A stretch of 64,000 nt of DNA from Pseudobdellovibrionaceae bacterium. GTDB taxonomy: Bacteria; Bdellovibrionota; Bdellovibrionia; Bdellovibrionales; UBA1609. This document shows positions 1 to 64,000 of the stretch, one piece after another (the stretch's first letter is position 1; the number at the start of each line of letters is the position of its first letter). The DNA is taken from the NCBI GenBank assembly GCA_023954155.1, contig JAMLIO010000007.1:62001-126000 (forward strand), written 5' to 3'. The notes under the pieces were generated by a model that worked only from the letters and a program-made list of their open reading frames with translations, did no database searches and was not told where the DNA came from. Made by a program: the position numbers and the translations under genes.

Positions 1-941
1 CCTTTGCGTCCCCCACGAATGCTCATAGGAATACGATCTGTGGTCGTCCATTGCTGTTTGGAGTCATTATACAGCTGCCAATGTAAAATCACGCTGTCAC
101 TAAAACGCGCTGGAGAAAAGACTCTGACAAACACATAAATCTTGTCCCCCTCTTGAGCGACAAAATGCTGATCGCCCTTTCGCCAAAACATCCACGTGGG
201 GGTTTGATGCTTTAAAATGTAATCCCCTTCGACTTTCTGCACATCGTGATAGATCCCAATCTCTTGCGTAGATAAAGGCACAGGGGGAATCCAACCCAAG
301 TAATAAAATAAACCAAAAAGACTTAACACCGCCACACCTGGTAGGATCAGCGCATTTCTAAGAGCCTTACCGTTGTTCACACGCCTTAATAGCATTCGAT
401 AAAGGGCCCAAAGAAATAAAAGTGTGGCCACCAAAGACAAAGCAAAGGGCTGCCAACCTACAAATCCTAGCAGGACAGGAAAGATCATCGAAAAGAAAGA
501 AAAAACACAGATCAGATACAGGCCAATTTTAAAGTTCACTTTATTTTTTCTAAAGAACTTCAACTCATTGATCACCATCAACGAGACCATAAAAATAATA
601 AAAGCAAAAGAAGAAAAGATCGAAGCACTCTTGATAAAGAAGATCGAGTAAATGCTTAAAAGCCCACCCATAAAGAAATGTAAAAACACATCCCTATAGT
701 CCCAAATCTTAGAAAACATCCTACGCACTTGGATGCCCCCATCTTGGCGACTTAAAAAATCATAATAAAGCAGAAGACCAATAGTAAAAAGATAAATCAC
801 CTGCTGAGCCACAGTCAGTGGATTATCAATATCAGATACGGTAAAAATATCTACTAAAACTCCAAAGAAAAAAAATCCAATATTGATTCGGGTTTCGTTT
901 TCATTGTAATAATTTTTAAGACGATTCGTTAAACTTCCCAT
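1..941 (-). CDS. DUF2914-type multi-pass membrane protein (3' end cut off)
   Basis: An open frame begins at the ATG at 941 and runs off the window start with no stop, giving about 313 residues. The first ~215 residues contain five to seven hydrophobic segments separated by short basic loops. A soluble tail follows, with blocks such as WMFWRKGDQHF and SVILHWQLYN, typical of the DUF2914 domain found at the C-terminus of proteobacterial membrane proteins. DUF2914 has no established biochemical role. The C-terminal end is missing, so the domain cannot be checked in full. Domain assignment is from remembered family patterns. Confidence 0.75.
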   Translation of the reverse strand, partial: MGSLTNRLKNYYNENETRINIGFFFFGVLVDIFTVSDIDNPLTVAQQVIYLFTIGLLLYYDFLSRQDGGIQVRRMFSKIWDYRDVFLHFFMGGLLSIYSIFFIKSASIFSSFAFIIFMVSLMVINELKFFRKNKVNFKIGLYLICVFSFFSMIFPVLLGFVGWQPFALSLVATLLFLWALYRMLLRRVNNGKALRNALILPGVAVLSLFGLFYYLGWIPPVPLSTQEIGIYHDVQKVEGDYILKHQTPTWMFWRKGDQHFVAQEGDKIYVFVRVFSPARFSDSVILHWQLYNDSKQQWTTTDRIPMSIRGGRK

Positions 942-1145
942 ATTCAGAATATAAACTAATTCCCATAGGGACTAAATCTCTTTTTACAGCAAAGCAAACT
1001 TTGACAAGGAACACGACCAAAGTGAGGTCTCGTTTTATAGATTTCCTACATCTTGAAATTTAAACTCTTAAGGCTCAGCTAAATTAAGCTTTAACAAGCT
1101 TAAGGATTTAAATTTTCCTATTTATGAAAATGAAGATTCTGCTCC

Positions 1146-2030
1146 TTAAAAACTCATTCCAAATTGCATTTTCAAAAAAGTTAATCTTGGGAAATACGAA
1201 GCAAAACGCATCACTTTTTTAACATCATCTTTATCATTGTGATCGCTGGTATGATCTGTAAAACGCTCGTACTTATACAGCTCAAACACAGGCTGAGACC
1301 AAGACACCCAATCCACTGTAAAGGTCATGTTTTTTTTAATTGTCCAACGATTAGAAACTCCAATATGAAACCCTAACGACTGCTGCACCAGTTCTCTGGC
1401 TGTGCTTGCATAGATCGGAGAAATCCCATCCATCAGTGCATCACTCAGGTGAACACCAAAATTAAAAAACACTAACCCATAAGTGATATTTAAACTATTT
1501 CTACTTTTATACGATCTTTTTAACAAAGAAATTCTTTCTTCTGAAAGACTTCCGATCTCATCAAAAAAAATGGACACATCACTTCTGACATACTCAAGCT
1601 CATAAGTGGTGGAAGGGTCTACAATCCAACCTAATGTCAGACCATATTTATTGGGCAACAAAATATCTATCGGTGAATAATTGACTAGGACCAGCCAGTC
1701 ACTATTGGCACGACGAACTTTAGACTCACCTATCACGTTAGAAACATAGTTCACAGCCCCTTGAGCGGCATCCACAGCACCCTGTACGTTCAAAGACTTC
1801 TGTTGTAGCACCTTTGGAGTTGGCACATCACTCCGACTCTGATCGTAATCTTGGTCTGGTTTTTGAATTTGATTTTGTGATTGAGCAGGCAACCGAGTGG
1901 AAGTTTGGGTGTCTACTTGAGCCAGAGTGAGTATCGGGGTTTGTATCTGAGCCTGAACTCGGGTTGCCAGTAGAGCATGGGCCATCACAACACATCCTGT
2001 AACTATAAATATAAAGAACCACCTTCTCAT
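1146..2030 (-). CDS. Predicted secreted or outer-membrane protein
   Basis: 294 residues. The N-terminus (MRRWFFIFIVTG, then a hydrophobic run ending ATRVQAQ) is a good Sec signal peptide with an AQA-type cleavage site. A Gln/Thr/Ser-rich linker of ~60 residues follows. The remaining ~200 residues alternate polar and aromatic residues in strand-like patches and end in MQFGMSF, a C-terminal Phe as in many outer-membrane beta-barrels. I do not recognise the family. It lies just outside the probable left end of the mobile island, 226 bp before its first gene and on the opposite strand. Confidence 0.7.
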   Translation of the reverse strand: MRRWFFIFIVTGCVVMAHALLATRVQAQIQTPILTLAQVDTQTSTRLPAQSQNQIQKPDQDYDQSRSDVPTPKVLQQKSLNVQGAVDAAQGAVNYVSNVIGESKVRRANSDWLVLVNYSPIDILLPNKYGLTLGWIVDPSTTYELEYVRSDVSIFFDEIGSLSEERISLLKRSYKSRNSLNITYGLVFFNFGVHLSDALMDGISPIYASTARELVQQSLGFHIGVSNRWTIKKNMTFTVDWVSWSQPVFELYKYERFTDHTSDHNDKDDVKKVMRFASYFPRLTFLKMQFGMSF

Positions 2031-2256
2031 CTATCCCACCCCTTGCGCTTCTAAAGTTTGTAAGAATCTACAGCACTTGTTTTATAATGTAAAAATCTTG
2101 CTTTAAATTTTACAAATTAGCTAGTGGGATCATATTTACATTGTAAAAGCCTACGTTTAAACTCTAGAGCGACTTTGATGAATGGAAACAAGCTGAATAA
2201 TTTCATCGATGAAATCACCATCTGCTAGCAGAAGATACTTTTATAAGGAGGGGGAG

Positions 2257-2586
2257 ATGTATTTTTTTATTAAGACTTTGATTTCTGCGCTGGTCATTGC
2301 TGGAGTAACTATGCTTTCAGAGAAAACTCCAGTAGGGGCGGCTTTATTGAAATCACTCCCACTTACATCTTTTTTAGTATTTCTCTTTATGAAGTATGAA
2401 GGCAGGACAAATCAAGAAATTAGCAGAATGTCGTGGGACATTTTGTGGTTAGTTTTACCATCTCTTATCTTATTCGTTGTATTTCCGATCTTACTTGATA
2501 AAGGACAAGGATTCGGAACTTCGCTTTTTGTCGCCAGCATTGTTATGGTTACTGCTTATGGGACTGTCTTAAAGTTATTAGCATAA
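2257..2586 (+). CDS. DUF3147-type small membrane protein
   Basis: The ATG at 2257 is chosen over an in-frame ATG at 2209 because a strong ribosome site (AAGGAGGGGG, 2245-2254) sits just before it. The 109-residue product has four hydrophobic helices. It carries the blocks SLPLTSFLVFLFM and LWLVLPSLILFVVFP, which match the DUF3147/GlpM-like family of inner-membrane proteins of unknown function. The next gene starts 2 bp after its stop, so they are probably co-transcribed. Confidence 0.75.
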   Translation: MYFFIKTLISALVIAGVTMLSEKTPVGAALLKSLPLTSFLVFLFMKYEGRTNQEISRMSWDILWLVLPSLILFVVFPILLDKGQGFGTSLFVASIVMVTAYGTVLKLLA

Positions 2587-2588
2587 AC

Positions 2589-2906
2589 ATGTACAAGCGT
2601 GCTCAGAAACAAATTCCAAAGGAATTTGTGATTGGTGCCCGCCATCCGAGGATAGGAGAACCACTGGTTAAGGTAGAAACCTACTCAATCCAGTGGCGGG
2701 AGCCAAGGGTTGATTTGGCGGAGCTGGCAAAATTACGTTGGATTGAAGGATATTCCCGAAAACAATTAGCTGAGAAATATGGAAAAACCACCGTAGCCAT
2801 CCAGAATTACTTTCAGGAGCTGCGGCGGTTGAGGTTTTGTGTCTCTGGCTTATCTGAAATAGAAAGGGAGGAAATTTTATGGGCATCGAAAAACTCACTC
2901 AAGTAG
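2589..2906 (+). CDS. Small helix-turn-helix protein
   Basis: 105 residues. Residues ~44-80 (LAELAKLRWIEGYSRKQLAE, then KYGKTTVAIQNYFQELRR) look like a helix-turn-helix of the resolvase or sigma-region-4 kind: a helix, a short turn and a recognition helix ending in basic residues. No clear Shine-Dalgarno precedes the ATG, so translation may be coupled to the upstream gene, whose stop is 2 bp away. The end overlaps the next small gene by 28 bp. It could be an island-encoded regulator; the target is unknown. Confidence 0.55.
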   Translation: MYKRAQKQIPKEFVIGARHPRIGEPLVKVETYSIQWREPRVDLAELAKLRWIEGYSRKQLAEKYGKTTVAIQNYFQELRRLRFCVSGLSEIEREEILWASKNSLK

Positions 2907-3055
2907 TTATAGCAATAGTAATAATGGCAGCAGCCACTGGACAGCTTCCAAAGTTGGTACGAGAGGTGCAAATAGCTCAGTATAAGCTCCTCAAAGACTC
3001 GCAAACGTCTAAATGGGGCCGAGCAATGCTATTGCCCGTCCGAACATCGGAATAA
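2879..3055 (+). CDS. 58-residue protein with one hydrophobic helix
   Basis: Read directly: ATG at 2879 to TAA at 3053-3055, preceded by a good ribosome site (GGGAGGAAATTTT). The product starts MGIEKLTQVV, continues with a hydrophobic run (VIAIVIMAAATG) and ends in a basic, polar tail. It overlaps the end of the helix-turn-helix gene, as in compact mobile-element operons. No family recognised; it may be a small membrane protein. Confidence 0.5.
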   Translation: MGIEKLTQVVIAIVIMAAATGQLPKLVREVQIAQYKLLKDSQTSKWGRAMLLPVRTSE

Positions 3056-3144
3056 TCGGATGGATAATTAAAAAATATCAAATAATTCAGGTGGTTAGAT
3101 GACCGCAATGGTCATGCTATAACTGAAGCATCAAGGAGGTCTTA

Positions 3145-3318
3145 ATGAACAAAATAGCTAGAGTACCTAAAAAAGGGGCTGGGCGAAGACTTGCACAGAA
3201 ACTTAAAGAACTTGGACAACAAAAACCACCACAAACACTGATTGATAAAATAAATGGAGATGAAAAGAAAAAAGTGGCAGCACCTACTCCATCTGCTTCA
3301 AAAGACGTGGAGATTTAA
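3145..3318 (+). CDS. 57-residue basic protein, probable antitoxin partner of the PIN protein
   Basis: ATG at 3145 follows a strong AAGGAGG site at 3133-3139. The product is very basic at its N-terminus (MNKIARVPKKGAGRRLAQKL), then Pro/Lys-rich, ending in DVEI. Its TAA stop overlaps the ATG of the PIN-domain gene (TAATG), so the two are translationally coupled. The gene order, small protein then PIN protein, is that of type II antitoxin-toxin operons such as VapBC. I see no known antitoxin DNA-binding fold (AbrB, RHH or Phd), so the antitoxin role is inferred from context only. Confidence 0.55.
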   Translation: MNKIARVPKKGAGRRLAQKLKELGQQKPPQTLIDKINGDEKKKVAAPTPSASKDVEI

Positions 3319-4052
3319 TGCAGATATTAAGAGACCCTGAGTTTTTATCTAAATATTTTCATAGCCTTGAAGCTCAACCAAAATGTCTTGTAGATACAGG
3401 ATTTCTTTATGCACTTGCTTATGCTGATGACCGTTTGTTTGAACAGGCCAATGATCTTCTTGATCTGCTTTCTGATCACGGCGTAATATTTTATATAAAT
3501 GTTATCAGTAGAATGGAGTTTGTTGATCTGCTTTTTCGTAAGCAAGTAACACAAGGGTGCATTGAGCTTTTTAGTAATATTAAACATAATACCCAATACA
3601 AAGGTATTTTCAATTTACTCAAAGATATTCGGGATAAAGACACAGCAGCTCGTAGAAAAAGCCAATCTTATAAACTTGATGAATATCGACTAAAAAAGCT
3701 TCGTGAAAACATTAAGTTCGTTCATGAACTTGGAGGCTGGGAAGATTTTTGCCAGAAATATGTTGGCTCCATGTTACAAAACGAATGGATGATGATTGAA
3801 GAAGACCTTGGACTCAATTTTGTTGAGGTCATGGAAGGAAGCGTTTCCGATGAAATCACTTCACCGCTTCGTTGGAAAGACATGGTTGATCTCATGGGCG
3901 AACATGGTCTTCGAGGTCCTGATGCCATGATTCTACATTTATTTATGAAGAGCAAATTTGAAGTTCTTATCACGACAGATAGCGATTTTAAGTTGTGTCT
4001 GGACAATCAATTTTTTACATCAAGAAACAAAGCTGTTTATTTATTAACTTAA
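3318..4052 (+). CDS. Long PIN-domain protein, probable ribonuclease toxin
   Basis: 244 residues, nearly twice the length of a VapC toxin. The acidic residues expected of a PIN nuclease are in order: D26 in LVDTGFLYAL, E67 in SRMEFVDLL, D202 in RGPDAMILH, and D221/D223 in TTDSDF. Between E67 and D202 there is an insertion of about 100 mostly charged helical residues. PIN domains cut RNA with bound divalent metal. Coupling to the 57-residue gene upstream suggests a toxin-antitoxin pair; the host RNA target cannot be read from sequence. A PIN nuclease used in defence or RNA processing is the alternative. Confidence 0.7.
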   Translation: MQILRDPEFLSKYFHSLEAQPKCLVDTGFLYALAYADDRLFEQANDLLDLLSDHGVIFYINVISRMEFVDLLFRKQVTQGCIELFSNIKHNTQYKGIFNLLKDIRDKDTAARRKSQSYKLDEYRLKKLRENIKFVHELGGWEDFCQKYVGSMLQNEWMMIEEDLGLNFVEVMEGSVSDEITSPLRWKDMVDLMGEHGLRGPDAMILHLFMKSKFEVLITTDSDFKLCLDNQFFTSRNKAVYLLT

Positions 4053-4222
4053 ATACTCGTACTCATACATCTTTCCAAGTTAACGACCAAAGTCCAGAAG
4101 CGGTCTTATATAAATTCAGAATTACGCTCTAAGTGCCGACAAGTCTTATAAAATTATAATTTTTTGTAGTCTTTTTTGTGAATATCCAAAACAAAAGATT
4201 AGGACACACAATAGGAATAAAC

Positions 4223-6682
4223 ATGAACTTTACATGGCAAGATTTTTTTCACGAATTGTTTATCAAGATTGTATCGGAATTCGACTCTAAATCACTAGCC
4301 GAGTTAGTTTACAGAATATTTCCTGAAAATGCCATGATGGACAGAGATGAAAACAACAGAGAGCTGAGATTTGAAGAGTTTGATCCTTGTTCATTTCTCG
4401 CACGTTTTAACCGCCAAGAGCGTACCGATAAAAAAATTGAATACTGTATAAAGGCGAAAGAGATATTGAAATTAACTTCAAATATCCCACAAGATTTCAA
4501 TGGAATTCCTATCTTCAATAATATGCGATGGATGTTCTTCCCTTTCAAAAAAGAACGGAGCAAGTTTGAATATGAAGCTTTGTGGGCATTTTCAAAAAAA
4601 TTGGCAGAAGGGGAAATAACAAGAGAAACGCTAAATAATGCTAGAAAAAGCTTTGGAGCTGGTTTAACTTACCTAACGACCATTGCTTATATCGTATGGC
4701 CTGAAAAATACTTGCCACTCGATGACAGAACAAAGTCGTATTTACAAAAGAGAGCCCCATTTTTTGAAGATATGATTACTTCGGCAAAACGTTCAGAAGA
4801 ACCTTTTGAGCTATACCATTCTATTCTAAAAAAACTACCAGATGTGATTCCAGGAAAAACCTGCGCTGATATAAGTTATTCTGCATATTTAGAAGATATT
4901 AACAAAGATTCAAAACCTTCTGGGCTAACAAATATCATCAAACCAAATGAAATAAGGTATTGGTCTATTGCACCTGGTGAAAATGCTGAATATTGGCATG
5001 AGTGGCAACAAAAAAATCTTATTTCTATTGGTTGGAATGAACTCGGCGATCTATCTAAACAAGATTCACTAGATGAAGTGGGAAAAATATATAAGAAAAA
5101 ATATAAACCTGAAGGGTCTGCAAAGAATAATATTTTAGCAAACTTTGAATTTGCTCACCGACTAAAAATAGGAGATGTGGTTTTTGTCAAAAAAGGTCGA
5201 ACTGAACTTTTGGGAGTAGGCAGAGTTATATCTGATTATAAGTTTGCTGCAACAGAAATCCAATCCCATACTCGGCAAGTAGAATGGATGAGTATTGGTA
5301 CATGGAAATTAAAAAGCGATAAATTTGCAATAAAAACCCTTACTGATATTACGGAGTACGAATCATTCGTTGAAAATCTTCTTAAACTTAGTGGATTAGA
5401 TGATTCTTCAATAATTGGAGACATTGTGAATAAATTAAAAGAACCATCAATGAATAAGAATACTATATTTTGGGGGCCTCCTGGCACTGGAAAGACGTAT
5501 AAACTTCTTCAACTTCAAAATGAATTTGAAGATCAAGAAACAAGTACAGCTTCGGATCAAGTTGTTCAGTGGGTTCAAGATACGGACTGGTGGGATGTTG
5601 TTGCTGCTGCAATGTATGAAATTGGAAAACCAGTTTCTGTGCCTGAATTATTTGAACATGAGTTTATCCAAATTAAGGCCAAGCAGTCCTCAACTAAAAC
5701 ACCTAAAAACACACTTTGGGCAATGCTTCAAACGCATACAGTTCAAGATTCGGTGACAGTTAAATATGGACGCAGGCAAGAGCCTCTCGTTGTAGACAAG
5801 TCGGAAGACTCAAAATGGTTTTTAACGGGAAATTGGGAAGAGCAACTTTCTGATTTAGTTTCTGAAATCCAAAGCCTACGCGATGTAAAAACAGTTAAAC
5901 GTTATGAAATGGTTACATTTCATCAAAGTTATTCGTATGAAGAATTTGTTGAAGGTATAAGACCAGAAATCCAATCCGATGGAAATAGTGTAAGTTATCA
6001 AGTAAAAGATGGTATATTTAAAAAATTATGTCAGAGGGCAATTGAAAATCCAGACAAGAACTATGCAATATTTATTGATGAAATAAACCGTGGAAATATC
6101 TCTAAAATATTCGGTGAACTCATTACCCTTATTGAAGAAGATAAACGTTTAGGTGCTCCACATGAAGTTACGATTACTCTTCCCTATTCTGGGAAAAAGT
6201 TTGGTGTTCCTAATAATTTATACATAATTGGAACCATGAACTCTGTAGATCGTTCTATTGCTCTTGTTGATATGGCTTTACGTCGAAGATTCGATTTTAT
6301 ATCTATTAGACCTGATAGCTCACTTCTTTCAAATAGTGGAATTCATGAGTTTGATGTTCGAAGTATTTTTGAAAAGTTAAATAATAAAATATCCGTAATT
6401 CTTGGGACTGAATACCAAGTTGGTCACAGTTATTTTATGGATAAAAATGTTGGTTCAATAGCTTCTTTTAAAAAAATATGGTTTGGTGGTGTTTTGCCTC
6501 TTTTACAGGAATATCTCTTTGATGACTGGGATAAGCTTGAAGCTTTAGTTGGAAGCTTTGTTAAAAAAACTGAAGTTAAAGATTTAGAAAACCTATCTCT
6601 TCCTAAATTTTCATTTGGCTCTTTCATTGAAAACAATATTGCCGATGAAGTTTTCATAGAGTTTATGAAAAAGTTGGAATAA
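4223..6682 (+). CDS. mcrB: McrB-like AAA+ subunit of a modification-dependent restriction system
   Basis: The ATG at 4223 has AGGA seven bases upstream; the in-frame GTG at 4178 has no site. About 819 residues. The C-terminal half is an McrB-type motor: Walker A GPPGTGKT at ~418, Walker B IFIDEINRGN at ~616, sensor GTMNSVDRS at ~670, then LRRRFDF. McrB hydrolyses GTP to translocate DNA and drives the McrC nuclease. Residues ~245-350 (YWSIAPGENAEYWHEW, later GDVVFVKKGR) look like an EVE/PUA-type reader of modified bases. The first ~200 residues are a further domain I do not recognise. mcrC follows after 1 bp. Confidence 0.9.
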   Translation: MNFTWQDFFHELFIKIVSEFDSKSLAELVYRIFPENAMMDRDENNRELRFEEFDPCSFLARFNRQERTDKKIEYCIKAKEILKLTSNIPQDFNGIPIFNNMRWMFFPFKKERSKFEYEALWAFSKKLAEGEITRETLNNARKSFGAGLTYLTTIAYIVWPEKYLPLDDRTKSYLQKRAPFFEDMITSAKRSEEPFELYHSILKKLPDVIPGKTCADISYSAYLEDINKDSKPSGLTNIIKPNEIRYWSIAPGENAEYWHEWQQKNLISIGWNELGDLSKQDSLDEVGKIYKKKYKPEGSAKNNILANFEFAHRLKIGDVVFVKKGRTELLGVGRVISDYKFAATEIQSHTRQVEWMSIGTWKLKSDKFAIKTLTDITEYESFVENLLKLSGLDDSSIIGDIVNKLKEPSMNKNTIFWGPPGTGKTYKLLQLQNEFEDQETSTASDQVVQWVQDTDWWDVVAAAMYEIGKPVSVPELFEHEFIQIKAKQSSTKTPKNTLWAMLQTHTVQDSVTVKYGRRQEPLVVDKSEDSKWFLTGNWEEQLSDLVSEIQSLRDVKTVKRYEMVTFHQSYSYEEFVEGIRPEIQSDGNSVSYQVKDGIFKKLCQRAIENPDKNYAIFIDEINRGNISKIFGELITLIEEDKRLGAPHEVTITLPYSGKKFGVPNNLYIIGTMNSVDRSIALVDMALRRRFDFISIRPDSSLLSNSGIHEFDVRSIFEKLNNKISVILGTEYQVGHSYFMDKNVGSIASFKKIWFGGVLPLLQEYLFDDWDKLEALVGSFVKKTEVKDLENLSLPKFSFGSFIENNIADEVFIEFMKKLE

Positions 6683-6683
6683 T

Positions 6684-8027
6684 ATGAAATTTCTGAAATT
6701 TTTTGAATATGGAGGATTTGAAAAGTCGCTTGGCGAAGAATCTAATTCTATTTCCGATTTAAACCTTACTGATGCTGAACTTCAATATTTACGTTCCATT
6801 TCTGAGAAAACCATAATTGGAAGTCCTATATTTGAAATAACACAGTCTAAGATCAATGCCACATCTATTGTAGGCGTAATAGCTTTTGATGGGGTTCATA
6901 TTGAGATTTTACCTAAACTTTTGAGAAATAATAGGTCTTCCAATAACAACAATAACTCAAGTATTTTGCAGAATTTAATGTTTATGCTGTCATACACAAA
7001 TGAATTGGATATTTATGATAGCGGCGTGGGATCTCTTTCTGAAAATTCAGATTCCTTTATTGAGGCATATATAGCAATTTTTGCGGACAGACTTTCAAAG
7101 CATCTTATTCGTCACGGCTCTCCAAAAGCTTATGTTGAAAAAAATGAAAATTTAAATACAGTAAAAGGAAAAATTGACTTTGCAAAGCAAAGTACAATAA
7201 ATTGTTTCAACCAATCTCGCATATATTGTAATTATGCCGAGTTTACAGAAGACAATGGACTCTCCAGAGCTTTTAAATTTGTTTCTCAATCGTTAATACA
7301 ACTTACCAAAAGCTCATCGAACACTTCAGTATTAAATAGATGTATCGGTCTTTTAGACGGAGTTAAAGGTGAATATATTACTGGAAGTGAAATAGATCGT
7401 CTTTCAATTGGAAAAAGAAATCAAAACTTTATTGCTCTTATTAACTTAACAAAAATGTTCTTAAAAAAGATGCGACCTGAGTTTTCTGGGCAAAAGAAAA
7501 ACAAGGCATTTACTCTTCTTTTTGATATGAACGAACTTTTTGAAGAGTTCGTATTCATGGTCTTAAAGAGGAACGAATCTTATCTAAATATTAAAGTCCA
7601 AGCGCAAAAGCATAAACGTTTGGTAAATGCAGAAAGAGACTTTTTAAGAGATGGAGAATGGCAAAACAGAGCACTATTTGCCACTTATACTGATATTTCT
7701 ATTACTCTTAGTGATGGACGTATTTTTATTATTGACACAAAATACAAGGTTGTTCATTCAGGCAAAAATCATTATGGAATCAGCAACCAAGATGCCTATC
7801 AAATTCTAGCTTACAGACAGATTCATAAAGACGAAGTAGAGCCATCTGTCGTTCTTCTTTATCCACGATCAAAAGAGGACTTACAGAAAGAATTTAGAAT
7901 AAATGGATCGGAAACAACATTTATGGCATGGACAGTAGATATTTCTGTTGATCTTGGTAAAAACATGAATTTATTAGTAGAAAACTTAAGAAATTTAATT
8001 ACAGTTGTAGAACAAAAAAGCTCTTAG
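6684..8027 (+). CDS. mcrC: McrC-like nuclease subunit
   Basis: 447 residues, right behind mcrB. An N-terminal region (IVGVIAFDGVHIEILPKLL) typical of the McrC/5-methylcytosine system component is followed by a C-terminal PD-(D/E)xK nuclease core: D in YTDISITLSDG, then IIDTKYK, then SNQDAYQILAYRQ. In McrBC, McrC inserts into the McrB ring and supplies the DNA cutting activity and stimulates GTP hydrolysis. The pair should cut phage DNA bearing modified bases recognised by the McrB N-terminus. A low-complexity NNRSSNNNNNSS run at ~73-84 is likely a surface loop. Confidence 0.88.
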   Translation: MKFLKFFEYGGFEKSLGEESNSISDLNLTDAELQYLRSISEKTIIGSPIFEITQSKINATSIVGVIAFDGVHIEILPKLLRNNRSSNNNNNSSILQNLMFMLSYTNELDIYDSGVGSLSENSDSFIEAYIAIFADRLSKHLIRHGSPKAYVEKNENLNTVKGKIDFAKQSTINCFNQSRIYCNYAEFTEDNGLSRAFKFVSQSLIQLTKSSSNTSVLNRCIGLLDGVKGEYITGSEIDRLSIGKRNQNFIALINLTKMFLKKMRPEFSGQKKNKAFTLLFDMNELFEEFVFMVLKRNESYLNIKVQAQKHKRLVNAERDFLRDGEWQNRALFATYTDISITLSDGRIFIIDTKYKVVHSGKNHYGISNQDAYQILAYRQIHKDEVEPSVVLLYPRSKEDLQKEFRINGSETTFMAWTVDISVDLGKNMNLLVENLRNLITVVEQKSS

Positions 8028-8231
8028 TTTCTAAACAAAGATAAACCACGACACTAACATTTTTAAGGGTTTTGTTTTTGTAAAAGCAAAAGAAAACAGT
8101 TAGTTAACCTATTCTTAAATTTTTTATATAAGATATAATGCTCTTGCCTTGACTAAAGACATAGAGGCCCCACATTTACTAAAATTAGTATCGTGAGGGC
8201 GGTAGCTAAATTCTTTTACAGAGGGGGTTTT

Positions 8232-9164
8232 TTGGAGCGTTTTCCATATCTTGCAGGCTTGCTTAGCGAAAATTTACGTAATTCAACAACAAAAGAAGAA
8301 AGGCTTAGGGGTTGGGCTAAACCTCCAAGTCAAACAGAGATAGAAAAGTGTGAGCGAGCAGAACGCATGATTAGGCAAGCCATAGAAGAGGACCCAAAGT
8401 TATCTAAGATGGACATTTCAGTTTATGCAAAAGGTTCATATGCGAATAGGACTAATATTCCTTCGGATAGTGATGTGGACATTGCTGTCGTCGCTAATTA
8501 CTATCATTTTAATGACTATCCCGCTGGCAAAACAGCCTCTGACTTCGGATTTAGTAACACAGGTTATTTATATACTACTTTTAAAGATAACGTCTTGGAG
8601 GCTATTGAAAATAAGTTTGGAAAATCAGAGGTCAGTGCTGGAGAGAAATGTGTGAAGGTGCGCTCAAATAGTTGCAGAGTAGATGCCGATGTTGTACCTC
8701 ACTTCGTACATAAACGTTTTGCATTAGACAAAAGTTCTCAAGAGGGAGTTTCTATTAAAACCGCTGGAACAACCATCTATAACTGGCCCAAGCAGGATTA
8801 TGAAAACGGTGTACAAAAAAACGAAAGAACTGGGAAAAGATATAAAGCCCTTGTAAGGATTATTAAAAATACTCGCTCTAAGATGAGAGAAGAAGGATAT
8901 ACCTCTGCTAAGAATGTAGCTTCATATTTAATTGCTTGCCTTGTTTGGAATGTGCCAGATTATTTTTTTGATGAAGACTCATACGAAAAGATGACCGCAG
9001 ATGCTATTGACTTTCTTATTGAGCAGACATCTGATCTTGCAAACGTAAAGGAATGGGGAGAAGTTAATGAGCTTAAATACTTATTCCGAACTTCTCAGCC
9101 CTGGAAACTAGATGAGGTTCATCAATTTTTAAGAGATGCTAAAACATTCTTGGCGGAAATGTAG
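8232..9164 (+). CDS. CBASS cyclic oligonucleotide synthase (CD-NTase)
   Basis: I favour the TTG at 8232, five bases after GAGGGGG; a GTG at 8193 lies in frame. From 8232 it has 310 residues. The nucleotidyltransferase core is clear: G68-S69 in AKGSYANRT, D81 and D83 in SDSDVDIAVV, and D151 in RVDADVVPHF, the metal-binding carboxylates of cGAS/DncV-like enzymes. Such enzymes make cyclic di- or trinucleotides on phage infection. The effector gene starts one base after its stop, and no Cap2/Cap3 or HORMA/TRIP13 genes are present, so this is a minimal type I CBASS. The nucleotide product and clade cannot be read here. A TATAAT box at 8134-8139 may be its promoter. Confidence 0.85.
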   Translation: MERFPYLAGLLSENLRNSTTKEERLRGWAKPPSQTEIEKCERAERMIRQAIEEDPKLSKMDISVYAKGSYANRTNIPSDSDVDIAVVANYYHFNDYPAGKTASDFGFSNTGYLYTTFKDNVLEAIENKFGKSEVSAGEKCVKVRSNSCRVDADVVPHFVHKRFALDKSSQEGVSIKTAGTTIYNWPKQDYENGVQKNERTGKRYKALVRIIKNTRSKMREEGYTSAKNVASYLIACLVWNVPDYFFDEDSYEKMTADAIDFLIEQTSDLANVKEWGEVNELKYLFRTSQPWKLDEVHQFLRDAKTFLAEM

Positions 9165-9165
9165 T

Positions 9166-9738
9166 ATGAAATACGCTTGGGATGTAAAAATGACGATCGG
9201 TCTTGCCGCGATTGTCTTTATCATTCTTTCCTTTGTTAAAGGGCAAACTTTTCTCGAAGAATTGATAGGAGTAATCTCGCAGACTATTTCTTATACATTC
9301 ATTATTCGTTTAATTTTTATTAAATGGGTTTGGAAATACATACCCTTTTTAGAGATTATACACGGTATACCTTACCTTGAGGGAAAATGGACTGGCACAT
9401 TCGAGTCTACTTGGCGACCAAGCCCTGACGCTCCTTGTGCGACTGGTTCTATAGAAGTTAAAATTACTCAACCAGATATACATTGTATTAAAATTACTCA
9501 AAAGTCTGGAGAGTCATTAAGTCATTCTTATGGAGAAGTTTTTGAAACGCTTGAGGATGGCAGTATCTTTTTAAACTTCTCTTATAAGAATGTTCCAAAC
9601 GCAGATGTTCGCGATCGAAGCCAAATCAATTTTGGTTCCGCGCGGTACCAGCTTGAAAGAGATAGTTCATATAAATTATCAGGAAATTATTGGACCGATA
9701 GAAAAAGCACTGGGAAAATAACAGTCTTAAAAAGTTAG
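9166..9738 (+). CDS. cap15: Cap15-type CBASS membrane effector
   Basis: The ATG at 9166, right behind the CD-NTase stop, gives 190 residues; an earlier ATG at 9136 overlaps the synthase. Two hydrophobic helices (residues ~9-24 and ~36-53) are followed by a beta-rich domain starting LEGKWTGTFE at ~71 and running to the end. This two-helix plus beta-barrel layout is that of Cap15 (SMODS-associated 2TM beta) effectors. In that family the barrel binds the cyclic nucleotide and the helices disrupt the inner membrane, killing the infected cell. The pairing with a CD-NTase supports the call strongly; family membership is from recalled architecture. Confidence 0.8.
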   Translation: MKYAWDVKMTIGLAAIVFIILSFVKGQTFLEELIGVISQTISYTFIIRLIFIKWVWKYIPFLEIIHGIPYLEGKWTGTFESTWRPSPDAPCATGSIEVKITQPDIHCIKITQKSGESLSHSYGEVFETLEDGSIFLNFSYKNVPNADVRDRSQINFGSARYQLERDSSYKLSGNYWTDRKSTGKITVLKS

Positions 9739-9755
9739 TTCATCACTATCTTAAA

Positions 9756-10193
9756 TTATGAAAAATGCCCCGTCCGTCGTCTCACTCTTTCACGGTGCTC
9801 ATAAAACTCTTTGTCTACAACCCATAGATTCAAATTTAAAGCATGCAGTAACGCCATTAGATTCCGAATCCCTGGGTTTCCATCTTTAGCTAACATTCGA
9901 TAGAGGGTGACACGGTTAATCCCTGTAGCTTTTGCCACTTTACTCGGGCCGATTACTTTTACTACAACGGCTAATGCTTTTCTAAAAATAGCTAAATCTT
10001 TAGAAAAATCATGCTCCATACTGAGTTTCAGAAACTCCGTATATACATCATGATCCTTAAGACGAGCTTCAAGAAAAGCTTTGGGAACAGTCCTTGCGGC
10101 ACGTTGTCTTTGCATAAAGACAGCATAGGCTTCGTGAGCTATCTCATAAGGCTTAATAATTTGCTGCAATGTGCGACGGTTTTTCTTATGCAT
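9756..10193 (-). CDS. COG3636-like antitoxin-type helix-turn-helix protein
   Basis: 145 residues, convergent with cap15 (17 bp between stops). Residues ~70-125 (GPSKVAKATGINRVTLYRML, then GNPGIRNLMALLHALNLNL) match the DNA-binding half of COG3636 addiction-module antidotes. The N-terminus is longer and more basic than usual (MHKKNRRTLQQII). No RelE/HigB-type toxin lies next to it. It may be an orphan antitoxin or a regulator of the island. The stop is at 9756 and there is no neighbour sharing its strand. Confidence 0.65.
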   Translation of the reverse strand: MHKKNRRTLQQIIKPYEIAHEAYAVFMQRQRAARTVPKAFLEARLKDHDVYTEFLKLSMEHDFSKDLAIFRKALAVVVKVIGPSKVAKATGINRVTLYRMLAKDGNPGIRNLMALLHALNLNLWVVDKEFYEHRERVRRRTGHFS

Positions 10194-10500
10194 ACGATGT
10201 TACATATATGCAACAATAAATAAGAAGTCATGCACTTTTGTTTCTTAAATTCTTAAGTAAATTCAAAAAGATAAAAATATTTTTCATATTAAAAAAATCT
10301 GATTTTTTGTGGCTTTTTAAAATGTGAAACCACAGTAATTTTGATTTGAGGCTATGAAAAAGACTAGTAGCTGTCGTTTTACCGTATTATGAGAGGGTAT
10401 TTTTTCAAAAAAGGCACCCATTTCCGCTTGCGAAGCTAATTTTGAGATCAAAAAATCTTGGACCGATTTGGTCCATCTATTTTTAAAAAGAGAGTTACCT
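10194..10500. other. AT-rich intergenic region between two island modules
   Basis: About 300 bp with no credible gene. It is strongly AT-rich and holds several A/T tracts and a short inverted repeat TGGACC-GATTT-GGTCCA at 10458-10474, followed by TCTATTTTTAA. It must contain the promoters of the divergent flanking genes, but no clear -35/-10 pair stands out. Confidence 0.4.
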
Positions 10501-10911
10501 ATGGATCAAAGAGCGTGGATTTCCTGCGCCTTCTTCTCTTCAGGTATTGAGTTTATCTATTGGAACATGAAATGGGCTGGAAGTAGTCATCCTCAAAATC
10601 CAGCTTGGGTCATTGTTTCTAGAATTCATTACTTTGTGCTTATAAGTGTCTGCGTATTAGTAGCAGGGTTTCTTCTGCTTTTGTTTATGTCTTTCTTGGG
10701 GCCAACAAAAGAAAAGAAGGATATTGAAGAATCAGCAACTCCAATAGACAGCACGGTTGTGGAAAGAACAAAAGAGCTAGAAGAAGAAACAGAAAAGCAA
10801 AAAGTTGAACAACAAAAACTTGAGGAGCAAAGGAAACAAGAAGTCATCAAAAGAAGGCGTGAGCGGTCCGCAAATGCTGCCGCTCACGATGCCTTAGATG
10901 ACTTTCTATAA
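10501..10911 (+). CDS. Membrane-anchored coiled-coil protein of the island
   Basis: The ATG at 10501 is preferred to an upstream ATG at 10468 because of the AAAGAGAG stretch before it. 136 residues: a polar N-terminus, one strong membrane helix (YFVLISVCVLVAGFLLLLFM, ~48-67), then a long Glu/Lys-rich coiled coil (~85-125) with a basic RRRER patch and an ending of AAHDALDDFL. It sits 18 bp before the replication-relaxation-like gene and is probably in one operon with it. No function recognised; membrane proteins of this sort accompany mobilisation genes. Confidence 0.55.
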   Translation: MDQRAWISCAFFSSGIEFIYWNMKWAGSSHPQNPAWVIVSRIHYFVLISVCVLVAGFLLLLFMSFLGPTKEKKDIEESATPIDSTVVERTKELEEETEKQKVEQQKLEEQRKQEVIKRRRERSANAAAHDALDDFL

Positions 10912-10929
10912 ATTACGGGAGGTCTTTTT

Positions 10930-11766
10930 ATGAGGCTTACCAAAAGAGATTTAGAAATTTTTAAATTGATTTCTAAAACTGCGATTTTAACAACAGTACA
11001 AATAAAAAAAATGATTTTTACAGATGTAGCCACAACAACCGTACTTAGACGACTCAGAAAACTTGAAAAATCAAAATACATTGAACGCATTGAGGGGCTT
11101 CCAAACCATGAACTAGCTTGGGCACTAAATTTAAAGGGTGCAGATACTGTCGGTTATCCAAATCCAAAAAGGAATTTTCATCGTTTATCATTAGTTCATG
11201 ACGTAAAACTATCAGACCTAAGGCTCAAACTTGAAGGTCATGGAATTGCACATTCTTGGATTCCAGAACATGAAATCAGATCAGCTATGGCAAGAAAGCA
11301 TGGTCTTAAGAGAATGCAAAGTCAGTTCGTTCCCGACGGAATTATGAGTGTTAAATACCAAGGAGTAATGGAATCCGTCGTTATTGAATTAGAACTGCAC
11401 TATAAAAACAAAAACCGCTATCAAGATATATTTCAATCTTACATTGGTAAAAATAATATCAAGGCGGTGTGGTATTTTGTCCCTTCAGAGTCCTTGGGGA
11501 AACACTTAGAAAAGCTATGGACTAAATACGTCGGGAATTATGAACCGTGGTTCTTTTGGTCTTTAGTAGATGATGTTTTTGAGAATGGCGGTGATGCTAC
11601 AACTCATTATTTTGATAAAAAGTTTGTGATTGGTGAAATTTTTGAGCCTTTAACACTTGCTCACCCAAGTGGTTTAGGTATGAGCAATTTTTCTGATGAA
11701 AAAACTAAAAATAAAATTGATGTAAATAGCGAAAATCAGGGCGAACTTCCCTTAAAAGCAAGTTAA
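10930..11766 (+). CDS. Replication-relaxation-like protein
   Basis: 278 residues, preceded by a GGGAGG site. The N-terminal ~70 residues form a winged helix (MRLTKRDLEIFKLISKTAIL, then TTTVLRRLRKLEKSKYIERI). The rest has FHRLSLVHDVKLSDLRLKL and VIELELHYKNKNRYQDI, which resemble the Replic_Relax family (PF13814) of mobile elements. These proteins are proposed to act in plasmid replication or relaxase function. The assignment is by overall pattern; no catalytic Tyr/His triad could be identified. The stop is followed after 8 bp by a large hairpin. Confidence 0.6.
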   Translation: MRLTKRDLEIFKLISKTAILTTVQIKKMIFTDVATTTVLRRLRKLEKSKYIERIEGLPNHELAWALNLKGADTVGYPNPKRNFHRLSLVHDVKLSDLRLKLEGHGIAHSWIPEHEIRSAMARKHGLKRMQSQFVPDGIMSVKYQGVMESVVIELELHYKNKNRYQDIFQSYIGKNNIKAVWYFVPSESLGKHLEKLWTKYVGNYEPWFFWSLVDDVFENGGDATTHYFDKKFVIGEIFEPLTLAHPSGLGMSNFSDEKTKNKIDVNSENQGELPLKAS

Positions 11767-11774
11767 GTAGAAAC

Positions 11775-11835
11775 GCCGCCGTAAGCACTGGCCACCCTCC
11801 CTCAACGATGAAGGGTGGCCAGTGCTTACGGCGGC
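11775..11835. repeat. Perfect 24-bp inverted repeat with 13-nt loop
   Basis: The left arm 11775-11798 begins GCCGCCGTAAGC and ends CCACCCT; the right arm 11812-11835 is its exact reverse complement, and the loop is 11799-11811. It is GC-rich in an AT-rich island. There is no T-run on either side (TAAAGTTGG follows on plus, GTTTCTACTT on minus), so it is a weak candidate for an ordinary terminator. Confidence 0.9.
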
Positions 11836-11848
11836 TAAAGTTGGTTTA

Positions 11849-11929
11849 GTGGAGGGCGGGAAGTTCTTAAAAATGATGATTAGGTATGAACAAAGAATTG
11901 AGAGGAAAAAAGAATTAGATAAAAAATAA
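11849..11929 (+). CDS. Possible very small ORF before the recombinase
   Basis: A frame from GTG 11849 to TAA 11927-11929 encodes 26 residues (VEGGKFLKMM, then IRYEQRIERKKELDKK). It can be extended back through the right arm of the 24-bp hairpin to a stop at 11768-11770 without meeting an ATG. A GGAGGGCGGG stretch at 11851-11860 could instead be the ribosome site of an ATG at 11873. Evidence for a real gene is weak. Confidence 0.25.
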   Translation: MEGGKFLKMMIRYEQRIERKKELDKK

Positions 11930-11939
11930 GGGTCGGTAA

Positions 11940-12137
11940 ATGAAAAAGTCATGGGATGTAAAAGACGTTGAGATTATCCCCATGCGTGTATCTATTGAGG
12001 AATATAACCAGAGGCTTGATGAAGCGGCGGAAATGGTCTATCGTTATTTTTGCCAGCTTCTCGAAAATCAAGTCTTGGCTCCTGAAACCCTAAACGTGGA
12101 AGAATACCACAAGCAAAGGACAGGAACCGATGGCTAG
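11940..12137 (+). CDS. Small protein coupled to the serine recombinase
   Basis: 65 residues (MKKSWDVKDVEIIPMRVSIE...), acidic and helical, with no signal peptide. Its stop overlaps the recombinase start by 8 bp (12130-12137), so the two are translationally coupled. Small proteins before large serine recombinases often include directionality or accessory factors, but I do not recognise this one. The ribosome site (GGGTCGG) is weak. Confidence 0.55.
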   Translation: MKKSWDVKDVEIIPMRVSIEEYNQRLDEAAEMVYRYFCQLLENQVLAPETLNVEEYHKQRTGTDG

Positions 12138-13902
12138 TATTAGATTAAATAAAATAAAAAATCAGAATTTTAAAATTGCGCTTTACATTCGAGTCTCAAC
12201 CGAAGAACAGGCGGAAAATCCCGAAGGGTCCATACGTAACCAAGAAGATCGCTTGCTCCAAGCTGTGGCTTACAAAAATATGGGCGGCAACTTTGGCGAG
12301 ATCAAAGGTGTTTATGTAGATGCTGGAATTTCAGCTAAGGATATGAAGCGCCCCAAGCTTCAAGAGTTACTTCGAGCAATAAGAAGTGGCGAGATTGACC
12401 TTGTTATGGTGACAGAACTTTCAAGGCTTTCTCGTAATACAAGAGACTTTATTGAGATGTGGGACATGATGAAACTTCATGGCTGTGGGTTTACAAGTTT
12501 AAGAGAGGATTTTGACACAACCACGGCCGCAGGGGAAATGGTGATTTTACAGTTGATGAATCTGGCGCAGTTCGAGCGGAGGCAGACAAGCGAGCGTGTT
12601 GAGGCCAACATTGCCGCTCGTGCAGCACGAGGTCTTTATAATGGCGGGAGTGTACCTTTAGGCTATAAAACCATTCCTGATAAAGCGGGCTATCTTGAGA
12701 TTGATGAAGAAATGGCAGAAGTTGTAAAGACCGCGTTTGCCGCATTTTTGCGTGAGGGCTCTTTATCAAGAGCTGCCATTTGGCTTAATGACAATGGCTA
12801 TAGGATCAAAAGACATCGTGAAGGTGGAGGAAGATTTAAGCGTGTTGGACATTTCACTGTAGATAACTTGCAAAATATTTTAAGAAACAAAGCCTATATT
12901 GGAATTAAGTCCTACACTTATAGAGGAGAAACTAAAGAATCCAAAGCTGTGTGGCCTGCACTTATTGATAAAAGTACCTTTCATAGAATTGGCAAAATCT
13001 TAGATAAAAATAAAAGTCGATTTAAACCCACAAAGCAAAACCGAAGACCTTATCTTTTATCTGGTATTACTCACTGTCAGACTTGCAAAAGCTTTATGCC
13101 AGGAAAATCTGCAACGGGAAATAGTGGCAAGGTTCCTTATTATGAACACGCTTGGGCAACAAAGCGGGATTCTACATTGAGTAAAAAAATATTTAAATGT
13201 GAGCCACACAGAGTTCCAGCTAAAAAACTTGAACCGTTGGTGATGGAGAAATTTAGGGCTCTTATTTGTAGCCCCAATATGATGAAAGACATACTGAATC
13301 GAGTTCGTAAACTCCATGAAGAAAACCCTCACCGAAAAGATGAAGAGCGTCTAAAGGCAAAAATTTATGGTGTTACCAGTCAAATCGATGGTCTCGCAGA
13401 AAGATTAAGTGAGCTTCCTAAAACTGTGTCCGCAGCTCCCATCTATAAACAGATGGAACGCTTAGAAGACATCAAGCAACGCTATGAAAAAGAATTGGAA
13501 ACCTTAAAAGCGACAGGCAAAACAAGTTTGGACCGAGTTGTAAATTTAAATAAGTTTGAGGAATTTGCAAATCACTACAAAAAGTTTATGACAAAAGAAA
13601 TTGAACCCAACGACTTAAGACAAATAATTAAGAAGTTTATCCATAAAGTGGAAGTAGGAACTGAAGACGTAAAAATCCATTGGATTGTTGACGATGAACA
13701 TTTTGAAAGAGAGCTGGCCCTATTAGGGGCCAGCCTTGGCGTTAAAAAGATAATAGAAGGCCCTCGCAAGAATCCCCCAGAGGGGAGCGTTTCGAGAGTT
13801 TTAAAAGATTCTGATTTTTTTAGCTATGCTGGTTCGCAGAGCTTGACATTTGGTGCGCCTGGAGGGAGTCGAACCCCCACGCCTCGCGGCACTAGATCCT
13901 AA
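12130..13902 (+). CDS. Large serine recombinase (integrase of the island)
   Basis: 590 residues. The resolvase catalytic domain starts at ~15 (KIALYIRVSTEEQ, nucleophile S23) with LVMVTELSRLSRNTRDF as the core. A recombinase domain (~170-300, including GGSVPLGYKTIP) follows. Then comes a zinc-ribbon-like part with CQTC near 316 and a later Cys (FKCEP), then a coiled coil (~390-470). This is the domain order of phage-type large serine integrases, which integrate and excise DNA between short att sites. The last ~17 codons (from 13851) are antisense to tRNA-Leu and the stop falls inside the tRNA anticodon loop, so the C-terminus was donated by the target site. Confidence 0.9.
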   Translation: MASIRLNKIKNQNFKIALYIRVSTEEQAENPEGSIRNQEDRLLQAVAYKNMGGNFGEIKGVYVDAGISAKDMKRPKLQELLRAIRSGEIDLVMVTELSRLSRNTRDFIEMWDMMKLHGCGFTSLREDFDTTTAAGEMVILQLMNLAQFERRQTSERVEANIAARAARGLYNGGSVPLGYKTIPDKAGYLEIDEEMAEVVKTAFAAFLREGSLSRAAIWLNDNGYRIKRHREGGGRFKRVGHFTVDNLQNILRNKAYIGIKSYTYRGETKESKAVWPALIDKSTFHRIGKILDKNKSRFKPTKQNRRPYLLSGITHCQTCKSFMPGKSATGNSGKVPYYEHAWATKRDSTLSKKIFKCEPHRVPAKKLEPLVMEKFRALICSPNMMKDILNRVRKLHEENPHRKDEERLKAKIYGVTSQIDGLAERLSELPKTVSAAPIYKQMERLEDIKQRYEKELETLKATGKTSLDRVVNLNKFEEFANHYKKFMTKEIEPNDLRQIIKKFIHKVEVGTEDVKIHWIVDDEHFERELALLGASLGVKKIIEGPRKNPPEGSVSRVLKDSDFFSYAGSQSLTFGAPGGSRTPTPRGTRS

Positions 13903-13935
13903 GTCTAGCGTGTCTGCCAATTCCACCACAAGCGC
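13851..13935 (-). tRNA. tRNA-Leu(TAG), integration site of the island
   Basis: Reading the minus strand, acceptor arms GCGCTTG and CAGGCGC pair (one G-U), the CCA is encoded, and the T-arm contains GGTTCGACTCC. The anticodon stem CTAGA/TCTAG encloses the loop CTTAGGA with anticodon TAG. The long variable arm gives 85 nt, as for tRNA-Leu. It lies 34 bp after the gcvH stop and may share its transcript. Its 3' end abuts the island. Confidence 0.95.
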
Positions 13936-13969
13936 ATTCAAAGGAGCTACTTTTGTAACCCCTATTTTA

Positions 13970-14356
13970 TTACTCGGCAATTAGTTTTTTATAGTCTGCT
14001 GCTTTTATAAGCGCAGCTAGCTCTTTTTCTGTGTCCATCTCGATGCGGATCAACCAGCCATCATTCCAAGCATCATCATTGATCGTGCCTGGGTTATCGG
14101 GAAGGCTTGAGTTCACTTCAATGACAGTCCCAGAAACTGGAGACACCAAATCACTCACAGACTTCACACTTTCAATCACACCAAAGGACTCACCTTGGGT
14201 GACCTTTTGGCCCTCTTCAGGCAATTCCACATATACAATTTCACCCAATGTATCTTGAGCATAGTCTGTCACACCGACAGTGACAATGTTCTCATCCACT
14301 AAAGCCCATTCATGATCTTTGGTGTAGTAAAGCTCTTCTGGCACTCTGTAAGCCAT
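13970..14356 (-). CDS. gcvH: Glycine cleavage system H protein
   Basis: 128 residues, the normal length. It carries the lipoyl attachment motif ESVKSVSDL, whose Lys bears the lipoate that shuttles the aminomethyl group between the P, T and L proteins. N-terminal YTKDHEWALVD is typical of GcvH. AGGAGGAAAA precedes the ATG. It follows gcvT by 86 bp and completes a folD-gcvT-gcvH run. The P-protein genes are not in this window. Confidence 0.97.
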   Translation of the reverse strand: MAYRVPEELYYTKDHEWALVDENIVTVGVTDYAQDTLGEIVYVELPEEGQKVTQGESFGVIESVKSVSDLVSPVSGTVIEVNSSLPDNPGTINDDAWNDGWLIRIEMDTEKELAALIKAADYKKLIAE

Positions 14357-14442
14357 TTTTCCTCCTAAAAACTAATAAAATAAAATCACTCATTCCATTC
14401 ACACCACAGGCTGATCTTTCAACAAGGGCGCTCACTTTGGAC

Positions 14443-15546
14443 TCACACTTTTTTTACAAAAGGCAGGTCCACCACTTCCACTGCAATCAATTTTTGCCTT
14501 ACTTCCACCAAACACCCTTGGCTCAAATCATAGTCTTTACGAACAAGAGCCAAAGCAACAGGTTGATCTAAATAAGGCGAATATGTACCACTTGTAACAT
14601 GCCCTATCTGCTCCTTGTCAAAACTTAACACCCTATAGCCGTCTCTAGGGACCATTTTCTCTGAGGTCTTAAGCCCTATGATTTGAAAGTCATTTTTGCC
14701 TTGTTCTTTGGCATTTAGTAAAGCGGACTTACCAATAAAGTCCTCTGCCTTTTTAAACTTAATGGCCCAATCCATCCCTACCCCTAAAGGTAAAGTGGTC
14801 TCAGAAAATTCATTTCCATAAAGAGGCAAAGCCGCCTCAATCCGCAAAGAGTTTCTTGATCCTAAACCACAAGGTAAAAGCCCAAAGTCCTTGCCTTTCT
14901 CGCAAAGTTCAGTCCACATTCCTGTAGCTAGGCTGGGATCACCATAAAGCTCAAAGCCATCTTCCCCTGTGTAGCCTGTACGAGCCACAAGCCATGTCCC
15001 GCCCTTATAGTCCTTCTGTTCAAATCGAAATTTTTTAATATCTGAAGCCCCTGAGAAAAACTGGTTGATCAGCTCCACCGCTTTAGGGCCTTGTACGGCA
15101 ATTTGGGCCCACTTAGTACTCACGTCTGCCACTTGCAGATTAGAAAAACCTTGGGCTTGTTTTTCAATCCACGCCCAATCTTTGTCTTTGTTAGACGCGT
15201 TGACCACAAGTAAATAATTTTTATCCTTTTCAAGGCAGTAAATGATCAAGTCATCTATCACTCCACCTTGATCGTTAAGCATAAGATGGTACTGCGCTTG
15301 CTTCTCCGCACACTTAGACGCATCGTTGGTCAGAAGCTTTTGCAAAAACGTCACACTGTCGGCTCCCGACACCGTGATCTCCCCCATGTGCGACACATCA
15401 AATAGACCAATATTATTTCTGGTGGCCATGTGCTCTTGACGTAAACCTTGCGGGTACTCCACTGGCATCTCCCAACCCGCATAGGGAACCATTTTAGCTC
15501 CCATAGATTTATGGGTCTCATAAAGGGGGGTTCTTAATAAACTCAT
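14443..15546 (-). CDS. gcvT: Glycine cleavage system T protein (aminomethyltransferase)
   Basis: 367 residues. It transfers the methylene group from lipoyl-bound H protein to tetrahydrofolate, releasing ammonia. Family motifs are present: YAGWEMPVEYPQG near the start, GLFDVSHMGEI, ARTGYTGEDGFELY in the folate site and LRIEAALPLYGNE. The start is 12 bp after the folD stop with a GGAGAAGAG site, so it is translated from the same message. Product 5,10-methylene-THF is the substrate of FolD, which explains the pairing. Confidence 0.97.
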   Translation of the reverse strand: MSLLRTPLYETHKSMGAKMVPYAGWEMPVEYPQGLRQEHMATRNNIGLFDVSHMGEITVSGADSVTFLQKLLTNDASKCAEKQAQYHLMLNDQGGVIDDLIIYCLEKDKNYLLVVNASNKDKDWAWIEKQAQGFSNLQVADVSTKWAQIAVQGPKAVELINQFFSGASDIKKFRFEQKDYKGGTWLVARTGYTGEDGFELYGDPSLATGMWTELCEKGKDFGLLPCGLGSRNSLRIEAALPLYGNEFSETTLPLGVGMDWAIKFKKAEDFIGKSALLNAKEQGKNDFQIIGLKTSEKMVPRDGYRVLSFDKEQIGHVTSGTYSPYLDQPVALALVRKDYDLSQGCLVEVRQKLIAVEVVDLPFVKKV

Positions 15547-15558
15547 GCTCTTCTCCTT

Positions 15559-16413
15559 TTACTTCTTAATTTTTCTTTCCGCAGCCACGACTGTATGTTC
15601 AATCAGTTGCGCTACCGTCATAGGCCCCACTCCCCCAGGCACTGGAGTGATCGCAGCCACTTTACTTTTCACCTGTTCAAAGTCCACATCGCCAATCAAC
15701 CCTTTTCCCTTGGGATCACGATGGATGCCCACATCCACAACGATGGCCCCTTCTTTGAGATGATCCGCACCTAAAATATGGGGCACACCCGCGGCGGCCA
15801 CCACAATGTCTGCATCTTGGGTATAGAATTTCAAATCAGGAGTCTTACTGTGACAGACCGTCACCGTGGCATTGGCTCTGGTGAGCATAAAGGCCATAGG
15901 CCACCCCACCGTCGCACTCCTGCCAATCACCACCGCCTTTTTGCCTGCCACAGAAATATTGTAAAACTTTAGAATTTCCATCACTCCTTCAGGAGTACAG
16001 GGCTCATGCCAGCTCTCTTGCTTTTGCATCAACCCCATATTGGTCGACGTCAGCCCGTCCACATCTTTTTCTGCCAAAACCAAGTCTGTTGGGTCAAAGC
16101 CTGACAGAGCCGTGGGTAATGGCATCTGGATCAAAAATCCATCCACATCTTTATCTTGGTTTAAAGCAGCAATACGCTCTTTAAGCTCTGTGGCGGTAGT
16201 GGTGTCAGGCAGTCTGATCACCTCAGACCCTAGTCCTACACTTTCACACGCCTTGGCCTTATTTTTCACGTACACATGGCTTGCAGGGTCCTCACCCACC
16301 AGTAACACACTCAAATGGGGAGCCCGCCCCAGCTTTGCCTTACAGGCCTCTACACGCTCTTTAAGTTGAGTAAATTTATGTTGAGCTAGTTTTTTGCCGT
16401 CTAAAATCATCAT
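15559..16413 (-). CDS. folD: Methylenetetrahydrofolate dehydrogenase / cyclohydrolase
   Basis: The frame extends back to 16542, but the ATG at 16413 (MMILDGKKLAQ) is chosen: it has AAAGGGG upstream and gives the usual ~284 residues. The upstream extension would also cover the divergent promoter. FolD oxidises 5,10-methylene-THF and hydrolyses the methenyl form to 10-formyl-THF. Diagnostic blocks are YVKNKAKACE with the catalytic Lys, DVDGFLIQMPLP, and the NADP loop VVIGRSATVGWPMA. The 3' neighbour is gcvT. Confidence 0.95.
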   Translation of the reverse strand: MMILDGKKLAQHKFTQLKERVEACKAKLGRAPHLSVLLVGEDPASHVYVKNKAKACESVGLGSEVIRLPDTTTATELKERIAALNQDKDVDGFLIQMPLPTALSGFDPTDLVLAEKDVDGLTSTNMGLMQKQESWHEPCTPEGVMEILKFYNISVAGKKAVVIGRSATVGWPMAFMLTRANATVTVCHSKTPDLKFYTQDADIVVAAAGVPHILGADHLKEGAIVVDVGIHRDPKGKGLIGDVDFEQVKSKVAAITPVPGGVGPMTVAQLIEHTVVAAERKIKK

Positions 16414-16421
16414 GGTAGGAT

Positions 16422-16450
16422 TTGACCCCTTTCTGGAAGCAGGATAAAAA
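16422..16450 (+). promoter_or_regulatory. Probable sigma-70 promoter of the 72-residue gene
   Basis: TTGACC at 16422-16427, a 17-nt spacer and TAAAAA at 16445-16450. The downstream ATG is at 16472. It lies in the 58-bp divergent gap with folD. Confidence 0.45.
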
Positions 16451-16471
16451 GAACCTATACGAGGGTTGTAA

Positions 16472-16690
16472 ATGGGAAAAGTAAAAGTCGCAAATGATGG
16501 TAGCATTGACTTTGTGCAGGCAGAGAGTTTGCCTTCAAGCATAAAGAAATTTCGTCAAAGTCCTGAAATTGAGGGTTTTTACCGTTTCGTCTACGAGAAC
16601 GACCTCCAACATGAGGCCTTCGACATCATTTCCGCCATTTTGGAAGACCGCAAGGCCAAGGCCGCAAAGCCTAGCAAATCCAAAAAATAA
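16472..16690 (+). CDS. 72-residue hypothetical protein
   Basis: Small, mixed-charge protein (MGKVKVANDGSIDFVQAESL...) with a folded-looking centre (PEIEGFYRFVYENDLQHEAF) and a Lys/Ala-rich basic tail ending SKSKK. No signal peptide or membrane segment. It is divergent from folD and stands alone, 117 bp before the pseudopilin cassette. Basic tails like this are common on small nucleic-acid or ribosome-binding proteins, but I cannot assign a function. Confidence 0.7.
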   Translation: MGKVKVANDGSIDFVQAESLPSSIKKFRQSPEIEGFYRFVYENDLQHEAFDIISAILEDRKAKAAKPSKSKK

Positions 16691-16807
16691 GCTCTATTTC
16701 GCGCCCTGTTTTGTGTCCATGGCTCGGACATACTGCGCGTAAGCCTCACCCACACCACTTTTAAGGATGTCATAAGATTTGAATCTCCTATTGCGTAAGG
16801 AGGTTTT

Positions 16808-17104
16808 ATGTCATCAACTCAACCCAAACATAAAAACGCTAAGGGGACTCTGCGTAACCAAAAAGGCCAAGGACTGATTGAATACATCATTCTTGTCGCC
16901 CTGATTGCCATCGCCTCAATTGGTGTGATGCGCGTTTTAAGCCAAACAGCAAACACCCAACTGGCCAACATCACAAACTCCCTACAAGGTGGAGCACAGG
17001 CCCGAAAGATCGCCGCACCTCAGGTCTCAGAGACTCTTTATTCTAAAAAAGATCTCAGCGACTTTATGAAAAATGCAACCAAAGATGGACGTTCCAGCAA
17101 ATGA
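16808..17104 (+). CDS. Flp/Tad-type pilin-like protein
   Basis: 98 residues behind a strong AAGGAGG site. The segment KGQGLIEYIILVALIAIA fits the Flp pilin class: Gly before the cleavage point, Glu at position +4, and a single hydrophobic helix. The mature part would be ~75 residues. A long charged leader (~22 residues) precedes the site. It is the first gene of a plus-strand run of pseudopilin-like genes with overlapping ends (4 bp with the next). No TadA ATPase or prepilin peptidase genes lie nearby, so assembly would use machinery encoded elsewhere. Confidence 0.7.
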   Translation: MSSTQPKHKNAKGTLRNQKGQGLIEYIILVALIAIASIGVMRVLSQTANTQLANITNSLQGGAQARKIAAPQVSETLYSKKDLSDFMKNATKDGRSSK

Positions 17105-17445
17105 AGATTCATAAAGGCCAACGCGGACAAGCCCTTCTCGAAGCTCTCGCCATGGGTTTGGCCTTTATGAGTCTATTAGGGGGAACTTTTTTTACTTTGC
17201 TTTTAATTTGGAGCACAGCATGGACACGGCATCACCTCTACGAAGCGCTGATCTGTCTGAACAGTTTAAATTCACGACATCAGTGCGAGCAGCATTTTTA
17301 CAATCAGGCCTCAAGGGGTCTGATTGGTTTTCATGCCACGGGACTCAAATGGAACAGAACTTTCAATCATGTAGAAGTAGAACTTTTAAGTGCCCTAAAC
17401 ACCACCCACCCTGTAAAAAAACACCTCGTCAGAGGGGGTCTGTAA
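17101..17445 (+). CDS. TadE-like pseudopilin
   Basis: 114 residues, start overlapping the previous stop by 4 bp. The N-terminus KGQRGQALLEALAMGLAFMS has the prepilin-like Gly-X-X-X-X-Glu arrangement followed by a hydrophobic helix, as in TadE/TadF minor pseudopilins of the Tad secretion system. The rest is polar with two Cys residues (ICLNS, HQCEQH). Its stop shares bases with the next start (TAATG). Confidence 0.6.
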   Translation: MKIHKGQRGQALLEALAMGLAFMSLLGGTFFTLLLIWSTAWTRHHLYEALICLNSLNSRHQCEQHFYNQASRGLIGFHATGLKWNRTFNHVEVELLSALNTTHPVKKHLVRGGL

Positions 17446-18044
17446 TGATTGGGGGACTCTTGCTCTTAAGCAGTCTCTTAGTTTTATCCGTAGCTCTGCT
17501 TCAGACATTTGTAGTGCTACAAAACTGGAAAAAACATCAGCACACCTGTCGCCTAGCAAGCCTCAAAGCTCAAGAGCACATCCTTAAAGGGTTTGAAGAA
17601 CTGATGAGCTTAAATCCCGAAGCTCGACTCTTAAGACAACAAAGGAAGCTTGCCGAGCGCAAAGTCAGAATGGCCCTCACTCCCAAGACACGCGCCCTAG
17701 CGCAAGCGCACTTAATGGCAGTCATCCTGCGACAAACCTTATTTGCTCGTAAGCAAGGTCTGATCATTCAACACAGCCGCCTGAAAGCCACCCGCGAACT
17801 TCGCCAAAATCAACTTCAACTTAAACAACCCAAAGTCCCTTTTGCTTTACTTAAACGCCCACCCCAGTCCCTTACCCCAGATTATATTTTGCCTCCTGTG
17901 GGATTAGAGCACTTACAAAAGATCGAGGTCACATGGAAACACACGTACAAAAACTTTCTTCTCAAAAATCAATGCGGAAGTACCATCAGTCGAAAATTAC
18001 AAGGTCTCAAAATCAAACTTCTATTTCTGGAAGCCTTCTCGTAG
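17445..18044 (+). CDS. Tad-associated minor protein with N-terminal helix
   Basis: I start it at the ATG at 17445, which overlaps the preceding stop, rather than at the far-upstream ATG of the same frame (17208), which would overlap the TadE-like gene. 199 residues: an N-terminal hydrophobic helix (GGLLLLSSLLVLSVALLQTF) and a long, basic, largely helical body rich in Leu, Arg and Gln. Position inside the pseudopilin cassette suggests a minor pseudopilin or TadG-like component. No family match recognised. Confidence 0.55.
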   Translation: MIGGLLLLSSLLVLSVALLQTFVVLQNWKKHQHTCRLASLKAQEHILKGFEELMSLNPEARLLRQQRKLAERKVRMALTPKTRALAQAHLMAVILRQTLFARKQGLIIQHSRLKATRELRQNQLQLKQPKVPFALLKRPPQSLTPDYILPPVGLEHLQKIEVTWKHTYKNFLLKNQCGSTISRKLQGLKIKLLFLEAFS

Positions 18045-18157
18045 AAAGTTTGGTCCTGATGCTGTTTTTGCTTTTACCACTTTTTACACTTTTAAAAAAA
18101 CACCATAACGTTTGGTTCACGGAGTTAGTGAAATATGAATTTAAAGTCCTTCCTTAA
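17933..18157 (+). CDS. Small pseudopilin-like protein
   Basis: 74 residues in another frame, overlapping the previous gene by 112 bp. A GAGG site lies 4 bp before the ATG. After a ~30-residue polar leader comes SGSLLVESLVLMLFLLLPLF, again with the Gly...Glu spacing of prepilins, then a short tail. Its end overlaps the next gene by 23 bp. The heavy overlap is unusual, but the hydrophobic prepilin pattern and the coupled neighbours support it. Confidence 0.5.
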   Translation: METHVQKLSSQKSMRKYHQSKITRSQNQTSISGSLLVESLVLMLFLLLPLFTLLKKHHNVWFTELVKYEFKVLP

Positions 18158-18638
18158 ACAACAAGGTTTAGTCAAAACCAATAGCCCTTCTATGGGGCTT
18201 GTTGGGGTTATCTTCGTGGCGATGATGGCAAGTTTAATCTTTAAAAATTTAAAAGCACCAGATAAGCCCGAGGACTCTGTACAGCACTTTGAGGCTTCGA
18301 CATTTATTCCTGCACATCATGTCTTAATCCCTATCGACGTAGAAAATGCCGAAGCTCTTAACGCCATGACAGGAGGTTATGCTTGGGTGGATTTATACAC
18401 TCCCACTCAAAGTGAATTTAGCCCTCTTAAACCCATAAAAATTGTGAAAAAAATTCGTATCCTAAGAGCACCTCTTGACCCTAATCATTACGGAATTATT
18501 GTACCTGAAGAGTACGCAGATGCTATTTTGAGTTATGGATTTCTATTTCGAGTGACATTAAATAGCAAAGACCACCATAATAGTGAATTGCTAGTAGGAC
18601 AGAAGCCACATAAACCTACTATTGTTTTTGGAGATTAA
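18135..18638 (+). CDS. CpaB-like periplasmic protein
   Basis: 167 residues. One N-terminal membrane helix (MGLVGVIFVAMMASLIF, ~20-36) anchors a periplasmic part. Around FIPAHHVLIPIDVENAEALN and IVPEEYADAILSYGFLFRV it resembles the SAF-type domain and following strand region of CpaB/RcpC pilus-assembly proteins, but shortened. A GGAG site precedes the ATG. Placement behind pseudopilins fits a Tad role; the domain match is tentative. Confidence 0.45.
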   Translation: MNLKSFLKQQGLVKTNSPSMGLVGVIFVAMMASLIFKNLKAPDKPEDSVQHFEASTFIPAHHVLIPIDVENAEALNAMTGGYAWVDLYTPTQSEFSPLKPIKIVKKIRILRAPLDPNHYGIIVPEEYADAILSYGFLFRVTLNSKDHHNSELLVGQKPHKPTIVFGD

Positions 18639-18639
18639 A

Positions 18640-19767
18640 ATGGAATTTAGTTTTAAAAACACCTTGATTTACACGCTTAGCCTTACCCATATTCTGACCT
18701 GTATGTACGCCCCTACAAGCTGGGCTTCCATTCCCAAAACCCTGCCACAAAAGATTCTTGTGCAAAGTATTGATGCTGAAGACATGGATTTTGAAAACTT
18801 CATCAACACAAACCCCGAATTTATCAGTCTTGAAAAAATTCAACCTGAGGTGTCTTCTGAAGCTATTGCACAAATTCGCTCTCTACAAGCTTTAGCCAAT
18901 ACTGAGTTTATGGGCGAAGACCCCAATAAGTCTATTCCCTTATATGAACAGATCATCTCGATGGCACTAGATCAGGATTGGAATGAAGAGGCTCGCAAAA
19001 TTATTTTCACTTCCTTTTTCCGCCTAGCTCAACTGCAACCTCAATCTAGTGGCAATTATATTAAACAAGCTATTTTATTTGATCTCACTCAATCTCCTGA
19101 CACGGAATTGATCTCGCAGAACTTGCTTGCCTCTTTTGAAAAAATAAAAAAAGATTTAGACAAAGAAGTCATCGACTTTCAATCCCATTCCACAAAAACC
19201 TATTATGTAAATGGAGTGAAAGGACAAACTCAAATCCATCCCCAAGCTTTGTATAGGCTAACTTTTGTTTCAAATGTCTACGGACTCAAAACTGAAATTG
19301 TAAAAGGCGAGGCCACTGCTGAACTTTTCCCTTTTGGCACTCCTATCGCTCAGGGCTCTTGTAGAAATGTAAGCACCGTCAACACAGACATTCGTGATCT
19401 CAAACAGAGTTTTGTCTTTTCATCCCCAAAGTGCGCCCCTAAACTTTTAGCGGCAGTCGCCCAACTGACTCAACGTCAAATGCAACAGAGCGAAGCTCAT
19501 CTGTCCGACACTTTGCCTAGCAAAAGTGTAGTCGCTGCACAAAGAGTCGATATGAATCTATATCCCTCTTCGATCAATACGGATGATCTTGTGGACTCCA
19601 CCACTCACTTGGCCCCCTCCAGCACTAAAGGAAAGCTCAGCAAGAAGCAAAAAACCTGGATCATTGTGGTTTCAAGTATCGCGGCCGTAACATTAGGAGC
19701 CGTGCTGATTAACAAGCAAAATGATAAGTCTCGTGATTATGCACCCGTGGAGTCCAAAGGATTTTAA
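18640..19767 (+). CDS. Secreted hypothetical protein with C-terminal membrane anchor
   Basis: The ATG at 18640 follows a GGAG site (the frame opens at 18622). 375 residues. A signal-peptide-like N-terminus (LIYTLSLTHILTCMY) is followed by a helical repeat-like region (~60-160; FIKQAI/LFDLT blocks reminiscent of TPR helices), a strand-rich middle, and a C-terminal helix (WIIVVSSIAAVTLGAVLI). Its last 47 bp overlap the amidohydrolase frame. It may belong to the pseudopilin operon, but no function is recognised. Confidence 0.6.
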   Translation: MEFSFKNTLIYTLSLTHILTCMYAPTSWASIPKTLPQKILVQSIDAEDMDFENFINTNPEFISLEKIQPEVSSEAIAQIRSLQALANTEFMGEDPNKSIPLYEQIISMALDQDWNEEARKIIFTSFFRLAQLQPQSSGNYIKQAILFDLTQSPDTELISQNLLASFEKIKKDLDKEVIDFQSHSTKTYYVNGVKGQTQIHPQALYRLTFVSNVYGLKTEIVKGEATAELFPFGTPIAQGSCRNVSTVNTDIRDLKQSFVFSSPKCAPKLLAAVAQLTQRQMQQSEAHLSDTLPSKSVVAAQRVDMNLYPSSINTDDLVDSTTHLAPSSTKGKLSKKQKTWIIVVSSIAAVTLGAVLINKQNDKSRDYAPVESKGF

Positions 19768-21253
19768 ATCAAAGCCCTTTAAAAGTTCAGGCGATCCTGT
19801 AACGTTTGAAGCCTTTGATTTCAAAGACACTTATTATTTTAGCATCCCCAGACTCTATGACAGCCATGTCCATCTGCAAGGTATTGGTAAGTTTTCTGGT
19901 GATCGCAATTTATCTCATTGCACAAGTTTAGCGGAAATAAAGACTCAACTAGAAAAACTCATCCTTTCTGAACCTCATTCACCAACAGACCCTGGGCCTC
20001 ACGCGGAAGTCTTAAGCTCACAAGCGGGCTCGGAACATTACGTAGAAGCCTTTGGCTTACTGGCGGAAAGATTAAACTTAAAAGACCTTTGCCAGTGGGC
20101 CACCCATACTTATCCTCATGTGGTCTTTTGTTTGGTGTTAGAAGACGGACACAGGGCCCTTTTCACAGGAGGGCTCCCACCCTACAAAATCTCTGAGGCA
20201 CAATATATCTACAGTGACACTGCAAAAATCATAGGGGTGCTGGTGGGCGATCAACTTCGACCCACCTTTGAAGCTTGGTTATCCACAAAGATGCCCTTTG
20301 CTGAGTCACCATTAAAACTCAAACAAGATCTGCTCACGGGACAAAAAATTTTACTGCAAAATGGCTTTACCCATTGTCGAGATATGACCTCTGATCCATT
20401 ACAGTTTCAAACTCTTTTAGAACTAGAAAGAGTCCAACAATTTTTTATTTATACTGATCTATACTTTTCAAACTTCAAAGGGGAACCTCTTGAATATCTA
20501 TTAAAACAAGTTCAAACTTATAAATCTTTAAGCACCCCTAGGCTCCAGCTTAAAGGTATAAAAATTTTCCTTGATGGCACATTATCTGGCAATAACCTAG
20601 ATTGTTCTTGCTCCCTACTCAGTTCAAATGTCGCGACCTATAACACAGAAGACATCTACGAAATTTTACAAGCCGCTCACAAACACAATGTGGAAGTGGC
20701 CTTTCACTGTATCGGAGACCTAGCCTTTGAAAAGATTGTTCTGGCCCTCAAAAAATTAGCAACACACACTGGAGGACATCTCCCTTACACCCACTTCGAA
20801 CACTGTGAGTTTATCAACGATCAAAGTTTAAGGTACTTAGCAGATTTAAAACAGAGCTATCCTCAAAGCCGCCCTCATCATAAACTTCACTTTCACTTTC
20901 AGCCTTCACATTGGATTTCAGATCACAACAAAGTCCCCGCTCATGCCCAAAATCTGCATTTCTTTGCATGGGACCTTTTACCCAAGATGGGCTTTCCCAA
21001 TGTGTTTTTTGGTAGTGACGCTCCCGTCACTCCACCTTTTGCACGCTTAGATCATAAACAGGAACTTTGCTCATTTTTGATGCAGAAATCATGGGCCACA
21101 CCATGGTGGACGCATTTTATTTACCCAGATCGGCAACGAGGACCTCTGACATTCACTTTATTTCAAGATTCCAAGTCTAGTTTCAAAGACAATAAAGATA
21201 ATACGACGAGCATTTGTAAAGTTTTTATTGATGGAAAATTGATAAGCCTTTAA
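19721..21253 (+). CDS. YtcJ-like amidohydrolase
   Basis: 510 residues. The metal ligands of the amidohydrolase superfamily appear in order: HxH in DSHVHLQG, the carboxylatable Lys in LKGIKIFLDG, His in VAFHCIGD, His in HFEHCEFI, and Asp in FGSDAPVTPP. YtcJ-family enzymes hydrolyse amide or ester bonds of cyclic or formylated substrates. The N-terminal strand domain seen in most family members is short or absent here. No ribosome site is visible, so translation is probably coupled to the upstream gene; starts at 19721 and 19739 are both possible. Confidence 0.8.
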   Translation: MISLVIMHPWSPKDFKSKPFKSSGDPVTFEAFDFKDTYYFSIPRLYDSHVHLQGIGKFSGDRNLSHCTSLAEIKTQLEKLILSEPHSPTDPGPHAEVLSSQAGSEHYVEAFGLLAERLNLKDLCQWATHTYPHVVFCLVLEDGHRALFTGGLPPYKISEAQYIYSDTAKIIGVLVGDQLRPTFEAWLSTKMPFAESPLKLKQDLLTGQKILLQNGFTHCRDMTSDPLQFQTLLELERVQQFFIYTDLYFSNFKGEPLEYLLKQVQTYKSLSTPRLQLKGIKIFLDGTLSGNNLDCSCSLLSSNVATYNTEDIYEILQAAHKHNVEVAFHCIGDLAFEKIVLALKKLATHTGGHLPYTHFEHCEFINDQSLRYLADLKQSYPQSRPHHKLHFHFQPSHWISDHNKVPAHAQNLHFFAWDLLPKMGFPNVFFGSDAPVTPPFARLDHKQELCSFLMQKSWATPWWTHFIYPDRQRGPLTFTLFQDSKSSFKDNKDNTTSICKVFIDGKLISL

Positions 21254-21331
21254 ATTTTTATATAAGCGCAACTTTTCTTTTACCCTATTGTTACAAAGAA
21301 AACCTTTACATTTATTTGAGGAGTCAAACTT

Positions 21332-22057
21332 ATGAAATCACTACAGTATTTACTGGGTCTACTTTTAATCTTTTCTCTTACTGCTTGTAACAGCTGGAAC
21401 AAAGAAAAATGCCAAAACACCAACTGGGATGCCTTAGGTTACGGTGAAGGCGCGCAAGGTAAACCCAACGCTTCTGCCAGTTACGCAACAAGATGTGAAA
21501 AACAGGGCGTAAAAATCAATTACGACAGTTATTTAGTGGGATACAACAGAGGCCTTACTCAATACTGCTCTTACGATCGTGGTTACCAAAATGCCATGGA
21601 CGCAGCACCCATCCACTCTCTTTGTTCTTCTAATCTGAAATATAAGGACGGATACGCCAAAGGCGTTCAAGCTTTTTGTACTCACGACAACGGATACAAA
21701 AGAGGGACAGAGGGGCACCCGCTTACAGCTATGTGTGGAAGCTCTACTAAAAAGGCCTACCATGATGGGTATAAAAAAGGACGTAAAATCTTTTTACAAA
21801 AAGAAGTCCAAGAGATTGGTTACGACATTTCACGCGCCAACAATGACCTGAACAGAATCAGAGACACCATTGCCGACAAACAATTCCAATTGCAAAGAAT
21901 CCCCACACATTCTGCCGAACCTTCAGTCATCCAACTTCGACATGATCTTGAAAGCGAACTGAGTTCTTTGATCTCTAAACGCGATGGTATCATTCGCCAA
22001 ATTTCTGATATGGAGAGCACTCTTACTTCTTACGAAAGAGAACTTCGAAGTCTCTAA
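21332..22057 (+). CDS. DUF2799-family lipoprotein
   Basis: 241 residues. The N-terminal leader ends in the lipobox LTAC, so the Cys is lipidated. Four repeats of the DUF2799 sort follow, each with a Tyr-Gly/Asp-Gly core and a conserved Cys: WDALGYGEGAQG, YDSYLVGYNRG, YDRGYQNAMDAA, YKDGYAKGVQAF. A C-terminal coiled coil of ~70 residues closes the protein. Predicted envelope lipoprotein of unknown role. GAGGAG precedes the ATG. Confidence 0.85.
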   Translation: MKSLQYLLGLLLIFSLTACNSWNKEKCQNTNWDALGYGEGAQGKPNASASYATRCEKQGVKINYDSYLVGYNRGLTQYCSYDRGYQNAMDAAPIHSLCSSNLKYKDGYAKGVQAFCTHDNGYKRGTEGHPLTAMCGSSTKKAYHDGYKKGRKIFLQKEVQEIGYDISRANNDLNRIRDTIADKQFQLQRIPTHSAEPSVIQLRHDLESELSSLISKRDGIIRQISDMESTLTSYERELRSL

Positions 22058-22079
22058 TATTCATCCACGAAGAGATCGA

Positions 22080-24185
22080 CTAAATCAGTCGTCCCATCTT
22101 TCTTAGAATTTCATCTTGGATCTTGGTGGGTATCGCTTGGTATTCACTAAAGGTCATAGTAAAGCTGGCTCGCCCTTGGGACATGGATCTTAAATCTGTG
22201 GCATAACCAAATAGCTCTGCTAGAGGGGCCTCGGCTAGGATCACCTGTGTGCCCCCTTTAGGTGTAATGCTGTTGATCTTACCTCGACGTGAATTGATAT
22301 CGCCTACCACGTTACCCACAAAATCATCTGGAGATATCACTTCAAGTTTAAAAATGGGTTCAAGCATTTTGCACTTGGCTTCCCTTAAAGCTTTCCTTAC
22401 TGTTTGTGCCACAGCCACACGACACACACCATCTGTCGTCACAGACAGATCAAAGCCCAAATCTTTAAGCTCTACACGCACATCAAGCATAGGATAGCCC
22501 GAAAGTGGACCGCTCATCACAGAGTCCAAAGCCCCTTCTTTTAAAGCGGACTTCCATGGTTGCGGAATCTTTTCATCGGACTCCTTAACAAAAGAATAGG
22601 TCACACCCACACCTTTTGTATTTGGCGCAAGCACAACTTCACACTCAGCCCACTCCACCGTAGAGCCCACTGTGCGCTCAAACCTAGATTTGGCCTTCAC
22701 TTCGTTGGTGATCATCTCACGGTAAGAGACCTGAGGTTTACCTACGTTGGCGGTCGCTTTAAACTCTCTTAAAAGTCGATCTACAAGAATTTCCAGATGC
22801 AGTTCACCCATTCCTGACAAGAGCGTCTGTCCCGTTTCAGGATCTTCTGTCACACGACAAGAAGGGTCTTCACGCAGTAAAGAGGTCAATCCAACTTCTA
22901 GGTTTTTCTTGTCCGCAGAACTTTTAGGTTCAATGGCCACAGAAATCACAGGTTCAGGGAACTGAATGGATTCAAGAGACACCGCTTTTTTAGGCGAACA
23001 GAGAGTGTCCCCTGTTCCCGTAAGCTTTAAGCCAATAGCGGCTCCAATATCGCCAGCCTTAAGATCTTGCACTTCCGTTCTGGAGTTAGCATGAATTTTA
23101 AATAACTTCTGGATTCTTTCGCGTTTATCCAAACGTGGGTTAAGTAGACTGTCGCCCACTTTTATAATCCCCGAATACATTCTAATAAAAGTCATGGTGC
23201 CTGCAAAACTGTCGTTGGCGATCTTAAAGGCCAACGCCACAGGCGGACTGTCAAAGTCAGTCTTACACACGACTTCACGAGTTTCTTTGTTGGGATCAAT
23301 CCCTACCACATCGGGGCGATCTAACGGGCTTGGTAAATAATCAATCACCGCATCTAACAGAGCCTGAATGCCTTTGTTCTTAAAAGCAGATCCACACAAC
23401 AGTGGGGTGACCTTCAAAGATAAAGTGGCCGCTCTAAGTGTAGTTTTAATCTCTTGCTCCGTTAAAACTTCACCATTTAAATACTTTTCCATAAGAGCAT
23501 CATCAAATTCGCAAATCTTTTCCAATAAAGCTTCTCGGTGAGTTTCAAACTCTGCTTTGTAGGCCTCAGGAATATCTTGCACTTCAAAGCTCTGGCCTAA
23601 GTCCGAGCCGCTCCAGATATAGGCGCAAGATTTCACTAAATCTACCACTCCTACAAACTGATCTTCTTGCCCAATAGGAAGTTGGATAGCGATGGGGTTA
23701 CCGTGAAGTTTTTCAACAATGCTGTCTTGGCACATGATGAAGTCTGCTCCGACTCTATCCATTTTGTTTACAAATGCAATTCTAGGTACTTTATACTTGT
23801 CCGCTTGGCGCCACACAGTTTCAGACTGAGGTTCTACACCACTGACTCCATCAAATACCGCAATAGCCCCATCAAGAACTCGCAAAGATCTTTCGACCTC
23901 AATGGTAAAGTCCACGTGCCCTGGGGTATCAATGATATTGACTCGGTGGTCTTTCCAAAAGCAAGTTGTCGCCGCCGAAGTGATCGTGATCCCACGCTCT
24001 TGCTCTTGCTCCATCCAGTCCATGGTGGCATCACCGTCATGAACCTCGCCGATCTTATGGTTTTTGCCTGTGTAATATAAAATGCGTTCTGTCGTGGTCG
24101 TCTTGCCCGCATCAATGTGGGCCATGATTCCAATATTACGCGTATATACAAGGTCTTCCACCTTTTGAGGCTCTTTTGCTGACAT
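22080..24185 (-). CDS. fusA: Elongation factor G
   Basis: Start placed at the ATG at 24185 (MSAKEPQKV), preceded by AGGTG; the frame opens three codons earlier at a GTG. 701 residues, the usual EF-G length. GTPase motifs: AHIDAGKTT (P-loop), [11 protein letters not shown] (switch I), DTPGHVDF (switch II), NKMD. Domains II-V follow. It translocates tRNA-mRNA on the ribosome. The gene does not adjoin rpsG as in the classic str operon: marC (opposite strand) and a 700-bp gap separate them. Confidence 0.97.
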
Positions 24186-24288
24186 AAAACACACCTAAGT
24201 TTTTCGATTAAGTGATGAATTTAGCCCATATCATCAAAAATGATAAGCACTAAATCATATCATTAGTCTTAAGCACCCACTTCAGCCA

Positions 24289-24316
24289 TTGACACACTTT
24301 GCATAAGTCCTATAAG
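24289..24316 (+). promoter_or_regulatory. Probable sigma-70 promoter of the MarC gene
   Basis: A perfect TTGACA at 24289-24294, a 16-nt spacer, and TATAAG at 24311-24316. The gene's ATG is 56 bp downstream at 24372. It lies in the 186-bp divergent gap with fusA. Confidence 0.55.
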
Positions 24317-24371
24317 GCTTACTCAAAGTGAGGGCAACAAGGCCCCCACGGATCAAGTATGGTGCTGTAAA

Positions 24372-25028
24372 ATGGAAGAGCTTATTGCAGTAGGAACCAA
24401 ATTCATGCTGGCGTTCATCAGTCTGTTTATGATTGTGGACCCCCTAGGCACTGGTCCTGTCGTCTTAAGTTTAACCCGCAATTATTCTGCGGCAGACACC
24501 GAACGCATCATTAAACGCGCCTGCCTCATCGGTGCTCAGGTCTTAATCTTCTTCCAGTTATTTGGGAACTTTCTCTTTGGTTTTTTACACATTGATCTGA
24601 ATGCCTTTAAGATTGCAGGTGGATTGTTACTGTTTATGACCGCATGGGATATGATCAAGGCTAAAACGGCGGGAGAAAAATACCCCTCAGAGGTTCATGA
24701 AGCCGTCGAACGTGATGACATCAGCATCTTCCCTATTGCCATGCCTCTGCTAGCAGGCCCAGGGGCCATCACCTCGGTGATTGTCTATTCCAACAGCCCT
24801 GACAGTTCATTTTTGGAGAACTCTTTGGTCTCGATTCTAGCGATTGTTCTGACCTTCTTTTTGGCCTTTCAGATCATGCGATATTCCAATAAAGTGAAGA
24901 AGCTTTTGGGCCAATCAGGAATTGCGGTTTTACAGCGGGTGATGGGTATTCTGCTGGCTTCGTTGTCTTTGCAACTCATCACCGAAGGCTCAACCCTTTT
25001 GGTCTTTAAAATCTTACAATCCGCGTAG
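24372..25028 (+). CDS. MarC-family integral membrane protein
   Basis: 218 residues with six hydrophobic helices. Family signatures: FISLFMIVDPLGTGPVVLSL near the N-terminus and FPIAMPLLAGPGAITSVIV in the middle. MarC/UPF0056 proteins are inner-membrane proteins of unsettled function, once linked to multiple antibiotic resistance. The gene is monocistronic, divergent from fusA and followed by a long gene-free region. Confidence 0.9.
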   Translation: MEELIAVGTKFMLAFISLFMIVDPLGTGPVVLSLTRNYSAADTERIIKRACLIGAQVLIFFQLFGNFLFGFLHIDLNAFKIAGGLLLFMTAWDMIKAKTAGEKYPSEVHEAVERDDISIFPIAMPLLAGPGAITSVIVYSNSPDSSFLENSLVSILAIVLTFFLAFQIMRYSNKVKKLLGQSGIAVLQRVMGILLASLSLQLITEGSTLLVFKILQSA

Positions 25029-25153
25029 CCTGCGGAACATCGACCAAAACTTTCAAAAGTTAGAACCCACTCCCTATGAGTTTGAAATTCACCCCTCGTA
25101 AATTTCTTTGAGCCCGATGTGTTGGTACGGTTTGCCTAAAGGCACCAAAAGTT

Positions 25154-25181
25154 GAGGGGTCATAGTCCCTTATGACCCCTC
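25154..25181. repeat. Perfect 11-bp inverted repeat hairpin
   Basis: GAGGGGTCATA (25154-25164) and TATGACCCCTC (25171-25181) pair around the six-base loop GTCCCT. No T-run follows on either strand, so it is not a typical intrinsic terminator; structural RNA element or protein site are options. Confidence 0.7.
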
Positions 25182-25564
25182 GAACAAGACTCCCCCTTGC
25201 GGCTACAACTGGTCTTACTGACCCATCCTTAGGTATGCCCCCCACCCAAATGTGTCGCCTACTCATGGTGCGTTTGCGGCTTTAGTCTTCCTCCCCCGAG
25301 ATCAGAGTTGTCCTTGAACAAGCCCTTTTGTACTAAAGCCTGTGGTGCTTCCAAATCCCCCTTGGTTTTTGTTTTGGCTCCCTCCCCCTAGCAGTGCTTT
25401 ATCAGGAGCCTCACCACTAAAGCCATAATACCAAGGTCTGGCCATAATGCTATTATTTTAAAAATAAAGTTCTTATAAAAGTTTATAAAAAATAAAAAGA
25501 CTCTGCCTTGCCCCTCTTCTGGGCCTTAAACAGAACCTTGTGCGCGCTCTTTTATAAAATACTG

Positions 25565-25641
25565 CGGAAGTGGGCACGTAAAACTCCGTGCAAAAGTGGG
25601 CACAAAAAGCCCCATACGGAACTGGGCGCATAAGCCCCGTG
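25565..25641. repeat. Three degenerate 26-bp tandem repeats
   Basis: Units at 25565-25590, 25591-25616 and 25617-25641 share the pattern C-R-G/A-AA-S-TGGGC-R-C followed by A-rich sequence and CYCCRTG/A. The cores AAGTGGGCAC, AAGTGGGCAC and AACTGGGCGC start at 25568, 25594 and 25620, an exact period of 26. Confidence 0.7.
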
Positions 25642-25660
25642 CAGACACAAGTGGTTTAAA

Positions 25661-25691
25661 ATAAAAAAACCCACATCAAAAGATATGGGTT
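25661..25691 (-). terminator. Intrinsic terminator after rpsG
   Basis: On the minus strand AACCCATATC-TTTT-GATGTGGGTT (one mismatch in a 10-bp stem, 25668-25691) is followed by seven T's. It lies 39 bp after the rpsG stop. Confidence 0.85.
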
Positions 25692-25729
25692 TTATTCTTA
25701 GCTCAAAAGCTGTTTGTATCTTGAAACTG

Positions 25730-26203
25730 TTACCAGTTGTAGTGAGAGAACGCTCTGTTGGCTTCTGCCATTTTATGAACGTCTTCACGTTTTTTGATAG
25801 AAGCACCACGGTTGTTGTAAGCATCAGCAAGCTCAGAAGCTAAACGCTCAGCCATAGTCTTTTCACCACGCTTACGTGAGTTTTCTGTCAACCATCTCAT
25901 AGCCAAAGTTAAACGACGAGCAGGTCTCACGTCCACAGGCACTTGGTAAGTGGCTCCACCTACACGGCGCGATCTGACTTCTAAAGAAGGCTTCGTGTTT
26001 TCTACAGCTTTTTTGAAAACAGTAAGTGGCTCTTCGCCAGACACTTTTTCTTTGAGTTTATCAAGAGCTTGATAAAGAATGGATTGCGCTACAGTTTTGC
26101 GACCATCAAGCATAAGCTTGTTCACGAAACGAGCTACAACAATGTCATTATAAATTGGATCAGGTAAAACTTCTCTTTGTACACTTTTATGACGTCTAGA
26201 CAT
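25730..26203 (-). CDS. rpsG: Small ribosomal subunit protein uS7
   Basis: 157 residues, normal for bacterial S7. Begins [20 protein letters not shown] and contains [20 protein letters not shown], the conserved core that organises the 3' major domain of 16S rRNA. It is 10 bp downstream of rpsL with a GGAGTAG site and is the last gene before a terminator. Confidence 0.97.
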
Positions 26204-26213
26204 TATCTACTCC

Positions 26214-26588
26214 TTAAGCCTTAGGTCTCTTAGTACCGTATTTAGAACGAGATCTTTTTCTGTTGTTCACACCTTGAGTGTCCAATACTCCACGTACAAC
26301 GTGGTATCTCACACCTGGAAGATCTTTAACACGGCCACCACGAATCAAGATCACACTGTGCTCTTGTAAGTTATGTCCTTCACCAGGAATATAAGAGATC
26401 ACTTCAAAGCCGTTAGACAATCTTACTTTAGCGACTTTTCTCAGTGCCGAGTTTGGCTTCTTAGGAGTTGTTGTATAAACACGAGTACAAACCCCACGTC
26501 TTTGCGGGCAAGACTCAAGAGCTGGAGATGCAGTTTTATTTTTTTGCACTCTTCTTTCTTTTCTAATCAGTTGGTTTATGGTTGGCAT
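26214..26588 (-). CDS. rpsL: Small ribosomal subunit protein uS12
   Basis: 124 residues. Conserved decoding-centre blocks: [20 protein letters not shown], with the Lys of PKKPNS that is the classic streptomycin-resistance position present in wild-type form, and [17 protein letters not shown] with the modifiable Asp-bearing loop. Precedes rpsG by 10 bp. It follows rpoC after a terminator, so it probably has its own promoter in the 26589-26640 region. Confidence 0.97.
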
Positions 26589-26641
26589 TCTATCCCTTTC
26601 AACACATTAAATTGCAATTAAGCTTTTTTCCGTCTCTAAAA

Positions 26642-26662
26642 GGCGAAAATTACCTTTTCGCC
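26642..26662 (-). terminator. Intrinsic terminator after rpoC
   Basis: GGCGAAAA (26642-26649) pairs perfectly with TTTTCGCC (26655-26662) around a five-base loop. On the minus strand the stem is followed by TTTTAGAG. It separates the rpoBC message from rpsL. Confidence 0.7.
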
Positions 26663-26712
26663 CTTAATTTAGTCAATCAAAATCCCACTTTTTCTTAAAA
26701 ACCCAGCGTTTT

Positions 26713-26732
26713 AGCCCCTTAATTTAGGGGCT
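26713..26732 (-). terminator. Stem-loop just after rpoC
   Basis: AGCCCCT/AGGGGCT with a six-base loop, 18 bp beyond the rpoC stop. The minus-strand downstream bases are AAAACG, so it lacks a U-tract; it may protect the mRNA 3' end together with the second stem-loop at 26642-26662. Confidence 0.5.
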
Positions 26733-26750
26733 TTACAGCCTTTGCCGTTC

Positions 26751-29700
26751 TTAAGAGTGAGTTTGGGTATGGTGGCCCGTAGAAGCACTTGTCATGCCCC
26801 CTGGAAGCAAAGAGGCAGAGTCCTGCTCTTCTTCCTCTACACGCAGTTTCCAGCGTTTGTAGGCTGGTACACCCGTTCCTGCAGGGATCAAGCGGCCCAT
26901 CAAGATGTTCTCTTTAAGACCTCTTAAATCGTCAACCTGTGATCTGATGGCAGCCTCAGTAAGGACCTTTGTAGTCTCTTGGAAAGACGCCGCAGACAGC
27001 CAGCTCTCGGTACTGAGTGACACTTTGGTGATCCCTAATAATAGGGCATCCGCCGTTGCAGGCTCTTGTCCCGCAGCCACAAGCTCTTCATTTCTTCTTT
27101 CAAAGAGGTACTTCTCTACCACTTCGCCTTTTAAGAATTCAGAGTCACCTGAAGATGTAATTTCAACCTTACGAAGCATCTGTCTTACAATCACTTCGAT
27201 GTGCTTATCGTTAATACCCACACCTTGTAATCTGTAAACCTCTTGAATTTCATTCACTAAGTAAGCTGAAAGTTCCTTATCACCCAACACCTTTAAGATA
27301 TCATGCGGATCAGTAGGTCCATCCATAAGAGCTTCACCCGCTTTTACAAATTCACCTTCACGAACAGCAATATGTTTACCTTTTGGAATTAAGTATTCTT
27401 TAGGTTCACCAATCTCTGGAGTCACAACCACACGTTGTTTACCCTTAACGTCTTTACCGAAGGACACATAACCATCCACTTCAGTAATGATCGCAGCTTC
27501 TTTAGGAGTACGTGCTTCGAAAAGTTCAGCCACACGAGGAAGACCCCCAGTGATGTCTCTGGTTTTCGATGTCTCTCTATGGATTTTTGCAATCACATCA
27601 CCAGCTTGAACTGTGTCGCCGTCATTCACAAGAAGTTGAGCGCCCACAGGAATCACATAACGAGCCTCAATGTCTCTGTTAGGCAATATAATATGGTTAC
27701 CTGCTTCATCTACGATAAATACTGTAGGCTTCACATCAGAAGATTTACTTTCAGAAATCACTTTAGTTGTAAAACCTGTTACAGAATCCAGTTGTTCAGT
27801 CAGAGTAACACCTTCTTCGATACCTTCAAAAGTGATCTGTCCAGATACCTCTGCCACGATAGGGTTAGAGTATGGATCCCATTCACACAAGATGTCATCT
27901 TTCTTAACAAGATCACCATCTTTTACATTGATCACAGCACCGTAAACCACACTTAAACGATCACGCTCACGACCTGTTTCATCAGAAAGCACGATGTATC
28001 CGTTACGGTTCATCGCCGTCAATTTACCGCTCTTGTTAGAAACAGTGATTACACCTTCTAACTTCACAGTACCGTCTAGACGAGCAATATGCACACTTTG
28101 CTCTACGGCACGAGAAGCAGTACCACCCAAGTGGAATGTTCTCATGGTCAACTGTGTACCTGGCTCACCGATAGACTGTGCTGCGATAATACCTACAGTT
28201 TCACCAAGGTTCACCGTAGTACCTCTAGAGAGGTCACGACCATAACACTTCACACAGATTCCACGCTCAGTACGGCAAGTCAGTGCAGAGCGAATCATCA
28301 CTCTTTCCACGTTGGCAGAATCAATTCTTTCAACAGCTTCTTCCACAATCTCTTCCCCAGCAGCTACGATCACTTCGTTGCTGTAAGGATCAATAATGTC
28401 TTCAAGTGCAGTTCTACCTAAAATTCTATCACCTAGTGGCTGAATCACTTCACCACCTTCGATCAATGGACGCACTTCCACACCGTCTTCTGTTCCGCAG
28501 TCGTGCTCAACAACTACAACGTCTTGAGCCACGTCAACTAAACGACGAGTTAAATATCCGGAGTTCGCAGTTTTAAGTGCTGTATCGGCAAGACCTTTAC
28601 GAGCACCGTGGGTAGATGTAAAGTACTGTAACACTGACAAACCTTCACGGAAGTTCGCTACAATTGGAGTTTCAATAATTTCACCTGAAGGTTTCGCCAT
28701 CAGACCACGCATACCCGCAAGCTGACGAATCTGTTGAGTCGAACCTCTGGCACCAGAGTCCGCCATAATATAAATTGAGTTAAAGCTATCGCCCTCAATT
28801 TCTTTACCCTCAACAACGAACTTTTGTTTTTCAAGACGTTTGATCATCTCTTTGGACAACTTATCAGAAGTTTGAGCCCAGATGTCCACCACTTTGTTGT
28901 ATCTTTCACCATCGGTGATTAGACCTTCATCGTACTGGTGTTCAATCTCTGCCACTTCATTTTCAGCAGCTGCAATAAGATCCTTTTTAGTTTCAGGAAT
29001 AATCATATCATCCAGACAGATTGAAATTCCTGCTCGAGTTGAATATTTAAAACCTAATTGCATGATCTTATCTGCAAGAATCGCCGTAGCTTTACCGCCT
29101 GCAAGACGGAACGCTTTATCAATGGTTTCTGCTAATTGTTTTTTACCCAATGTTCTGTTGATCACTTCAAAAGGAACTTCAAGCGGTAAAATATCAGAGA
29201 AGATCGCTCTTCCTACAGAAGTTTCGCGCACTTTACCTTGGATTCTGACCTTACATGCAGATTGTAATTCAATGTGACCAGCTTCGTAAGCGTAAATCGC
29301 CTCAGCCACACTTCCGAACACTTTACCTGTACCTTTGGCTCCAGGACGCACACGAGTCATCCAGTAACAGCCCAGTACGATATCTTGAGATGGGTTGATG
29401 ATCGGCTTACCGTTTGCTGGTGACAAGATGTTATTGGTAGACATCATAAGTACACGAGCTTCAACTTGTGCCTCTAAAGATAGAGGAACGTGAACGGCCA
29501 TTTGGTCACCGTCAAAGTCTGCGTTAAACGCCGTACACACTAAGGGGTGAAGCTGAATCGCTTTTCCTTCATGAAGTACAGGTTCAAAGGCTTGAATACC
29601 AAGTCTATGAAGAGTCGGTGCACGGTTAAGCATCACAGGATGTTCTTTCACACACTCTGATAAGATGTCCCAGACTTCTACTGTTTCTTCTTCAACTAAT

Positions 29701-30896
29701 TTTTTAGCTTGTTTGATTGTAGTTGCAAAACCACGCTCTTCTAATTTGTTATAAATAAATGGTTTAAATAATTCCAAAGCCATTTTCTTCGGAAGACCAC
29801 ATTGGTGAAGCTTTAAGTAAGGACCTACAACGATCACAGAACGACCAGAGTAGTCCACACGCTTACCAAGTAAGTTTTGACGGAAACGACCTTGTTTACC
29901 TTTAAGCATATCACTTAAAGATCTTAATGGACGCTTGTTAGGACCAGTGAAGGTCTTTCCACGACGACCGTTATCAAGTAATGCGTCTACAGCTTCCTGT
30001 AACATTCTTTTTTCGTTACGAATGATGATATCTGGAGCGTTAAGCTCTTTTAATCTCTTCAAACGGTTGTTTCTGTTGATCACACGACGGTAAAGGTCGT
30101 TAAGATCAGACGTAGCAAAACGTCCACCCTCTAGAGGAACTAGAGGTCTTAGATCTGGCGGGATCACAGGAAGGTCTTGTAACATCATCCACTCAGGTTT
30201 GTTTGTAGACTGTTTAAAAGCCTCAACCACTTTAAGTCTTTTAGTTAATTTTTTAATGTTGGCTTCAGACTTTGTTTCTTTTAAATCAATGCGCAGTTTA
30301 CGAGATAAATAATCGCAATCGACCTTTTTCAACATATCTAAAATCGCTTCACCACCAACGGCTGCTTTAAAGTTAGGACCAAAGTCATTTAAAGCATTTT
30401 GGTAAGCCTCTTCACCTAACACGGCACCCTCTTCAAGAGTGGTCTCCATAGGGTCAGTGACGATGTAGGCTTCGCAGTAAAGCACTCTTTCTACGTCTTT
30501 TAAAGATAGACCTAATAAGTTTCCAATACGGCTTGGAAGTGATCTTAAAAACCAAATATGAGCCACTGGACTTGCCAGCTCAATGTGTCCCATTCTTTCA
30601 CGACGCACTTTACTTTGTGTCACTTCAACGCCACACTTTTCGCAAACTACACCACGATACTTCATTCTTTTGTACTTACCGCATAAGCACTCATAATCTT
30701 TAATAGGACCAAAAATCTTCGCACAGAAAAGACCATCTCTTTCTGGCTTAAAGGTTCTATAGTTGATCGTTTCTGGCTTCTTCACTTCCCCAAAAGACCA
30801 CTCACGGATCATTTCAGGTGAAGCTAAAGAGATACGTACAGATTCAAACGCTAGCGGATCTTTGGGTTTATCGAAAAAATTCAATAAGTCTTTCAA
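26751..30896 (-). CDS. rpoC: RNA polymerase beta' subunit
   Basis: 1381 residues. Contains the zinc-binding N-terminus ([22 protein letters not shown]), the catalytic [16 protein letters not shown] with the three Mg-binding Asp, the bridge helix/trigger loop region ([14 protein letters not shown]) and the second zinc site ([16 protein letters not shown]). The start codon read is TTG (30894-30896), preceded by GGAG five bases away; no ATG with a better site is seen. Transcribed 116 bp after rpoB in the same operon. Confidence 0.98.
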
Positions 30897-31011
30897 AGTT
30901 TACTCCTAATTTAAAATTTTAAAATTCCTTCTAAATTTTAAGGTCAAAACTCTCTTTCAACCTTATGGTCTTAAAGACACCTGCCTTTAAGACCCCATTT
31001 AACATCACCGC

Positions 31012-34000
31012 TTATTGTAATTCCGCTTGCGGTTTATAAGCATTATCGCTGTCTTCGCTTAAGTAGCCTGACTCTTGCATTTCAATGTTTAAAGCCAAAC
31101 TTTGTAGTTCTTTAATAAGAACGTTAAACGATTCTGGTAAGCCTGGTTCTAGAACAAACTCACCTTTAACAATGCTTTCGTACATACGAGTTCTACCTGC
31201 AACGTCATCGGACTTCACAGTTAAGAACTCTTGCAGTGCATACGCAGCACCATAAGCTTCGATGGCCCAAACTTCCATCTCCCCTAGTCTTTGACCACCG
31301 AACTGAGCTTTACCACCCAACGGCTGTTGTGAAACTAGTGAATAAGGACCAATCGAACGAGCATGAATCTTTTCTTCCACTAAATGGTGAAGTTTAAGCA
31401 TGTACATCGTACCCACTGTAACAGGGTTTTCAAATGCTTCACCTGTTCTACCATCGAACAGAATAGACTGACCTGTATCTGGAACACCCGCTCTTCTTAG
31501 AAGTTCTTTGACTTCTTCTTCACGAGCACCGTCAAACACTGGAGTCGCCACATGGATACCGTCTTTTACAGCCGTCAACATTTTCTTTAATGAGCCTTCA
31601 TCAGCAACTTTGATCACTTCAGAAGTTTCTGAATCACCGTAAGCAAATTGTAACTTTTCACGAGCCACTTCTGCATTGAAGTTCTCAAGAACTTCACCGA
31701 TCTGTTTACCTAAGGATCTTGCAGCCCAACCTAAATGAATCTCTAGAATCTGACCGATGTTCATACGAGATGGTACACCCAGTGGGTTTAAAACCATGTC
31801 AACAGGAGTTCCATCAGCTAGGTATGGCATATCTTCTACTGGCACAACTTTAGAGATCACACCTTTGTTACCGTGACGTCCAGCGAACTTGTCTCCGACT
31901 TGCAGTTTACGTTTAATCGCAATGTAAACTTTAACCATCTTGATCACACCAGGAGGAAGCTCGTCACCTTTAAATAGACGATCTTTTTTATCTTCATAAA
32001 CCATCTTGATCGCATCAAGTTGGTTTCTGGCAGAATCTACAATGCGTACAGTCTGTTGCTCAACCTCGGCTTCAAGAGGGATATAGCTTAATAATTCAAA
32101 TGGGATACTTTCTAAGTCCGCATCTGTGATCACTTCGCCTTTTTCTAATAATTTTTTAGAACCGTCTTCGTTTAATAGTTCACCAGTTGTCTTTTGACCG
32201 ACAACAATGGCTTTAAGCTTATCTAAAGCCGAGTTTTTGATGACGTTTTGCTCAATCGCAAAGTCTTTCTCAAGTTTCTTTTTCTTGTCCTCAAGAATAG
32301 TCATCAATCTTTCGTCTTTATCATTCGGCTCACGTGAGTAAACTTGGGCATCAATCACTGTGCCTGTTACACCAGAAGGGACACGCAAAGACGTATCACG
32401 CACATCTCCTGCTTTTTCACCGAAGATGGCTCTTAAAAGTTTTTCTTCAGGAGAAAGTTGAGTTTCACCTTTTGGAGTCACTTTACCCACTAAGATATCA
32501 CCAGGACCTACTTCAGCACCGATGCGAATCACACCACTGCTGTCTAGATCTTTTAGAGCTTCTTCACCCACGTTAGCGATATCACGAGTCAGTTCTTCGC
32601 GGCCCAGTTTCGTGTCTCTGGCCACACACTCAAACTCTTCAATGTGGATAGATGTATAAACATCATCATGAAGAAGTCTTTCAGAAATTAAAATAGAGTC
32701 CTCAAAGTTGTAACCCATCCAAGGCGTGAAAGCGACTAGGATATTTTGTCCTAAAGCCAGTTCACCTAACTCTGTAGATGGACCGTCAGCAATCACGTCC
32801 CCTTTTCTAACCGCATCACCTACAAAAACGATAGGCTTTTGGTTAAAACATGTGTTTTGGTTTGTTCTTTGGTATTTTGTTAAATTGTAAATATCAATGT
32901 TTGCACCTAACTCGCCACCTTTTGCAAAACGACGAACCACGATACGAGACGCATCCACTTCTTCCACAACGCCATCGTTAAGAGCCACAACACTGGTTCC
33001 AGAGTCACGAGCCACTAAACGCTCAACACCAGTTCCTACAAGAGGAGCACGAGAGCGCATTAAAGGCACAGCTTGACGTTGCATGTTTGATCCCATCAAG
33101 GCTCTGTTCGCATCGTCATGCTCTAGGAATGGAATCAAGGAGGCTGCAATAGACACCAACTGACTTGGCGAAACGTCCATTAAACTGACTGTGTTTTTGT
33201 CTACGATTTCGTATTCCCCATCACGACGAATATTTACTTTTTCAGTCGAAATTTCATCAATACCTTCTTGGTCACGAGAAACTTGAGCAATACGATGTCC
33301 AGCTTCTTCTAGTGCAGAAGTGTATTTGATCTCTTTAGAAATTCTACCGTCATTTACATCTCTGTAAGGAGTTTCAATAAAACCATATTTGTTAATACGG
33401 GCATAAGTCGCAAGTGAAGCAATCAAACCAATGTTTGGACCTTCTGGAGTTTCAATCGGACAAATACGACCATAGTGAGTCGGATGCACGTCACGAACTT
33501 CAAATCCAGCACGGTCACGAGTCAAACCACCTGGTCCAAGAGCCGAAAGTCGTCTTTTGTGAGTGATCTCAGATAGCGGGTTTGTCTGGTCCATAAATTG
33601 AGACAACTGACTGGAACCAAAGAACTCTTTCACTACAGCAGAAACTGGTTTTGCATTCACTAAATCATGAGGCATCATGGTTTCGATATCCTGTAAGCTC
33701 ATACGCTCACGAATCGCTCTTTCCATTCTAACCAAACCAATTCTGTATTGGTTTTCTAGCAATTCACCCACAGAGCGCACACGACGGTTACCCAAGTGGT
33801 CAATATCATCCACAACGCCATGACCGTTTTTAAGATCAATCAGTGTTTTTACTGTATTCATGATATCGTTTTTAGTTAATGTTCTGTGTTCAACAGGTGT
33901 TTCTTCAAACGAAGTGTTGAACTTATGGTTGATCTTTAAACGACCCACTTCACTAAGGTCATAAGTTTCAGGGTTAAAGAACAATCTCTCAAAAAAGTGA

Positions 34001-35175
34001 GCCGCAGCATCTAGTGCTGGTGGTTCACCAGGACGAAGTCTTTTGTAAATCTCCATCACAGCTTCTTCAGGAGAGGTTACTTTATCTACTAGTAGAGTGT
34101 TTCTTAAATAAGTACCTACAGATAAGCCATCAAAAAAGATCAATGACAATTCAGAGATCCCTGCATTTGAAGCGATTTCTAAAAGCTCGGCTGAAACTTC
34201 AGAGTTCACATCAGCTAGAATTTCTCCAGTACTCATGTCAATAAGTGGTTTAGCTAAAACTTTTCCACCTAAATCTTCAGGAGCCACTTCGATTCTTTCA
34301 AGTCCTGCTTCTTTTACTTTTTTGATCACGGCACGAGTGATACGACGACCTGCTTTTACAAAAACTTCGCCTGTCTTAGTATCAGTAATATCAGACAAGG
34401 CCTTTTGACCTGCCATCTTTTCGATATTGATATAACGGTAGTACTTTCCTTTTTCATAAACTACTTTATCAACATCATAGAAGTAGTTCAGAAGTTCTTC
34501 TTCACCATAACCAAGGGCTTTAAGAAGAATAGTCACAGGGAATTTTCTGCGACGGTCAATTCTGCAATAAATAAGGTCTTTTTGATCAAACTCAAAATCC
34601 AACCAAGAACCACGGTAAGGAATCACGCGCGCAGAGTAAATGTATTTACCTGTTGCGCTGGCTTTACCACCATCGTGATCAAAGAAGACACCTGGACTTC
34701 TATGCAGCTGACTCACAACCACTCTTTCTGTACCATTGATGATAAAAGAACCATTGGCAGTCATAAGTGGGATTTCACCCAAGTAAACTTCTTGTTCTTT
34801 CACATCACGGATGTTTCTGGCTTCTGTCTCTTCATCAACATCAAAGACAATCAGTCTTAATGTGACTTTCACTGGGGACGCAAAAGTCATCCCTCTTTGA
34901 CGACACTCATCTACATCGTACTTAGGTGGTTCAAGAGTATAACTCACGAACTCAAGGCTCGACGTGTTGTTGAAGTCTGAAATTGGAAATACAGACTTAA
35001 AAACACCATTCAACCCATCACTTCCTCTACGATCTGGATCAGAGTCCTTCTGTAGAAAGTCCTCATAAGACTTCTTTTGCAGTTGAATTAGGTTGGGGAT
35101 CTCAATGACCACTTGGTTTTTAGCAAACGTACGTCTTAGACGTATATTGGATGCTGTTATTGGTTTAATTGCCAT
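31012..35175 (-). CDS. rpoB: RNA polymerase beta subunit
   Basis: 1387 residues. Begins [20 protein letters not shown]. The rifampicin region is intact ([40 protein letters not shown]), as are the active-site blocks [32 protein letters not shown] and [20 protein letters not shown]. With rpoC it forms the catalytic core. It lies 178 bp after rplL behind a hairpin. Confidence 0.98.
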
Positions 35176-35307
35176 CTTTGATTAGCTCCTAATATGTTCT
35201 TGTTTTTATTTAAATTTTAAAATTTTGGTGATTGCGACTCTATTTTTACCGAACTTAGATTTTTAACTTCTATTTTTGTAATAAAAAATACAATCTCAAA
35301 CACGCGA

Positions 35308-35335
35308 AAAGGCCCCTTCACAAAAAGAGGCCTTT
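35308..35335 (-). terminator. Probable attenuator between rplL and rpoB
   Basis: Minus strand AAAGGCC...GGCCTTT arms (35308-35314 and 35329-35335), extendable inward with CTT/AAG, then TTTTCGCG. It lies 18 bp after the rplL stop. A leaky terminator here is known in other bacteria to lower rpoBC relative to ribosomal protein expression; that role is inferred. Confidence 0.6.
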
Positions 35336-35353
35336 CAAACGAAGTAAAACGAA

Positions 35354-35728
35354 TTACTTAAGTTCTACTTTAGCACCAGCTTTTTCTAATGCTTCTTTAA
35401 CTTTAGCAGCTTCATCTTTAGTTACGCCTTCTTTAACTGGTTTTGGCGCACCTTCAACTAGGTCTTTAGCTTCTTTTAAGCCTAAACCAGTGATAGCACG
35501 AACTTCTTTAATCACGTTAATTTTGTTCGCACCAGCATCAGCTAGGATCACGTCAAATTCAGTTTTCTCTTCAGCAGCAGCCGCAGGAGCTCCGCCAACT
35601 GCAGCTACAGCTACAGGAGCAGCAGCACTTACGCCCCATTTTTCTTCAAGAGTTGAAATCAACTCAGCTAGTTCGATTACAGGAAGGTTAGATAAAAACT
35701 CTACTACTTCTTCTTTATTCATTGCCAT
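35354..35728 (-). CDS. rplL: Large ribosomal subunit protein bL12 (L7/L12)
   Basis: 124 residues. N-terminal dimerisation helices ([20 protein letters not shown]), an Ala/Gly/Pro-rich hinge (~38-52) and the globular C-domain with [20 protein letters not shown] that recruits elongation factors. Follows rplJ by 64 bp. Confidence 0.97.
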
Positions 35729-35792
35729 TTGGAAATCTCCTTTAATTTAAAATTTATTTTTACAGTTTTAATATTTCTTGCAAGAGGGCTTG

Positions 35793-36320
35793 TTAGCCTT
35801 CTTTTTGATTTTTGTAAGCATTTAATACATTCACTAAGCCGCCAGGAACTGCGTTAAGCACACGCACGAACTTGGATGCAGGCGCTTGTAAAGTGCCAAG
35901 TAGTTTTGCGCGAAGTTCGTCTTTTCCAGGCAAAGTTGCTAAGAACTTCATCTTATTCTGGTCAAGAACAGATCCTGACATGACACCAGACTTGAATTTG
36001 AAATTCTCAAATTCTTCGATGCACGCAGAGATCGTTTTCGCAGCGCCACTGGCTTCCTCATAAGCAAACACAAACGCATTTGTACCTACAAGCTTGTCAT
36101 CTAATGCTTCTTTTTCAGCAGGATAATCACTCAGTGCGCGTTTAGCTAAAGTGTTTCTTACCACTTTAAGCTCAGCACCCACAGTACTTAGTTTTTTTCT
36201 AAGTGTAGTGACTTGCTCCACATCCATTCCTTTGTAATCTACAAGGAAAGATGCTTTTGCTTTTCCAAAGCTATCAGAGATGCCTTTTATTAAATCTGCT
36301 TTCTGCTCTTTGTTTAACAA
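35793..36320 (-). CDS. rplJ: Large ribosomal subunit protein uL10
   Basis: 175 residues. It anchors the L12 dimers on the ribosome: the N-terminal rRNA-binding domain (GKAKASFLVDYKGMDVEQVT) and a C-terminal helix for L12 (KFVRVLNAVPGGLVNVLNAY). The start codon is TTG at 36318-36320, seven bases after a perfect AGGAGG; no ATG is near. The 5' leader carries the L10 autoregulatory element. Confidence 0.96.
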   Translation of the reverse strand: MLNKEQKADLIKGISDSFGKAKASFLVDYKGMDVEQVTTLRKKLSTVGAELKVVRNTLAKRALSDYPAEKEALDDKLVGTNAFVFAYEEASGAAKTISACIEEFENFKFKSGVMSGSVLDQNKMKFLATLPGKDELRAKLLGTLQAPASKFVRVLNAVPGGLVNVLNAYKNQKEG

Positions 36321-36440
36321 GTTGCTACCTCCTTTCTCAGGTTTACAGGGTCTTTATGGCGGAGGAACCATTCCTCGGTAGGAAATTAAGCTTTTGTCTT
36401 ACGACGCCAGCACCTACTTTCTTCGGCCTCAAGACCCTTA
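36321..36440 (-). ncRNA. L10 leader (ribosomal protein autoregulatory mRNA element)
   Basis: The minus-strand leader of rplJ reads GTGCTGGCGTCGTAAGAC, then AAGCTTAATTTCCTACCGAG and GGTTCCTCCGCC. These are the landmarks of the L10-(L12)4 binding leader known from many bacteria, by which excess L10 represses rplJL translation. Boundaries are approximate. Confidence 0.75.
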
Positions 36441-36445
36441 AAAAA

Positions 36446-37141
36446 TTATTTTAAATACTCAACCGTATCTACTTTTACTCCAGGACCCATAGTTGATGCG
36501 ACACTAATACCTTTAAAGTAAACGCCTTTACTAGAAGACGGTTTAGCTTTTTGTAAAGCACCAATTAAGGACTTAAAGTTATCAAGTAATTTATCTTTGC
36601 CCATGGATTTACGACCGATAGACGCATGAACTGTTCCTGCTTTGTCCACTCTGAAATCCAGTTTACCCTTCTTTTCAGACTCAACCGCAGCACCTACGTT
36701 CATAGTGACTGTTCCTACTTTAGGGTTAGGCATTAAACCACGAGGACCTAAAACCTTTGCCACTTTCGCTACAGTCGCCATCATATCAGGAGTCGCAAGA
36801 GCTTTATCGAAGTCTAACCAACCACCTTGGATTTTTTCTACTAGGTCGTCAGCGCCAACAAAGTCTGCTCCAGCAGCTTTGGCTTCTTCTTCTTTTGGAC
36901 CTTTAGCAAACACAATCACGCGAACTGTTTTGCCAAGACCATGAGGAAGAGCAACAGCACCACGAACCTGTTGGTCAGATTGTTTTGGATCTACACCCAA
37001 ACGAACTGCAACTTCAATAGACTCATCAAATTTTGCAGTGGCTGTGTCTACAGCTAAAGCCACAGCTTCATCAGAAGTGTATTTTTTTGTTCTATCAACT
37101 TTTGCAAATGAACTTTTTAGTCTTTTACCTAATTTTGCCAT
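36446..37141 (-). CDS. rplA: Large ribosomal subunit protein uL1
   Basis: The ATG at 37141 ([11 protein letters not shown]) follows AAGGAGAAG; the frame opens seven codons earlier at 37162, overlapping rplK. 231 residues, the typical length. Conserved blocks [20 protein letters not shown] and [15 protein letters not shown] form the L1-stalk rRNA-binding fold. L1 commonly represses the rplKA message. Starts 13 bp after the rplK stop. Confidence 0.97.
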
Positions 37142-37154
37142 CTCACACTTCTCC

Positions 37155-37580
37155 TTACTCAACCACTTCTACGCCCATGCTATTCGCAGTACCTTTGACT
37201 TGCGAAATCGCGGACTCCAAAGAGATTCCATTTAGATCAGGAAGTTTAGTCTTCGCGATCTCTGTCACTTGGGCCATAGTTACTTTGCCAACTTTATCGC
37301 TTTGTGGAGTCTTAGACCCACTCTTCAATTTTGCGGCTTGTTTTAATAACACAGACACAGGCGGTGACTTTGTGATGAAGGTGAACGAGCGATCTGAATA
37401 CACAGTAATAACTACTGGTATAATGGTGTCTCCCATTTGTTGGGTTTTTGCATTGAACTGTTTGCAAAAATCCATAATGTTTACACCTTGTTGCCCGAGC
37501 GCCGGTCCCACGGGTGGCGAAGGATTCGCCTTACCTGCCGGTATCTGTAACTTGATCATTCCAGCTACTTTTTTTGCCAT
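37155..37580 (-). CDS. rplK: Large ribosomal subunit protein uL11
   Basis: 141 residues. Begins [20 protein letters not shown] and contains [20 protein letters not shown] (thiostrepton-region N-domain) and a C-domain ending ANSMGVEV. It is the first gene after the nusG terminator, with a GGAGTGGGAA site and a long structured leader. Confidence 0.97.
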
Positions 37581-37960
37581 TTCCCACTCCTAGCATTCAC
37601 CTGAAGAATTTCAGGCGAAAAGGTTTAATTTTTCATTTGAGCAATGTTCTTCATCTGTCAAAAAGCACCCATTGTCAAAGGACAAATGAAAAAAAATCAT
37701 AAGATTTCTCATAGATTTTAAGAGCTTAGGCGAGGAGAGAACCTTTAAACTCTAAGCCCTGAGCCAGATCCCTATTCTGAGCCCTGAGATCAGGAGCTCT
37801 TGAGCTCAGAACAGGAATCAGATATCTGGGGCTCAGAATTAAGTTCAGGTGAGGGAGGAAAGGAGTCCGTTTGTTCGAGGTTCTGAGTTTTGTTAAAGAA
37901 CCCCGATTGGGTTTGCTTTTAGACTTTCACTCGAAATATTATGTTACTTTTTCTTTGGAA
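37581..37960 (-). promoter_or_regulatory. Leader/promoter region of rplK with nested inverted repeats
   Basis: About 380 bp between the nusG terminator and rplK with no gene. It holds ATTCTGAGCCC (37774-37784) pairing with GGGCTCAGAAT (37829-37839), enclosing GAGCTC-TT-GAGCTC. GGTTCT...AGAACC arms lie near 37880-37903. Nearer the gene, two TTGACA boxes occur on the minus strand (about 37637 and 37655), which could be -35 elements, but the matching -10 sequences are poor. Contains the rplKAJL promoter by position. Confidence 0.5.
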
Positions 37961-37988
37961 TATAAAAAAACCCAAGGATTCTTGGGTT
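37961..37988 (-). terminator. Intrinsic terminator after nusG
   Basis: Perfect stem AACCCAAG-AATC-CTTGGGTT (37969-37988) followed on the minus strand by a seven-T run, 26 bp after the nusG stop. Confidence 0.92.
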
Positions 37989-38013
37989 TTAACGCCAACC
38001 GTCATTGTGTCGG

Positions 38014-38553
38014 CTAGTTCTTTTCGACTTGGATAAAATCAAGCTCAACAGGTGTAGGACGGCCAAAGATACTCACTGACACTTTCACTTTACCCTTCTC
38101 TTCGTTGATCTCTTCTACCGTTCCATTGAAGTTATTAAATGGCCCATCGACCACAGTGACCGTCTCACCCACAGCAAAGTTGGCCTTGGGCTTGGACTTC
38201 ACCGCCCCTTCTTCCATTTGCTGTGTCACACGACGAACTTGCTCTTCAGGCACTTCAGGTGGCTTCATTTTATTGCTAGAGCTGCCCACAAAACCTGTGA
38301 CCTTGGAAGCTCCACGCACAACGTGCCATGTTTCATCACTCATCACCATTTGAACAAAGATATATCCAGGGAAAAACTTTTTAGCTCTCGTCTTTTTCTC
38401 GCCCTTAACTAGTTCTACAACATTTTCTGTAGGAATAAGAATCTCACCAAAGGCGTCTTCCATTTTATAAGAACGCACACGCTCTTCAATAGCTGTTTTG
38501 GCAATGCCCTCACAACTTGTCTGAACGTTTACAATATACCATTTTTTTTCCAT
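38014..38553 (-). CDS. nusG: Transcription antitermination/elongation factor NusG
   Basis: 179 residues: N-terminal NGN domain (KKWYIVNVQTSCEGIAKTAI, then KKFFPGYIFVQM) that binds the polymerase clamp, and a C-terminal KOW domain (NFAVGETVTVVDGPFNNFNG) that contacts Rho or S10. Lies 16 bp after secE. Confidence 0.97.
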   Translation of the reverse strand: MEKKWYIVNVQTSCEGIAKTAIEERVRSYKMEDAFGEILIPTENVVELVKGEKKTRAKKFFPGYIFVQMVMSDETWHVVRGASKVTGFVGSSSNKMKPPEVPEEQVRRVTQQMEEGAVKSKPKANFAVGETVTVVDGPFNNFNGTVEEINEEKGKVKVSVSIFGRPTPVELDFIQVEKN

Positions 38554-38569
38554 TCTACACCTAACTGGC

Positions 38570-38968
38570 TTATAAGCCTAAAATCGTACGAATCACTTCG
38601 TTTGATGCCCAATCCAAGGTAAAAAGCACTACACTTGAAATTAGGATCATAATGACCACCACAATGGTGGAACCCTGTACATCTTTTGCTGAGGGCCAAA
38701 CCACTTTTGAGGTCTCAACCACCACTTCCTGTCCAAAAGCTCTTCTTTTTGCATTAAATTGTAGCAATATAAAAGTCAAAACACCTAACGCCATCGGTAG
38801 GATGGTTTGAAGAATTTCCACACCTGCAATTCTGTAAGCCTTCAACTGAGCTAGCCAAGGAAAAGCACCTGCTGCCGTCTCTAATAGAACCCCAGAAACC
38901 CACCAAATCAAAAATGCAGCAGCAACAAAACTAAATGTTACCGTTTTATTTATTGTTCCTTTATCCAT
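38570..38968 (-). CDS. secE: Protein translocase subunit SecE
   Basis: 132 residues with three membrane helices, as in the long enterobacterial form rather than the single-helix form. The conserved cytoplasmic amphipathic stretch VVVETSKVVWPSAKDVQGST precedes the last helix, which clamps SecY. Placed between tRNA-Trp and nusG as in many bacteria. Confidence 0.95.
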   Translation of the reverse strand: MDKGTINKTVTFSFVAAAFLIWWVSGVLLETAAGAFPWLAQLKAYRIAGVEILQTILPMALGVLTFILLQFNAKRRAFGQEVVVETSKVVWPSAKDVQGSTIVVVIMILISSVVLFTLDWASNEVIRTILGL

Positions 38969-39059
38969 CCGTTCCTCTTTCTCTAAATCTTGCCGTTCAA
39001 TTCACAGCACCTTTTAGATTGATTCTCTTCATCATCCTTAATGAAGCTCAATTTTAAAT

Positions 39060-39136
39060 TGGCAGGGTAGGAGGGATTCGAACCCCCAACCTATTGATTT
39101 GGAGTCAACCGCTCTACCAATTAGAGCTACTACCCT
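39060..39136 (-). tRNA. tRNA-Trp(CCA)
   Basis: Minus strand, 77 nt. Acceptor AGGGTAG/CTACCCT, encoded CCA, T-loop GGTTCGAATCC, anticodon loop CTCCAAA with anticodon CCA. Sits between tuf and secE. Confidence 0.95.
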
Positions 39137-39264
39137 ATCCACGAACTAAAACCGTTACAACTGTGATAACGAATATTCAGCTCTTTAAAAATCAACTTCA
39201 TGTTTTATATCTAAAACCAAATCCGAGTCTACATTTTAAATATAAATATATCAAAAACTAAAAT

Positions 39265-39292
39265 GCCAAAGAGATTTAAAATTCCCTTTGGC
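39265..39292 (-). terminator. Intrinsic terminator after tuf
   Basis: GCCAAAG (39265-39271) and CTTTGGC (39286-39292) pair; on the minus strand ATTTTAGTTTTT follows. A second stem-loop at 39304-39324 (AAGGGCC/GGCCTTT) lies between it and the tuf stop, so the end of the tuf message carries two hairpins in tandem. Confidence 0.75.
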
Positions 39293-39303
39293 ACTCAAAC
39301 AAG

Positions 39304-39324
39304 AAAGGCCTTTAAAAGGCCCTT
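39304..39324 (-). terminator. Second hairpin after tuf
   Basis: Minus-strand AAGGGCC, loop of seven, GGCCTTT (one G-U pair), followed by CTTGTTTG. 13 bp after the tuf stop. Confidence 0.6.
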
Positions 39325-39337
39325 CTATATTTTAGGA

Positions 39338-40528
39338 TTACTCTACGATTTCAGTGACAACACCCGCACCCACTGTACGGCCACCTTCACGAATCGCAAA
39401 ACGTAATTCTTTTTCCATTGCGATAGGTCCGATAAGCTCAGCAGTCATTTCAACGCGGTCACCAGGCATAACCATTTCAGTACCAGCATTAAGAGTTACA
39501 ACACCTGTAACGTCTGTAGTTCTGAAGTAGAATTGTGGTCTGTAACCGTTGAAGAATGGAGTATGACGTCCGCCTTCTTCTTTAGTTAAGATATAAGCTT
39601 CACATTTGAATTTTTTGTGAGGCTTAATAGAACCTGGAACAGCCAAAACTTGTCCTCTTTCAACGTCTTCTTTCTTAGTACCACGTAGTAAACAACCACA
39701 GTTGTCACCCGCTTGACCTTGATCAAGAAGTTTACGGAACATTTCAATACCAGTAACAGTAGTTTTTGTAGTAGGTCTTAAACCGATGATTTCGATTTCA
39801 TCACCCACTTTTACGATACCACGCTCAACTCTACCAGTTACAACAGTACCACGACCAGAGATTGAGAATACGTCCTCGATAGGCATCAAGAATGGCTTAT
39901 CAACATCACGTTGTGGAGCTGGAATATAACGGTCAACTTCTTCCATAAGCTTCATGATAGCTTGAGTTCCGATTTCAGACTCATCACCTTCAAGAGCTTT
40001 AAGAGCAGATCCTCTTACGATTGGAATTTCGTCGCCAGGGAATTCGTATTTAGAAAGTAGTTCACGAATCTCAAGTTCAACTAGGTCTAACAACTCAGCG
40101 TCATCAACTTGGTCTACTTTGTTCATGAATACAACCATCGCAGGAACACCTACTTGACGAGCAAGAAGAATGTGTTCACGAGTTTGTGGCATAGGACCGT
40201 CAGCAGCGTTCACTACTAAAATCGCTCCGTCCATTTGTGCCGCACCTGTGATCATGTTTTTTACATAGTCAGCATGTCCTGGGCAGTCCACGTGTGCATA
40301 GTGACGGTTAGCTGTTTCATACTCAACGTGTGAAGTAGAAATAGTGATTCCACGCGCTTTCTCTTCAGGGGCTTTATCGATTTGATCGTAAGCCATTGCA
40401 ACACCACCACTAGCTTTAGCTAAAGTCGTTGTGATCGCTGCAGTTAAAGTTGTTTTACCATGATCCACGTGACCGATTGTACCGATATTAACGTGGTCTT
40501 TGTTACGATTAAATTTCTCTTTAGACAT
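39338..40528 (-). CDS. tuf: Elongation factor Tu
   Basis: 396 residues. GTPase motifs [30 protein letters not shown] and NKVDQVDD; domains II and III follow, ending [11 protein letters not shown]. Delivers aminoacyl-tRNA to the ribosome. It follows four tRNA genes directly (267-bp leader). Confidence 0.98.
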
Positions 40529-40795
40529 TACGATGCCTCCCTAATTCTTTTGTTTGTTTAAATCGTTTCAGTTTTACTAAACTCTTTAAATTCTTAAATC
40601 AAATACAAATTTCAGCCTAAGGCCAAAAAAGCTCATCCATAATAATGGGACTTTCTGAAGATGCCACCTAAATTTATCTAAGTCACACTTCTTTTAGCCC
40701 CATCGGGCCCATGTGCCTTAGAGCGTCACAACCTCGTCCTCAGTGCTGCTTAAGGACTGTGCTACCCCATTCTTTGAACCCCAATCCCTATGTGA

Positions 40796-40870
40796 TGGAG
40801 CCCATAGTGAGACTCGAACTCACGACCTCACCCTTACCAAGGGTGTGCTCTACCCCTGAGCCATATGGGC
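40796..40870 (-). tRNA. tRNA-Thr(GGT)
   Basis: 75 nt on the minus strand. Acceptor GCCCATA/TATGGGC, encoded CCA, anticodon loop TTGGTAA in stem CACCC/GGGTG. Last of four tRNAs before tuf. Confidence 0.95.
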
Positions 40871-40880
40871 GAACAAGAAT

Positions 40881-40956
40881 TGGAGCGGGAGACGGGTCTC
40901 GAACCCGCAACCCTCAGCTTGGAAGGCTGATACTCTACCAATTGAGCTACTCCCGC
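40881..40956 (-). tRNA. tRNA-Gly(TCC)
   Basis: 76 nt. Acceptor GCGGGAG/CTCCCGC, encoded CCA, anticodon loop CTTCCAA in stem TCAGC/GCTGA. Confidence 0.95.
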
Positions 40957-40973
40957 ACGCGCCGCTTTTTAAA

Positions 40974-41059
40974 TGGTGGAGAGAGTAGGATTTGAACCTA
41001 CGTAGGCATAAGCCAACGGATTTACAGTCCGTCCCCTTTAACCCCTCGGGCATCTCTCC
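40974..41059 (-). tRNA. tRNA-Tyr(GTA)
   Basis: 86 nt with a long variable arm. Acceptor GGAGAGA/TCTCTCC, encoded CCA, anticodon loop CTGTAAA in stem ACGGA/TCCGT. Confidence 0.95.
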
Positions 41060-41070
41060 ATGAAAAAAAA

Positions 41071-41146
41071 TGGAGCTGGCTATGGGACTTGAACCCGCAA
41101 CCTGCTGATTACAAATCAGCTGCTCTACCAATTGAGCTAAGCCAGC
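41071..41146 (-). tRNA. tRNA-Thr(TGT)
   Basis: 76 nt. Acceptor GCTGGCT/AGCCAGC, encoded CCA, anticodon loop TTTGTAA in stem GCTGA/TCAGC. First in the tRNA-tuf transcript. Confidence 0.95.
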
Positions 41147-41214
41147 CCTGACTTTGAATTTGCAGAATTATCCGAAGAGACACCACAAACCCATTCTCAC
41201 AGCGAAACCAAGTT

Positions 41215-41973
41215 TTATTTTTTTTGCTTTCCTTCGTCAACTAGAAAAAAAGATCTCTGGACGTGGGACAGCGTAATTGCAACCGAAGTCGAGACATTCA
41301 AACTCGCATGATCATTCACTTGTGGTATTTTTATAAGCACATCACAGGCTTTCAGAGTAGACTTTCGCAAACCTTTGCCTTCATTTCCAGCAACAATGAT
41401 GACTTTTTCAGGAAAATCGACGTCGTAAATAGATTCAGAAGCCGCAGCATCTAATCCATAAACCCAATATCCATTTTCTTTTAGCTCCGATAACTTTTGA
41501 TCTAAAGGGTGAACCACATCTACGGGAACGTGCTCGGCCCCTCCTGAGGCAATCTTACACACCATAGGAGTCAACTTTACGCTTCGATCTTGTGGGATCA
41601 AAATTCCATCGACGTTGAGTAACCAAGATGTTCGCAAAATATTACCTAAATTTGTAGGGTCCTCGACCTCATCTAAGGCTAAAAGTGTGGAGCGACTTTG
41701 GGCAAAGACCTTTTCCGACAGAACGGGCTCTGAGGCTTTCACCACAAGAGCTACACCCTGATGACCAGATCCTAACTCTTGAAAAAAATTTCTCTTCCGT
41801 TTTTCAGGTTTTACTTTTTGCGAGAGGGTTTGAATCCAAGGTAATTCCCTCAATTCTTTTTCTTTGGACTCATCAATATAAAAATTCAAGATGGCTTTGG
41901 GGCGCACTCTGACCACCTCTTGGCAAGAGTGCAGACCAATCACTATACGAGACGACTCCCCTTTTTGACTCAT
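41215..41973 (-). CDS. SpoU/TrmH-family RNA 2'-O-methyltransferase (RlmB-like)
   Basis: 252 residues. The three SPOUT-knot motifs are present: PTNLGNILRTSWLL, VAGNEGKGLRKS and IPQVNDHASLNVSTSVA. The N-terminal domain (IVIGLHSCQEVVR) is the RlmB-like substrate-binding part. It probably methylates a ribose in 23S rRNA or a tRNA; the exact site cannot be told. Its start overlaps the upstream oxygenase gene by 4 bp. Confidence 0.88.
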   Translation of the reverse strand: MSQKGESSRIVIGLHSCQEVVRVRPKAILNFYIDESKEKELRELPWIQTLSQKVKPEKRKRNFFQELGSGHQGVALVVKASEPVLSEKVFAQSRSTLLALDEVEDPTNLGNILRTSWLLNVDGILIPQDRSVKLTPMVCKIASGGAEHVPVDVVHPLDQKLSELKENGYWVYGLDAAASESIYDVDFPEKVIIVAGNEGKGLRKSTLKACDVLIKIPQVNDHASLNVSTSVAITLSHVQRSFFLVDEGKQKK

Positions 41974-42965
41974 TTGATTAAACCGATCTCCCTTAATCTT
42001 TGCATTAAAAATTCTTCTGATAAAATGTCAGGGTACTTAGGCCCTGTCTCGCCTTTGCAGCTGTCAATACAGCTTAACACAGCCTCTGGATGAGGGTGCA
42101 TAAAATATGGCATCGAATAACGACTTACGTTCTGTCCATCTTTAGGATTGACCACTCTGTGGGTGGTAGACGGAATCACATCATTAGTGATTCTTGCAAG
42201 CATGTCTCCCGCATCTACGATCAGATTGTTACGATCCGTTTCTACAGCTAGCCATCTACCTTGACGATCTAAAAGCTCAAGCCCCGAAGTGGAGGCACTG
42301 ACTAAAATTGTAATCAGGTTAATGTCTTCATGCGCTGCTGCTCTCACACAATTTGGATCTGTACCTTCTGCAATAGGCGGATAGTGCAGTAATCTTAAAA
42401 TAGAATTTCCATCTTGAGTGAGCTTGGCAAAATAATCCGTGTCCAGCCCAAGCGGTCCCGTAAGAGCCTCAAGCATGATACGTCCTACATCATCTAACTT
42501 GTCGTAAAACTCTGTAAATACCGCTTCAAACTCTGACACCTCTTGAGGCCAAATGTTGGCAGGATAAGTTGCGGATAAAGGATGTTCCATTTTTAAAGGA
42601 CGCCCTACATGCCAAAACTCTTTCAGATCAGGAGCAGGGCTGTCTTTAGCGTGTTCGGTTCCAAAAGGAGTGTAACCACGCACTCCACCGCCGCCACCAT
42701 AAACGTATTGTTTTTTTGTGGTCTCATCTAAGTCAAAAAACTTTTGGCTTAGATCATAGGCCTTGTCGAGTAATGACACTTCAATAGGATGATCTTTTAA
42801 AATGATAAATCCGCTGTCTTTTAAACCGTAAAATAAATCTTCGATGAACTTTTGTTTTGTGGTGCTGTCCCCAGAAATATAATCTTTTAGGCTCAACTCC
42901 AGAACATCGGCTTTAGCACTCGCACCTATCGACTTTGACTTTGATACTTCGGTTTGCATATCCAT
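41970..42965 (-). CDS. Isopenicillin-N-synthase-like 2-oxoglutarate/Fe(II) oxygenase
   Basis: The start is uncertain: the frame opens with GTG at 43001; I choose ATG 42965, seven bases after GGGGGA. The double-stranded beta-helix iron site is clear: HEDINLITIL (H and D), later STTHRVVNP (H), with Arg in SRYSMPYFMHP binding the co-substrate. The N-terminal DUF (GFIILKDHPIEVSLLDKAYD) is the usual non-haem dioxygenase N-domain. The substrate is unknown. It is translationally coupled to the RNA methyltransferase. Confidence 0.85.
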   Translation of the reverse strand: MDMQTEVSKSKSIGASAKADVLELSLKDYISGDSTTKQKFIEDLFYGLKDSGFIILKDHPIEVSLLDKAYDLSQKFFDLDETTKKQYVYGGGGGVRGYTPFGTEHAKDSPAPDLKEFWHVGRPLKMEHPLSATYPANIWPQEVSEFEAVFTEFYDKLDDVGRIMLEALTGPLGLDTDYFAKLTQDGNSILRLLHYPPIAEGTDPNCVRAAAHEDINLITILVSASTSGLELLDRQGRWLAVETDRNNLIVDAGDMLARITNDVIPSTTHRVVNPKDGQNVSRYSMPYFMHPHPEAVLSCIDSCKGETGPKYPDILSEEFLMQRLREIGLIK

Positions 42966-43064
42966 AACTTCTTCCCCCATGTCCTTATTTTCATACGACA
43001 CTGTCTAAATAAAGAGCAACCAGAAACCCAAACGCAATGCTCTAAACTGGTTTTTAACTGCTTT

Positions 43065-43760
43065 TTAGCGCAAGAGATCCAAATATTTTTGCAACTTCGC
43101 TTTAGGATAAGCCTCATTGATCACGGAACGTCCGACCACTAGGGCGTCAGCTCCAAGCTCAAGGGCCTTTTGCGGTTCTAAAACTCGGGCTTGATCGTCG
43201 GTGGAGTCTTCTTTAAGTCTGATTCCAGGTACAACCGTAAAAAAATCGGGGTGTACATATTTGACCTTAGACACTTCATGCCCTGCGCACACCACACCTG
43301 TTAAGCCACTTTCTGCGACAAGATCCGTCAATGTCAAAACAGCATCATCTAAGCTGGTTCCCGTAAATCCTGGAATAGGATTTTGAGTGCCATCAAAAGA
43401 TGTCAAAACTGTCACACCTAAGACTTTAAAAAACTGTGACGTGTTTATCTGTTGCTCTAGCTTTGCGACTTGTTCCATGGCTTTGAGCCCACTTCCAGCA
43501 TGAATTGTGACATAACTGATCCCCTTATCCGCACAGGCGCGCAAGGATTCCACCATGGTATTTGGGATGTCATAAAATTTAGGATCATAAAAAATAGGCC
43601 CGTAGTCTGCTAATTTTTGCCATTCTAAAGGAGTGGCTTTTAAGCTTAAGCGCGGTCCGACCTTAAAGCCTCCAGCTAAAGGGCTTAACTCTTGCGCCAG
43701 CTCTAGGGCTTTGCCCCACTCGTTCACATCCAATGCGATAAAAATTGGATTTTTCATCAT
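43065..43760 (-). CDS. pyrF: Orotidine 5'-phosphate decarboxylase
   Basis: 231 residues. Catalyses the last step of UMP synthesis. Family core: FIALDVNEW, GGFKVGPRLS, and the YDPKFYDIPNT motif with the catalytic Asp-Lys network; phosphate loop near VPGIRLKEDS and ALVVGRSVINE. Starts at ATG 43760 or 43757. A long hexanucleotide repeat ends about 30 bp upstream of the start. Confidence 0.95.
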   Translation of the reverse strand: MMKNPIFIALDVNEWGKALELAQELSPLAGGFKVGPRLSLKATPLEWQKLADYGPIFYDPKFYDIPNTMVESLRACADKGISYVTIHAGSGLKAMEQVAKLEQQINTSQFFKVLGVTVLTSFDGTQNPIPGFTGTSLDDAVLTLTDLVAESGLTGVVCAGHEVSKVKYVHPDFFTVVPGIRLKEDSTDDQARVLEPQKALELGADALVVGRSVINEAYPKAKLQKYLDLLR

Positions 43761-43783
43761 ATCTTCTTTTCCCTTTAACCGCG

Positions 43784-43900
43784 CTTTTTACTTTTACTTT
43801 TACTTTTACTTTTACTTTTACTTTTACTTTTACTTTTACTTTTACTTTTACTTTTACTTTTACTTTTACTTTTACTTTTACTTTTACTTTTACTTTTACT
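43784..43900. repeat. Hexanucleotide microsatellite, 18 perfect CTTTTA units
   Basis: From 43791 to 43898 the plus strand is 18 uninterrupted copies of CTTTTA (TAAAAG on minus), with one imperfect unit before and CT after. It lies in the proS-pyrF gap upstream of pyrF. The long plus-strand Tyr/Phe frame across it is an artefact of the repeat. Confidence 0.97.
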
Positions 43901-43945
43901 AAATGTAGCTGCGATCTTTGGCTTTGTGCAAATCTTAATTTGTTT

Positions 43946-45664
43946 TTATTTGCAGTTTTCCCAGCTGGTTTTGATGGTTGCAGCTGCAGACGCCAAAGGT
44001 GCGGAACTCTTAGCTTGTGTGCTGCGCACCACTACTTCCACCTCACCTTGATCAAAGCCACGTTTTCCAATCACCACTCTCACAGGAAGACCCATCAGAT
44101 CGGCATCTTTAAACTTCACCCCAGGGCGTTCGTTGCGATCATCAACAAAGGCCGAAAGCCCCAAAGCACCCAGTTCACCTAAAAGCTTTTGAGTGTATTC
44201 CATCACATCAGCTTCCTTAGGGTCTAAAATGCAAAGGTGAAGATCATAGGGCGCAATGCTCTTGGGCCAAATGATCCCGTCTTTATCATGGGACTGCTCT
44301 ATGGCGGCTTGCACGGTTCGGCCTACACCAATACCGTAGCAACCCATCTCTATGGGTTTAAGTTTACCTGATTCGTCTTGATAAGTGGCTTTCATGGCAG
44401 CACTGTACTTAGTCCCTAAATAAAAAATATGTCCAACTTCAATGCCGCGCACCTCGGTCAATGCGCCTTGACCATCAGGACTCGGGTCGCCTGCCTTAGC
44501 AAAAGCGATATCTACAAACTTAGCAATTTTAAAATCTACATCAGGTTTTAGGCCCTTTACATGGTACCCGTCTTTATTGGCACCCACGATGTAGCTTTTA
44601 AAGTCTTTAAGGTAGTGGTCAGCGAACACTTTGACATCCAAACCTTGTGGGCCACAACTTCCTGGACGCGCACCCGTTAAAGCTAGGACCTCTTCATCAG
44701 AAAGCATCACGGGCTCTTCTTTAAAACCAAACACATTTTTTAATTTAATGGGATTAAGTTCGTCGCAGCCTCTTAATAGGATGGCATAAGACTTGCCATC
44801 GGCCTTTAAAAATAAAGTCTTTACCAGATGTTCTTCTGGTATATCCATAAATTTCGACAGAGCTTCAATGGTACGAACATTAGGAGTGGCAAACTCTTCT
44901 ATTGTGGCAAAAACAGGCACCCCTTCTGTGGCCTGATACACACGAGGGCAAATCTCACGATTGGCCGCAAAGTCAGAAGCCTCACTCACGAGTAACAGGT
45001 CCTCTCCTACTTGTGCTAAAACCTGAAACTCTTCAGTCAAAGACCCACCGATTGCACCAGCGTCGGCTTGCACGACACGGTACTCTAAGCCCAAACGATC
45101 AAAAATACGAATATAGGCCTTTCGTAAATTGGCGTAACTGGCCTTTGCTGTTTCCGAGTCCACATCAAAACTGTAAGCGTCTTTCATGATGAACTCTCGT
45201 CCTCGCATCAGACCAAAACGGGGGCGAATTTCATCACGGTACTTAGTTTGAATTTGATATAAACACTGAGGCAAGTCACGATAGCTAGAGATGTCATTAC
45301 GAATATAATCCGTCACCGCTTCTTCGTGAGTCGCTCCAAGACAAAAATCATGATCATTACGGTTTTTAAATTTTAACAATTCAGGAATTCCTGCGCGGCC
45401 TGTCTCTTCCCACAAAGTTAAGGGCTGCACCATGGGCATTAAAATCTCTTGGCAGCCCGAAGCCTCTAACTCTTCGCGGATGATATTTTCAAATTTTCTG
45501 ATAGCCCTTAAAGCTAAGGTACCATAAGTGTAAATCCCAGGAGCTAATTTTTTAATTAAACCTGCGCGAATAAGAAGCTGCTGACTAGGAATATCAGCAT
45601 CCCCAGGAGCCTCTCTGAATGTTTTATGAAACCGACTTGACCACTTTATATGGTGCTGTTGCAT
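43946..45664 (-). CDS. proS: Prolyl-tRNA synthetase (bacterial type)
   Basis: ATG 45664 (MQQHHIKWSS), five bases after GGAG; the frame opens at a GTG six bases earlier. 572 residues. Class II motifs: PGIYTYGTLALRAIRKFENI (motif 1 area), YRDEIRPRFGLMRGREFIMK (motif 2), GIGVGRTVQAAIEQ (motif 3). The bacterial editing insert (~225-390) is present, so misacylated Ala-tRNA-Pro can be hydrolysed. Located 54 bp after the NtrX-like gene. Confidence 0.96.
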   Translation of the reverse strand: MQQHHIKWSSRFHKTFREAPGDADIPSQQLLIRAGLIKKLAPGIYTYGTLALRAIRKFENIIREELEASGCQEILMPMVQPLTLWEETGRAGIPELLKFKNRNDHDFCLGATHEEAVTDYIRNDISSYRDLPQCLYQIQTKYRDEIRPRFGLMRGREFIMKDAYSFDVDSETAKASYANLRKAYIRIFDRLGLEYRVVQADAGAIGGSLTEEFQVLAQVGEDLLLVSEASDFAANREICPRVYQATEGVPVFATIEEFATPNVRTIEALSKFMDIPEEHLVKTLFLKADGKSYAILLRGCDELNPIKLKNVFGFKEEPVMLSDEEVLALTGARPGSCGPQGLDVKVFADHYLKDFKSYIVGANKDGYHVKGLKPDVDFKIAKFVDIAFAKAGDPSPDGQGALTEVRGIEVGHIFYLGTKYSAAMKATYQDESGKLKPIEMGCYGIGVGRTVQAAIEQSHDKDGIIWPKSIAPYDLHLCILDPKEADVMEYTQKLLGELGALGLSAFVDDRNERPGVKFKDADLMGLPVRVVIGKRGFDQGEVEVVVRSTQAKSSAPLASAAATIKTSWENCK

Positions 45665-45723
45665 CTTCACTCCGTATCCTCTGCCTTAATGTCAAAACGA
45701 TCCTTAAGAAAAGACAGCTATTC

Positions 45724-47094
45724 TTAATTGACCTCTATGCCATAAGCTTTGATTTTACGATGCAAATAACTTCTTTCAAGTCCAATAGCTTCAGAGGTCT
45801 TGCTGATGTTGCCGTTGTTCTCTTCAATTTTAGCTAACAAAAATTCTTTTTCAAACTGGGCGCGCGCTTCACGGAAGGTTCCATAACTTTTATAAATGAC
45901 CCCTGCCTCACCTTGAAGCTTTAATCCTGCATAGGTCAGGTCTTCCACTCCCACTTCAATATTTTGATCAAATAAAATATAGAGTCTTTCAATAAAGTTT
46001 TGCAGCTCACGCACGTTACCTGGCCAATCATACTTTTTAAGAGCTTCAATGGCTTCTGGGCGAAGAGTTTTGGCTTTCACCCCAGTTTTGCGACAAATCT
46101 CGTCTACAAAGTGGTCTACCAAAATAGGAATGTCCACCGCTCTTTCACGAAGAGGTTTGATCTCTAGAGGTACAACGTTTAAGCGATAATACAAGTCTTC
46201 ACGGAATTGGCCAGACTTCACTTTACTTTCAATATCACTAGGTGCAGAAATTAAAACTCGCACGTCAGCATCATAAGCTTCTGTTCCCCCAAAACGGGTG
46301 GCTTTAAGACTCTTTAATGCTTCCATCAGCTTTTCTTGCACACCTAAAGTGAGGGACTCGGCATTTTCAATATAAAGCGTGCCCTTATGGGCGTATTCAA
46401 ATACGCCCTTTTTATCTTCTTCTAAGCCTGGCTTGGAGCCCTTAGCGTAACCAAATAGTTCCCCTTCAAGTAAATCTTCGGGGATGGAGGTGCACTGAAA
46501 GTGAATAAATGGACCGCTGGCTCTTGAGCTTAGGTAATGAATGTTTTTGGCTACCGTTAATTTTCCAACGCCCTTTTCACCTTTTACTAGACCCCAGTTG
46601 TCAGCTCCAGAAATTTTGGTGACCATTTGTCGAATGCGACGGCTCTCTTCGCTGGTGCCCACCAAACGTAAGCTGGCTTGAATTTGTGACAATAAATTCT
46701 CTTTGTCTTTTCTTTCTTGTTCCAAATCTAAAATATTTCGTATCAGGATTCCGATGCGATCCATAGACAGGGGCTTTTCGACAAAATCATAAGCTCCCAT
46801 CTTCACCGCACCCACGGCGGTTTCAATGGTTCCATGACCTGACATCATGATCACTTGGGCGGACTTGGGTTTGTTTTTGATCTCTTTAAGGACATCAATG
46901 CCGTCTTTCCCGCCTGGCATCCAAACATCTAACAACACAATATCGGGCATAAATTTATTATAAATACTTAAGGCTTCTGCGGCATCTTTAGCCACTTGCA
47001 CCTGATAGCTTTCATCCGCCAATGAAGCCGACAGAACTTCACAGATTGCTGCTTCATCATCTACAACAAGAATCTTTACGTTTTCATTTTTCAT
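45724..47094 (-). CDS. NtrX-like response regulator with degenerate AAA+ domain
   Basis: 456 residues: receiver (phospho-acceptor D56 in VLLDVWMPGG, K107), AAA+ domain and Fis-type helix-turn-helix (NISKTSEAIGLERSYLHRKI). The sigma-54 loop, normally GAFTGA, reads KGSKPG (~218-223), and the Walker B reads LYIEN (240-244) where FLDE is usual, so the catalytic Glu is Asn. Walker A (GEKGVGK) is kept. It should therefore bind DNA but not drive sigma-54 opening, as with NtrX proteins of some alphaproteobacteria. Start overlaps the kinase stop by 4 bp. Confidence 0.85.
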   Translation of the reverse strand: MKNENVKILVVDDEAAICEVLSASLADESYQVQVAKDAAEALSIYNKFMPDIVLLDVWMPGGKDGIDVLKEIKNKPKSAQVIMMSGHGTIETAVGAVKMGAYDFVEKPLSMDRIGILIRNILDLEQERKDKENLLSQIQASLRLVGTSEESRRIRQMVTKISGADNWGLVKGEKGVGKLTVAKNIHYLSSRASGPFIHFQCTSIPEDLLEGELFGYAKGSKPGLEEDKKGVFEYAHKGTLYIENAESLTLGVQEKLMEALKSLKATRFGGTEAYDADVRVLISAPSDIESKVKSGQFREDLYYRLNVVPLEIKPLRERAVDIPILVDHFVDEICRKTGVKAKTLRPEAIEALKKYDWPGNVRELQNFIERLYILFDQNIEVGVEDLTYAGLKLQGEAGVIYKSYGTFREARAQFEKEFLLAKIEENNGNISKTSEAIGLERSYLHRKIKAYGIEVN

Positions 47095-49340
47095 TTCTTG
47101 TTCCTTTCTCCATCTTGTGGTTGTAGAGGAATTTCAAAAACAAACTCCGTCCATTCCCCACTTCGTTGAACATAAATGCGTCCAGAGTGCTCTTCAATCA
47201 TCTTTTTCACAATGGACAAACCCAACCCCGTTCCTGTGGACTTCGTTGTATAGTTGGGCTCAAATACTTTTTTAACCATTTCCACAGGGATACCCACACC
47301 ATTATCACTGATTGTGACTTGAACCAACTCGGAATCTTTTAAACTGCGCGTCTGCACTCTGATTCGAGGGTCAGAAGTCCCTTCCAAGGCGTCTACAGCA
47401 TTATCTAGGAGGTTGATGATAATCCTTTTTAATTGGTCATGGTCAAAATAAAAGCTAGGTAGGCTCTCATCCACATCCAAATCAATGCTCAAGCCTTTGA
47501 TTCTATGGCGATAAACCCAAAGATTTTCCCTGACCAGATCGTTGATAGAGCCCTTCTCTAAAGTCAATTGCGGCAGGCGAGCATGGTAGCTGAACTCATT
47601 CACTAGGTTTTTTACAATGTCCACCTGCTGGTTGATCATCTTAATGCTTTCCACAAAGGCAGGGTCAGTGATCTGTTCGGAAAATTTACGTTGTAAACGT
47701 TCTGCCGAGAGCTTGATGGGTGTTAATGGGTTTTTAATTTCATGGGCCACACGCGTAGCCACCTCTGTCCATGCCTCGGCTCTTTGAGCTTTAGCAATCA
47801 AAGAGATGTCATCCCCTGCCAAAACATAACCTCTGACAGTTCCATCATCGTGGTACAAACAAGACACCGTACACTTTAAACGAATAGATCGAGATGGAAA
47901 TTCTAATTTTTCTTCTGCACTGACAAAACTTAAACCCTCATGCACCAGTCTCTCTTTAAGCCTTACAAACATATTATAAAGAATGGAGCTTAAAACTTCT
48001 GCTAACTTATGCCCCACTAAATCTTTAGTGCTAAAGCTTAATAGGTCTTCGGCTTTCTTGTTGATCAGAGTGACGACCTCATCCTTATCTACATAAATCA
48101 CGGCTGTGCTGATATGTTCAATCACGGCCTTGATGTTATCGCTGGACTCTTCAAGTTGATGCAAAGTCTTTTGCAAACTTTGATTGGTGTCTTCAATTTC
48201 ATGACGGCTCTTTTCAATGGTCTGAGCCATTTGATTAAAGTTAGACACCAAATGATCAATCTCATAACTTCCCGAATCGGCAATAGAAATAGTTCGGTAA
48301 CGACCTTTGGCGATCTCTCTGGTGGCACGACTTAGGCTCTCTAAGGATTTTGACAATTGCCCTGCTAAGTATAAGCCAAACCATGTTCCACCTAAGAGAA
48401 TCACCATGGTCATCAATACGAGTGTGATGAGGTAAATGCTCTTTAAGGGAAATTCAAACGGGGTCAGTTGTCTGTACTCGTCGCGGGCTTCGATGAGGTT
48501 GTTGATCTGCTCCACCAAAAAGAAAGGGATCAGTCTATTGACCACCACCACTTTTTGCTTTTCTGGAATGGAACGAATAGATCTTAAAAGACGTCCTTTT
48601 TGAGTTTCGTCTTCCCCTTCGTTTAAGTCCAAACTCACACTGAAATCACCATCTTCGCTGTAAAGGGCTTCTAATTCTTCCCAAGGAATGGGAGGAAGAA
48701 CCACACTGGCCACATCAGCAGAAAAGGCATTGCTCTGGGCGATCCAACGTTGTTTTGTGGTAAAATCATAAACCTCTAAAAAGTCCACTTGAGCATTTTG
48801 CATCAATGACTCTAGATTTTTTTTAGTAGCAGCAGATAAAGGCACTTTGGTGGTCTTTTCAGCCACTTGGTTGGCTAAAAAATAACTCTCTTTTTTTAAG
48901 TTCTGATAATAAAGCTCCGTCACCTGTATGGAGTCATCTAGTATCCCCATCCCTTTAAGGGCAAACCATCTATCAAAACTGCTGTTAATATAAAAGATGG
49001 ACACTAAAAACATCAAAAAGGTCGGCACAAATGCAAAAGTAAAAAAGGCCACCATCAGTTTTGAACGCAGAGACTTACCAAATAGGGGAATTTTACTTTC
49101 CGTATAAACTTTAACCAAATTTCTAAAGATCAAATAGATCAGGGCCAAGAAAATCAGTAGATTTAAATTTACTAAACCAAAGAAGAAGATCGCATAGTGA
49201 AACGGCAACTTCTCACTGATTGAAAACAACTGAAACTGAAACCATGTCAATCCCACAAAAAGTACGATCAGAGGAATCAGAGTGAATATCTCTCTTTTTC
49301 GTCTGGATACCTCTGCGACGGATTGGGCTTCGTTACTCAA
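47091..49340 (-). CDS. NtrY-like membrane sensor histidine kinase
   Basis: 749 residues. Four N-terminal membrane helices (including a pair around residues 20-70 and one at ~95-115) enclose a large periplasmic domain; a helix at ~305-330 leads into HAMP (SLSRATREIAKGRYRTI), PAS (~395-500), HisKA (RVAHEIKNPLTPIKLSAERL) and HATPase (LLDNAVDAL; ISDNGVGIP; STGTGLGLSIVKK). The start codon is TTG (49338-49340), overlapping the ribH end. Cognate regulator is the next gene. NtrYX systems respond to nitrogen, redox or envelope conditions; the signal here is unknown. Confidence 0.9.
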   Translation of the reverse strand: MSNEAQSVAEVSRRKREIFTLIPLIVLFVGLTWFQFQLFSISEKLPFHYAIFFFGLVNLNLLIFLALIYLIFRNLVKVYTESKIPLFGKSLRSKLMVAFFTFAFVPTFLMFLVSIFYINSSFDRWFALKGMGILDDSIQVTELYYQNLKKESYFLANQVAEKTTKVPLSAATKKNLESLMQNAQVDFLEVYDFTTKQRWIAQSNAFSADVASVVLPPIPWEELEALYSEDGDFSVSLDLNEGEDETQKGRLLRSIRSIPEKQKVVVVNRLIPFFLVEQINNLIEARDEYRQLTPFEFPLKSIYLITLVLMTMVILLGGTWFGLYLAGQLSKSLESLSRATREIAKGRYRTISIADSGSYEIDHLVSNFNQMAQTIEKSRHEIEDTNQSLQKTLHQLEESSDNIKAVIEHISTAVIYVDKDEVVTLINKKAEDLLSFSTKDLVGHKLAEVLSSILYNMFVRLKERLVHEGLSFVSAEEKLEFPSRSIRLKCTVSCLYHDDGTVRGYVLAGDDISLIAKAQRAEAWTEVATRVAHEIKNPLTPIKLSAERLQRKFSEQITDPAFVESIKMINQQVDIVKNLVNEFSYHARLPQLTLEKGSINDLVRENLWVYRHRIKGLSIDLDVDESLPSFYFDHDQLKRIIINLLDNAVDALEGTSDPRIRVQTRSLKDSELVQVTISDNGVGIPVEMVKKVFEPNYTTKSTGTGLGLSIVKKMIEEHSGRIYVQRSGEWTEFVFEIPLQPQDGERNKK

Positions 49341-49770
49341 GGTTACGCTCTTTGAGTTTGTTCAGGTTCATCACCGTGTCATACCCTGCTTTGGCCACAT
49401 GGTAACCATTGTTGCCTTTACGACCCCAGATGCGATCATACATTTGTTCGTAATTATTGACCGTTAATACTCCAAACGCGACAGGCTTTTCCATTTCCAA
49501 GCTGACTTGCAAGCACCCCTCTTGGGCAGCCTTACAAACAAAGTCATAGTGATCCGTTTCTCCGCGAATCACCACACCCAAACAGATGGCATAGTCACAT
49601 TTTTTTTCTTTTAAAAAAAACTTAGCTCCTAGACCTAACTCGAAGGCTCCAGGAACTTTAAGAACATGGATGTCTGTCACACCCACGCTGGCCAAAAATC
49701 TTTTAGCACCGTCTTCTAACTCTTGGGTGTATTGAGCATTGAACTCTGCGGTGACTATTCCTACTCTCAT
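49333..49770 (-). CDS. ribH: 6,7-dimethyl-8-ribityllumazine synthase
   Basis: 145 residues. Condenses the pyrimidine intermediate with dihydroxybutanone phosphate. Conserved VPGAFELGLGAKFFL, ICLGVVIRGETDHYDFVC and FGVLTVNNYEQM (usual NTEQ Thr and Glu positions recognisable). Overlaps ribBA by 4 bp and the kinase by 8 bp. Confidence 0.95.
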   Translation of the reverse strand: MRVGIVTAEFNAQYTQELEDGAKRFLASVGVTDIHVLKVPGAFELGLGAKFFLKEKKCDYAICLGVVIRGETDHYDFVCKAAQEGCLQVSLEMEKPVAFGVLTVNNYEQMYDRIWGRKGNNGYHVAKAGYDTVMNLNKLKERNLE

Positions 49771-50912
49771 AACGTCACCTTCGTAGACTTGTCACTCGCG
49801 GCATTAAAAGAGGTGGCCCAATCTTGATCTACAATTTTAGAAAACGCCACGGTCTCTACGATTTCAATCCCATAAGCTTTGATCGTGCTAGGAGTATTAT
49901 CAGAATCTGTGATGAGTCTCACTTGGGTTAAGCCTAAAGACTTCAGGATTTGCGCTCCCACACCATAGTTCTTAATATCCATAGGTAATTTTCTATCAAT
50001 GTTTGACACTTGCTGTGTGAGATTGTGACCTTTTTGCAGATAAACAAGAACCCCAGGTCTTTCATCAGAAAAGAACTCCAAGCAAGCTTCGATCTTTTGT
50101 CGAGAACTGGATATGCCCCCGATCAACTCATCTAAAATATTTTGCGCTTGCACTCGCACATAGGTAGGTTCGCCCTTTTTAAGAGCGCCTTTGATGATGA
50201 CCAAATGCTCTTGTCCTTCAAGCTCATCCTTAAAAACTTTCACGATCACATTGTCTTCGTTCATATCAAGGGTGGAATGATGGGTGGTCTCTTCGACAAA
50301 AGTTTCTGTTTGTAGGCGATATTCAATGAGGTCCACAATAGTTCCAACTTTTAAATCATGCTTCTTGGCAAACGCGCGAAGATCTTCCACACGGGCCATA
50401 GACCCATCGGGGTTGATGATCTCACAGATCACAGCTGCAGGATTGAGCCCCGCCATGCGTGCTAAATCCACACTTCCTTCTGTGTGACCCGCACGCTTAA
50501 GCACTCCCCCGTTTTGCGCCTTAATGGGAAAAATATGCCCTGGCACAGAGATGTCAGTGGCCATAGCATTAGGATGGGAGGCCACACGAATAGTGTGAGC
50601 ACGGTCCGCAGGAGAAATTCCCGTAGACACTCCTTTTGAAGCTTCAATGCTTACAGTGAATGCCGTTTTGTTTTGCGATTTGTTTTTATCCAGAGGAATC
50701 ATTTGATCTAACTTTAATTTTTCCACTTGTGCGGTGGTTAAGGCCAAACACACTAAACCTCTAGCTTCTGTGATCATAAAGTTCACAGCCTCAGGACTGA
50801 TGAAGTCCGCAGCCATGACCAAGTCACCCTCATTCTCACGATCCTCATCATCAACCAGAATGACCATTTTGCCATTACGAATGTCTTCTATGAGCTCCTT
50901 AGGGTGATTCAT
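49767..50912 (-). CDS. ribB: 3,4-dihydroxy-2-butanone 4-phosphate synthase with degenerate GTP cyclohydrolase II domain
   Basis: 381 residues. The RibB half (1-~205) is intact: VDDEDRENEGDLVMAADFIS and the later HTEGSVDLARMAG. The second half is RibA-shaped (YGVGAQILKSLGL, YGIEIVETVAF) but lacks the zinc-binding GD-x-x-x-S-x-R-C-D-C segment; that stretch reads LIGGISSSRQKIEACLEF with no Cys cluster. GTP cyclohydrolase II activity is therefore unlikely, and the tail may only be structural or regulatory, as in RibBX-type proteins. Overlaps ribE by 4 bp. Confidence 0.88.
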   Translation of the reverse strand: MNHPKELIEDIRNGKMVILVDDEDRENEGDLVMAADFISPEAVNFMITEARGLVCLALTTAQVEKLKLDQMIPLDKNKSQNKTAFTVSIEASKGVSTGISPADRAHTIRVASHPNAMATDISVPGHIFPIKAQNGGVLKRAGHTEGSVDLARMAGLNPAAVICEIINPDGSMARVEDLRAFAKKHDLKVGTIVDLIEYRLQTETFVEETTHHSTLDMNEDNVIVKVFKDELEGQEHLVIIKGALKKGEPTYVRVQAQNILDELIGGISSSRQKIEACLEFFSDERPGVLVYLQKGHNLTQQVSNIDRKLPMDIKNYGVGAQILKSLGLTQVRLITDSDNTPSTIKAYGIEIVETVAFSKIVDQDWATSFNAASDKSTKVTL

Positions 50913-51532
50913 ATCTTCCTCTCACTTTTTAAATTTTGGGTTTGATGATAAATGGCTTTGGCCATCCAATCATACTCAATATTGATTTTATCTCCGACTT
51001 TAAAACTTTTCAGATTCGTCAGCTTTAGGGTTTCAGGAATCAATCCCACTTCGACTGTACGATCCTTAAACTCATTCACAGTCAGGCTGACACCACTTAA
51101 ACCAATGCTTCCCTTCTTCCACACATAAGGCAAAGAACGGAGGCTCAGCTGAATGCCTAAGAGCCAGGTGGAATCATCTAAAGGCTCGGCCTTCACCACT
51201 TCGCCCAGTTCATCTACGTGGCCAGATAGAAAGTGACCATGCACTCGGTCTCCAAAACGTAAGGATCTTTCAAGGTTGACCTGCTGATGAGGTTGTAATT
51301 TTGAATCGCTGGCCCAACCTGTGACCGCAAGAGTCTCTTTGGCCACATCAAAGGACAGCCTGTCCGTATCAAAACTCACAACCGTTAAACACACCCCATT
51401 GGTGGCCACACTGTCACCCAGCTTGATGTCATCAAAAAATGCAGGACGACCTACAATCAAACGAAAGACAAACTCATCGGTTTGTTCAAAAGAAAGGATG
51501 GGTGAAGAGGACTCTACAATTCCAGAAAACAT
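50909..51532 (-). CDS. ribE: Riboflavin synthase (alpha subunit)
   Basis: 207 residues, two similar lumazine-binding halves. Starts with the hallmark MFSGIVE; contains VATNGVCLTVV and SGHVDELGEV, then SIGLSGVSLTVNEF in the second half. Dismutates two lumazines to riboflavin. First gene of the rib run, starting 8 nt after a promoter -10 with no Shine-Dalgarno, so its mRNA may be leaderless. Confidence 0.95.
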   Translation of the reverse strand: MFSGIVESSSPILSFEQTDEFVFRLIVGRPAFFDDIKLGDSVATNGVCLTVVSFDTDRLSFDVAKETLAVTGWASDSKLQPHQQVNLERSLRFGDRVHGHFLSGHVDELGEVVKAEPLDDSTWLLGIQLSLRSLPYVWKKGSIGLSGVSLTVNEFKDRTVEVGLIPETLKLTNLKSFKVGDKINIEYDWMAKAIYHQTQNLKSERKI

Positions 51533-51540
51533 GTGTGGTT

Positions 51541-51569
51541 TTTATCTAAGAAATTACGCCATAAGTCAA
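51541..51569 (-). promoter_or_regulatory. Sigma-70-type promoter of ribE (possibly leaderless transcript)
   Basis: On minus: TTGACT (51569-51564), a 17-nt spacer and GATAAA (51546-51541). Only eight bases separate the -10 from the ribE ATG (51532), so transcription would begin at or just before the start codon. Confidence 0.65.
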
Positions 51570-51642
51570 TAGAATCACCCCTAGCTTGAGCTTCTTACAG
51601 GCGTAAAAACCCTAATCATTTTAACCAGATAGTTTGCTTAAT

Positions 51643-51744
51643 AGGAAAATAGGACGTTATAGGGCTTGTTTATAGCCCAGCCACTGGCAAGATCAATGTG
51701 CAGACTCCAGGAAAATAGGACGTTATAAGGCGTGTTTACAGCCC
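51643..51744. repeat. Pair of 36-bp imperfect direct repeats upstream of ribE
   Basis: Copies at 51643-51678 and 51709-51744 both begin AGGAAAATAGGACGTTATA and end in AGCCC, with three mismatches and a 66-bp period. Each can fold: copy 1 has GGGCT-TGTTTAT-AGCCC. They lie between ribE and the secreted-protein gene, upstream of the ribE promoter. Confidence 0.85.
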
Positions 51745-51828
51745 CAAAAGGACGAGACGGGTTCTGCCAATGAAAGAAAATGGCCTGTTTAGGGTTTTAA
51801 TTTCGAGTGTTGGGATGGGCGCGCACGG

Positions 51829-52380
51829 CTATTTATAGCGGGCTTCGATTTTATCTTTGAGATTTTGAATGCGATCCGTGATCACCAAGTTTTGATCTTC
51901 GACCTCTTTAAGAATACCTAACTTGTGTTCCATATAACGCAGTCTTTGGATCAGTCCATCCACTTGCACATTGTCCTTATGGAATCTCACCACTGGCATA
52001 GAGCGAATGCCCATCTCATGTTCTAGGTCACGAATCACACTTTCTAAAACTTCATAATCAGTGATGCTAACATCGGACAAAGAGCTGATGTCTCTTTCTT
52101 TCTTTTCTCCAAGAGTAGGGTCCGTCACTTTGAAAAAATGAACTTGTTCCCCTTCAGCCTCTTCTGTCACTTCAGATAAAGGATCAGTCACTTTACTGTT
52201 TTGATTGTAAAAACGCAGTACCTTTACTTGTGGTCCTTTGTTTTTTGTTTCTTCTTGTTCTTTTTTTGGAGTTTGATATTGAAACCCTTGGCCTGCTTTA
52301 TAGCTTTGCGCCATAGCTGTTGTGGCAAAAGTAAAAATAACAAAAACAAACACGCTTCTCATAAAGCTGTTATCGGTCAC
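51829..52380 (-). CDS. Secreted protein with coiled-coil C-terminus
   Basis: 183 residues. Signal peptide (SVFVFVIFTFATTAMAQS, AMA-Q site), then a polar Lys/Gln-rich linker and a helical, charged region (~105-180; LEHEMGIRSMPVV, RLRYMEHKLGILKEVEDQ) likely to form a coiled coil. Family not recognised. It lies 43 bp downstream of clpB, behind a palindromic hairpin. Confidence 0.65.
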   Translation of the reverse strand: MTDNSFMRSVFVFVIFTFATTAMAQSYKAGQGFQYQTPKKEQEETKNKGPQVKVLRFYNQNSKVTDPLSEVTEEAEGEQVHFFKVTDPTLGEKKERDISSLSDVSITDYEVLESVIRDLEHEMGIRSMPVVRFHKDNVQVDGLIQRLRYMEHKLGILKEVEDQNLVITDRIQNLKDKIEARYK

Positions 52381-52385
52381 TTAAC

Positions 52386-52415
52386 GACAAGTCCTTAGGC
52401 ACCTAAGGACTTGTC
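52386..52415. terminator. Perfect 14-bp palindromic hairpin between clpB and next gene
   Basis: GACAAGTCCTTAGG (52386-52399), two-base loop, CCTAAGGACTTGTC (52402-52415). Starts 8 bp after the clpB stop. There is no T-run downstream on the minus strand (CGTTAAGTG), so termination would be weak; the hairpin may stabilise the clpB mRNA end. Confidence 0.6.
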
Positions 52416-52423
52416 AAAAAGAA

Positions 52424-55006
52424 CTACACTTTTTTGGAAATTTCTAGGTGAATACCAAAATCTGTTGCTTTAATTGAGACACTATCGCCGTCCTCAATCT
52501 CGCCCGCCAAAAGCTTTTCAGCCATCTTATTTAAAATCTCGCGGTCAATTAACCTCTTCAAAGGTCTAGCCCCAAATTGTGGGTCATACCCTTTATGAGC
52601 CAAGTATTTTTTAGCGGTCTCATCAATAACAAAATCAATGTTTTTCTCTTTAAGACGCTTTAAAACTCTGTCGATTTGGATCGCAACGATCTTTTCGATC
52701 TCCACTTCTTTAAGAGGTTCAAACATCACCACAGAATCTAAACGATTTAAGAACTCAGGTCTAAAATGCTCTTTCATTCGTTGATCCAAACGTTTGGACT
52801 TTTCGTCCTCAGATAAACTGCCATCAGAAATAATATCTGATCCTAAGTTAGAAGTCATAATGATGATGGTGTTTTTAAAGTCCACCTCACGCCCCTGACC
52901 GTCGGTGAGGCGTCCATCATCTAAGACCTGTAGTAAAACGTTAAACACATCCGAATGCGCCTTTTCCATTTCATCAAAGAGCACCACGCTAAAAGGTTTA
53001 CGTCGAACGCGTTCAGTAAGTTGCCCACCTTCTTCATAACCGACATACCCTGGAGGCGCTCCGATCAGTCTCGCTACAGAGTGTTTTTCCATATACTCAC
53101 TCATATCAATGCGCACTACTTCTGAATCGGAATCAAACAAAACTTCTGCCAGAGCTTTTACAGTTTCTGTTTTCCCAACCCCTGTAGGTCCTAAAAACAA
53201 AAAACTACCTATGGGTCTATTAGGGTCGGCAATCTCTGCGCGAGATCTACGCACAGCGTGGGCAATTTCAGACAAGGCTTTTTCTTGTCCCACAACTCGT
53301 TGCTCTAACTGAGATTCAAGTTGTAAGTATTTGTCCAACTCTTTTTGGTTGAGCTTGGATACAGGAATTTTAGTCCATGCTGACACCACTTGGGCAATCT
53401 CTTGTGGGCCGATCTCTTCACGCAATAGGCCTTCACGATTGGCTTTGGCCTTTTCTTCGTACTCTTGTAATTGTTTTTGCAATTCAGGTACGCGGCCATA
53501 TTTTAATCTGGCGGCCTCTTCTAAATTACCTTCTCGTTCTGACTTCAGAATTAAATTTTTAGCTTCATCAATTTCAGCTTTGATCTCTTGAGCTTTAAGT
53601 AAAGTTTCCTTTTCCTGAGTCCAGCGTATTTGTAAAGTCTCTTGCTCAGCTTGAACGGTTTTTAATCTGTCACTGAGTTCATTGATCTTTGCTTTTTCCA
53701 CACCCTCTTGTTGTAAGGCTTTAAGCTCAACACTTAAGCGGGTTACGGTTCTGTTTAACTCATCAAGCTCCTTAGGCACACTGTGCACTTCGATGTTAAG
53801 TTGACTAGCGGCTTCATCAATCAAGTCAATGGCCTTATCAGGCAAAAATCTAGAGCTGATATATCTATCACTCAACTTGGCCGCAGCCACCAGTGCAGAG
53901 TCTTTGATCTTGATCCCGTGGTGAAGTTCATACTTCTCTTTAATTCCTCTTAAGATCGTGATGGTGTCTTCCACAGAAGGCTCTTCGATCAGTGTAGACT
54001 GGAATCTTCTTTCAAGAGCTTTATCCTTTTCAATGTACTTTCGGTATTCATCCAAAGTGGTGGCACCAATACATCTCAATTCCCCTCTGGCTAAAGCAGG
54101 TTTTAAAATCTGTCCTGCGTCCATGGCGCCTTCTGTTTTTCCTGCTCCCACCAGAGTGTGGATTTCATCTATAAATAAAATGATCTCTCCATGGCTGTCA
54201 GTGATAGCCTTTACTAGGGCCTTAAGTCTTTCTTCAAACTCACCTCGGTATTTGGCTCCTGCCAAAAGAGCGCCCATGTCTAGGCTCATTAGTTTTTTAT
54301 TCTGTAAAATTTCTGGTACGTCCCCATTGACGATTCTTAAAGCCAAACCTTCAGCGATGGCTGTTTTACCCACACCAGGTTCACCAATAAGTACAGGGTT
54401 ATTTTTAGTTCTACGTGCTAAGATCTGAATCACCCTTCTGATCTCTTCGTCTCTTCCGATCACAGGATCAAGCTTTCCCTCGTTTGCTAACTGAGTCAGA
54501 TCCCGACAGTACTTTTCAAGCACTTGTAATTCGGCCTCGGGGTGATCTGATTGAATATTTTGATTGTTTCTTAAACTCATAATTCTTTCCTTTAAATCTT
54601 CAATTTTTTTAAATTTAACTTTTAACTCATCGTAAATAGGGTTTTGTTTCTTTTCATAGAACCCCAATAGAAAATGTTCCGTTGATAAAAACTCATCTTT
54701 AAGTTCTGTTCTCCATTTTTCTGAAGCCAAAATCACATTGACTGCCGCTTCTGAAAAACGCACTCGCTCAGGATTTGATGAAAGCACTGGGGCCTCGGCC
54801 ACAAGCTTATTTAATTTTGTCTTGAGTCCCTCAATATCTATCCCGCTCTGGGCCAGAACCAAAAACCAAAGTGTCTCATTTTGCCCCATAAAGGCCCAAG
54901 CTAAGTGGCTGGGTAAAATCTCAGTGTTTCTTCTATGTGTTGCCGTTTGCACGGCCACATTAAAAGCCTCTTGAGTTTTGATAGTCAGTTTCTCTTGATT
55001 TAGCAT
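52424..55006 (-). CDS. clpB: ClpB disaggregase
   Basis: 860 residues. N-domain, AAA-1 (GEPGVGKTAIAEGLA; LFIDEIHTLVGAG), a long middle coiled-coil domain (~400-525, unique to ClpB) and AAA-2 (GPTGVGKTETVKALAEVLF; VVLFDEMEKAH), then the C-terminal region (PQFGARPLKRLIDREI). It extracts proteins from aggregates with DnaK. Divergent from the Cys-rich small gene. No clear sigma-32 promoter was found upstream. Confidence 0.97.
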   Translation of the reverse strand: MLNQEKLTIKTQEAFNVAVQTATHRRNTEILPSHLAWAFMGQNETLWFLVLAQSGIDIEGLKTKLNKLVAEAPVLSSNPERVRFSEAAVNVILASEKWRTELKDEFLSTEHFLLGFYEKKQNPIYDELKVKFKKIEDLKERIMSLRNNQNIQSDHPEAELQVLEKYCRDLTQLANEGKLDPVIGRDEEIRRVIQILARRTKNNPVLIGEPGVGKTAIAEGLALRIVNGDVPEILQNKKLMSLDMGALLAGAKYRGEFEERLKALVKAITDSHGEIILFIDEIHTLVGAGKTEGAMDAGQILKPALARGELRCIGATTLDEYRKYIEKDKALERRFQSTLIEEPSVEDTITILRGIKEKYELHHGIKIKDSALVAAAKLSDRYISSRFLPDKAIDLIDEAASQLNIEVHSVPKELDELNRTVTRLSVELKALQQEGVEKAKINELSDRLKTVQAEQETLQIRWTQEKETLLKAQEIKAEIDEAKNLILKSEREGNLEEAARLKYGRVPELQKQLQEYEEKAKANREGLLREEIGPQEIAQVVSAWTKIPVSKLNQKELDKYLQLESQLEQRVVGQEKALSEIAHAVRRSRAEIADPNRPIGSFLFLGPTGVGKTETVKALAEVLFDSDSEVVRIDMSEYMEKHSVARLIGAPPGYVGYEEGGQLTERVRRKPFSVVLFDEMEKAHSDVFNVLLQVLDDGRLTDGQGREVDFKNTIIIMTSNLGSDIISDGSLSEDEKSKRLDQRMKEHFRPEFLNRLDSVVMFEPLKEVEIEKIVAIQIDRVLKRLKEKNIDFVIDETAKKYLAHKGYDPQFGARPLKRLIDREILNKMAEKLLAGEIEDGDSVSIKATDFGIHLEISKKV

Positions 55007-55079
55007 ATTTTAGGCTTCTCCTTATAAAGAAAAGGTGTATCCATTTGCAGAGCTGTCAAGCTTGGCGTATAAGGGCCTT

Positions 55080-55331
55080 ATGTCTTCTCAGCCCCTTTCA
55101 CGTAAAAGCCCAAAACCTCTACGTCCCAGCATCAAAAAGGACCGTATCCATCCTACGGATTTCAATACGTTAAACATTCCCTTTGCTTGCGAGGACTGCT
55201 CCCACTTCAATCCAGATCAGGGCACCTGCACTATTGGTTTTTGGACTAAAAACCATTTACGAGACGCACAGTTAAGGTCATACTTTATGTCAGGGGAAAT
55301 TGCCGTTTGTCGCTTTATGGAAATTGACTGA
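55080..55331 (+). CDS. Small Cys-rich hypothetical protein
   Basis: Start chosen at ATG 55080 (MSSQPLSRKS); the frame opens at 55035 within the clpB promoter gap. 83 residues. A basic N-terminus is followed by PFACEDCSHFNPDQGTCTIG and a late CRFMEID, giving four Cys in C-x2-C ... C ... C spacing that could bind zinc or an iron-sulphur cluster. Function unknown. Confidence 0.65.
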   Translation: MSSQPLSRKSPKPLRPSIKKDRIHPTDFNTLNIPFACEDCSHFNPDQGTCTIGFWTKNHLRDAQLRSYFMSGEIAVCRFMEID

Positions 55332-55393
55332 ATGGTAAACCCAGTGCTTTTGTCATTTTTAGTTTTCTGGGAATGCTGTTTATTTGGAGACCA

Positions 55394-56287
55394 ATGATAA
55401 GTCTAATACTTTTTTTCATTTATTTTTTTGGCTTTTTTGGAATCCTTTTTGTTTTAGGCCAAGTGTGGGCCAGAAAAGAAATCCATATCTATGATTATGT
55501 CGAAGTCAGCGGCACCCAAATTCACTATCGCGTAAGTGGTCATGGCACTAAGCCTATTATTCTTGTGCACGGGATGTTTTCCAACCAAGAGTCTTGGGAC
55601 AAAGTGCGATCCCTTTTTGAGCGAGAGTATCGCGTGTACTCTCTTGATTTACCTGGGATGGGAGAATCTCTACTTACAGACGACACCACTACACCTGAAC
55701 ACGCGGCAAGCATTGCTGAAGATTTACTGTTCTCTTTTGGACAGGCCCTGCATTTAGAACATCCCCACGTGATTGGCAGCTCAATGGGTGGAGTGATTGC
55801 AGGACTGAACTTTAATAAGTACCAAGACTATTTTGATAAATGTATTCTTGTCAGTGCCCCCATGAGCCCCAACATTATGCGCGCCCCCATATATAAGCTT
55901 CATCCGCTTTCCCCTGTGCTCAATCTCTTTGTGAATCCTATTTTAGTGGCCTGCACCCACTATCTGACCTCAAAACCTAATTTTACTTTAGAGCAGACTC
56001 TAGCCATCTTATGTAAGTTTAGACATATCAATCATTTTAGATACTCCCTGTCTTACACACAGGTGATTTACAAAACTGCCGCTTTAGAGAAAACATGGGC
56101 TAGGCCAAAGTCCACATTCTATGTTTGGGGAACCTCAGACCATCTCATTCGACCCCAGAACTTTAAAAACTTTTTAGCCCAACACCGCGACATACAGTTT
56201 GTAAAGCTGGAACATGCAAGCCACCACCCCATGGAAAGCCACCCCAAGGCTTTTTTTAATTGTGTAAATCAATTCTTAAACTCATAA
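55394..56287 (+). CDS. Alpha/beta hydrolase with N-terminal membrane anchor
   Basis: Start at ATG 55394, which has GGAG; an in-frame ATG at 55373 lacks it. 297 residues. One N-terminal helix (ISLILFFIYFFGFFGILFVL) anchors the enzyme. The catalytic fold shows the oxyanion stretch ILVHGMFSNQESWD, nucleophile elbow GSSMGG, an acid in VWGTSDHLI and a His in LEHASHHPMESHP. Substrate unknown (lipid ester or similar is a common guess). Confidence 0.85.
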   Translation: MISLILFFIYFFGFFGILFVLGQVWARKEIHIYDYVEVSGTQIHYRVSGHGTKPIILVHGMFSNQESWDKVRSLFEREYRVYSLDLPGMGESLLTDDTTTPEHAASIAEDLLFSFGQALHLEHPHVIGSSMGGVIAGLNFNKYQDYFDKCILVSAPMSPNIMRAPIYKLHPLSPVLNLFVNPILVACTHYLTSKPNFTLEQTLAILCKFRHINHFRYSLSYTQVIYKTAALEKTWARPKSTFYVWGTSDHLIRPQNFKNFLAQHRDIQFVKLEHASHHPMESHPKAFFNCVNQFLNS

Positions 56288-56402
56288 ATGCTGCTGGCGA
56301 AAAGCCTTAATCTGATAATTATATCTTGCTGGTTGTTCTTTAACAGGCGAATATTACAGAGTAACACATCATAAACTTAACCAACTCAATGTGGAGCATA
56401 CA

Positions 56403-57098
56403 ATGGCAAAGAAAAAGGCACCTAAAAAACCAGCAAAAAAGAAATCTCCTGCCAAAAAGGCAGCTTCTAAGAAAAAATCACCTGCTAAAAAAGTAGCTAA
56501 AAAGGCAACAAAGAAAAAAGCAGCCAAAAAAAAGGCCTCTAAAAAAACAACAAAAAAGAAAGTAGCCAAAAAGCCTGCCAAGAAGAAGGTGGCAAAAAAA
56601 GCGGCCAAGAAAAAAAGCACAAAAAAAGTCGCTAAAAAAACCACAACTAAAAAACCAGCCGCTAAAGCTGCCAAAACTAAAGTGGCCGCTGGCTCAAAAT
56701 CTAAAGCTGAAGAGATCATTAAAGATATAAAAAATATTGCCGCTGGCGCATCTGGTTCAGCTGTCACCGCCCGCGAGTCCAGAAAGCCAGAAGCTCCCGA
56801 CTTGGACGACATTGTAAAATCTAAAGGCACCACTGTTGAACCTATCAATCCTTTTATTGTTGAAGATAAAAGAAAAAACGATTTGTCATCTGAAGATGTG
56901 TTTGCAGATTACGAAGACGAAGATCTTAATGATGACAGCAACGTCATGAGTCTTGAAGAGCTTGATGAGTTCAACGACGACGATGAGGACGACGACATCC
57001 TAGGAAACTTAGACGACGATTTGGACTCTTCAGATGATCTATTTAATGATGACGAAGACGAAATCATTGAAGAAGAGGATGATGACGATTACTTCTGA
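56403..57098 (+). CDS. Histone H1-like protein with acidic C-terminal tail
   Basis: ATG 56403 after GTGGAG; 231 residues. Residues 1-~95 are almost only Lys, Ala, Pro, Ser and Thr in KKxAKK-type repeats, like bacterial and chlamydial H1-like nucleoid proteins. A short neutral linker (~95-165) includes VARESRKPEAPDLDD. The last ~70 residues are strongly acidic (many Asp/Glu, ending EEEDDDDYF). A basic DNA-binding part joined to an acidic tail may self-regulate. Followed by a strong terminator. Confidence 0.8.
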   Translation: MAKKKAPKKPAKKKSPAKKAASKKKSPAKKVAKKATKKKAAKKKASKKTTKKKVAKKPAKKKVAKKAAKKKSTKKVAKKTTTKKPAAKAAKTKVAAGSKSKAEEIIKDIKNIAAGASGSAVTARESRKPEAPDLDDIVKSKGTTVEPINPFIVEDKRKNDLSSEDVFADYEDEDLNDDSNVMSLEELDEFNDDDEDDDILGNLDDDLDSSDDLFNDDEDEIIEEEDDDDYF

Positions 57099-57176
57099 TT
57101 CATTTCACTGCTGCGGGCTCCCTACTTCTATGAGGACATAAAATAGACAGACCCACCTTAAAATAAAATTCACCCA

Positions 57177-57210
57177 AGACGATTCCATTATATGGAATCG
57201 TCTTTTTTTA
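57177..57210 (+). terminator. Strong intrinsic terminator
   Basis: Perfect 12-bp stem AGACGATTCCAT/ATGGAATCGTCT with a three-base loop (57177-57203), followed by seven T's. Terminates the H1-like gene. Confidence 0.95.
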
Positions 57211-57305
57211 ATTACAGGTGTATTAAAAAGAATACACCCCCAGTCATGGTCACATTAAAAACATAAGTGATTTCAATATGTTAAAAAATACATTTGGACC
57301 GTAAT

Positions 57306-57322
57306 TTGGAATAGACCTTGCC
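57306..57322 (+). promoter_or_regulatory. Sigma-54 (-24/-12) promoter of the envelope operon
   Basis: TTGG (57306-57309), ten bases, then GC (57320-57321) within TTGCC: the invariant GG-N10-GC spacing with TGG and TTGC kept. The first gene's ATG is at 57361, preceded by AAAGGAG. The operon's last gene is a sigma-54 activator. Confidence 0.7.
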
Positions 57323-57360
57323 AATCTCCTTTATATCAAACATTAGTAAAGGAGAATTTT

Positions 57361-58563
57361 ATGAAACTAAGAACCCTAGCCCACATGTTATTAACTGTAA
57401 TCACATGCACTGCTTGCTGGAGCACAAATGCCCAAACAGTGGACTCAGTTACAGATGACCCGTTTGTATCCGTAGATATTATCGAAAGTATTGAATGCAG
57501 AAATAACTCCATCACAAATTGCGATTTTATAAAAAAACAATTGCTCTTAAACGTGGGACAAAAGGTCGATGATAACAAACTCAATCACTCAAGAACACGT
57601 TTAAAACTATTAGGCTTATTTACTAATGTACAATTGGCCTTAGAAAAAGGTTCCAACAAGGGTAAAGTCAAACTCATTATAGATGTTAAGGAAGACAGTC
57701 CTATTTATACTGTAACAAGTGTTTCTGCGGGTGGAGAGTTTTTTGCTGAACCCAAAGACACGCTTTATGCCCAAACCGTCTTCACACTAGGGCATAGAAA
57801 CTTGTTTGGTAAAGGTAAAAATTTATCTGCTTCTATTACGGCCTACAACGACCAATATTATCCAGGTTATATTGGCTCCACCCTTTTAAGATACAATGAC
57901 CCGAATCTTTTTGATTCTAAAAAATGGTTTTTTAATATTGATCTGTTTATGGATCTCGACAAACGCGGCACACAGCGTGGTGAATCCTATTTAGCCTCTT
58001 TCGAGTTAGGCAAAAGATTCGGAAAATTTAGCTACTTGACGCTAGGAACTGTTGCAGAACGTTCTCATTTCTATGTTAAAAACACCACCAAAGACTTTAG
58101 CATTTATCAACAGTATTACTCTTTGGGGTATGGTTATAATACTCAAGATGATCTGTTCTTTCCTACCTATGGGGCTCGCTTTGATCTAAAGATTTTAATA
58201 GACGGTCACAGTAAAACATTAAGTGGCGAACGCTACATTTTTGGTTCTGAACTTACAGGAGACGTCGACTTCAGTGTGATCAGTGAAGTAGGGAAAAATT
58301 GGTATATCTCTTTATTTGCCGAATCCAGAGATCGTTTCTTTGATCAAGATAATTTCTTAAATTCAGGAATTGGAACTGAAATTGCCTACCAAAGCAGAAG
58401 AAATCAAAGCGAAAGAACAGTATCAGACATCAGATACTTTATTTCGCCTGCTTTTAATCGAATTAGTGGCTCAGACTCTGAAGCCTCTATCACTGCGGGT
58501 GTCAAACTAAGACATAAAGACTATGGTCTTGTGCGATTGCAAGTTGTAGGAGGTGGATTATGA
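57361..58563 (+). CDS. Short Omp85/BamA-like outer-membrane protein with one POTRA domain
   Basis: 400 residues. Signal peptide (HMLLTVITCTACWSTNAQ), then a single POTRA-like unit (~34-112: DIIESIECRNN, FIKKQLLLNVGQKVDDNKLN, LGLFTNVQLALEKGS, VKLIIDVKEDSP). A beta-strand-rich region resembles the barrel of Omp85 proteins (FGKGKNLSASITAY; DLFFPTYGARFDLKI) but is shorter (~285 residues) than the usual 16-stranded barrel. Could be a reduced BamA/TamA-like assembly or sensing protein. Overlaps the next gene by 4 bp. Confidence 0.7.
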   Translation: MKLRTLAHMLLTVITCTACWSTNAQTVDSVTDDPFVSVDIIESIECRNNSITNCDFIKKQLLLNVGQKVDDNKLNHSRTRLKLLGLFTNVQLALEKGSNKGKVKLIIDVKEDSPIYTVTSVSAGGEFFAEPKDTLYAQTVFTLGHRNLFGKGKNLSASITAYNDQYYPGYIGSTLLRYNDPNLFDSKKWFFNIDLFMDLDKRGTQRGESYLASFELGKRFGKFSYLTLGTVAERSHFYVKNTTKDFSIYQQYYSLGYGYNTQDDLFFPTYGARFDLKILIDGHSKTLSGERYIFGSELTGDVDFSVISEVGKNWYISLFAESRDRFFDQDNFLNSGIGTEIAYQSRRNQSERTVSDIRYFISPAFNRISGSDSEASITAGVKLRHKDYGLVRLQVVGGGL

Positions 58564-59192
58564 TCCGCCTTTTTATACCTTTAGCCTTTGCACTCACATT
58601 GATTCATTTCACCCAAGCTTACGGAGTCGAACATCGAATTGACTCCAAAGACACCCAAGACAAAATCTCAAAAATTTTACTTAATAATGAAACGCTCACA
58701 TCCACTCTTAAAAGTGGTTTGTCCAGTCAAATCCTAAAAGTTATCCGCTATCAAAGAGACAAGGACTCCCAGGTTGTCATTCACTCTAAGCTTAATATTA
58801 AATATGATTTGTGGGATGAAGAGTACCTTTCCAAGGTTGATGATGGTGCGATTAAAAAGTATAAAAATTTAAATCAACTTGTCCATAGTATAGGCTCCAT
58901 TGATCAGCATTTTTCAGACGAGTTCAAAAAAGACTTAAAATCCTATGATATAGAGGTGATCTTTTTTGTAAACCCTATCACCAAAGCTCAATCCAAATTG
59001 ATTAAAGAATGGATGGCCGAGCGTTTCGTTGGCCCTTCCAGCTTAGAGCTTGGAAGCAGCACCAATGCTTTTGTGGCTGGTGTGGTCAATAAAGTGGTTT
59101 CACAACAACTAGATCGTTCCATTTACGGGTCTGATCAGGAGATTGTGATTCATATTAAAAATCAACGACAAAAAAAAGAAGGTGAAAAATGA
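58560..59192 (+). CDS. Secreted hypothetical protein of the envelope operon
   Basis: 210 residues with a signal peptide (IRLFIPLAFALTLIHFTQAY, then GVEH). The mature part is charged, with alternating strand and helix patches and a conserved-looking IEVIFFVNPITKAQ segment, and ends IVIHIKNQRQKKEG. No family recognised. It starts 4 bp inside the Omp85-like gene and its own stop overlaps the kinase start by 4 bp, so it is surely co-translated and may be the periplasmic signal partner. Confidence 0.65.
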   Translation: MIRLFIPLAFALTLIHFTQAYGVEHRIDSKDTQDKISKILLNNETLTSTLKSGLSSQILKVIRYQRDKDSQVVIHSKLNIKYDLWDEEYLSKVDDGAIKKYKNLNQLVHSIGSIDQHFSDEFKKDLKSYDIEVIFFVNPITKAQSKLIKEWMAERFVGPSSLELGSSTNAFVAGVVNKVVSQQLDRSIYGSDQEIVIHIKNQRQKKEGEK

Positions 59193-60304
59193 GCCGTCTT
59201 TTTAAAATCAGACTTTATCTGATCAGCATTTTACTTTTAGTGGGTGCGATACCTTTTTATTTTTCATACCTAGCCTTTAATGAACTGATCAGTTACCAAT
59301 CCGATGTGGCACAAAAGATCAATCTTTCTGAAAGCCTTGATGGATATCAGTCAGCACTCAAAGATCTTTCAAAAATAAATAAAAACAAAGAAGCTCAGTA
59401 TAAAGAACAATTCGAGAAGGTTCACGAAAAACAAGCTCTTTTGAATTCTCAAAATCTATTGTGGGATAATATAAAGACGTCATTAAAAAAGACCTATTTA
59501 CTGTTTTTTGGAGCGTTTACAGGTGTAGTGATTTTGCTGGGTATGTTGATCTCGGGTTTGATTTCCAAGCTGTATGCCAAAACCCACCAACAGCTGCAAA
59601 TAGAAATGGAACGGGTGAATTATCTCAAACAATTTGAAAACGTATCAGATATCATCAAAATGATGAACCACGAGATTAAAAAACCCCTTGCTCCTTTAGA
59701 AATTTGGCTTAATACCCTTATCAAAGCAGCTCAAAAGAACGACTTAAACACCATTGATGAGGCTTCCCAAATTGTGCGCGAAGAAATGCAAAATCTTTCG
59801 GCCCATCTCAAAGCTTTTAATAAATTTGGTTCATTGCCTGATCCTAAGCTGACCATAGTGGAGTTTGATCAATATCTTACAGAAACATTAAGTAAGTTTA
59901 GTGATGTTTACACCAACATCGAAGTAGAACACCACTGTGAAATTCAAGATCTTTATGTCAAACTGGATAAAGGACTTTTTTCACAGGTTTTACAAAACCT
60001 ATTTGAAAATGCCCAAGAGGCTAATCCCGACTTAAGCACTTTGTTTTTTAAAATTGTAACCAAGAAGCACAATGGTGCCTATATTCAAATTGATGTTTTT
60101 AATCAGGGAATAGCCATCAAAGATTTAGAACAAGTCTTTAAACCTTATTTTTCCACTAAAGAAAAATCCTCTCATAGTGGTCTGGGTCTTACCATTTCAA
60201 AGGCCACCATGATCAAACATCAAGGCGACCTCAATGTTCGCCCCTGTAGCAATGGGGCATTATTTGAAATTAAACTTCCTATTTATAAATCGGAGAACAC
60301 ATGA
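59189..60304 (+). CDS. Membrane sensor histidine kinase
   Basis: 371 residues. Two membrane helices (~8-28 and ~103-125) flank a ~75-residue periplasmic coiled-coil segment. HisKA with the phospho-acceptor at about H161 (MNHEIKKPLAPLEI) and a HATPase domain: N box LFENAQEANP, F box PYFSTK, G2 SGLGLTISKA. The G1 box reads FNQGIAI, with Asn in place of the usual Asp, a variant known in some kinases. Overlaps both neighbours; the regulator follows. Confidence 0.88.
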   Translation: MSRLFKIRLYLISILLLVGAIPFYFSYLAFNELISYQSDVAQKINLSESLDGYQSALKDLSKINKNKEAQYKEQFEKVHEKQALLNSQNLLWDNIKTSLKKTYLLFFGAFTGVVILLGMLISGLISKLYAKTHQQLQIEMERVNYLKQFENVSDIIKMMNHEIKKPLAPLEIWLNTLIKAAQKNDLNTIDEASQIVREEMQNLSAHLKAFNKFGSLPDPKLTIVEFDQYLTETLSKFSDVYTNIEVEHHCEIQDLYVKLDKGLFSQVLQNLFENAQEANPDLSTLFFKIVTKKHNGAYIQIDVFNQGIAIKDLEQVFKPYFSTKEKSSHSGLGLTISKATMIKHQGDLNVRPCSNGALFEIKLPIYKSENT

Positions 60305-61695
60305 AGATCTTGCTTGTCGATGATGATAAAAATTTACGCCTAGGCATTAAGTTAAGTCTAGAGTCCGAAGGCTTTGAAGTCACTGCTGCCGACACCTACG
60401 AAATGGCACTCAGATTGATCAATGAAGAACGAGGATTTGAGGCCTATGTACTAGATATTAAACTCAATGCAAACTTGACAGGCATTGAGCTCTACCAAAA
60501 GGTCAGAGCCCTCAATGATCAAACACCTGTCATCTTTATTTCATCAGGAGCAAGTCTATCCGAAGTGGCCGAAGGTATGCGCTTAGGGGCTTTTGATTTT
60601 CTAGAAAAACCTTTTGCCCCAGACAAACTCATCGCCACTTTAAAAAATGTCCAAGAGATAAGCTCACTTAAAGAAAAATTGGCTTTTTATAATCAAACTT
60701 TGCTCAAGGACAGCGATATTATCATTGGCCAGAGCAAAGCTTTTCAAGAGGTTTTAAACGCGGTCTCACAAGCGGCCCCCACACAAAGTACTATTTTGAT
60801 CACAGGAGAAAGTGGGACAGGGAAAGAGCTTGTTGCCAAAAGAATTTGTGCTTTAAGTAAACGCTCCACCAAGCCTTTTATCAAAGTGAACTGTAGCTCT
60901 ATTCCTGAGAACTTAATCGAGAGTGAGCTTTTTGGTTACGAAAAAGGCGCCTTTACTGGAGCTATCTCAACCAAAAAAGGATATTTTGAGCTTGCCCATC
61001 AAGGCACCATTTTTTTGGATGAAATTGGGGATATGAACCTATCGGCTCAAGCCAAAGTTTTACGCGCTTTACAAGAGCAGGAAATTCAAAAACTGGGCTC
61101 AGAAAAGATCATCAAGGTGAATGTCAGAGTCATTGCCGCAACCAATAAGGACTTACAAAAGGGAGTGGCTGAAGGTTGGTTTAGAGAGGATTTATTTTAT
61201 AGACTTAATGTGTTCCCTATTAAAACGCCTGCTCTTCGCCAACGAAAAGAAGACATCGCCAAACTGGCTCAATATTTTTTAGAAACCTTCATTCAAGAAA
61301 ACTCCATGCCCAAAAAAATCATTGATAATAAACTCTACGATCGCCTTAAGGAATACGATTGGCCAGGAAATATACGTGAGTTAAAAAATATTATGGAGCG
61401 AATTGCTATCACTGGGAAGCAACGTTTAGTCGAAAGTGACTTTCTAAACTTAGGATTTTTGGAGAAAAGCCACACCAAAACAAACTCCAGAAAATCCGTG
61501 AATGGATTCGAGGATTATGGACACTTCAGCTTAAAGTCCTTTAAAGAGGACATGGAAAAACGATTTATTATTGAGTCACTAAAAAAACATCAAGGTAACA
61601 TTGCTGCCTGCGCCGTACAGTTAGAAATCGAAAGAACTCATCTCCATAAAAAAATCAAACAGTATCAGATTCAAAAAAGAGAATACCTCACGTGA
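60301..61695 (+). CDS. NtrC-family sigma-54-dependent response regulator
   Basis: 464 residues. Receiver (LLVDDDKNLRLG; phospho-acceptor D52 in VLDIKL), AAA+ with intact Walker A (TGESGTGKEL), the sigma-54-contacting GAFTGA, Walker B (IFLDEIGD), R-fingers region and a Fis-type helix-turn-helix (NIAACAVQLEIERTHLHKKI). Unlike the NtrX-like protein it should activate sigma-54 promoters, and a good candidate lies at the head of its own operon. Confidence 0.92.
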   Translation: MKILLVDDDKNLRLGIKLSLESEGFEVTAADTYEMALRLINEERGFEAYVLDIKLNANLTGIELYQKVRALNDQTPVIFISSGASLSEVAEGMRLGAFDFLEKPFAPDKLIATLKNVQEISSLKEKLAFYNQTLLKDSDIIIGQSKAFQEVLNAVSQAAPTQSTILITGESGTGKELVAKRICALSKRSTKPFIKVNCSSIPENLIESELFGYEKGAFTGAISTKKGYFELAHQGTIFLDEIGDMNLSAQAKVLRALQEQEIQKLGSEKIIKVNVRVIAATNKDLQKGVAEGWFREDLFYRLNVFPIKTPALRQRKEDIAKLAQYFLETFIQENSMPKKIIDNKLYDRLKEYDWPGNIRELKNIMERIAITGKQRLVESDFLNLGFLEKSHTKTNSRKSVNGFEDYGHFSLKSFKEDMEKRFIIESLKKHQGNIAACAVQLEIERTHLHKKIKQYQIQKREYLT

Positions 61696-61802
61696 TTTTT
61701 AAGCGCTTACAGAATGGGGATAGGTCAAACGCTAATCACCGACTCAAGTTAAGATCTAGCAGACATTTAGGCGGACTGCCCTATAATGCGTACCTTGCCA
61801 AA

Positions 61803-61838
61803 TAAAAAAAAGCCACCATCAGGTAGCTCTTTTTTTTA
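61803..61838. terminator. Bidirectional intrinsic terminator
   Basis: Stem AGCCACC/GGTAGCT (61811-61828, one mismatch) flanked by A8 on the left and T8 on the right, so it can end both convergent transcripts. Confidence 0.9.
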
Positions 61839-61878
61839 ACAATATTTATGTGTATTTATTTGTTGGTTTTACTTTTTA

Positions 61879-62928
61879 TTACTTCACAGTCATTTTTGTA
61901 TGAACCGCAAAGCGATCAAACTCACCATACTCGTGTAACTTGTTATATAAAGTTTTAATCGTGATTCCTAAAGCATTTGCAGCTTGAGTCTTGTTCCCAT
62001 CAAAGTGATTTAAGGCTTTGATGATGTAGCGTTTTTCAAGCTCATGCACCGTGATACTTGGATCGTAATCATCAAGTACAAATTTATTGTCTGGGTTTTT
62101 GATGAAGTCAGGTAGATCTTTTGGATAAATCACTTCACCTTCAGATAAAATTTGTAGTCTTTCACAGACGTTTTGAAGCTCACGAATGTTACCTGGCCAG
62201 TCATACTTTAAAAGCATGTCCATAGCCTCTGCACTCATTTTCATTCCACGATTTAAATATCTATGCGAACCAAAAGTTAAAAAGTGTTCGATCAACATAG
62301 GGACATCTTCTTTTCTGCGTCTTAAAGGCGGAGAATTGATCACAATAGTATTGATACGGTAGAAAAGATCTTCTCGAAATCCACCTTTGGCCACTTCTTT
62401 GTCTAATTCTTTGTTCGTTGCACTGATCAAACGAATGTCGACTTTAATAGGCTCTTTACCACCTACTCTAAAGATTTCGCCTTCTTGTAAAAAACGTAAA
62501 AGTTTAGATTGAATTCCAGGAGTCAATTCACCAATCTCATCCAAGAACAAAGTTCCACCATTAGCAGCTTCGGCTAAACCGATCTTTCTAGAGTAAGCTC
62601 CTGTGAAAGCACCTTTTTCGTGACCAAAAAGTTCACTCTCTAATAAAGTCTCTCTTAAGGCTCCACAGTTGATGGCTACAAAAGGACGGTTTCTGCGTTG
62701 GCTTTTTTCGTGGATGGCTTGAGCAATCAGCTCTTTGCCCGTTCCACTTTCACCTAACACTAATACCGTAGCATTAGACGGAGCTACTCGATCCACCATC
62801 TTCATCATCTGTGACATGATCTCAGATTGGTAGACGATCTCTTTTTTAGCCCCTTGAATAGAATCCATCTTCTGGATCAAGCGACTAGGTTCACCCACAG
62901 AAAGGGGTCTGTTATAGGTATTTGACAT
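61879..62928 (-). CDS. Sigma-54-dependent activator without receiver domain
   Basis: ATG 62928 (MSNTYNRPLS) is eight bases after AAGGAG; an in-frame GTG three codons upstream overlaps that site. 349 residues: a short N-terminus (~30 residues, no receiver), AAA+ with Walker A GESGTGKE, GAFTGA and FLDEIGE, and a Fis-type helix-turn-helix (NKTQAANALGITIKTLYNKL). Lacking a receiver, it would be constitutive or controlled by a partner protein. Confidence 0.88.
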   Translation of the reverse strand: MSNTYNRPLSVGEPSRLIQKMDSIQGAKKEIVYQSEIMSQMMKMVDRVAPSNATVLVLGESGTGKELIAQAIHEKSQRRNRPFVAINCGALRETLLESELFGHEKGAFTGAYSRKIGLAEAANGGTLFLDEIGELTPGIQSKLLRFLQEGEIFRVGGKEPIKVDIRLISATNKELDKEVAKGGFREDLFYRINTIVINSPPLRRRKEDVPMLIEHFLTFGSHRYLNRGMKMSAEAMDMLLKYDWPGNIRELQNVCERLQILSEGEVIYPKDLPDFIKNPDNKFVLDDYDPSITVHELEKRYIIKALNHFDGNKTQAANALGITIKTLYNKLHEYGEFDRFAVHTKMTVK

Positions 62929-63153
62929 ACGTGCCACTCCTTAGCTTTAGCTTAGGACGCAAACCACCATTGCCTTGACCTTTTACAGACCAAACCCCCT
63001 TTAATGACAGCAAACGTTCCTAATAGTTTTAATTCCTTACTGCTTACTCACATTTATGATACGCAGCATTAGGACTTTTTTACAGCATGCTTGAAATATA
63101 TGCAAGTTTTTTTGTACGAAAGACAGATTTTCCTTTAAAATTGTAAAGATTAT

Positions 63154-64000
63154 ATGGGAGCCCCAAAACTCAGCCTGCAAGAGGCTATTTATAAGTATTT
63201 GAATTATGTATGCTTTTCACAAAAGTACACCCATCATACGTGCACCAACTACATCTCCGACCTGAATCAGCTCTTTAAACCCTTCTTAAATGGAATTTTT
63301 ATATATAACCCACCAGAATCACTAAGTTTTTCAAAAAATGATAAAAAAATAGGCTTAATGAAAGACCCTCTTTTAAACAGTGAGGTTCTGGCCCATGCTT
63401 TTGACCTCTTTAAACCCAGTTTAGCCAAGCTTGCAGCCGTCAGCCGTAAGCGAAAAATCTCTAGCCTCAAGGGTTTTAGCAAATGGTGCTTAGAGCACAA
63501 CTACATTGATAAAGATCCCACTCATCAGATCGCTAGTATTAAGACCCCGATAAAATTGCCCAAATACTTAAACCTAGATGAAACCTTAAGTTATTTTAAA
63601 TCACTCAAAAAAGACTTAAAAGCTGAGCCTGAAAAGTATCGTAATGAGTGGATTTGTTTTTTATATCTTTACGGCTGCGGACTACGTATCCATGAAGCCT
63701 GTCAGGTTGAAATAAAAAATATTGACCTTGAGCAAAAGCGCACTTTGATTTTTGGAAAAGGAAAAAAAGAACGTTTTGCCATCATGCCTGAATTTATGAT
63801 GGCCCCTATCGGAGAAGCCTTAGACTTAGCCACTCATAATAATTGGTCTTATATTTATGGCGAAAAGGCACTAACCCCAAGAACTGTCGCCAATTGGATT
63901 CAACGCCGAGGACTCAAAGCTGAAATTCACAAGCCCGTGCATCCACACATGTTCCGACACAGCTATGCCACACATCTGTTACGAGAAAATACTGATCTTA
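63154..64000 (+). CDS. Xer-like tyrosine recombinase (C-terminal end beyond window)
   Basis: An open frame from ATG 63154 runs to the window end without a stop (282 residues seen). SAM-like N-domain (~10-130) followed by the catalytic domain: the first catalytic Arg in YGCGLRIHEAC, then a Lys-bearing hairpin (FGKGKKERFAIMP), and HPHMFRHSYATHLL (H-x-x-R). The final Tyr would lie past the end. XerC/XerD-type chromosome dimer resolution or phage/transposon integration are both possible; the N-terminal length fits Xer. Confidence 0.85.
   Translation, partial: MGAPKLSLQEAIYKYLNYVCFSQKYTHHTCTNYISDLNQLFKPFLNGIFIYNPPESLSFSKNDKKIGLMKDPLLNSEVLAHAFDLFKPSLAKLAAVSRKRKISSLKGFSKWCLEHNYIDKDPTHQIASIKTPIKLPKYLNLDETLSYFKSLKKDLKAEPEKYRNEWICFLYLYGCGLRIHEACQVEIKNIDLEQKRTLIFGKGKKERFAIMPEFMMAPIGEALDLATHNNWSYIYGEKALTPRTVANWIQRRGLKAEIHKPVHPHMFRHSYATHLLRENTDL

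Follow-up and report, generated by a model that had tools for sequence, protein, structure and literature searches.

The window analyzed here, a stretch of 64,000 nucleotides from a Pseudobdellovibrionaceae bacterium with a genome of 2.44 Mb, carries a recombinase gene at 12130-13902 on the forward strand that encodes 590 aa in its integrated form. Resolvase, Recombinase, and zinc-ribbon domains, all above the Pfam cut-off, identify the product as a large serine recombinase, and these domains are followed by a P half-site and a tRNA-encoded tail. The integration target is a tRNA-Leu(TAG) gene at 13851-13935 on the reverse strand, detected by ARAGORN and Rfam. The two genes overlap by 52 nt, made up of a single nucleotide followed by 16 sense codons and a stop codon; the stop (TAA, 13900-13902) overlaps the complement of the anticodon (CTA, 13899-13901). 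The initial annotation had placed the last ~17 codons antisense to tRNA-Leu with the stop in the anticodon loop, and this arrangement was borne out, both the open reading frame and the tRNA being present. The triplet TGG at 13851-13853 (forward strand) is the complement of the tRNA CCA end, and the crossover falls within or adjoining it. The P half-site, GTTCGCAGAGCTTGACATT at 13832-13850 on the forward strand, lies inside the recombinase frame (SQSLTFG) and is conserved in relatives, with GTTC at -19 from TGG.

Comparison with a related tandem array (L056/L178) and other left ends delimited the whole integrated element to 2636-13853, that is, 11,218 bp when counted from the first base beyond the left TGG and with the right TGG included. 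At the left end, TGG and the P' half-site occupy 2633-2661 on the forward strand, with GAAC at 2658-2661, +26 from TGG. The only sequence common to both element ends is TTGGTGC (7 bp), and a duplicated tRNA 3' end that could represent a second att site was not found in the window or the genome. In a search for displaced host flank, the left-flank proteins matched no empty-site locus. The cargo, at 3318-9738 on the forward strand, consists of a PIN-like protein whose match falls short of the Pfam cut-off, an McrB-like AAA protein with McrC, and a CBASS-like cyclase with a Cap15 2TM effector. Within it, 4178-9738 is a compact defence cargo in which the McrB-like AAA protein and McrC are followed by the cyclase, whose gene overlaps that of the effector. 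A Replic_Relax (replication-relaxation) protein is encoded at 10930-11766 on the forward strand, and the island also encodes an HI1420-type antidote-like protein. No relatives were found among viral contigs, and the phage and plasmid collections contained only distant serine recombinases with <60% identity.

Homologous recombinases in more than 10 other genomes also run in frame into a tRNA 3' end, always via the CCA end, and the reading of the recombinase into the tRNA is therefore no chance overlap. The named homologues are from Bdellovibrionota MAGs, and most loci are MAG contigs. Their targets are tRNA-Leu (TAG, GAG, CAA, and CAG), tRNA-Ser, tRNA-Ala, and tRNA-Met, with tRNA-Val and tRNA-Phe in L156 and L201. 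The codon opposite tRNA position 57 is YGA in the recombinase frame, A57 giving a TGA stop and G57 giving CGA (Arg). Most homologues terminate at this T-loop TGA, 22 nt inside the tRNA. In the window, where the T-loop complement lies at 13870-13874 on the forward strand, the corresponding codon (13870-13872) is CGA and not TGA, so the recombinase reads on to the anticodon. The shortest tails encoded by the tRNA have ~7 residues and the longest extend past the entire tRNA; both their sequence and their length vary with the target. Because position 57 decides between the T-loop stop and reading on, it is the target that determines the tail, which lacks conservation. The initial annotation had proposed that integration fixes the final residues of the enzyme and had suggested comparing homologous C-termini across tRNA contexts. 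That comparison revealed no single conserved C-terminus, and the C-termini of integrated enzymes do follow the target tRNA, but the emphasis was misplaced: the conserved part is a helix-turn-helix (HTH) domain of ~90 aa, not the tRNA-encoded residues. A tail that differs by target tRNA could in principle mean that these residues themselves tune the integrated enzyme; because bases of the tRNA, position 57 among them, govern the varying length and sequence of the tail, we consider this extremely improbable.

The HTH domain lies at the left end of the element as a fragment of 90 aa (2634-2906 on the forward strand, read here within the ORF at 2589-2906), which is the C-terminal part of the recombinase gene in the circle. 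It begins exactly at TGGTGCCCGCC, the attachment site, in the recombinase frame, and shares 48% identity over 65 aa with the C-terminal domain of L056. A 58-aa ORF with a hydrophobic N-terminus, read from the sequence at 2879-3055 on the forward strand, overlaps the end of the HTH frame; in its L056 counterpart (L056 6904 on), the ATG overlaps the HTH stop. The HTH was present in 27 of 99 relatives by domain search and in 101 of 369 genomes of the phylum by profile search. In about 20 HTH left ends, the fragment begins immediately behind TGG at one and the same codon, although the flanks are unrelated. In about ten elements, HTH and recombinase share a strand but sit at the two opposite ends: the recombinase adjoins the tRNA and the HTH lies at the far end in the window, L152, L155, L156, L158, L183, L191, and L201, and in L153 and L154 the contig ends before any tRNA is visible. 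The HTH was absent from the available upstream DNA of ~10 more distant recombinase loci. The domain gave weak matches to many HTH families, the best being sigma-70 region 4, and its predicted structure contains four helices (pLDDT 72); a PDB fold search with this model returned no significant match, and the AlphaFold model of the recombinase-HTH fusion was of poor quality. An alignment mixing full-length and HTH-only rows was set aside because the HTH rows were misplaced. In L160, L163, L164, and L207, a small serine recombinase gene (~240-280 aa frame) is located ~130-400 bp after the HTH on the same strand.

Among the 22 HTH left ends that are unfused to a recombinase, 15 have no in-frame upstream ATG, GTG, or TTG, and no conserved internal start codon was found within the HTH fragments. 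The remaining seven, including the window, have an in-frame upstream start; in the window this is an ATG located 15 codons before the HTH, from which an HTH protein of its own could be made. These seven ends would suit a plain overlap, in which the recombinase merely ends in the tRNA with a harmless tail and the HTH at the left end is a small gene in its own right that lies at att by chance. The 15 ends lacking such a start speak against this explanation, and a single gene accords with the reading frame, with where the start codon lies at att, and with the natural fusions described below; we regard the plain overlap as very unlikely. The chance of a random 89-codon open frame at the base composition of the window is 0.0017. 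When counted after the att codons, dN/dS of the HTH was ~0.1-0.4, with dN and dS of 0.09 and 0.82 for the window and L155, 0.20 and 1.12 for the window and L160, and 0.05 and 0.32 for L152 and L153. By these sequence comparisons, the HTH domain is under purifying selection. Purifying selection together with a missing start codon implies that the HTH is expressed in another DNA state, and the fusions show which.

Since the HTH lies at the far end and starts at att in the recombinase frame, the circle is predicted to encode a fusion protein. In silico joining of the window element ends produced one open frame of 664 aa, recombinase-HTH. The expectation that excision changes the C-terminus was thus right, and the predicted change is large; the free form would end in WASKNSLK in the window element and in VRKEDF in L056. 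The L056 contig, from a related MAG (the larger piece is L178, G303:C38), has two P half-sites. One copy is followed by tRNA-Leu, and the other, located directly after a recombinase, continues in frame into ~85 HTH-like residues. This inner junction of the tandem array has both attP halves and an intact natural fusion of 636 aa, in which Pfam detected the same large-serine-recombinase domain order as in the window protein. An inner tandem junction is a rebuilt attP, and the L056 recombinase gene is accordingly whole there. It is the only intact natural fusion among the loci compared; in the other fused frames (L151, L179, L198/L180, and L182), the upstream recombinase is broken or partial. Inner junctions of tandem arrays resembling attP, with GTTC at -19, GAAC at +26, and recombinase and HTH in one frame, were observed in L056/L178, L151, and L198. 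L200 also has an attP-like junction, followed by an HTH-like frame that runs into masked bases. A sequenced circle, sought as a terminal overlap in the fusion-carrying contigs, was not found. In the three-element tandem array of L151 (5213-5710, reverse; G125:C35), the frame of a truncated recombinase goes on beyond att and ends in another C-terminal extension, likewise HTH-like, and tails other than this HTH family may therefore occur on such recombinases. Segments between P' and a tRNA in L056 (6656-11030) and L195 (1659-3883) have no recombinase of their own and may be non-autonomous passengers relying on one supplied in trans.

We propose that the recombinase gene has a split-gene architecture, with attP inside the gene and the HTH part cut off by integration; on these sequences, we hold this to be highly probable. 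In the proposed scheme, attP would lie between a complete recombinase part (codons 1 to ~575) and the C-terminal HTH (~90 codons), and in the circle or at an inner tandem junction the gene would be whole. Upon integration at the tRNA CCA end, the catalytic part would stay at one end and gain a short tRNA-derived tail, and the HTH fragment would remain at the opposite end, in many cases with no start codon. Because the recombinase gene contains attP, its C-terminus changes with the integration state, and the HTH would give the free-state enzyme a DNA-binding capacity absent from the integrated enzyme. Gene splitting thus looks like a built-in marker of the free versus the integrated element.

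What the HTH does in the free state can be read in several ways. Tentatively, the HTH tail may mark the free state, binding element DNA and regulating or guiding the recombinase until it is shed once integrated. By analogy with the archaeal suicidal integrases (PMC8371274), the HTH could instead be needed for activity, so that integration would inactivate the enzyme and lock the element until a helper with a whole gene arrives. The location of att inside the gene agrees with such inactivation, and both the tandem arrays and the elements that have no recombinase close by point to help in trans; however, the integrated fragment keeps all canonical large-serine-recombinase domains, and we find this reading rather doubtful. 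A further reading, which we likewise think somewhat unlikely, is that the tail shifts the free enzyme towards integration and that excision is left to the enzyme lacking it, the split replacing or assisting a directionality factor. It agrees with the exact correspondence between the two enzyme forms and the integration state, but an HTH found on a tyrosine integrase hints at a role apart from serine-recombinase chemistry. In this case (L181 102-1757, reverse; G309:C54), the frame of a tyrosine integrase (Pfam Phage_integrase) reads through into a member of the present HTH family, with TGG and GAAC at +26 kept. This one contig suggests that the HTH module may have moved between unrelated integrase classes, and it favours a role independent of how serine recombinases work, perhaps DNA tethering or autoregulation.

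The split-gene architecture is accompanied by a regular attachment-site geometry. GTTC at -19 from TGG was observed at 16 of 17 right ends and at none of 26 tRNAs without a recombinase, GAAC at +26 from TGG at 22 of 24 HTH-bearing ends, and the T-loop GAAC at +21 in 16 of 17 tRNAs, these rows being related and the counts therefore not independent. GTTC and the GAAC at +26 form an inverted pair, so attP has inverted outer motifs, and in the tRNA half of attB, the half covered by this comparison, the motif is 5 bp nearer the centre. In LI integrase, the zinc-domain motif is likewise offset by 5 bp between attP and attB (PMC3783163). We infer that the tRNA T-loop may act as the B' recognition motif, which in the window would be GAAC at 13871-13874, overlapping the CGA codon. 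Such a motif may account for the variety of tRNAs that the relatives target (Leu, Ser, Ala, Met, Val, and Phe).

Possible traces of related elements were also observed. The window genome has a second P half-site plus ~50 nt, 95% alike, beside tRNA-Leu(GAG) (G000:C2:67877-68038; L002 1502-1663), with neither recombinase nor HTH nearby. That the 70 bp shared between the window element and this tRNA-Leu(GAG) flank are a native tRNA trailer was rejected, as recombinase-free tRNAs have no P motif; the site is likely what remains of a related element that used a different Leu isoacceptor. L039 (3009-3107; G026:C7) contains a decayed HTH left end ~1 kb from tRNA-Leu(TAG) and gcvH, and the flank of that tRNA has no P half. 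It is a trace of a lost element at the integration site used in the window.

Several known systems resemble this element in part. Archaeal suicidal tyrosine integrases (SSV1, pTN3, and pT26-2) also have att inside the integrase gene, which integration splits, but they are tyrosine recombinases (Phage_integr_3) whose split parts the catalytic portion from the N-terminus, whereas the window recombinase is a bacterial (Bdellovibrionota) serine type whose catalytic part stays complete and from which a C-terminal HTH is removed. The large serine integrases (LI/A118, phiC31, and Bxb1) have in common with it the Resolvase, Recombinase, and zinc-ribbon domains and an outer motif displaced by 5 bp in attB relative to attP (PMC3783163); the present family differs in targeting tRNA genes and in the extra C-terminal HTH across attP. 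In mycobacteriophage integration-dependent immunity, attP likewise lies within a gene whose product differs between the free and integrated forms, but that gene encodes a repressor, the integrase is of the tyrosine type, and the free form has an ssrA-like tag; in the window element, it is the recombinase gene that holds attP, and the predicted free form has the HTH at its end with no tag. Islander-type tRNA islands also integrate at tRNA 3' ends, leave the tRNA gene intact, and carry defence cargo, but the window element has no displaced tRNA fragment, its ends having only the 7-bp sequence in common.

Serine integrases were not known to target tRNA genes according to the 2015 Islander paper (PMC4383910), and self-disrupting recombinases were exclusive to archaea according to a 2021 review (PMC8371274); subscription journals were outside our search, and later exceptions to either statement are possible. 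The recombinase family described here runs counter to both. With about even confidence, we suggest that serine-recombinase islands throughout the phylum use the universal T-loop GTTCRA as the attB zinc-domain motif and register integration by shedding a DNA-binding domain of the recombinase, the enzyme thus differing between free and integrated elements, and the HTH perhaps having been exchanged onto a tyrosine integrase. Gene splitting is a directly testable state switch, and, if the T-loop reading is true, the natural target of the recombinase would contain a sequence found in nearly every tRNA gene.

Follow-up and report, generated by a model that had tools for sequence, protein, structure and literature searches.

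A hexanucleotide tandem array between proS and pyrF of a Pseudobdellovibrionaceae bacterium as a probable product of near-neutral replication slippage

The spacer between proS and pyrF in this Pseudobdellovibrionaceae genome is mostly taken up by a perfect tandem array of the hexamer TTTTAC. The array is far beyond chance and is an ordinary member of the 5–9-bp class of bacterial tandem repeats. We consider it probable, and with good confidence, that it is a near-neutral product of slipped replication, whose steps exceed the reach of mismatch repair, and that it is tolerated at its site in an operon spacer. From its position, its company in the genome and the state of the mismatch repair genes we infer that slippage is the cause, that copy number varies freely and that pyrF is affected little or not at all.

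Within the window, the 64,000-nucleotide stretch of DNA that was analysed, the array runs from 43786 to 43900 (115 bp) and holds 19.17 copies of the unit (19.2 in round figures), 100% identical to one another; this length is that of one draft assembly of 15 contigs. The unit reads TTTTAC on the plus strand and AAAAGT on the minus strand, which carries both neighbouring genes. The sequence-only reading had recognized the tract, although its figures were slightly low (18 copies and 108 bp, within 43784–43900), and had placed it correctly before pyrF, with a distance of about 30 bp to the start codon that is 25 bp as measured. Upstream, proS (43946–45670, minus strand) is an open reading frame of 574 aa for prolyl-tRNA synthetase, matched by PF00587, PF04073 and PF03129, with its stop at 43946. 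Downstream, pyrF (43065–43760, minus strand) encodes a 231-aa orotidine 5'-phosphate decarboxylase (PF00215, E 6e-33) from an ATG at 43760. The 185-bp spacer thus consists, on the minus strand, of a unique stretch of 45 bp (43901–43945) that follows the proS stop, the array itself, and a unique, purine-rich leader of 25 nt (43761–43785), in which AGGGA at 43770–43774 was picked out by eye as a possible ribosome-binding site. A megablast search with 10 kb around the array gave no match in a phage collection.

The arrangement of the two genes is shared with other members of the group. pyrF was detected in 25 of 28 relatives, and 19 of their loci were read. In 14 of these, proS is located upstream of pyrF in the same orientation, with a gap of −11 to 128 bp in 12 and of 6 bp or less, overlaps included, in seven (start codons in the relatives having been picked mechanically); the remaining two same-strand loci have gaps of 382 and 1320 bp. 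Four of the other five loci have no proS in the 3–4 kb available, and one has it on the opposite strand. Since the gap is so short in most of the loci, pyrF is probably transcribed together with proS by read-through. No array of TTTTAC was found before pyrF in the relatives searched, and G002, whose pyrF scores highest among them (about 50% identity), has a spacer of 128 bp without one. On the far side of pyrF, a gene for a SpoU-type methylase follows within 200 bp in 15 of the 19 loci. In the window a gene for a 2OG-Fe(II) oxygenase (41970–43001) stands between pyrF and the methylase gene; 100 of the 143 genomes of the class have this gene, but none of the 19 pyrF loci read does, and it has no bearing on the array.

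Signals of a kind that might assign the spacer a regulatory function were sought in DNA and RNA. Neither a sigma-70-type promoter nor an intrinsic terminator was matched between 43700 and 44050, in a scan that covered promoters of the sigma-70 type and not those of other sigma types, and there was no Rfam match up to E 1 between 42900 and 44200. The predicted RNA fold of 43730–43960 is no better than that of shuffled sequences (z −0.54), with the array largely unpaired. The spacer thus shows neither of the marks of a pyr attenuator or riboswitch-type leader, which are membership of a known RNA family and a stable hairpin upstream of pyrF.

The array has much company in its own genome. A census of perfect tracts with units of 1–30 bp, covering 1,201,225 bp (49% of the genome; contigs C1, C2 and C5 whole, plus the window), found 11 arrays of at least 26 bp, ranging from 26 to 122 bp. 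The sequence-only reading had called such a tract rare in this chromosome, a description that the ten other arrays contradict. Seven have 6-bp units, three 7-bp and one 9-bp, and they comprise ten different words: CGGTGA, CCAAAA, TTTAGG, ATTCGT, TTTTAC (twice), TTTCTA, AGCTGAT, GTGTTTG, AATTCTA and ACTAAACTA. Tracts of shorter units remain short, the longest with units of 1, 2, 3, 4 and 5 bp being 11, 12, 15, 13 and 14 bp, respectively. For period 6, the lengths fall into two separate parts, a background of up to 16 bp, with a single 22-bp tract as the exception, and seven arrays of 34–122 bp, the pyrF array among them; perfect head-to-tail copies of a short unit in such excess of chance make it a tandem repeat of the variable-number (VNTR) type. 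Contig C3, outside the census, has 13 consecutive G at its end. Among relatives, sampled in four stretches of 100 kb, a single array of 26 bp or more was present, formed by 42 bp of a pentamer in G010, against 3.7 expected in these 400 kb at the density of the present genome; this difference is not significant (the probability of one or fewer is 0.12), and a greater richness in arrays than in the relatives is not claimed.

The arrays are unevenly placed with respect to genes. Frames of at least 100 aa cover 90% of the censused DNA, but eight of the 11 arrays lie outside them, a result that has a probability of about 1e-6 if arrays are placed at random; the eight include all three heptamer arrays. 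The three in-frame arrays are all hexamers, which add dipeptides to a protein: (NQ)n, (SP)n and (NR)n. The first is a 115-bp CCAAAA array (C1:527138–527252) that inserts about 19 Asn-Gln pairs in mid-domain into an aldehyde dehydrogenase, whose Pfam match is split in two stretches, the first of them ending at the array. The second is in a protein with a GNAT-type domain, and the third in an unassigned 149-aa frame on C5, whose Pfam match was below the cut-off and on a low-complexity stretch and was taken to reflect composition. Gene calls around the arrays are mechanical except where based on Pfam, and the neighbours that Pfam did identify, with eight proteins scanned, have enzymatic roles in general metabolism or housekeeping. 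The excess of arrays between genes is compatible with purifying selection, and also with selection for regulation.

A defect in mismatch repair would be a ready cause of such arrays, but it is ruled out by intact mutS1 (794 bits, an 844-aa frame with no stop) and mutL (426 bits, a 619-aa frame with no stop). Loss of SbcD was considered as well; the SbcD model has no match in this genome, but the cut-off was also missed in 27 of the 28 relatives and was passed by only one of the 29 genomes searched, so that its loss is not distinctive. The unit sizes suggest a different connection with mismatch repair. In E. coli, according to older work cited in PMC5427490, MutS allows loops to be repaired up to a size of four nucleotides, and in the same paper heptamer repeats in S. 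pombe are reported to be unaffected by loss of msh2, msh6 or mlh1. Units of 6, 7 and 9 bp, with no tract of 1–5-bp units longer than 15 bp, fit an escape from mismatch repair. The array may thus have begun as a short stretch rich in A and G within the proS-pyrF operon spacer, which was duplicated and then extended six bases at a time as replication slipped. With six or seven bases, the loops would exceed MutS-type repair, with its limit of up to four in E. coli, and would escape correction; working mismatch repair would hold short units down, only those of about six bases or more would run away, and selection would keep the resulting arrays out of most genes. The change in length by slipped replication in six-base steps proposed in the sequence-only reading is likely on established knowledge of slippage. 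The pentamer array of G010 is a counterpoint, its 5-bp unit being at the edge of the argument from mismatch repair.

Among the closest known systems are the heptamer arrays of Xanthomonas and Nostoc. These adjoin many genes of general metabolism, and for this reason phase variation was judged unlikely (PMC4692102). Those arrays and the present ones share head-to-tail short words and a mostly intergenic position beside general-metabolism genes. In Xanthomonas and Nostoc, however, there is one G-rich word type genome-wide that is capable of forming G-quadruplexes (PMC4692102), whereas here there is nearly one word per array, and that at pyrF is A-rich. In mutL of Salmonella and E. coli, an internal 6-bp repeat of three copies has a known on/off effect (PMC2955026). 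It resembles the pyrF array in its hexameric unit, and its length changes six bases at a time through slipped-strand mispairing, as is likely at pyrF, but its three copies lie inside the coding gene. Among the matches listed for hexanucleotide VNTR literature in the open-licence part of PubMed Central, none concerned the pyrF array by its title or the start of its abstract.

The alternative that survives best is that the array acts as a ‘rheostat’, in which copy number alters the length of the A-rich leader that separates the proS stop from the pyrF ribosome-binding site, and with it translational coupling or mRNA stability, so that slippage would give graded levels of pyrF expression in a population. 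The array ends 25 bp before pyrF and is predicted to be largely unpaired as RNA, and there is a precedent in Haemophilus influenzae, where the hmw1A and hmw2A promoters contain 9–28 copies of a 7-bp repeat and more copies generally mean less mRNA (PMC2424069). The repeats of hmw1A and hmw2A are, by the same source, of similar unit size and likewise just upstream of a gene (PMC2424069). This precedent, however, is the promoter of a surface adhesin, whereas the array considered here is in an operon spacer before a housekeeping gene, and there is no evident gain from switching pyrF. Nine other words form arrays next to or inside unrelated genes, which argues against the tuning of pyrimidine synthesis, specific to pyrF, that the sequence-only reading had put forward. 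On balance a rheostat at pyrF is unsupported, and we regard it as unlikely.

Occurrences of the same word elsewhere bear on this alternative in both directions. A pattern search of the whole genome found one other array of TTTTAC (C2:299864–299897; 34 bp, 5.7 copies), situated 27 bp downstream of an nfu-like ORF and 15 bp upstream of a pdxH ORF and on the same strand relative to the genes as at pyrF, though its flanks look unrelated to those of the pyrF array. The same word in the same placement favours a rheostat, and the array before pdxH, being in the same setting, may point to a function within the leader. That the arrays before both genes, which serve vitamin and nucleotide synthesis, are slippage-driven dials of leader length, giving graded and heritable expression within a clone, is a stronger proposition that we hold to be decidedly unlikely; if it held, phase variation would reach into core metabolism. 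Against a rheostat, four copies in a row occur in only two of the 143 genomes of the class, this genome (the sole member of its genus among them) and G059, where they lie at the 3' end of an open frame.

A wider scan for five copies in a row, over the 84,980 species of genome_contigs (from which the present genome was possibly left out), gave 60 stretches of 5.2–19.3 copies in many bacterial and archaeal groups, as judged by record titles. Where a frame of 150 aa or more, called mechanically, encloses the array, the coding strand reads AAAAGT in all 13 cases, encoding lysine-rich repeats; for all enclosing frames of at least 80 aa the count is 19 of 22. Between codirectional genes, AAAAGT is on the gene strand at ten of 13 loci, a tally that includes the pdxH array among the ten and excludes that at pyrF. 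This preference could be taken in favour of a rheostat, but it is not significant (p 0.09). Together the strand counts suggest that purine-rich sense strands are generally preferred, and they are no evidence for a function at pyrF.

The array may also be real but with a copy number set by the assembler or by read length, an explanation that we regard as quite improbable. Five of the 11 arrays, that at pyrF included, are nearly equal in length, at 107–122 bp, as if capped, and this clustering of the longest arrays could reflect the reads or the assembler. Against this, the words differ between arrays, and the pyrF array has unique flanks and lies within a conserved gene order. Breakage of contigs by arrays, as under a cap by read length, was not seen: none of the 30 contig ends has an array of at least 20 bp, the nearest case being a heptamer tract of 18 bp within the final 400 bases of C9.

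Very improbable, in our judgement, is a contingency locus in which the array sets the spacing between elements of a pyrF promoter, or between an activator site and the promoter. Phase-variable loci of this class are known and the array is upstream of a gene, and the sequence-only reading had accordingly suggested that six-base steps would shift promoter spacing. The stretch 43700–44050, however, has no sigma-70-like site, other promoter types being outside the scan, and transcription probably reads through from proS into pyrF, the two genes overlapping or being no more than 6 bp apart in seven of the 19 loci read in relatives. The array is intergenic, with no promoter (on the sigma-70 scan) or switchable frame around it, and neither pyrF nor proS, as identified by Pfam, is a surface, restriction or virulence gene of the kind that contingency loci serve. 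That the array is a relic or readthrough tail of ProS, encoding (Ser-Lys)n, can be set aside as extremely improbable: the proS frame past its stop is open through the whole array to a stop just after it, as the frame past the nfu-like stop is open through the pdxH array, but the proS stop is a plain TAA, the alignment reaches residues 551–574 of 574 in all 15 relatives' loci with a proS match, and two of the three frames of the word are open (that of pyrF is closed, with one TAA per unit), making the coincidence a weak one.

The census also brought to light a second kind of repeat. In the 1.20 Mb there are 44 perfect inverted repeats, some of them nested, with arms of at least 20 bp no more than 200 bp apart, against one in the relatives' 400 kb, where 14.7 would be expected (P 7e-6). 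All but one (43) are outside the window, the window's only example being at 11775–11835, with 24-bp arms and a 13-bp centre. Many centre on a few families of dispersed elements of 60–100 bp, at least three by eye, around which the palindrome arms are perfect, up to 104 bp long and different from copy to copy (for example C2:300596–300863, C2:56100–56332 and C1:140035–140223; C1, C2 and C5 being contigs of the bacterium's own genome, G000). These palindromes look as if insertion or replication had copied the flank in inverted form. One family, of 80 bp, has 38 matches of its 26-base end motif in the genome, none of them inside the window; beyond this genome, one match with three mismatches occurs in G065, and the remaining 141 genomes have none. 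The arms are 21–76 bp long, perfectly paired and copy-specific in 13 of the 16 copies measured, and 5–10 bp in the other three, one of which is at a contig end. Because six contig ends fall in its copies (C2:1, C7:1, C7:145977, C8:1, C10:1 and C12:1), the 80-bp element probably breaks the assembly. Two heptamer arrays, C1:581622–581666 and C2:58575–58600, are within 140 bp of this element, and the pyrF array is not; at C2:58411–58633, the palindrome arms themselves bear heptamers in inverted copies. A further repeated region in the window, at 56487–56666, consists of imperfect A-rich repeats with periods of 11–69 bp and is perhaps the tail of a lysine/alanine-rich protein. The palindrome-centred elements are of more interest than the array and deserve separate study.

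Taken alone, the pyrF array provides a candidate variable-number marker, and it cautions against inferring regulation from any repeat near a start codon. The presence of 6-, 7- and 9-bp arrays without 1–5-bp ones in half a genome, with mutS and mutL intact, is what escape from mismatch repair would predict, and this genome offers eleven natural tracts in which that escape may be put to the test.
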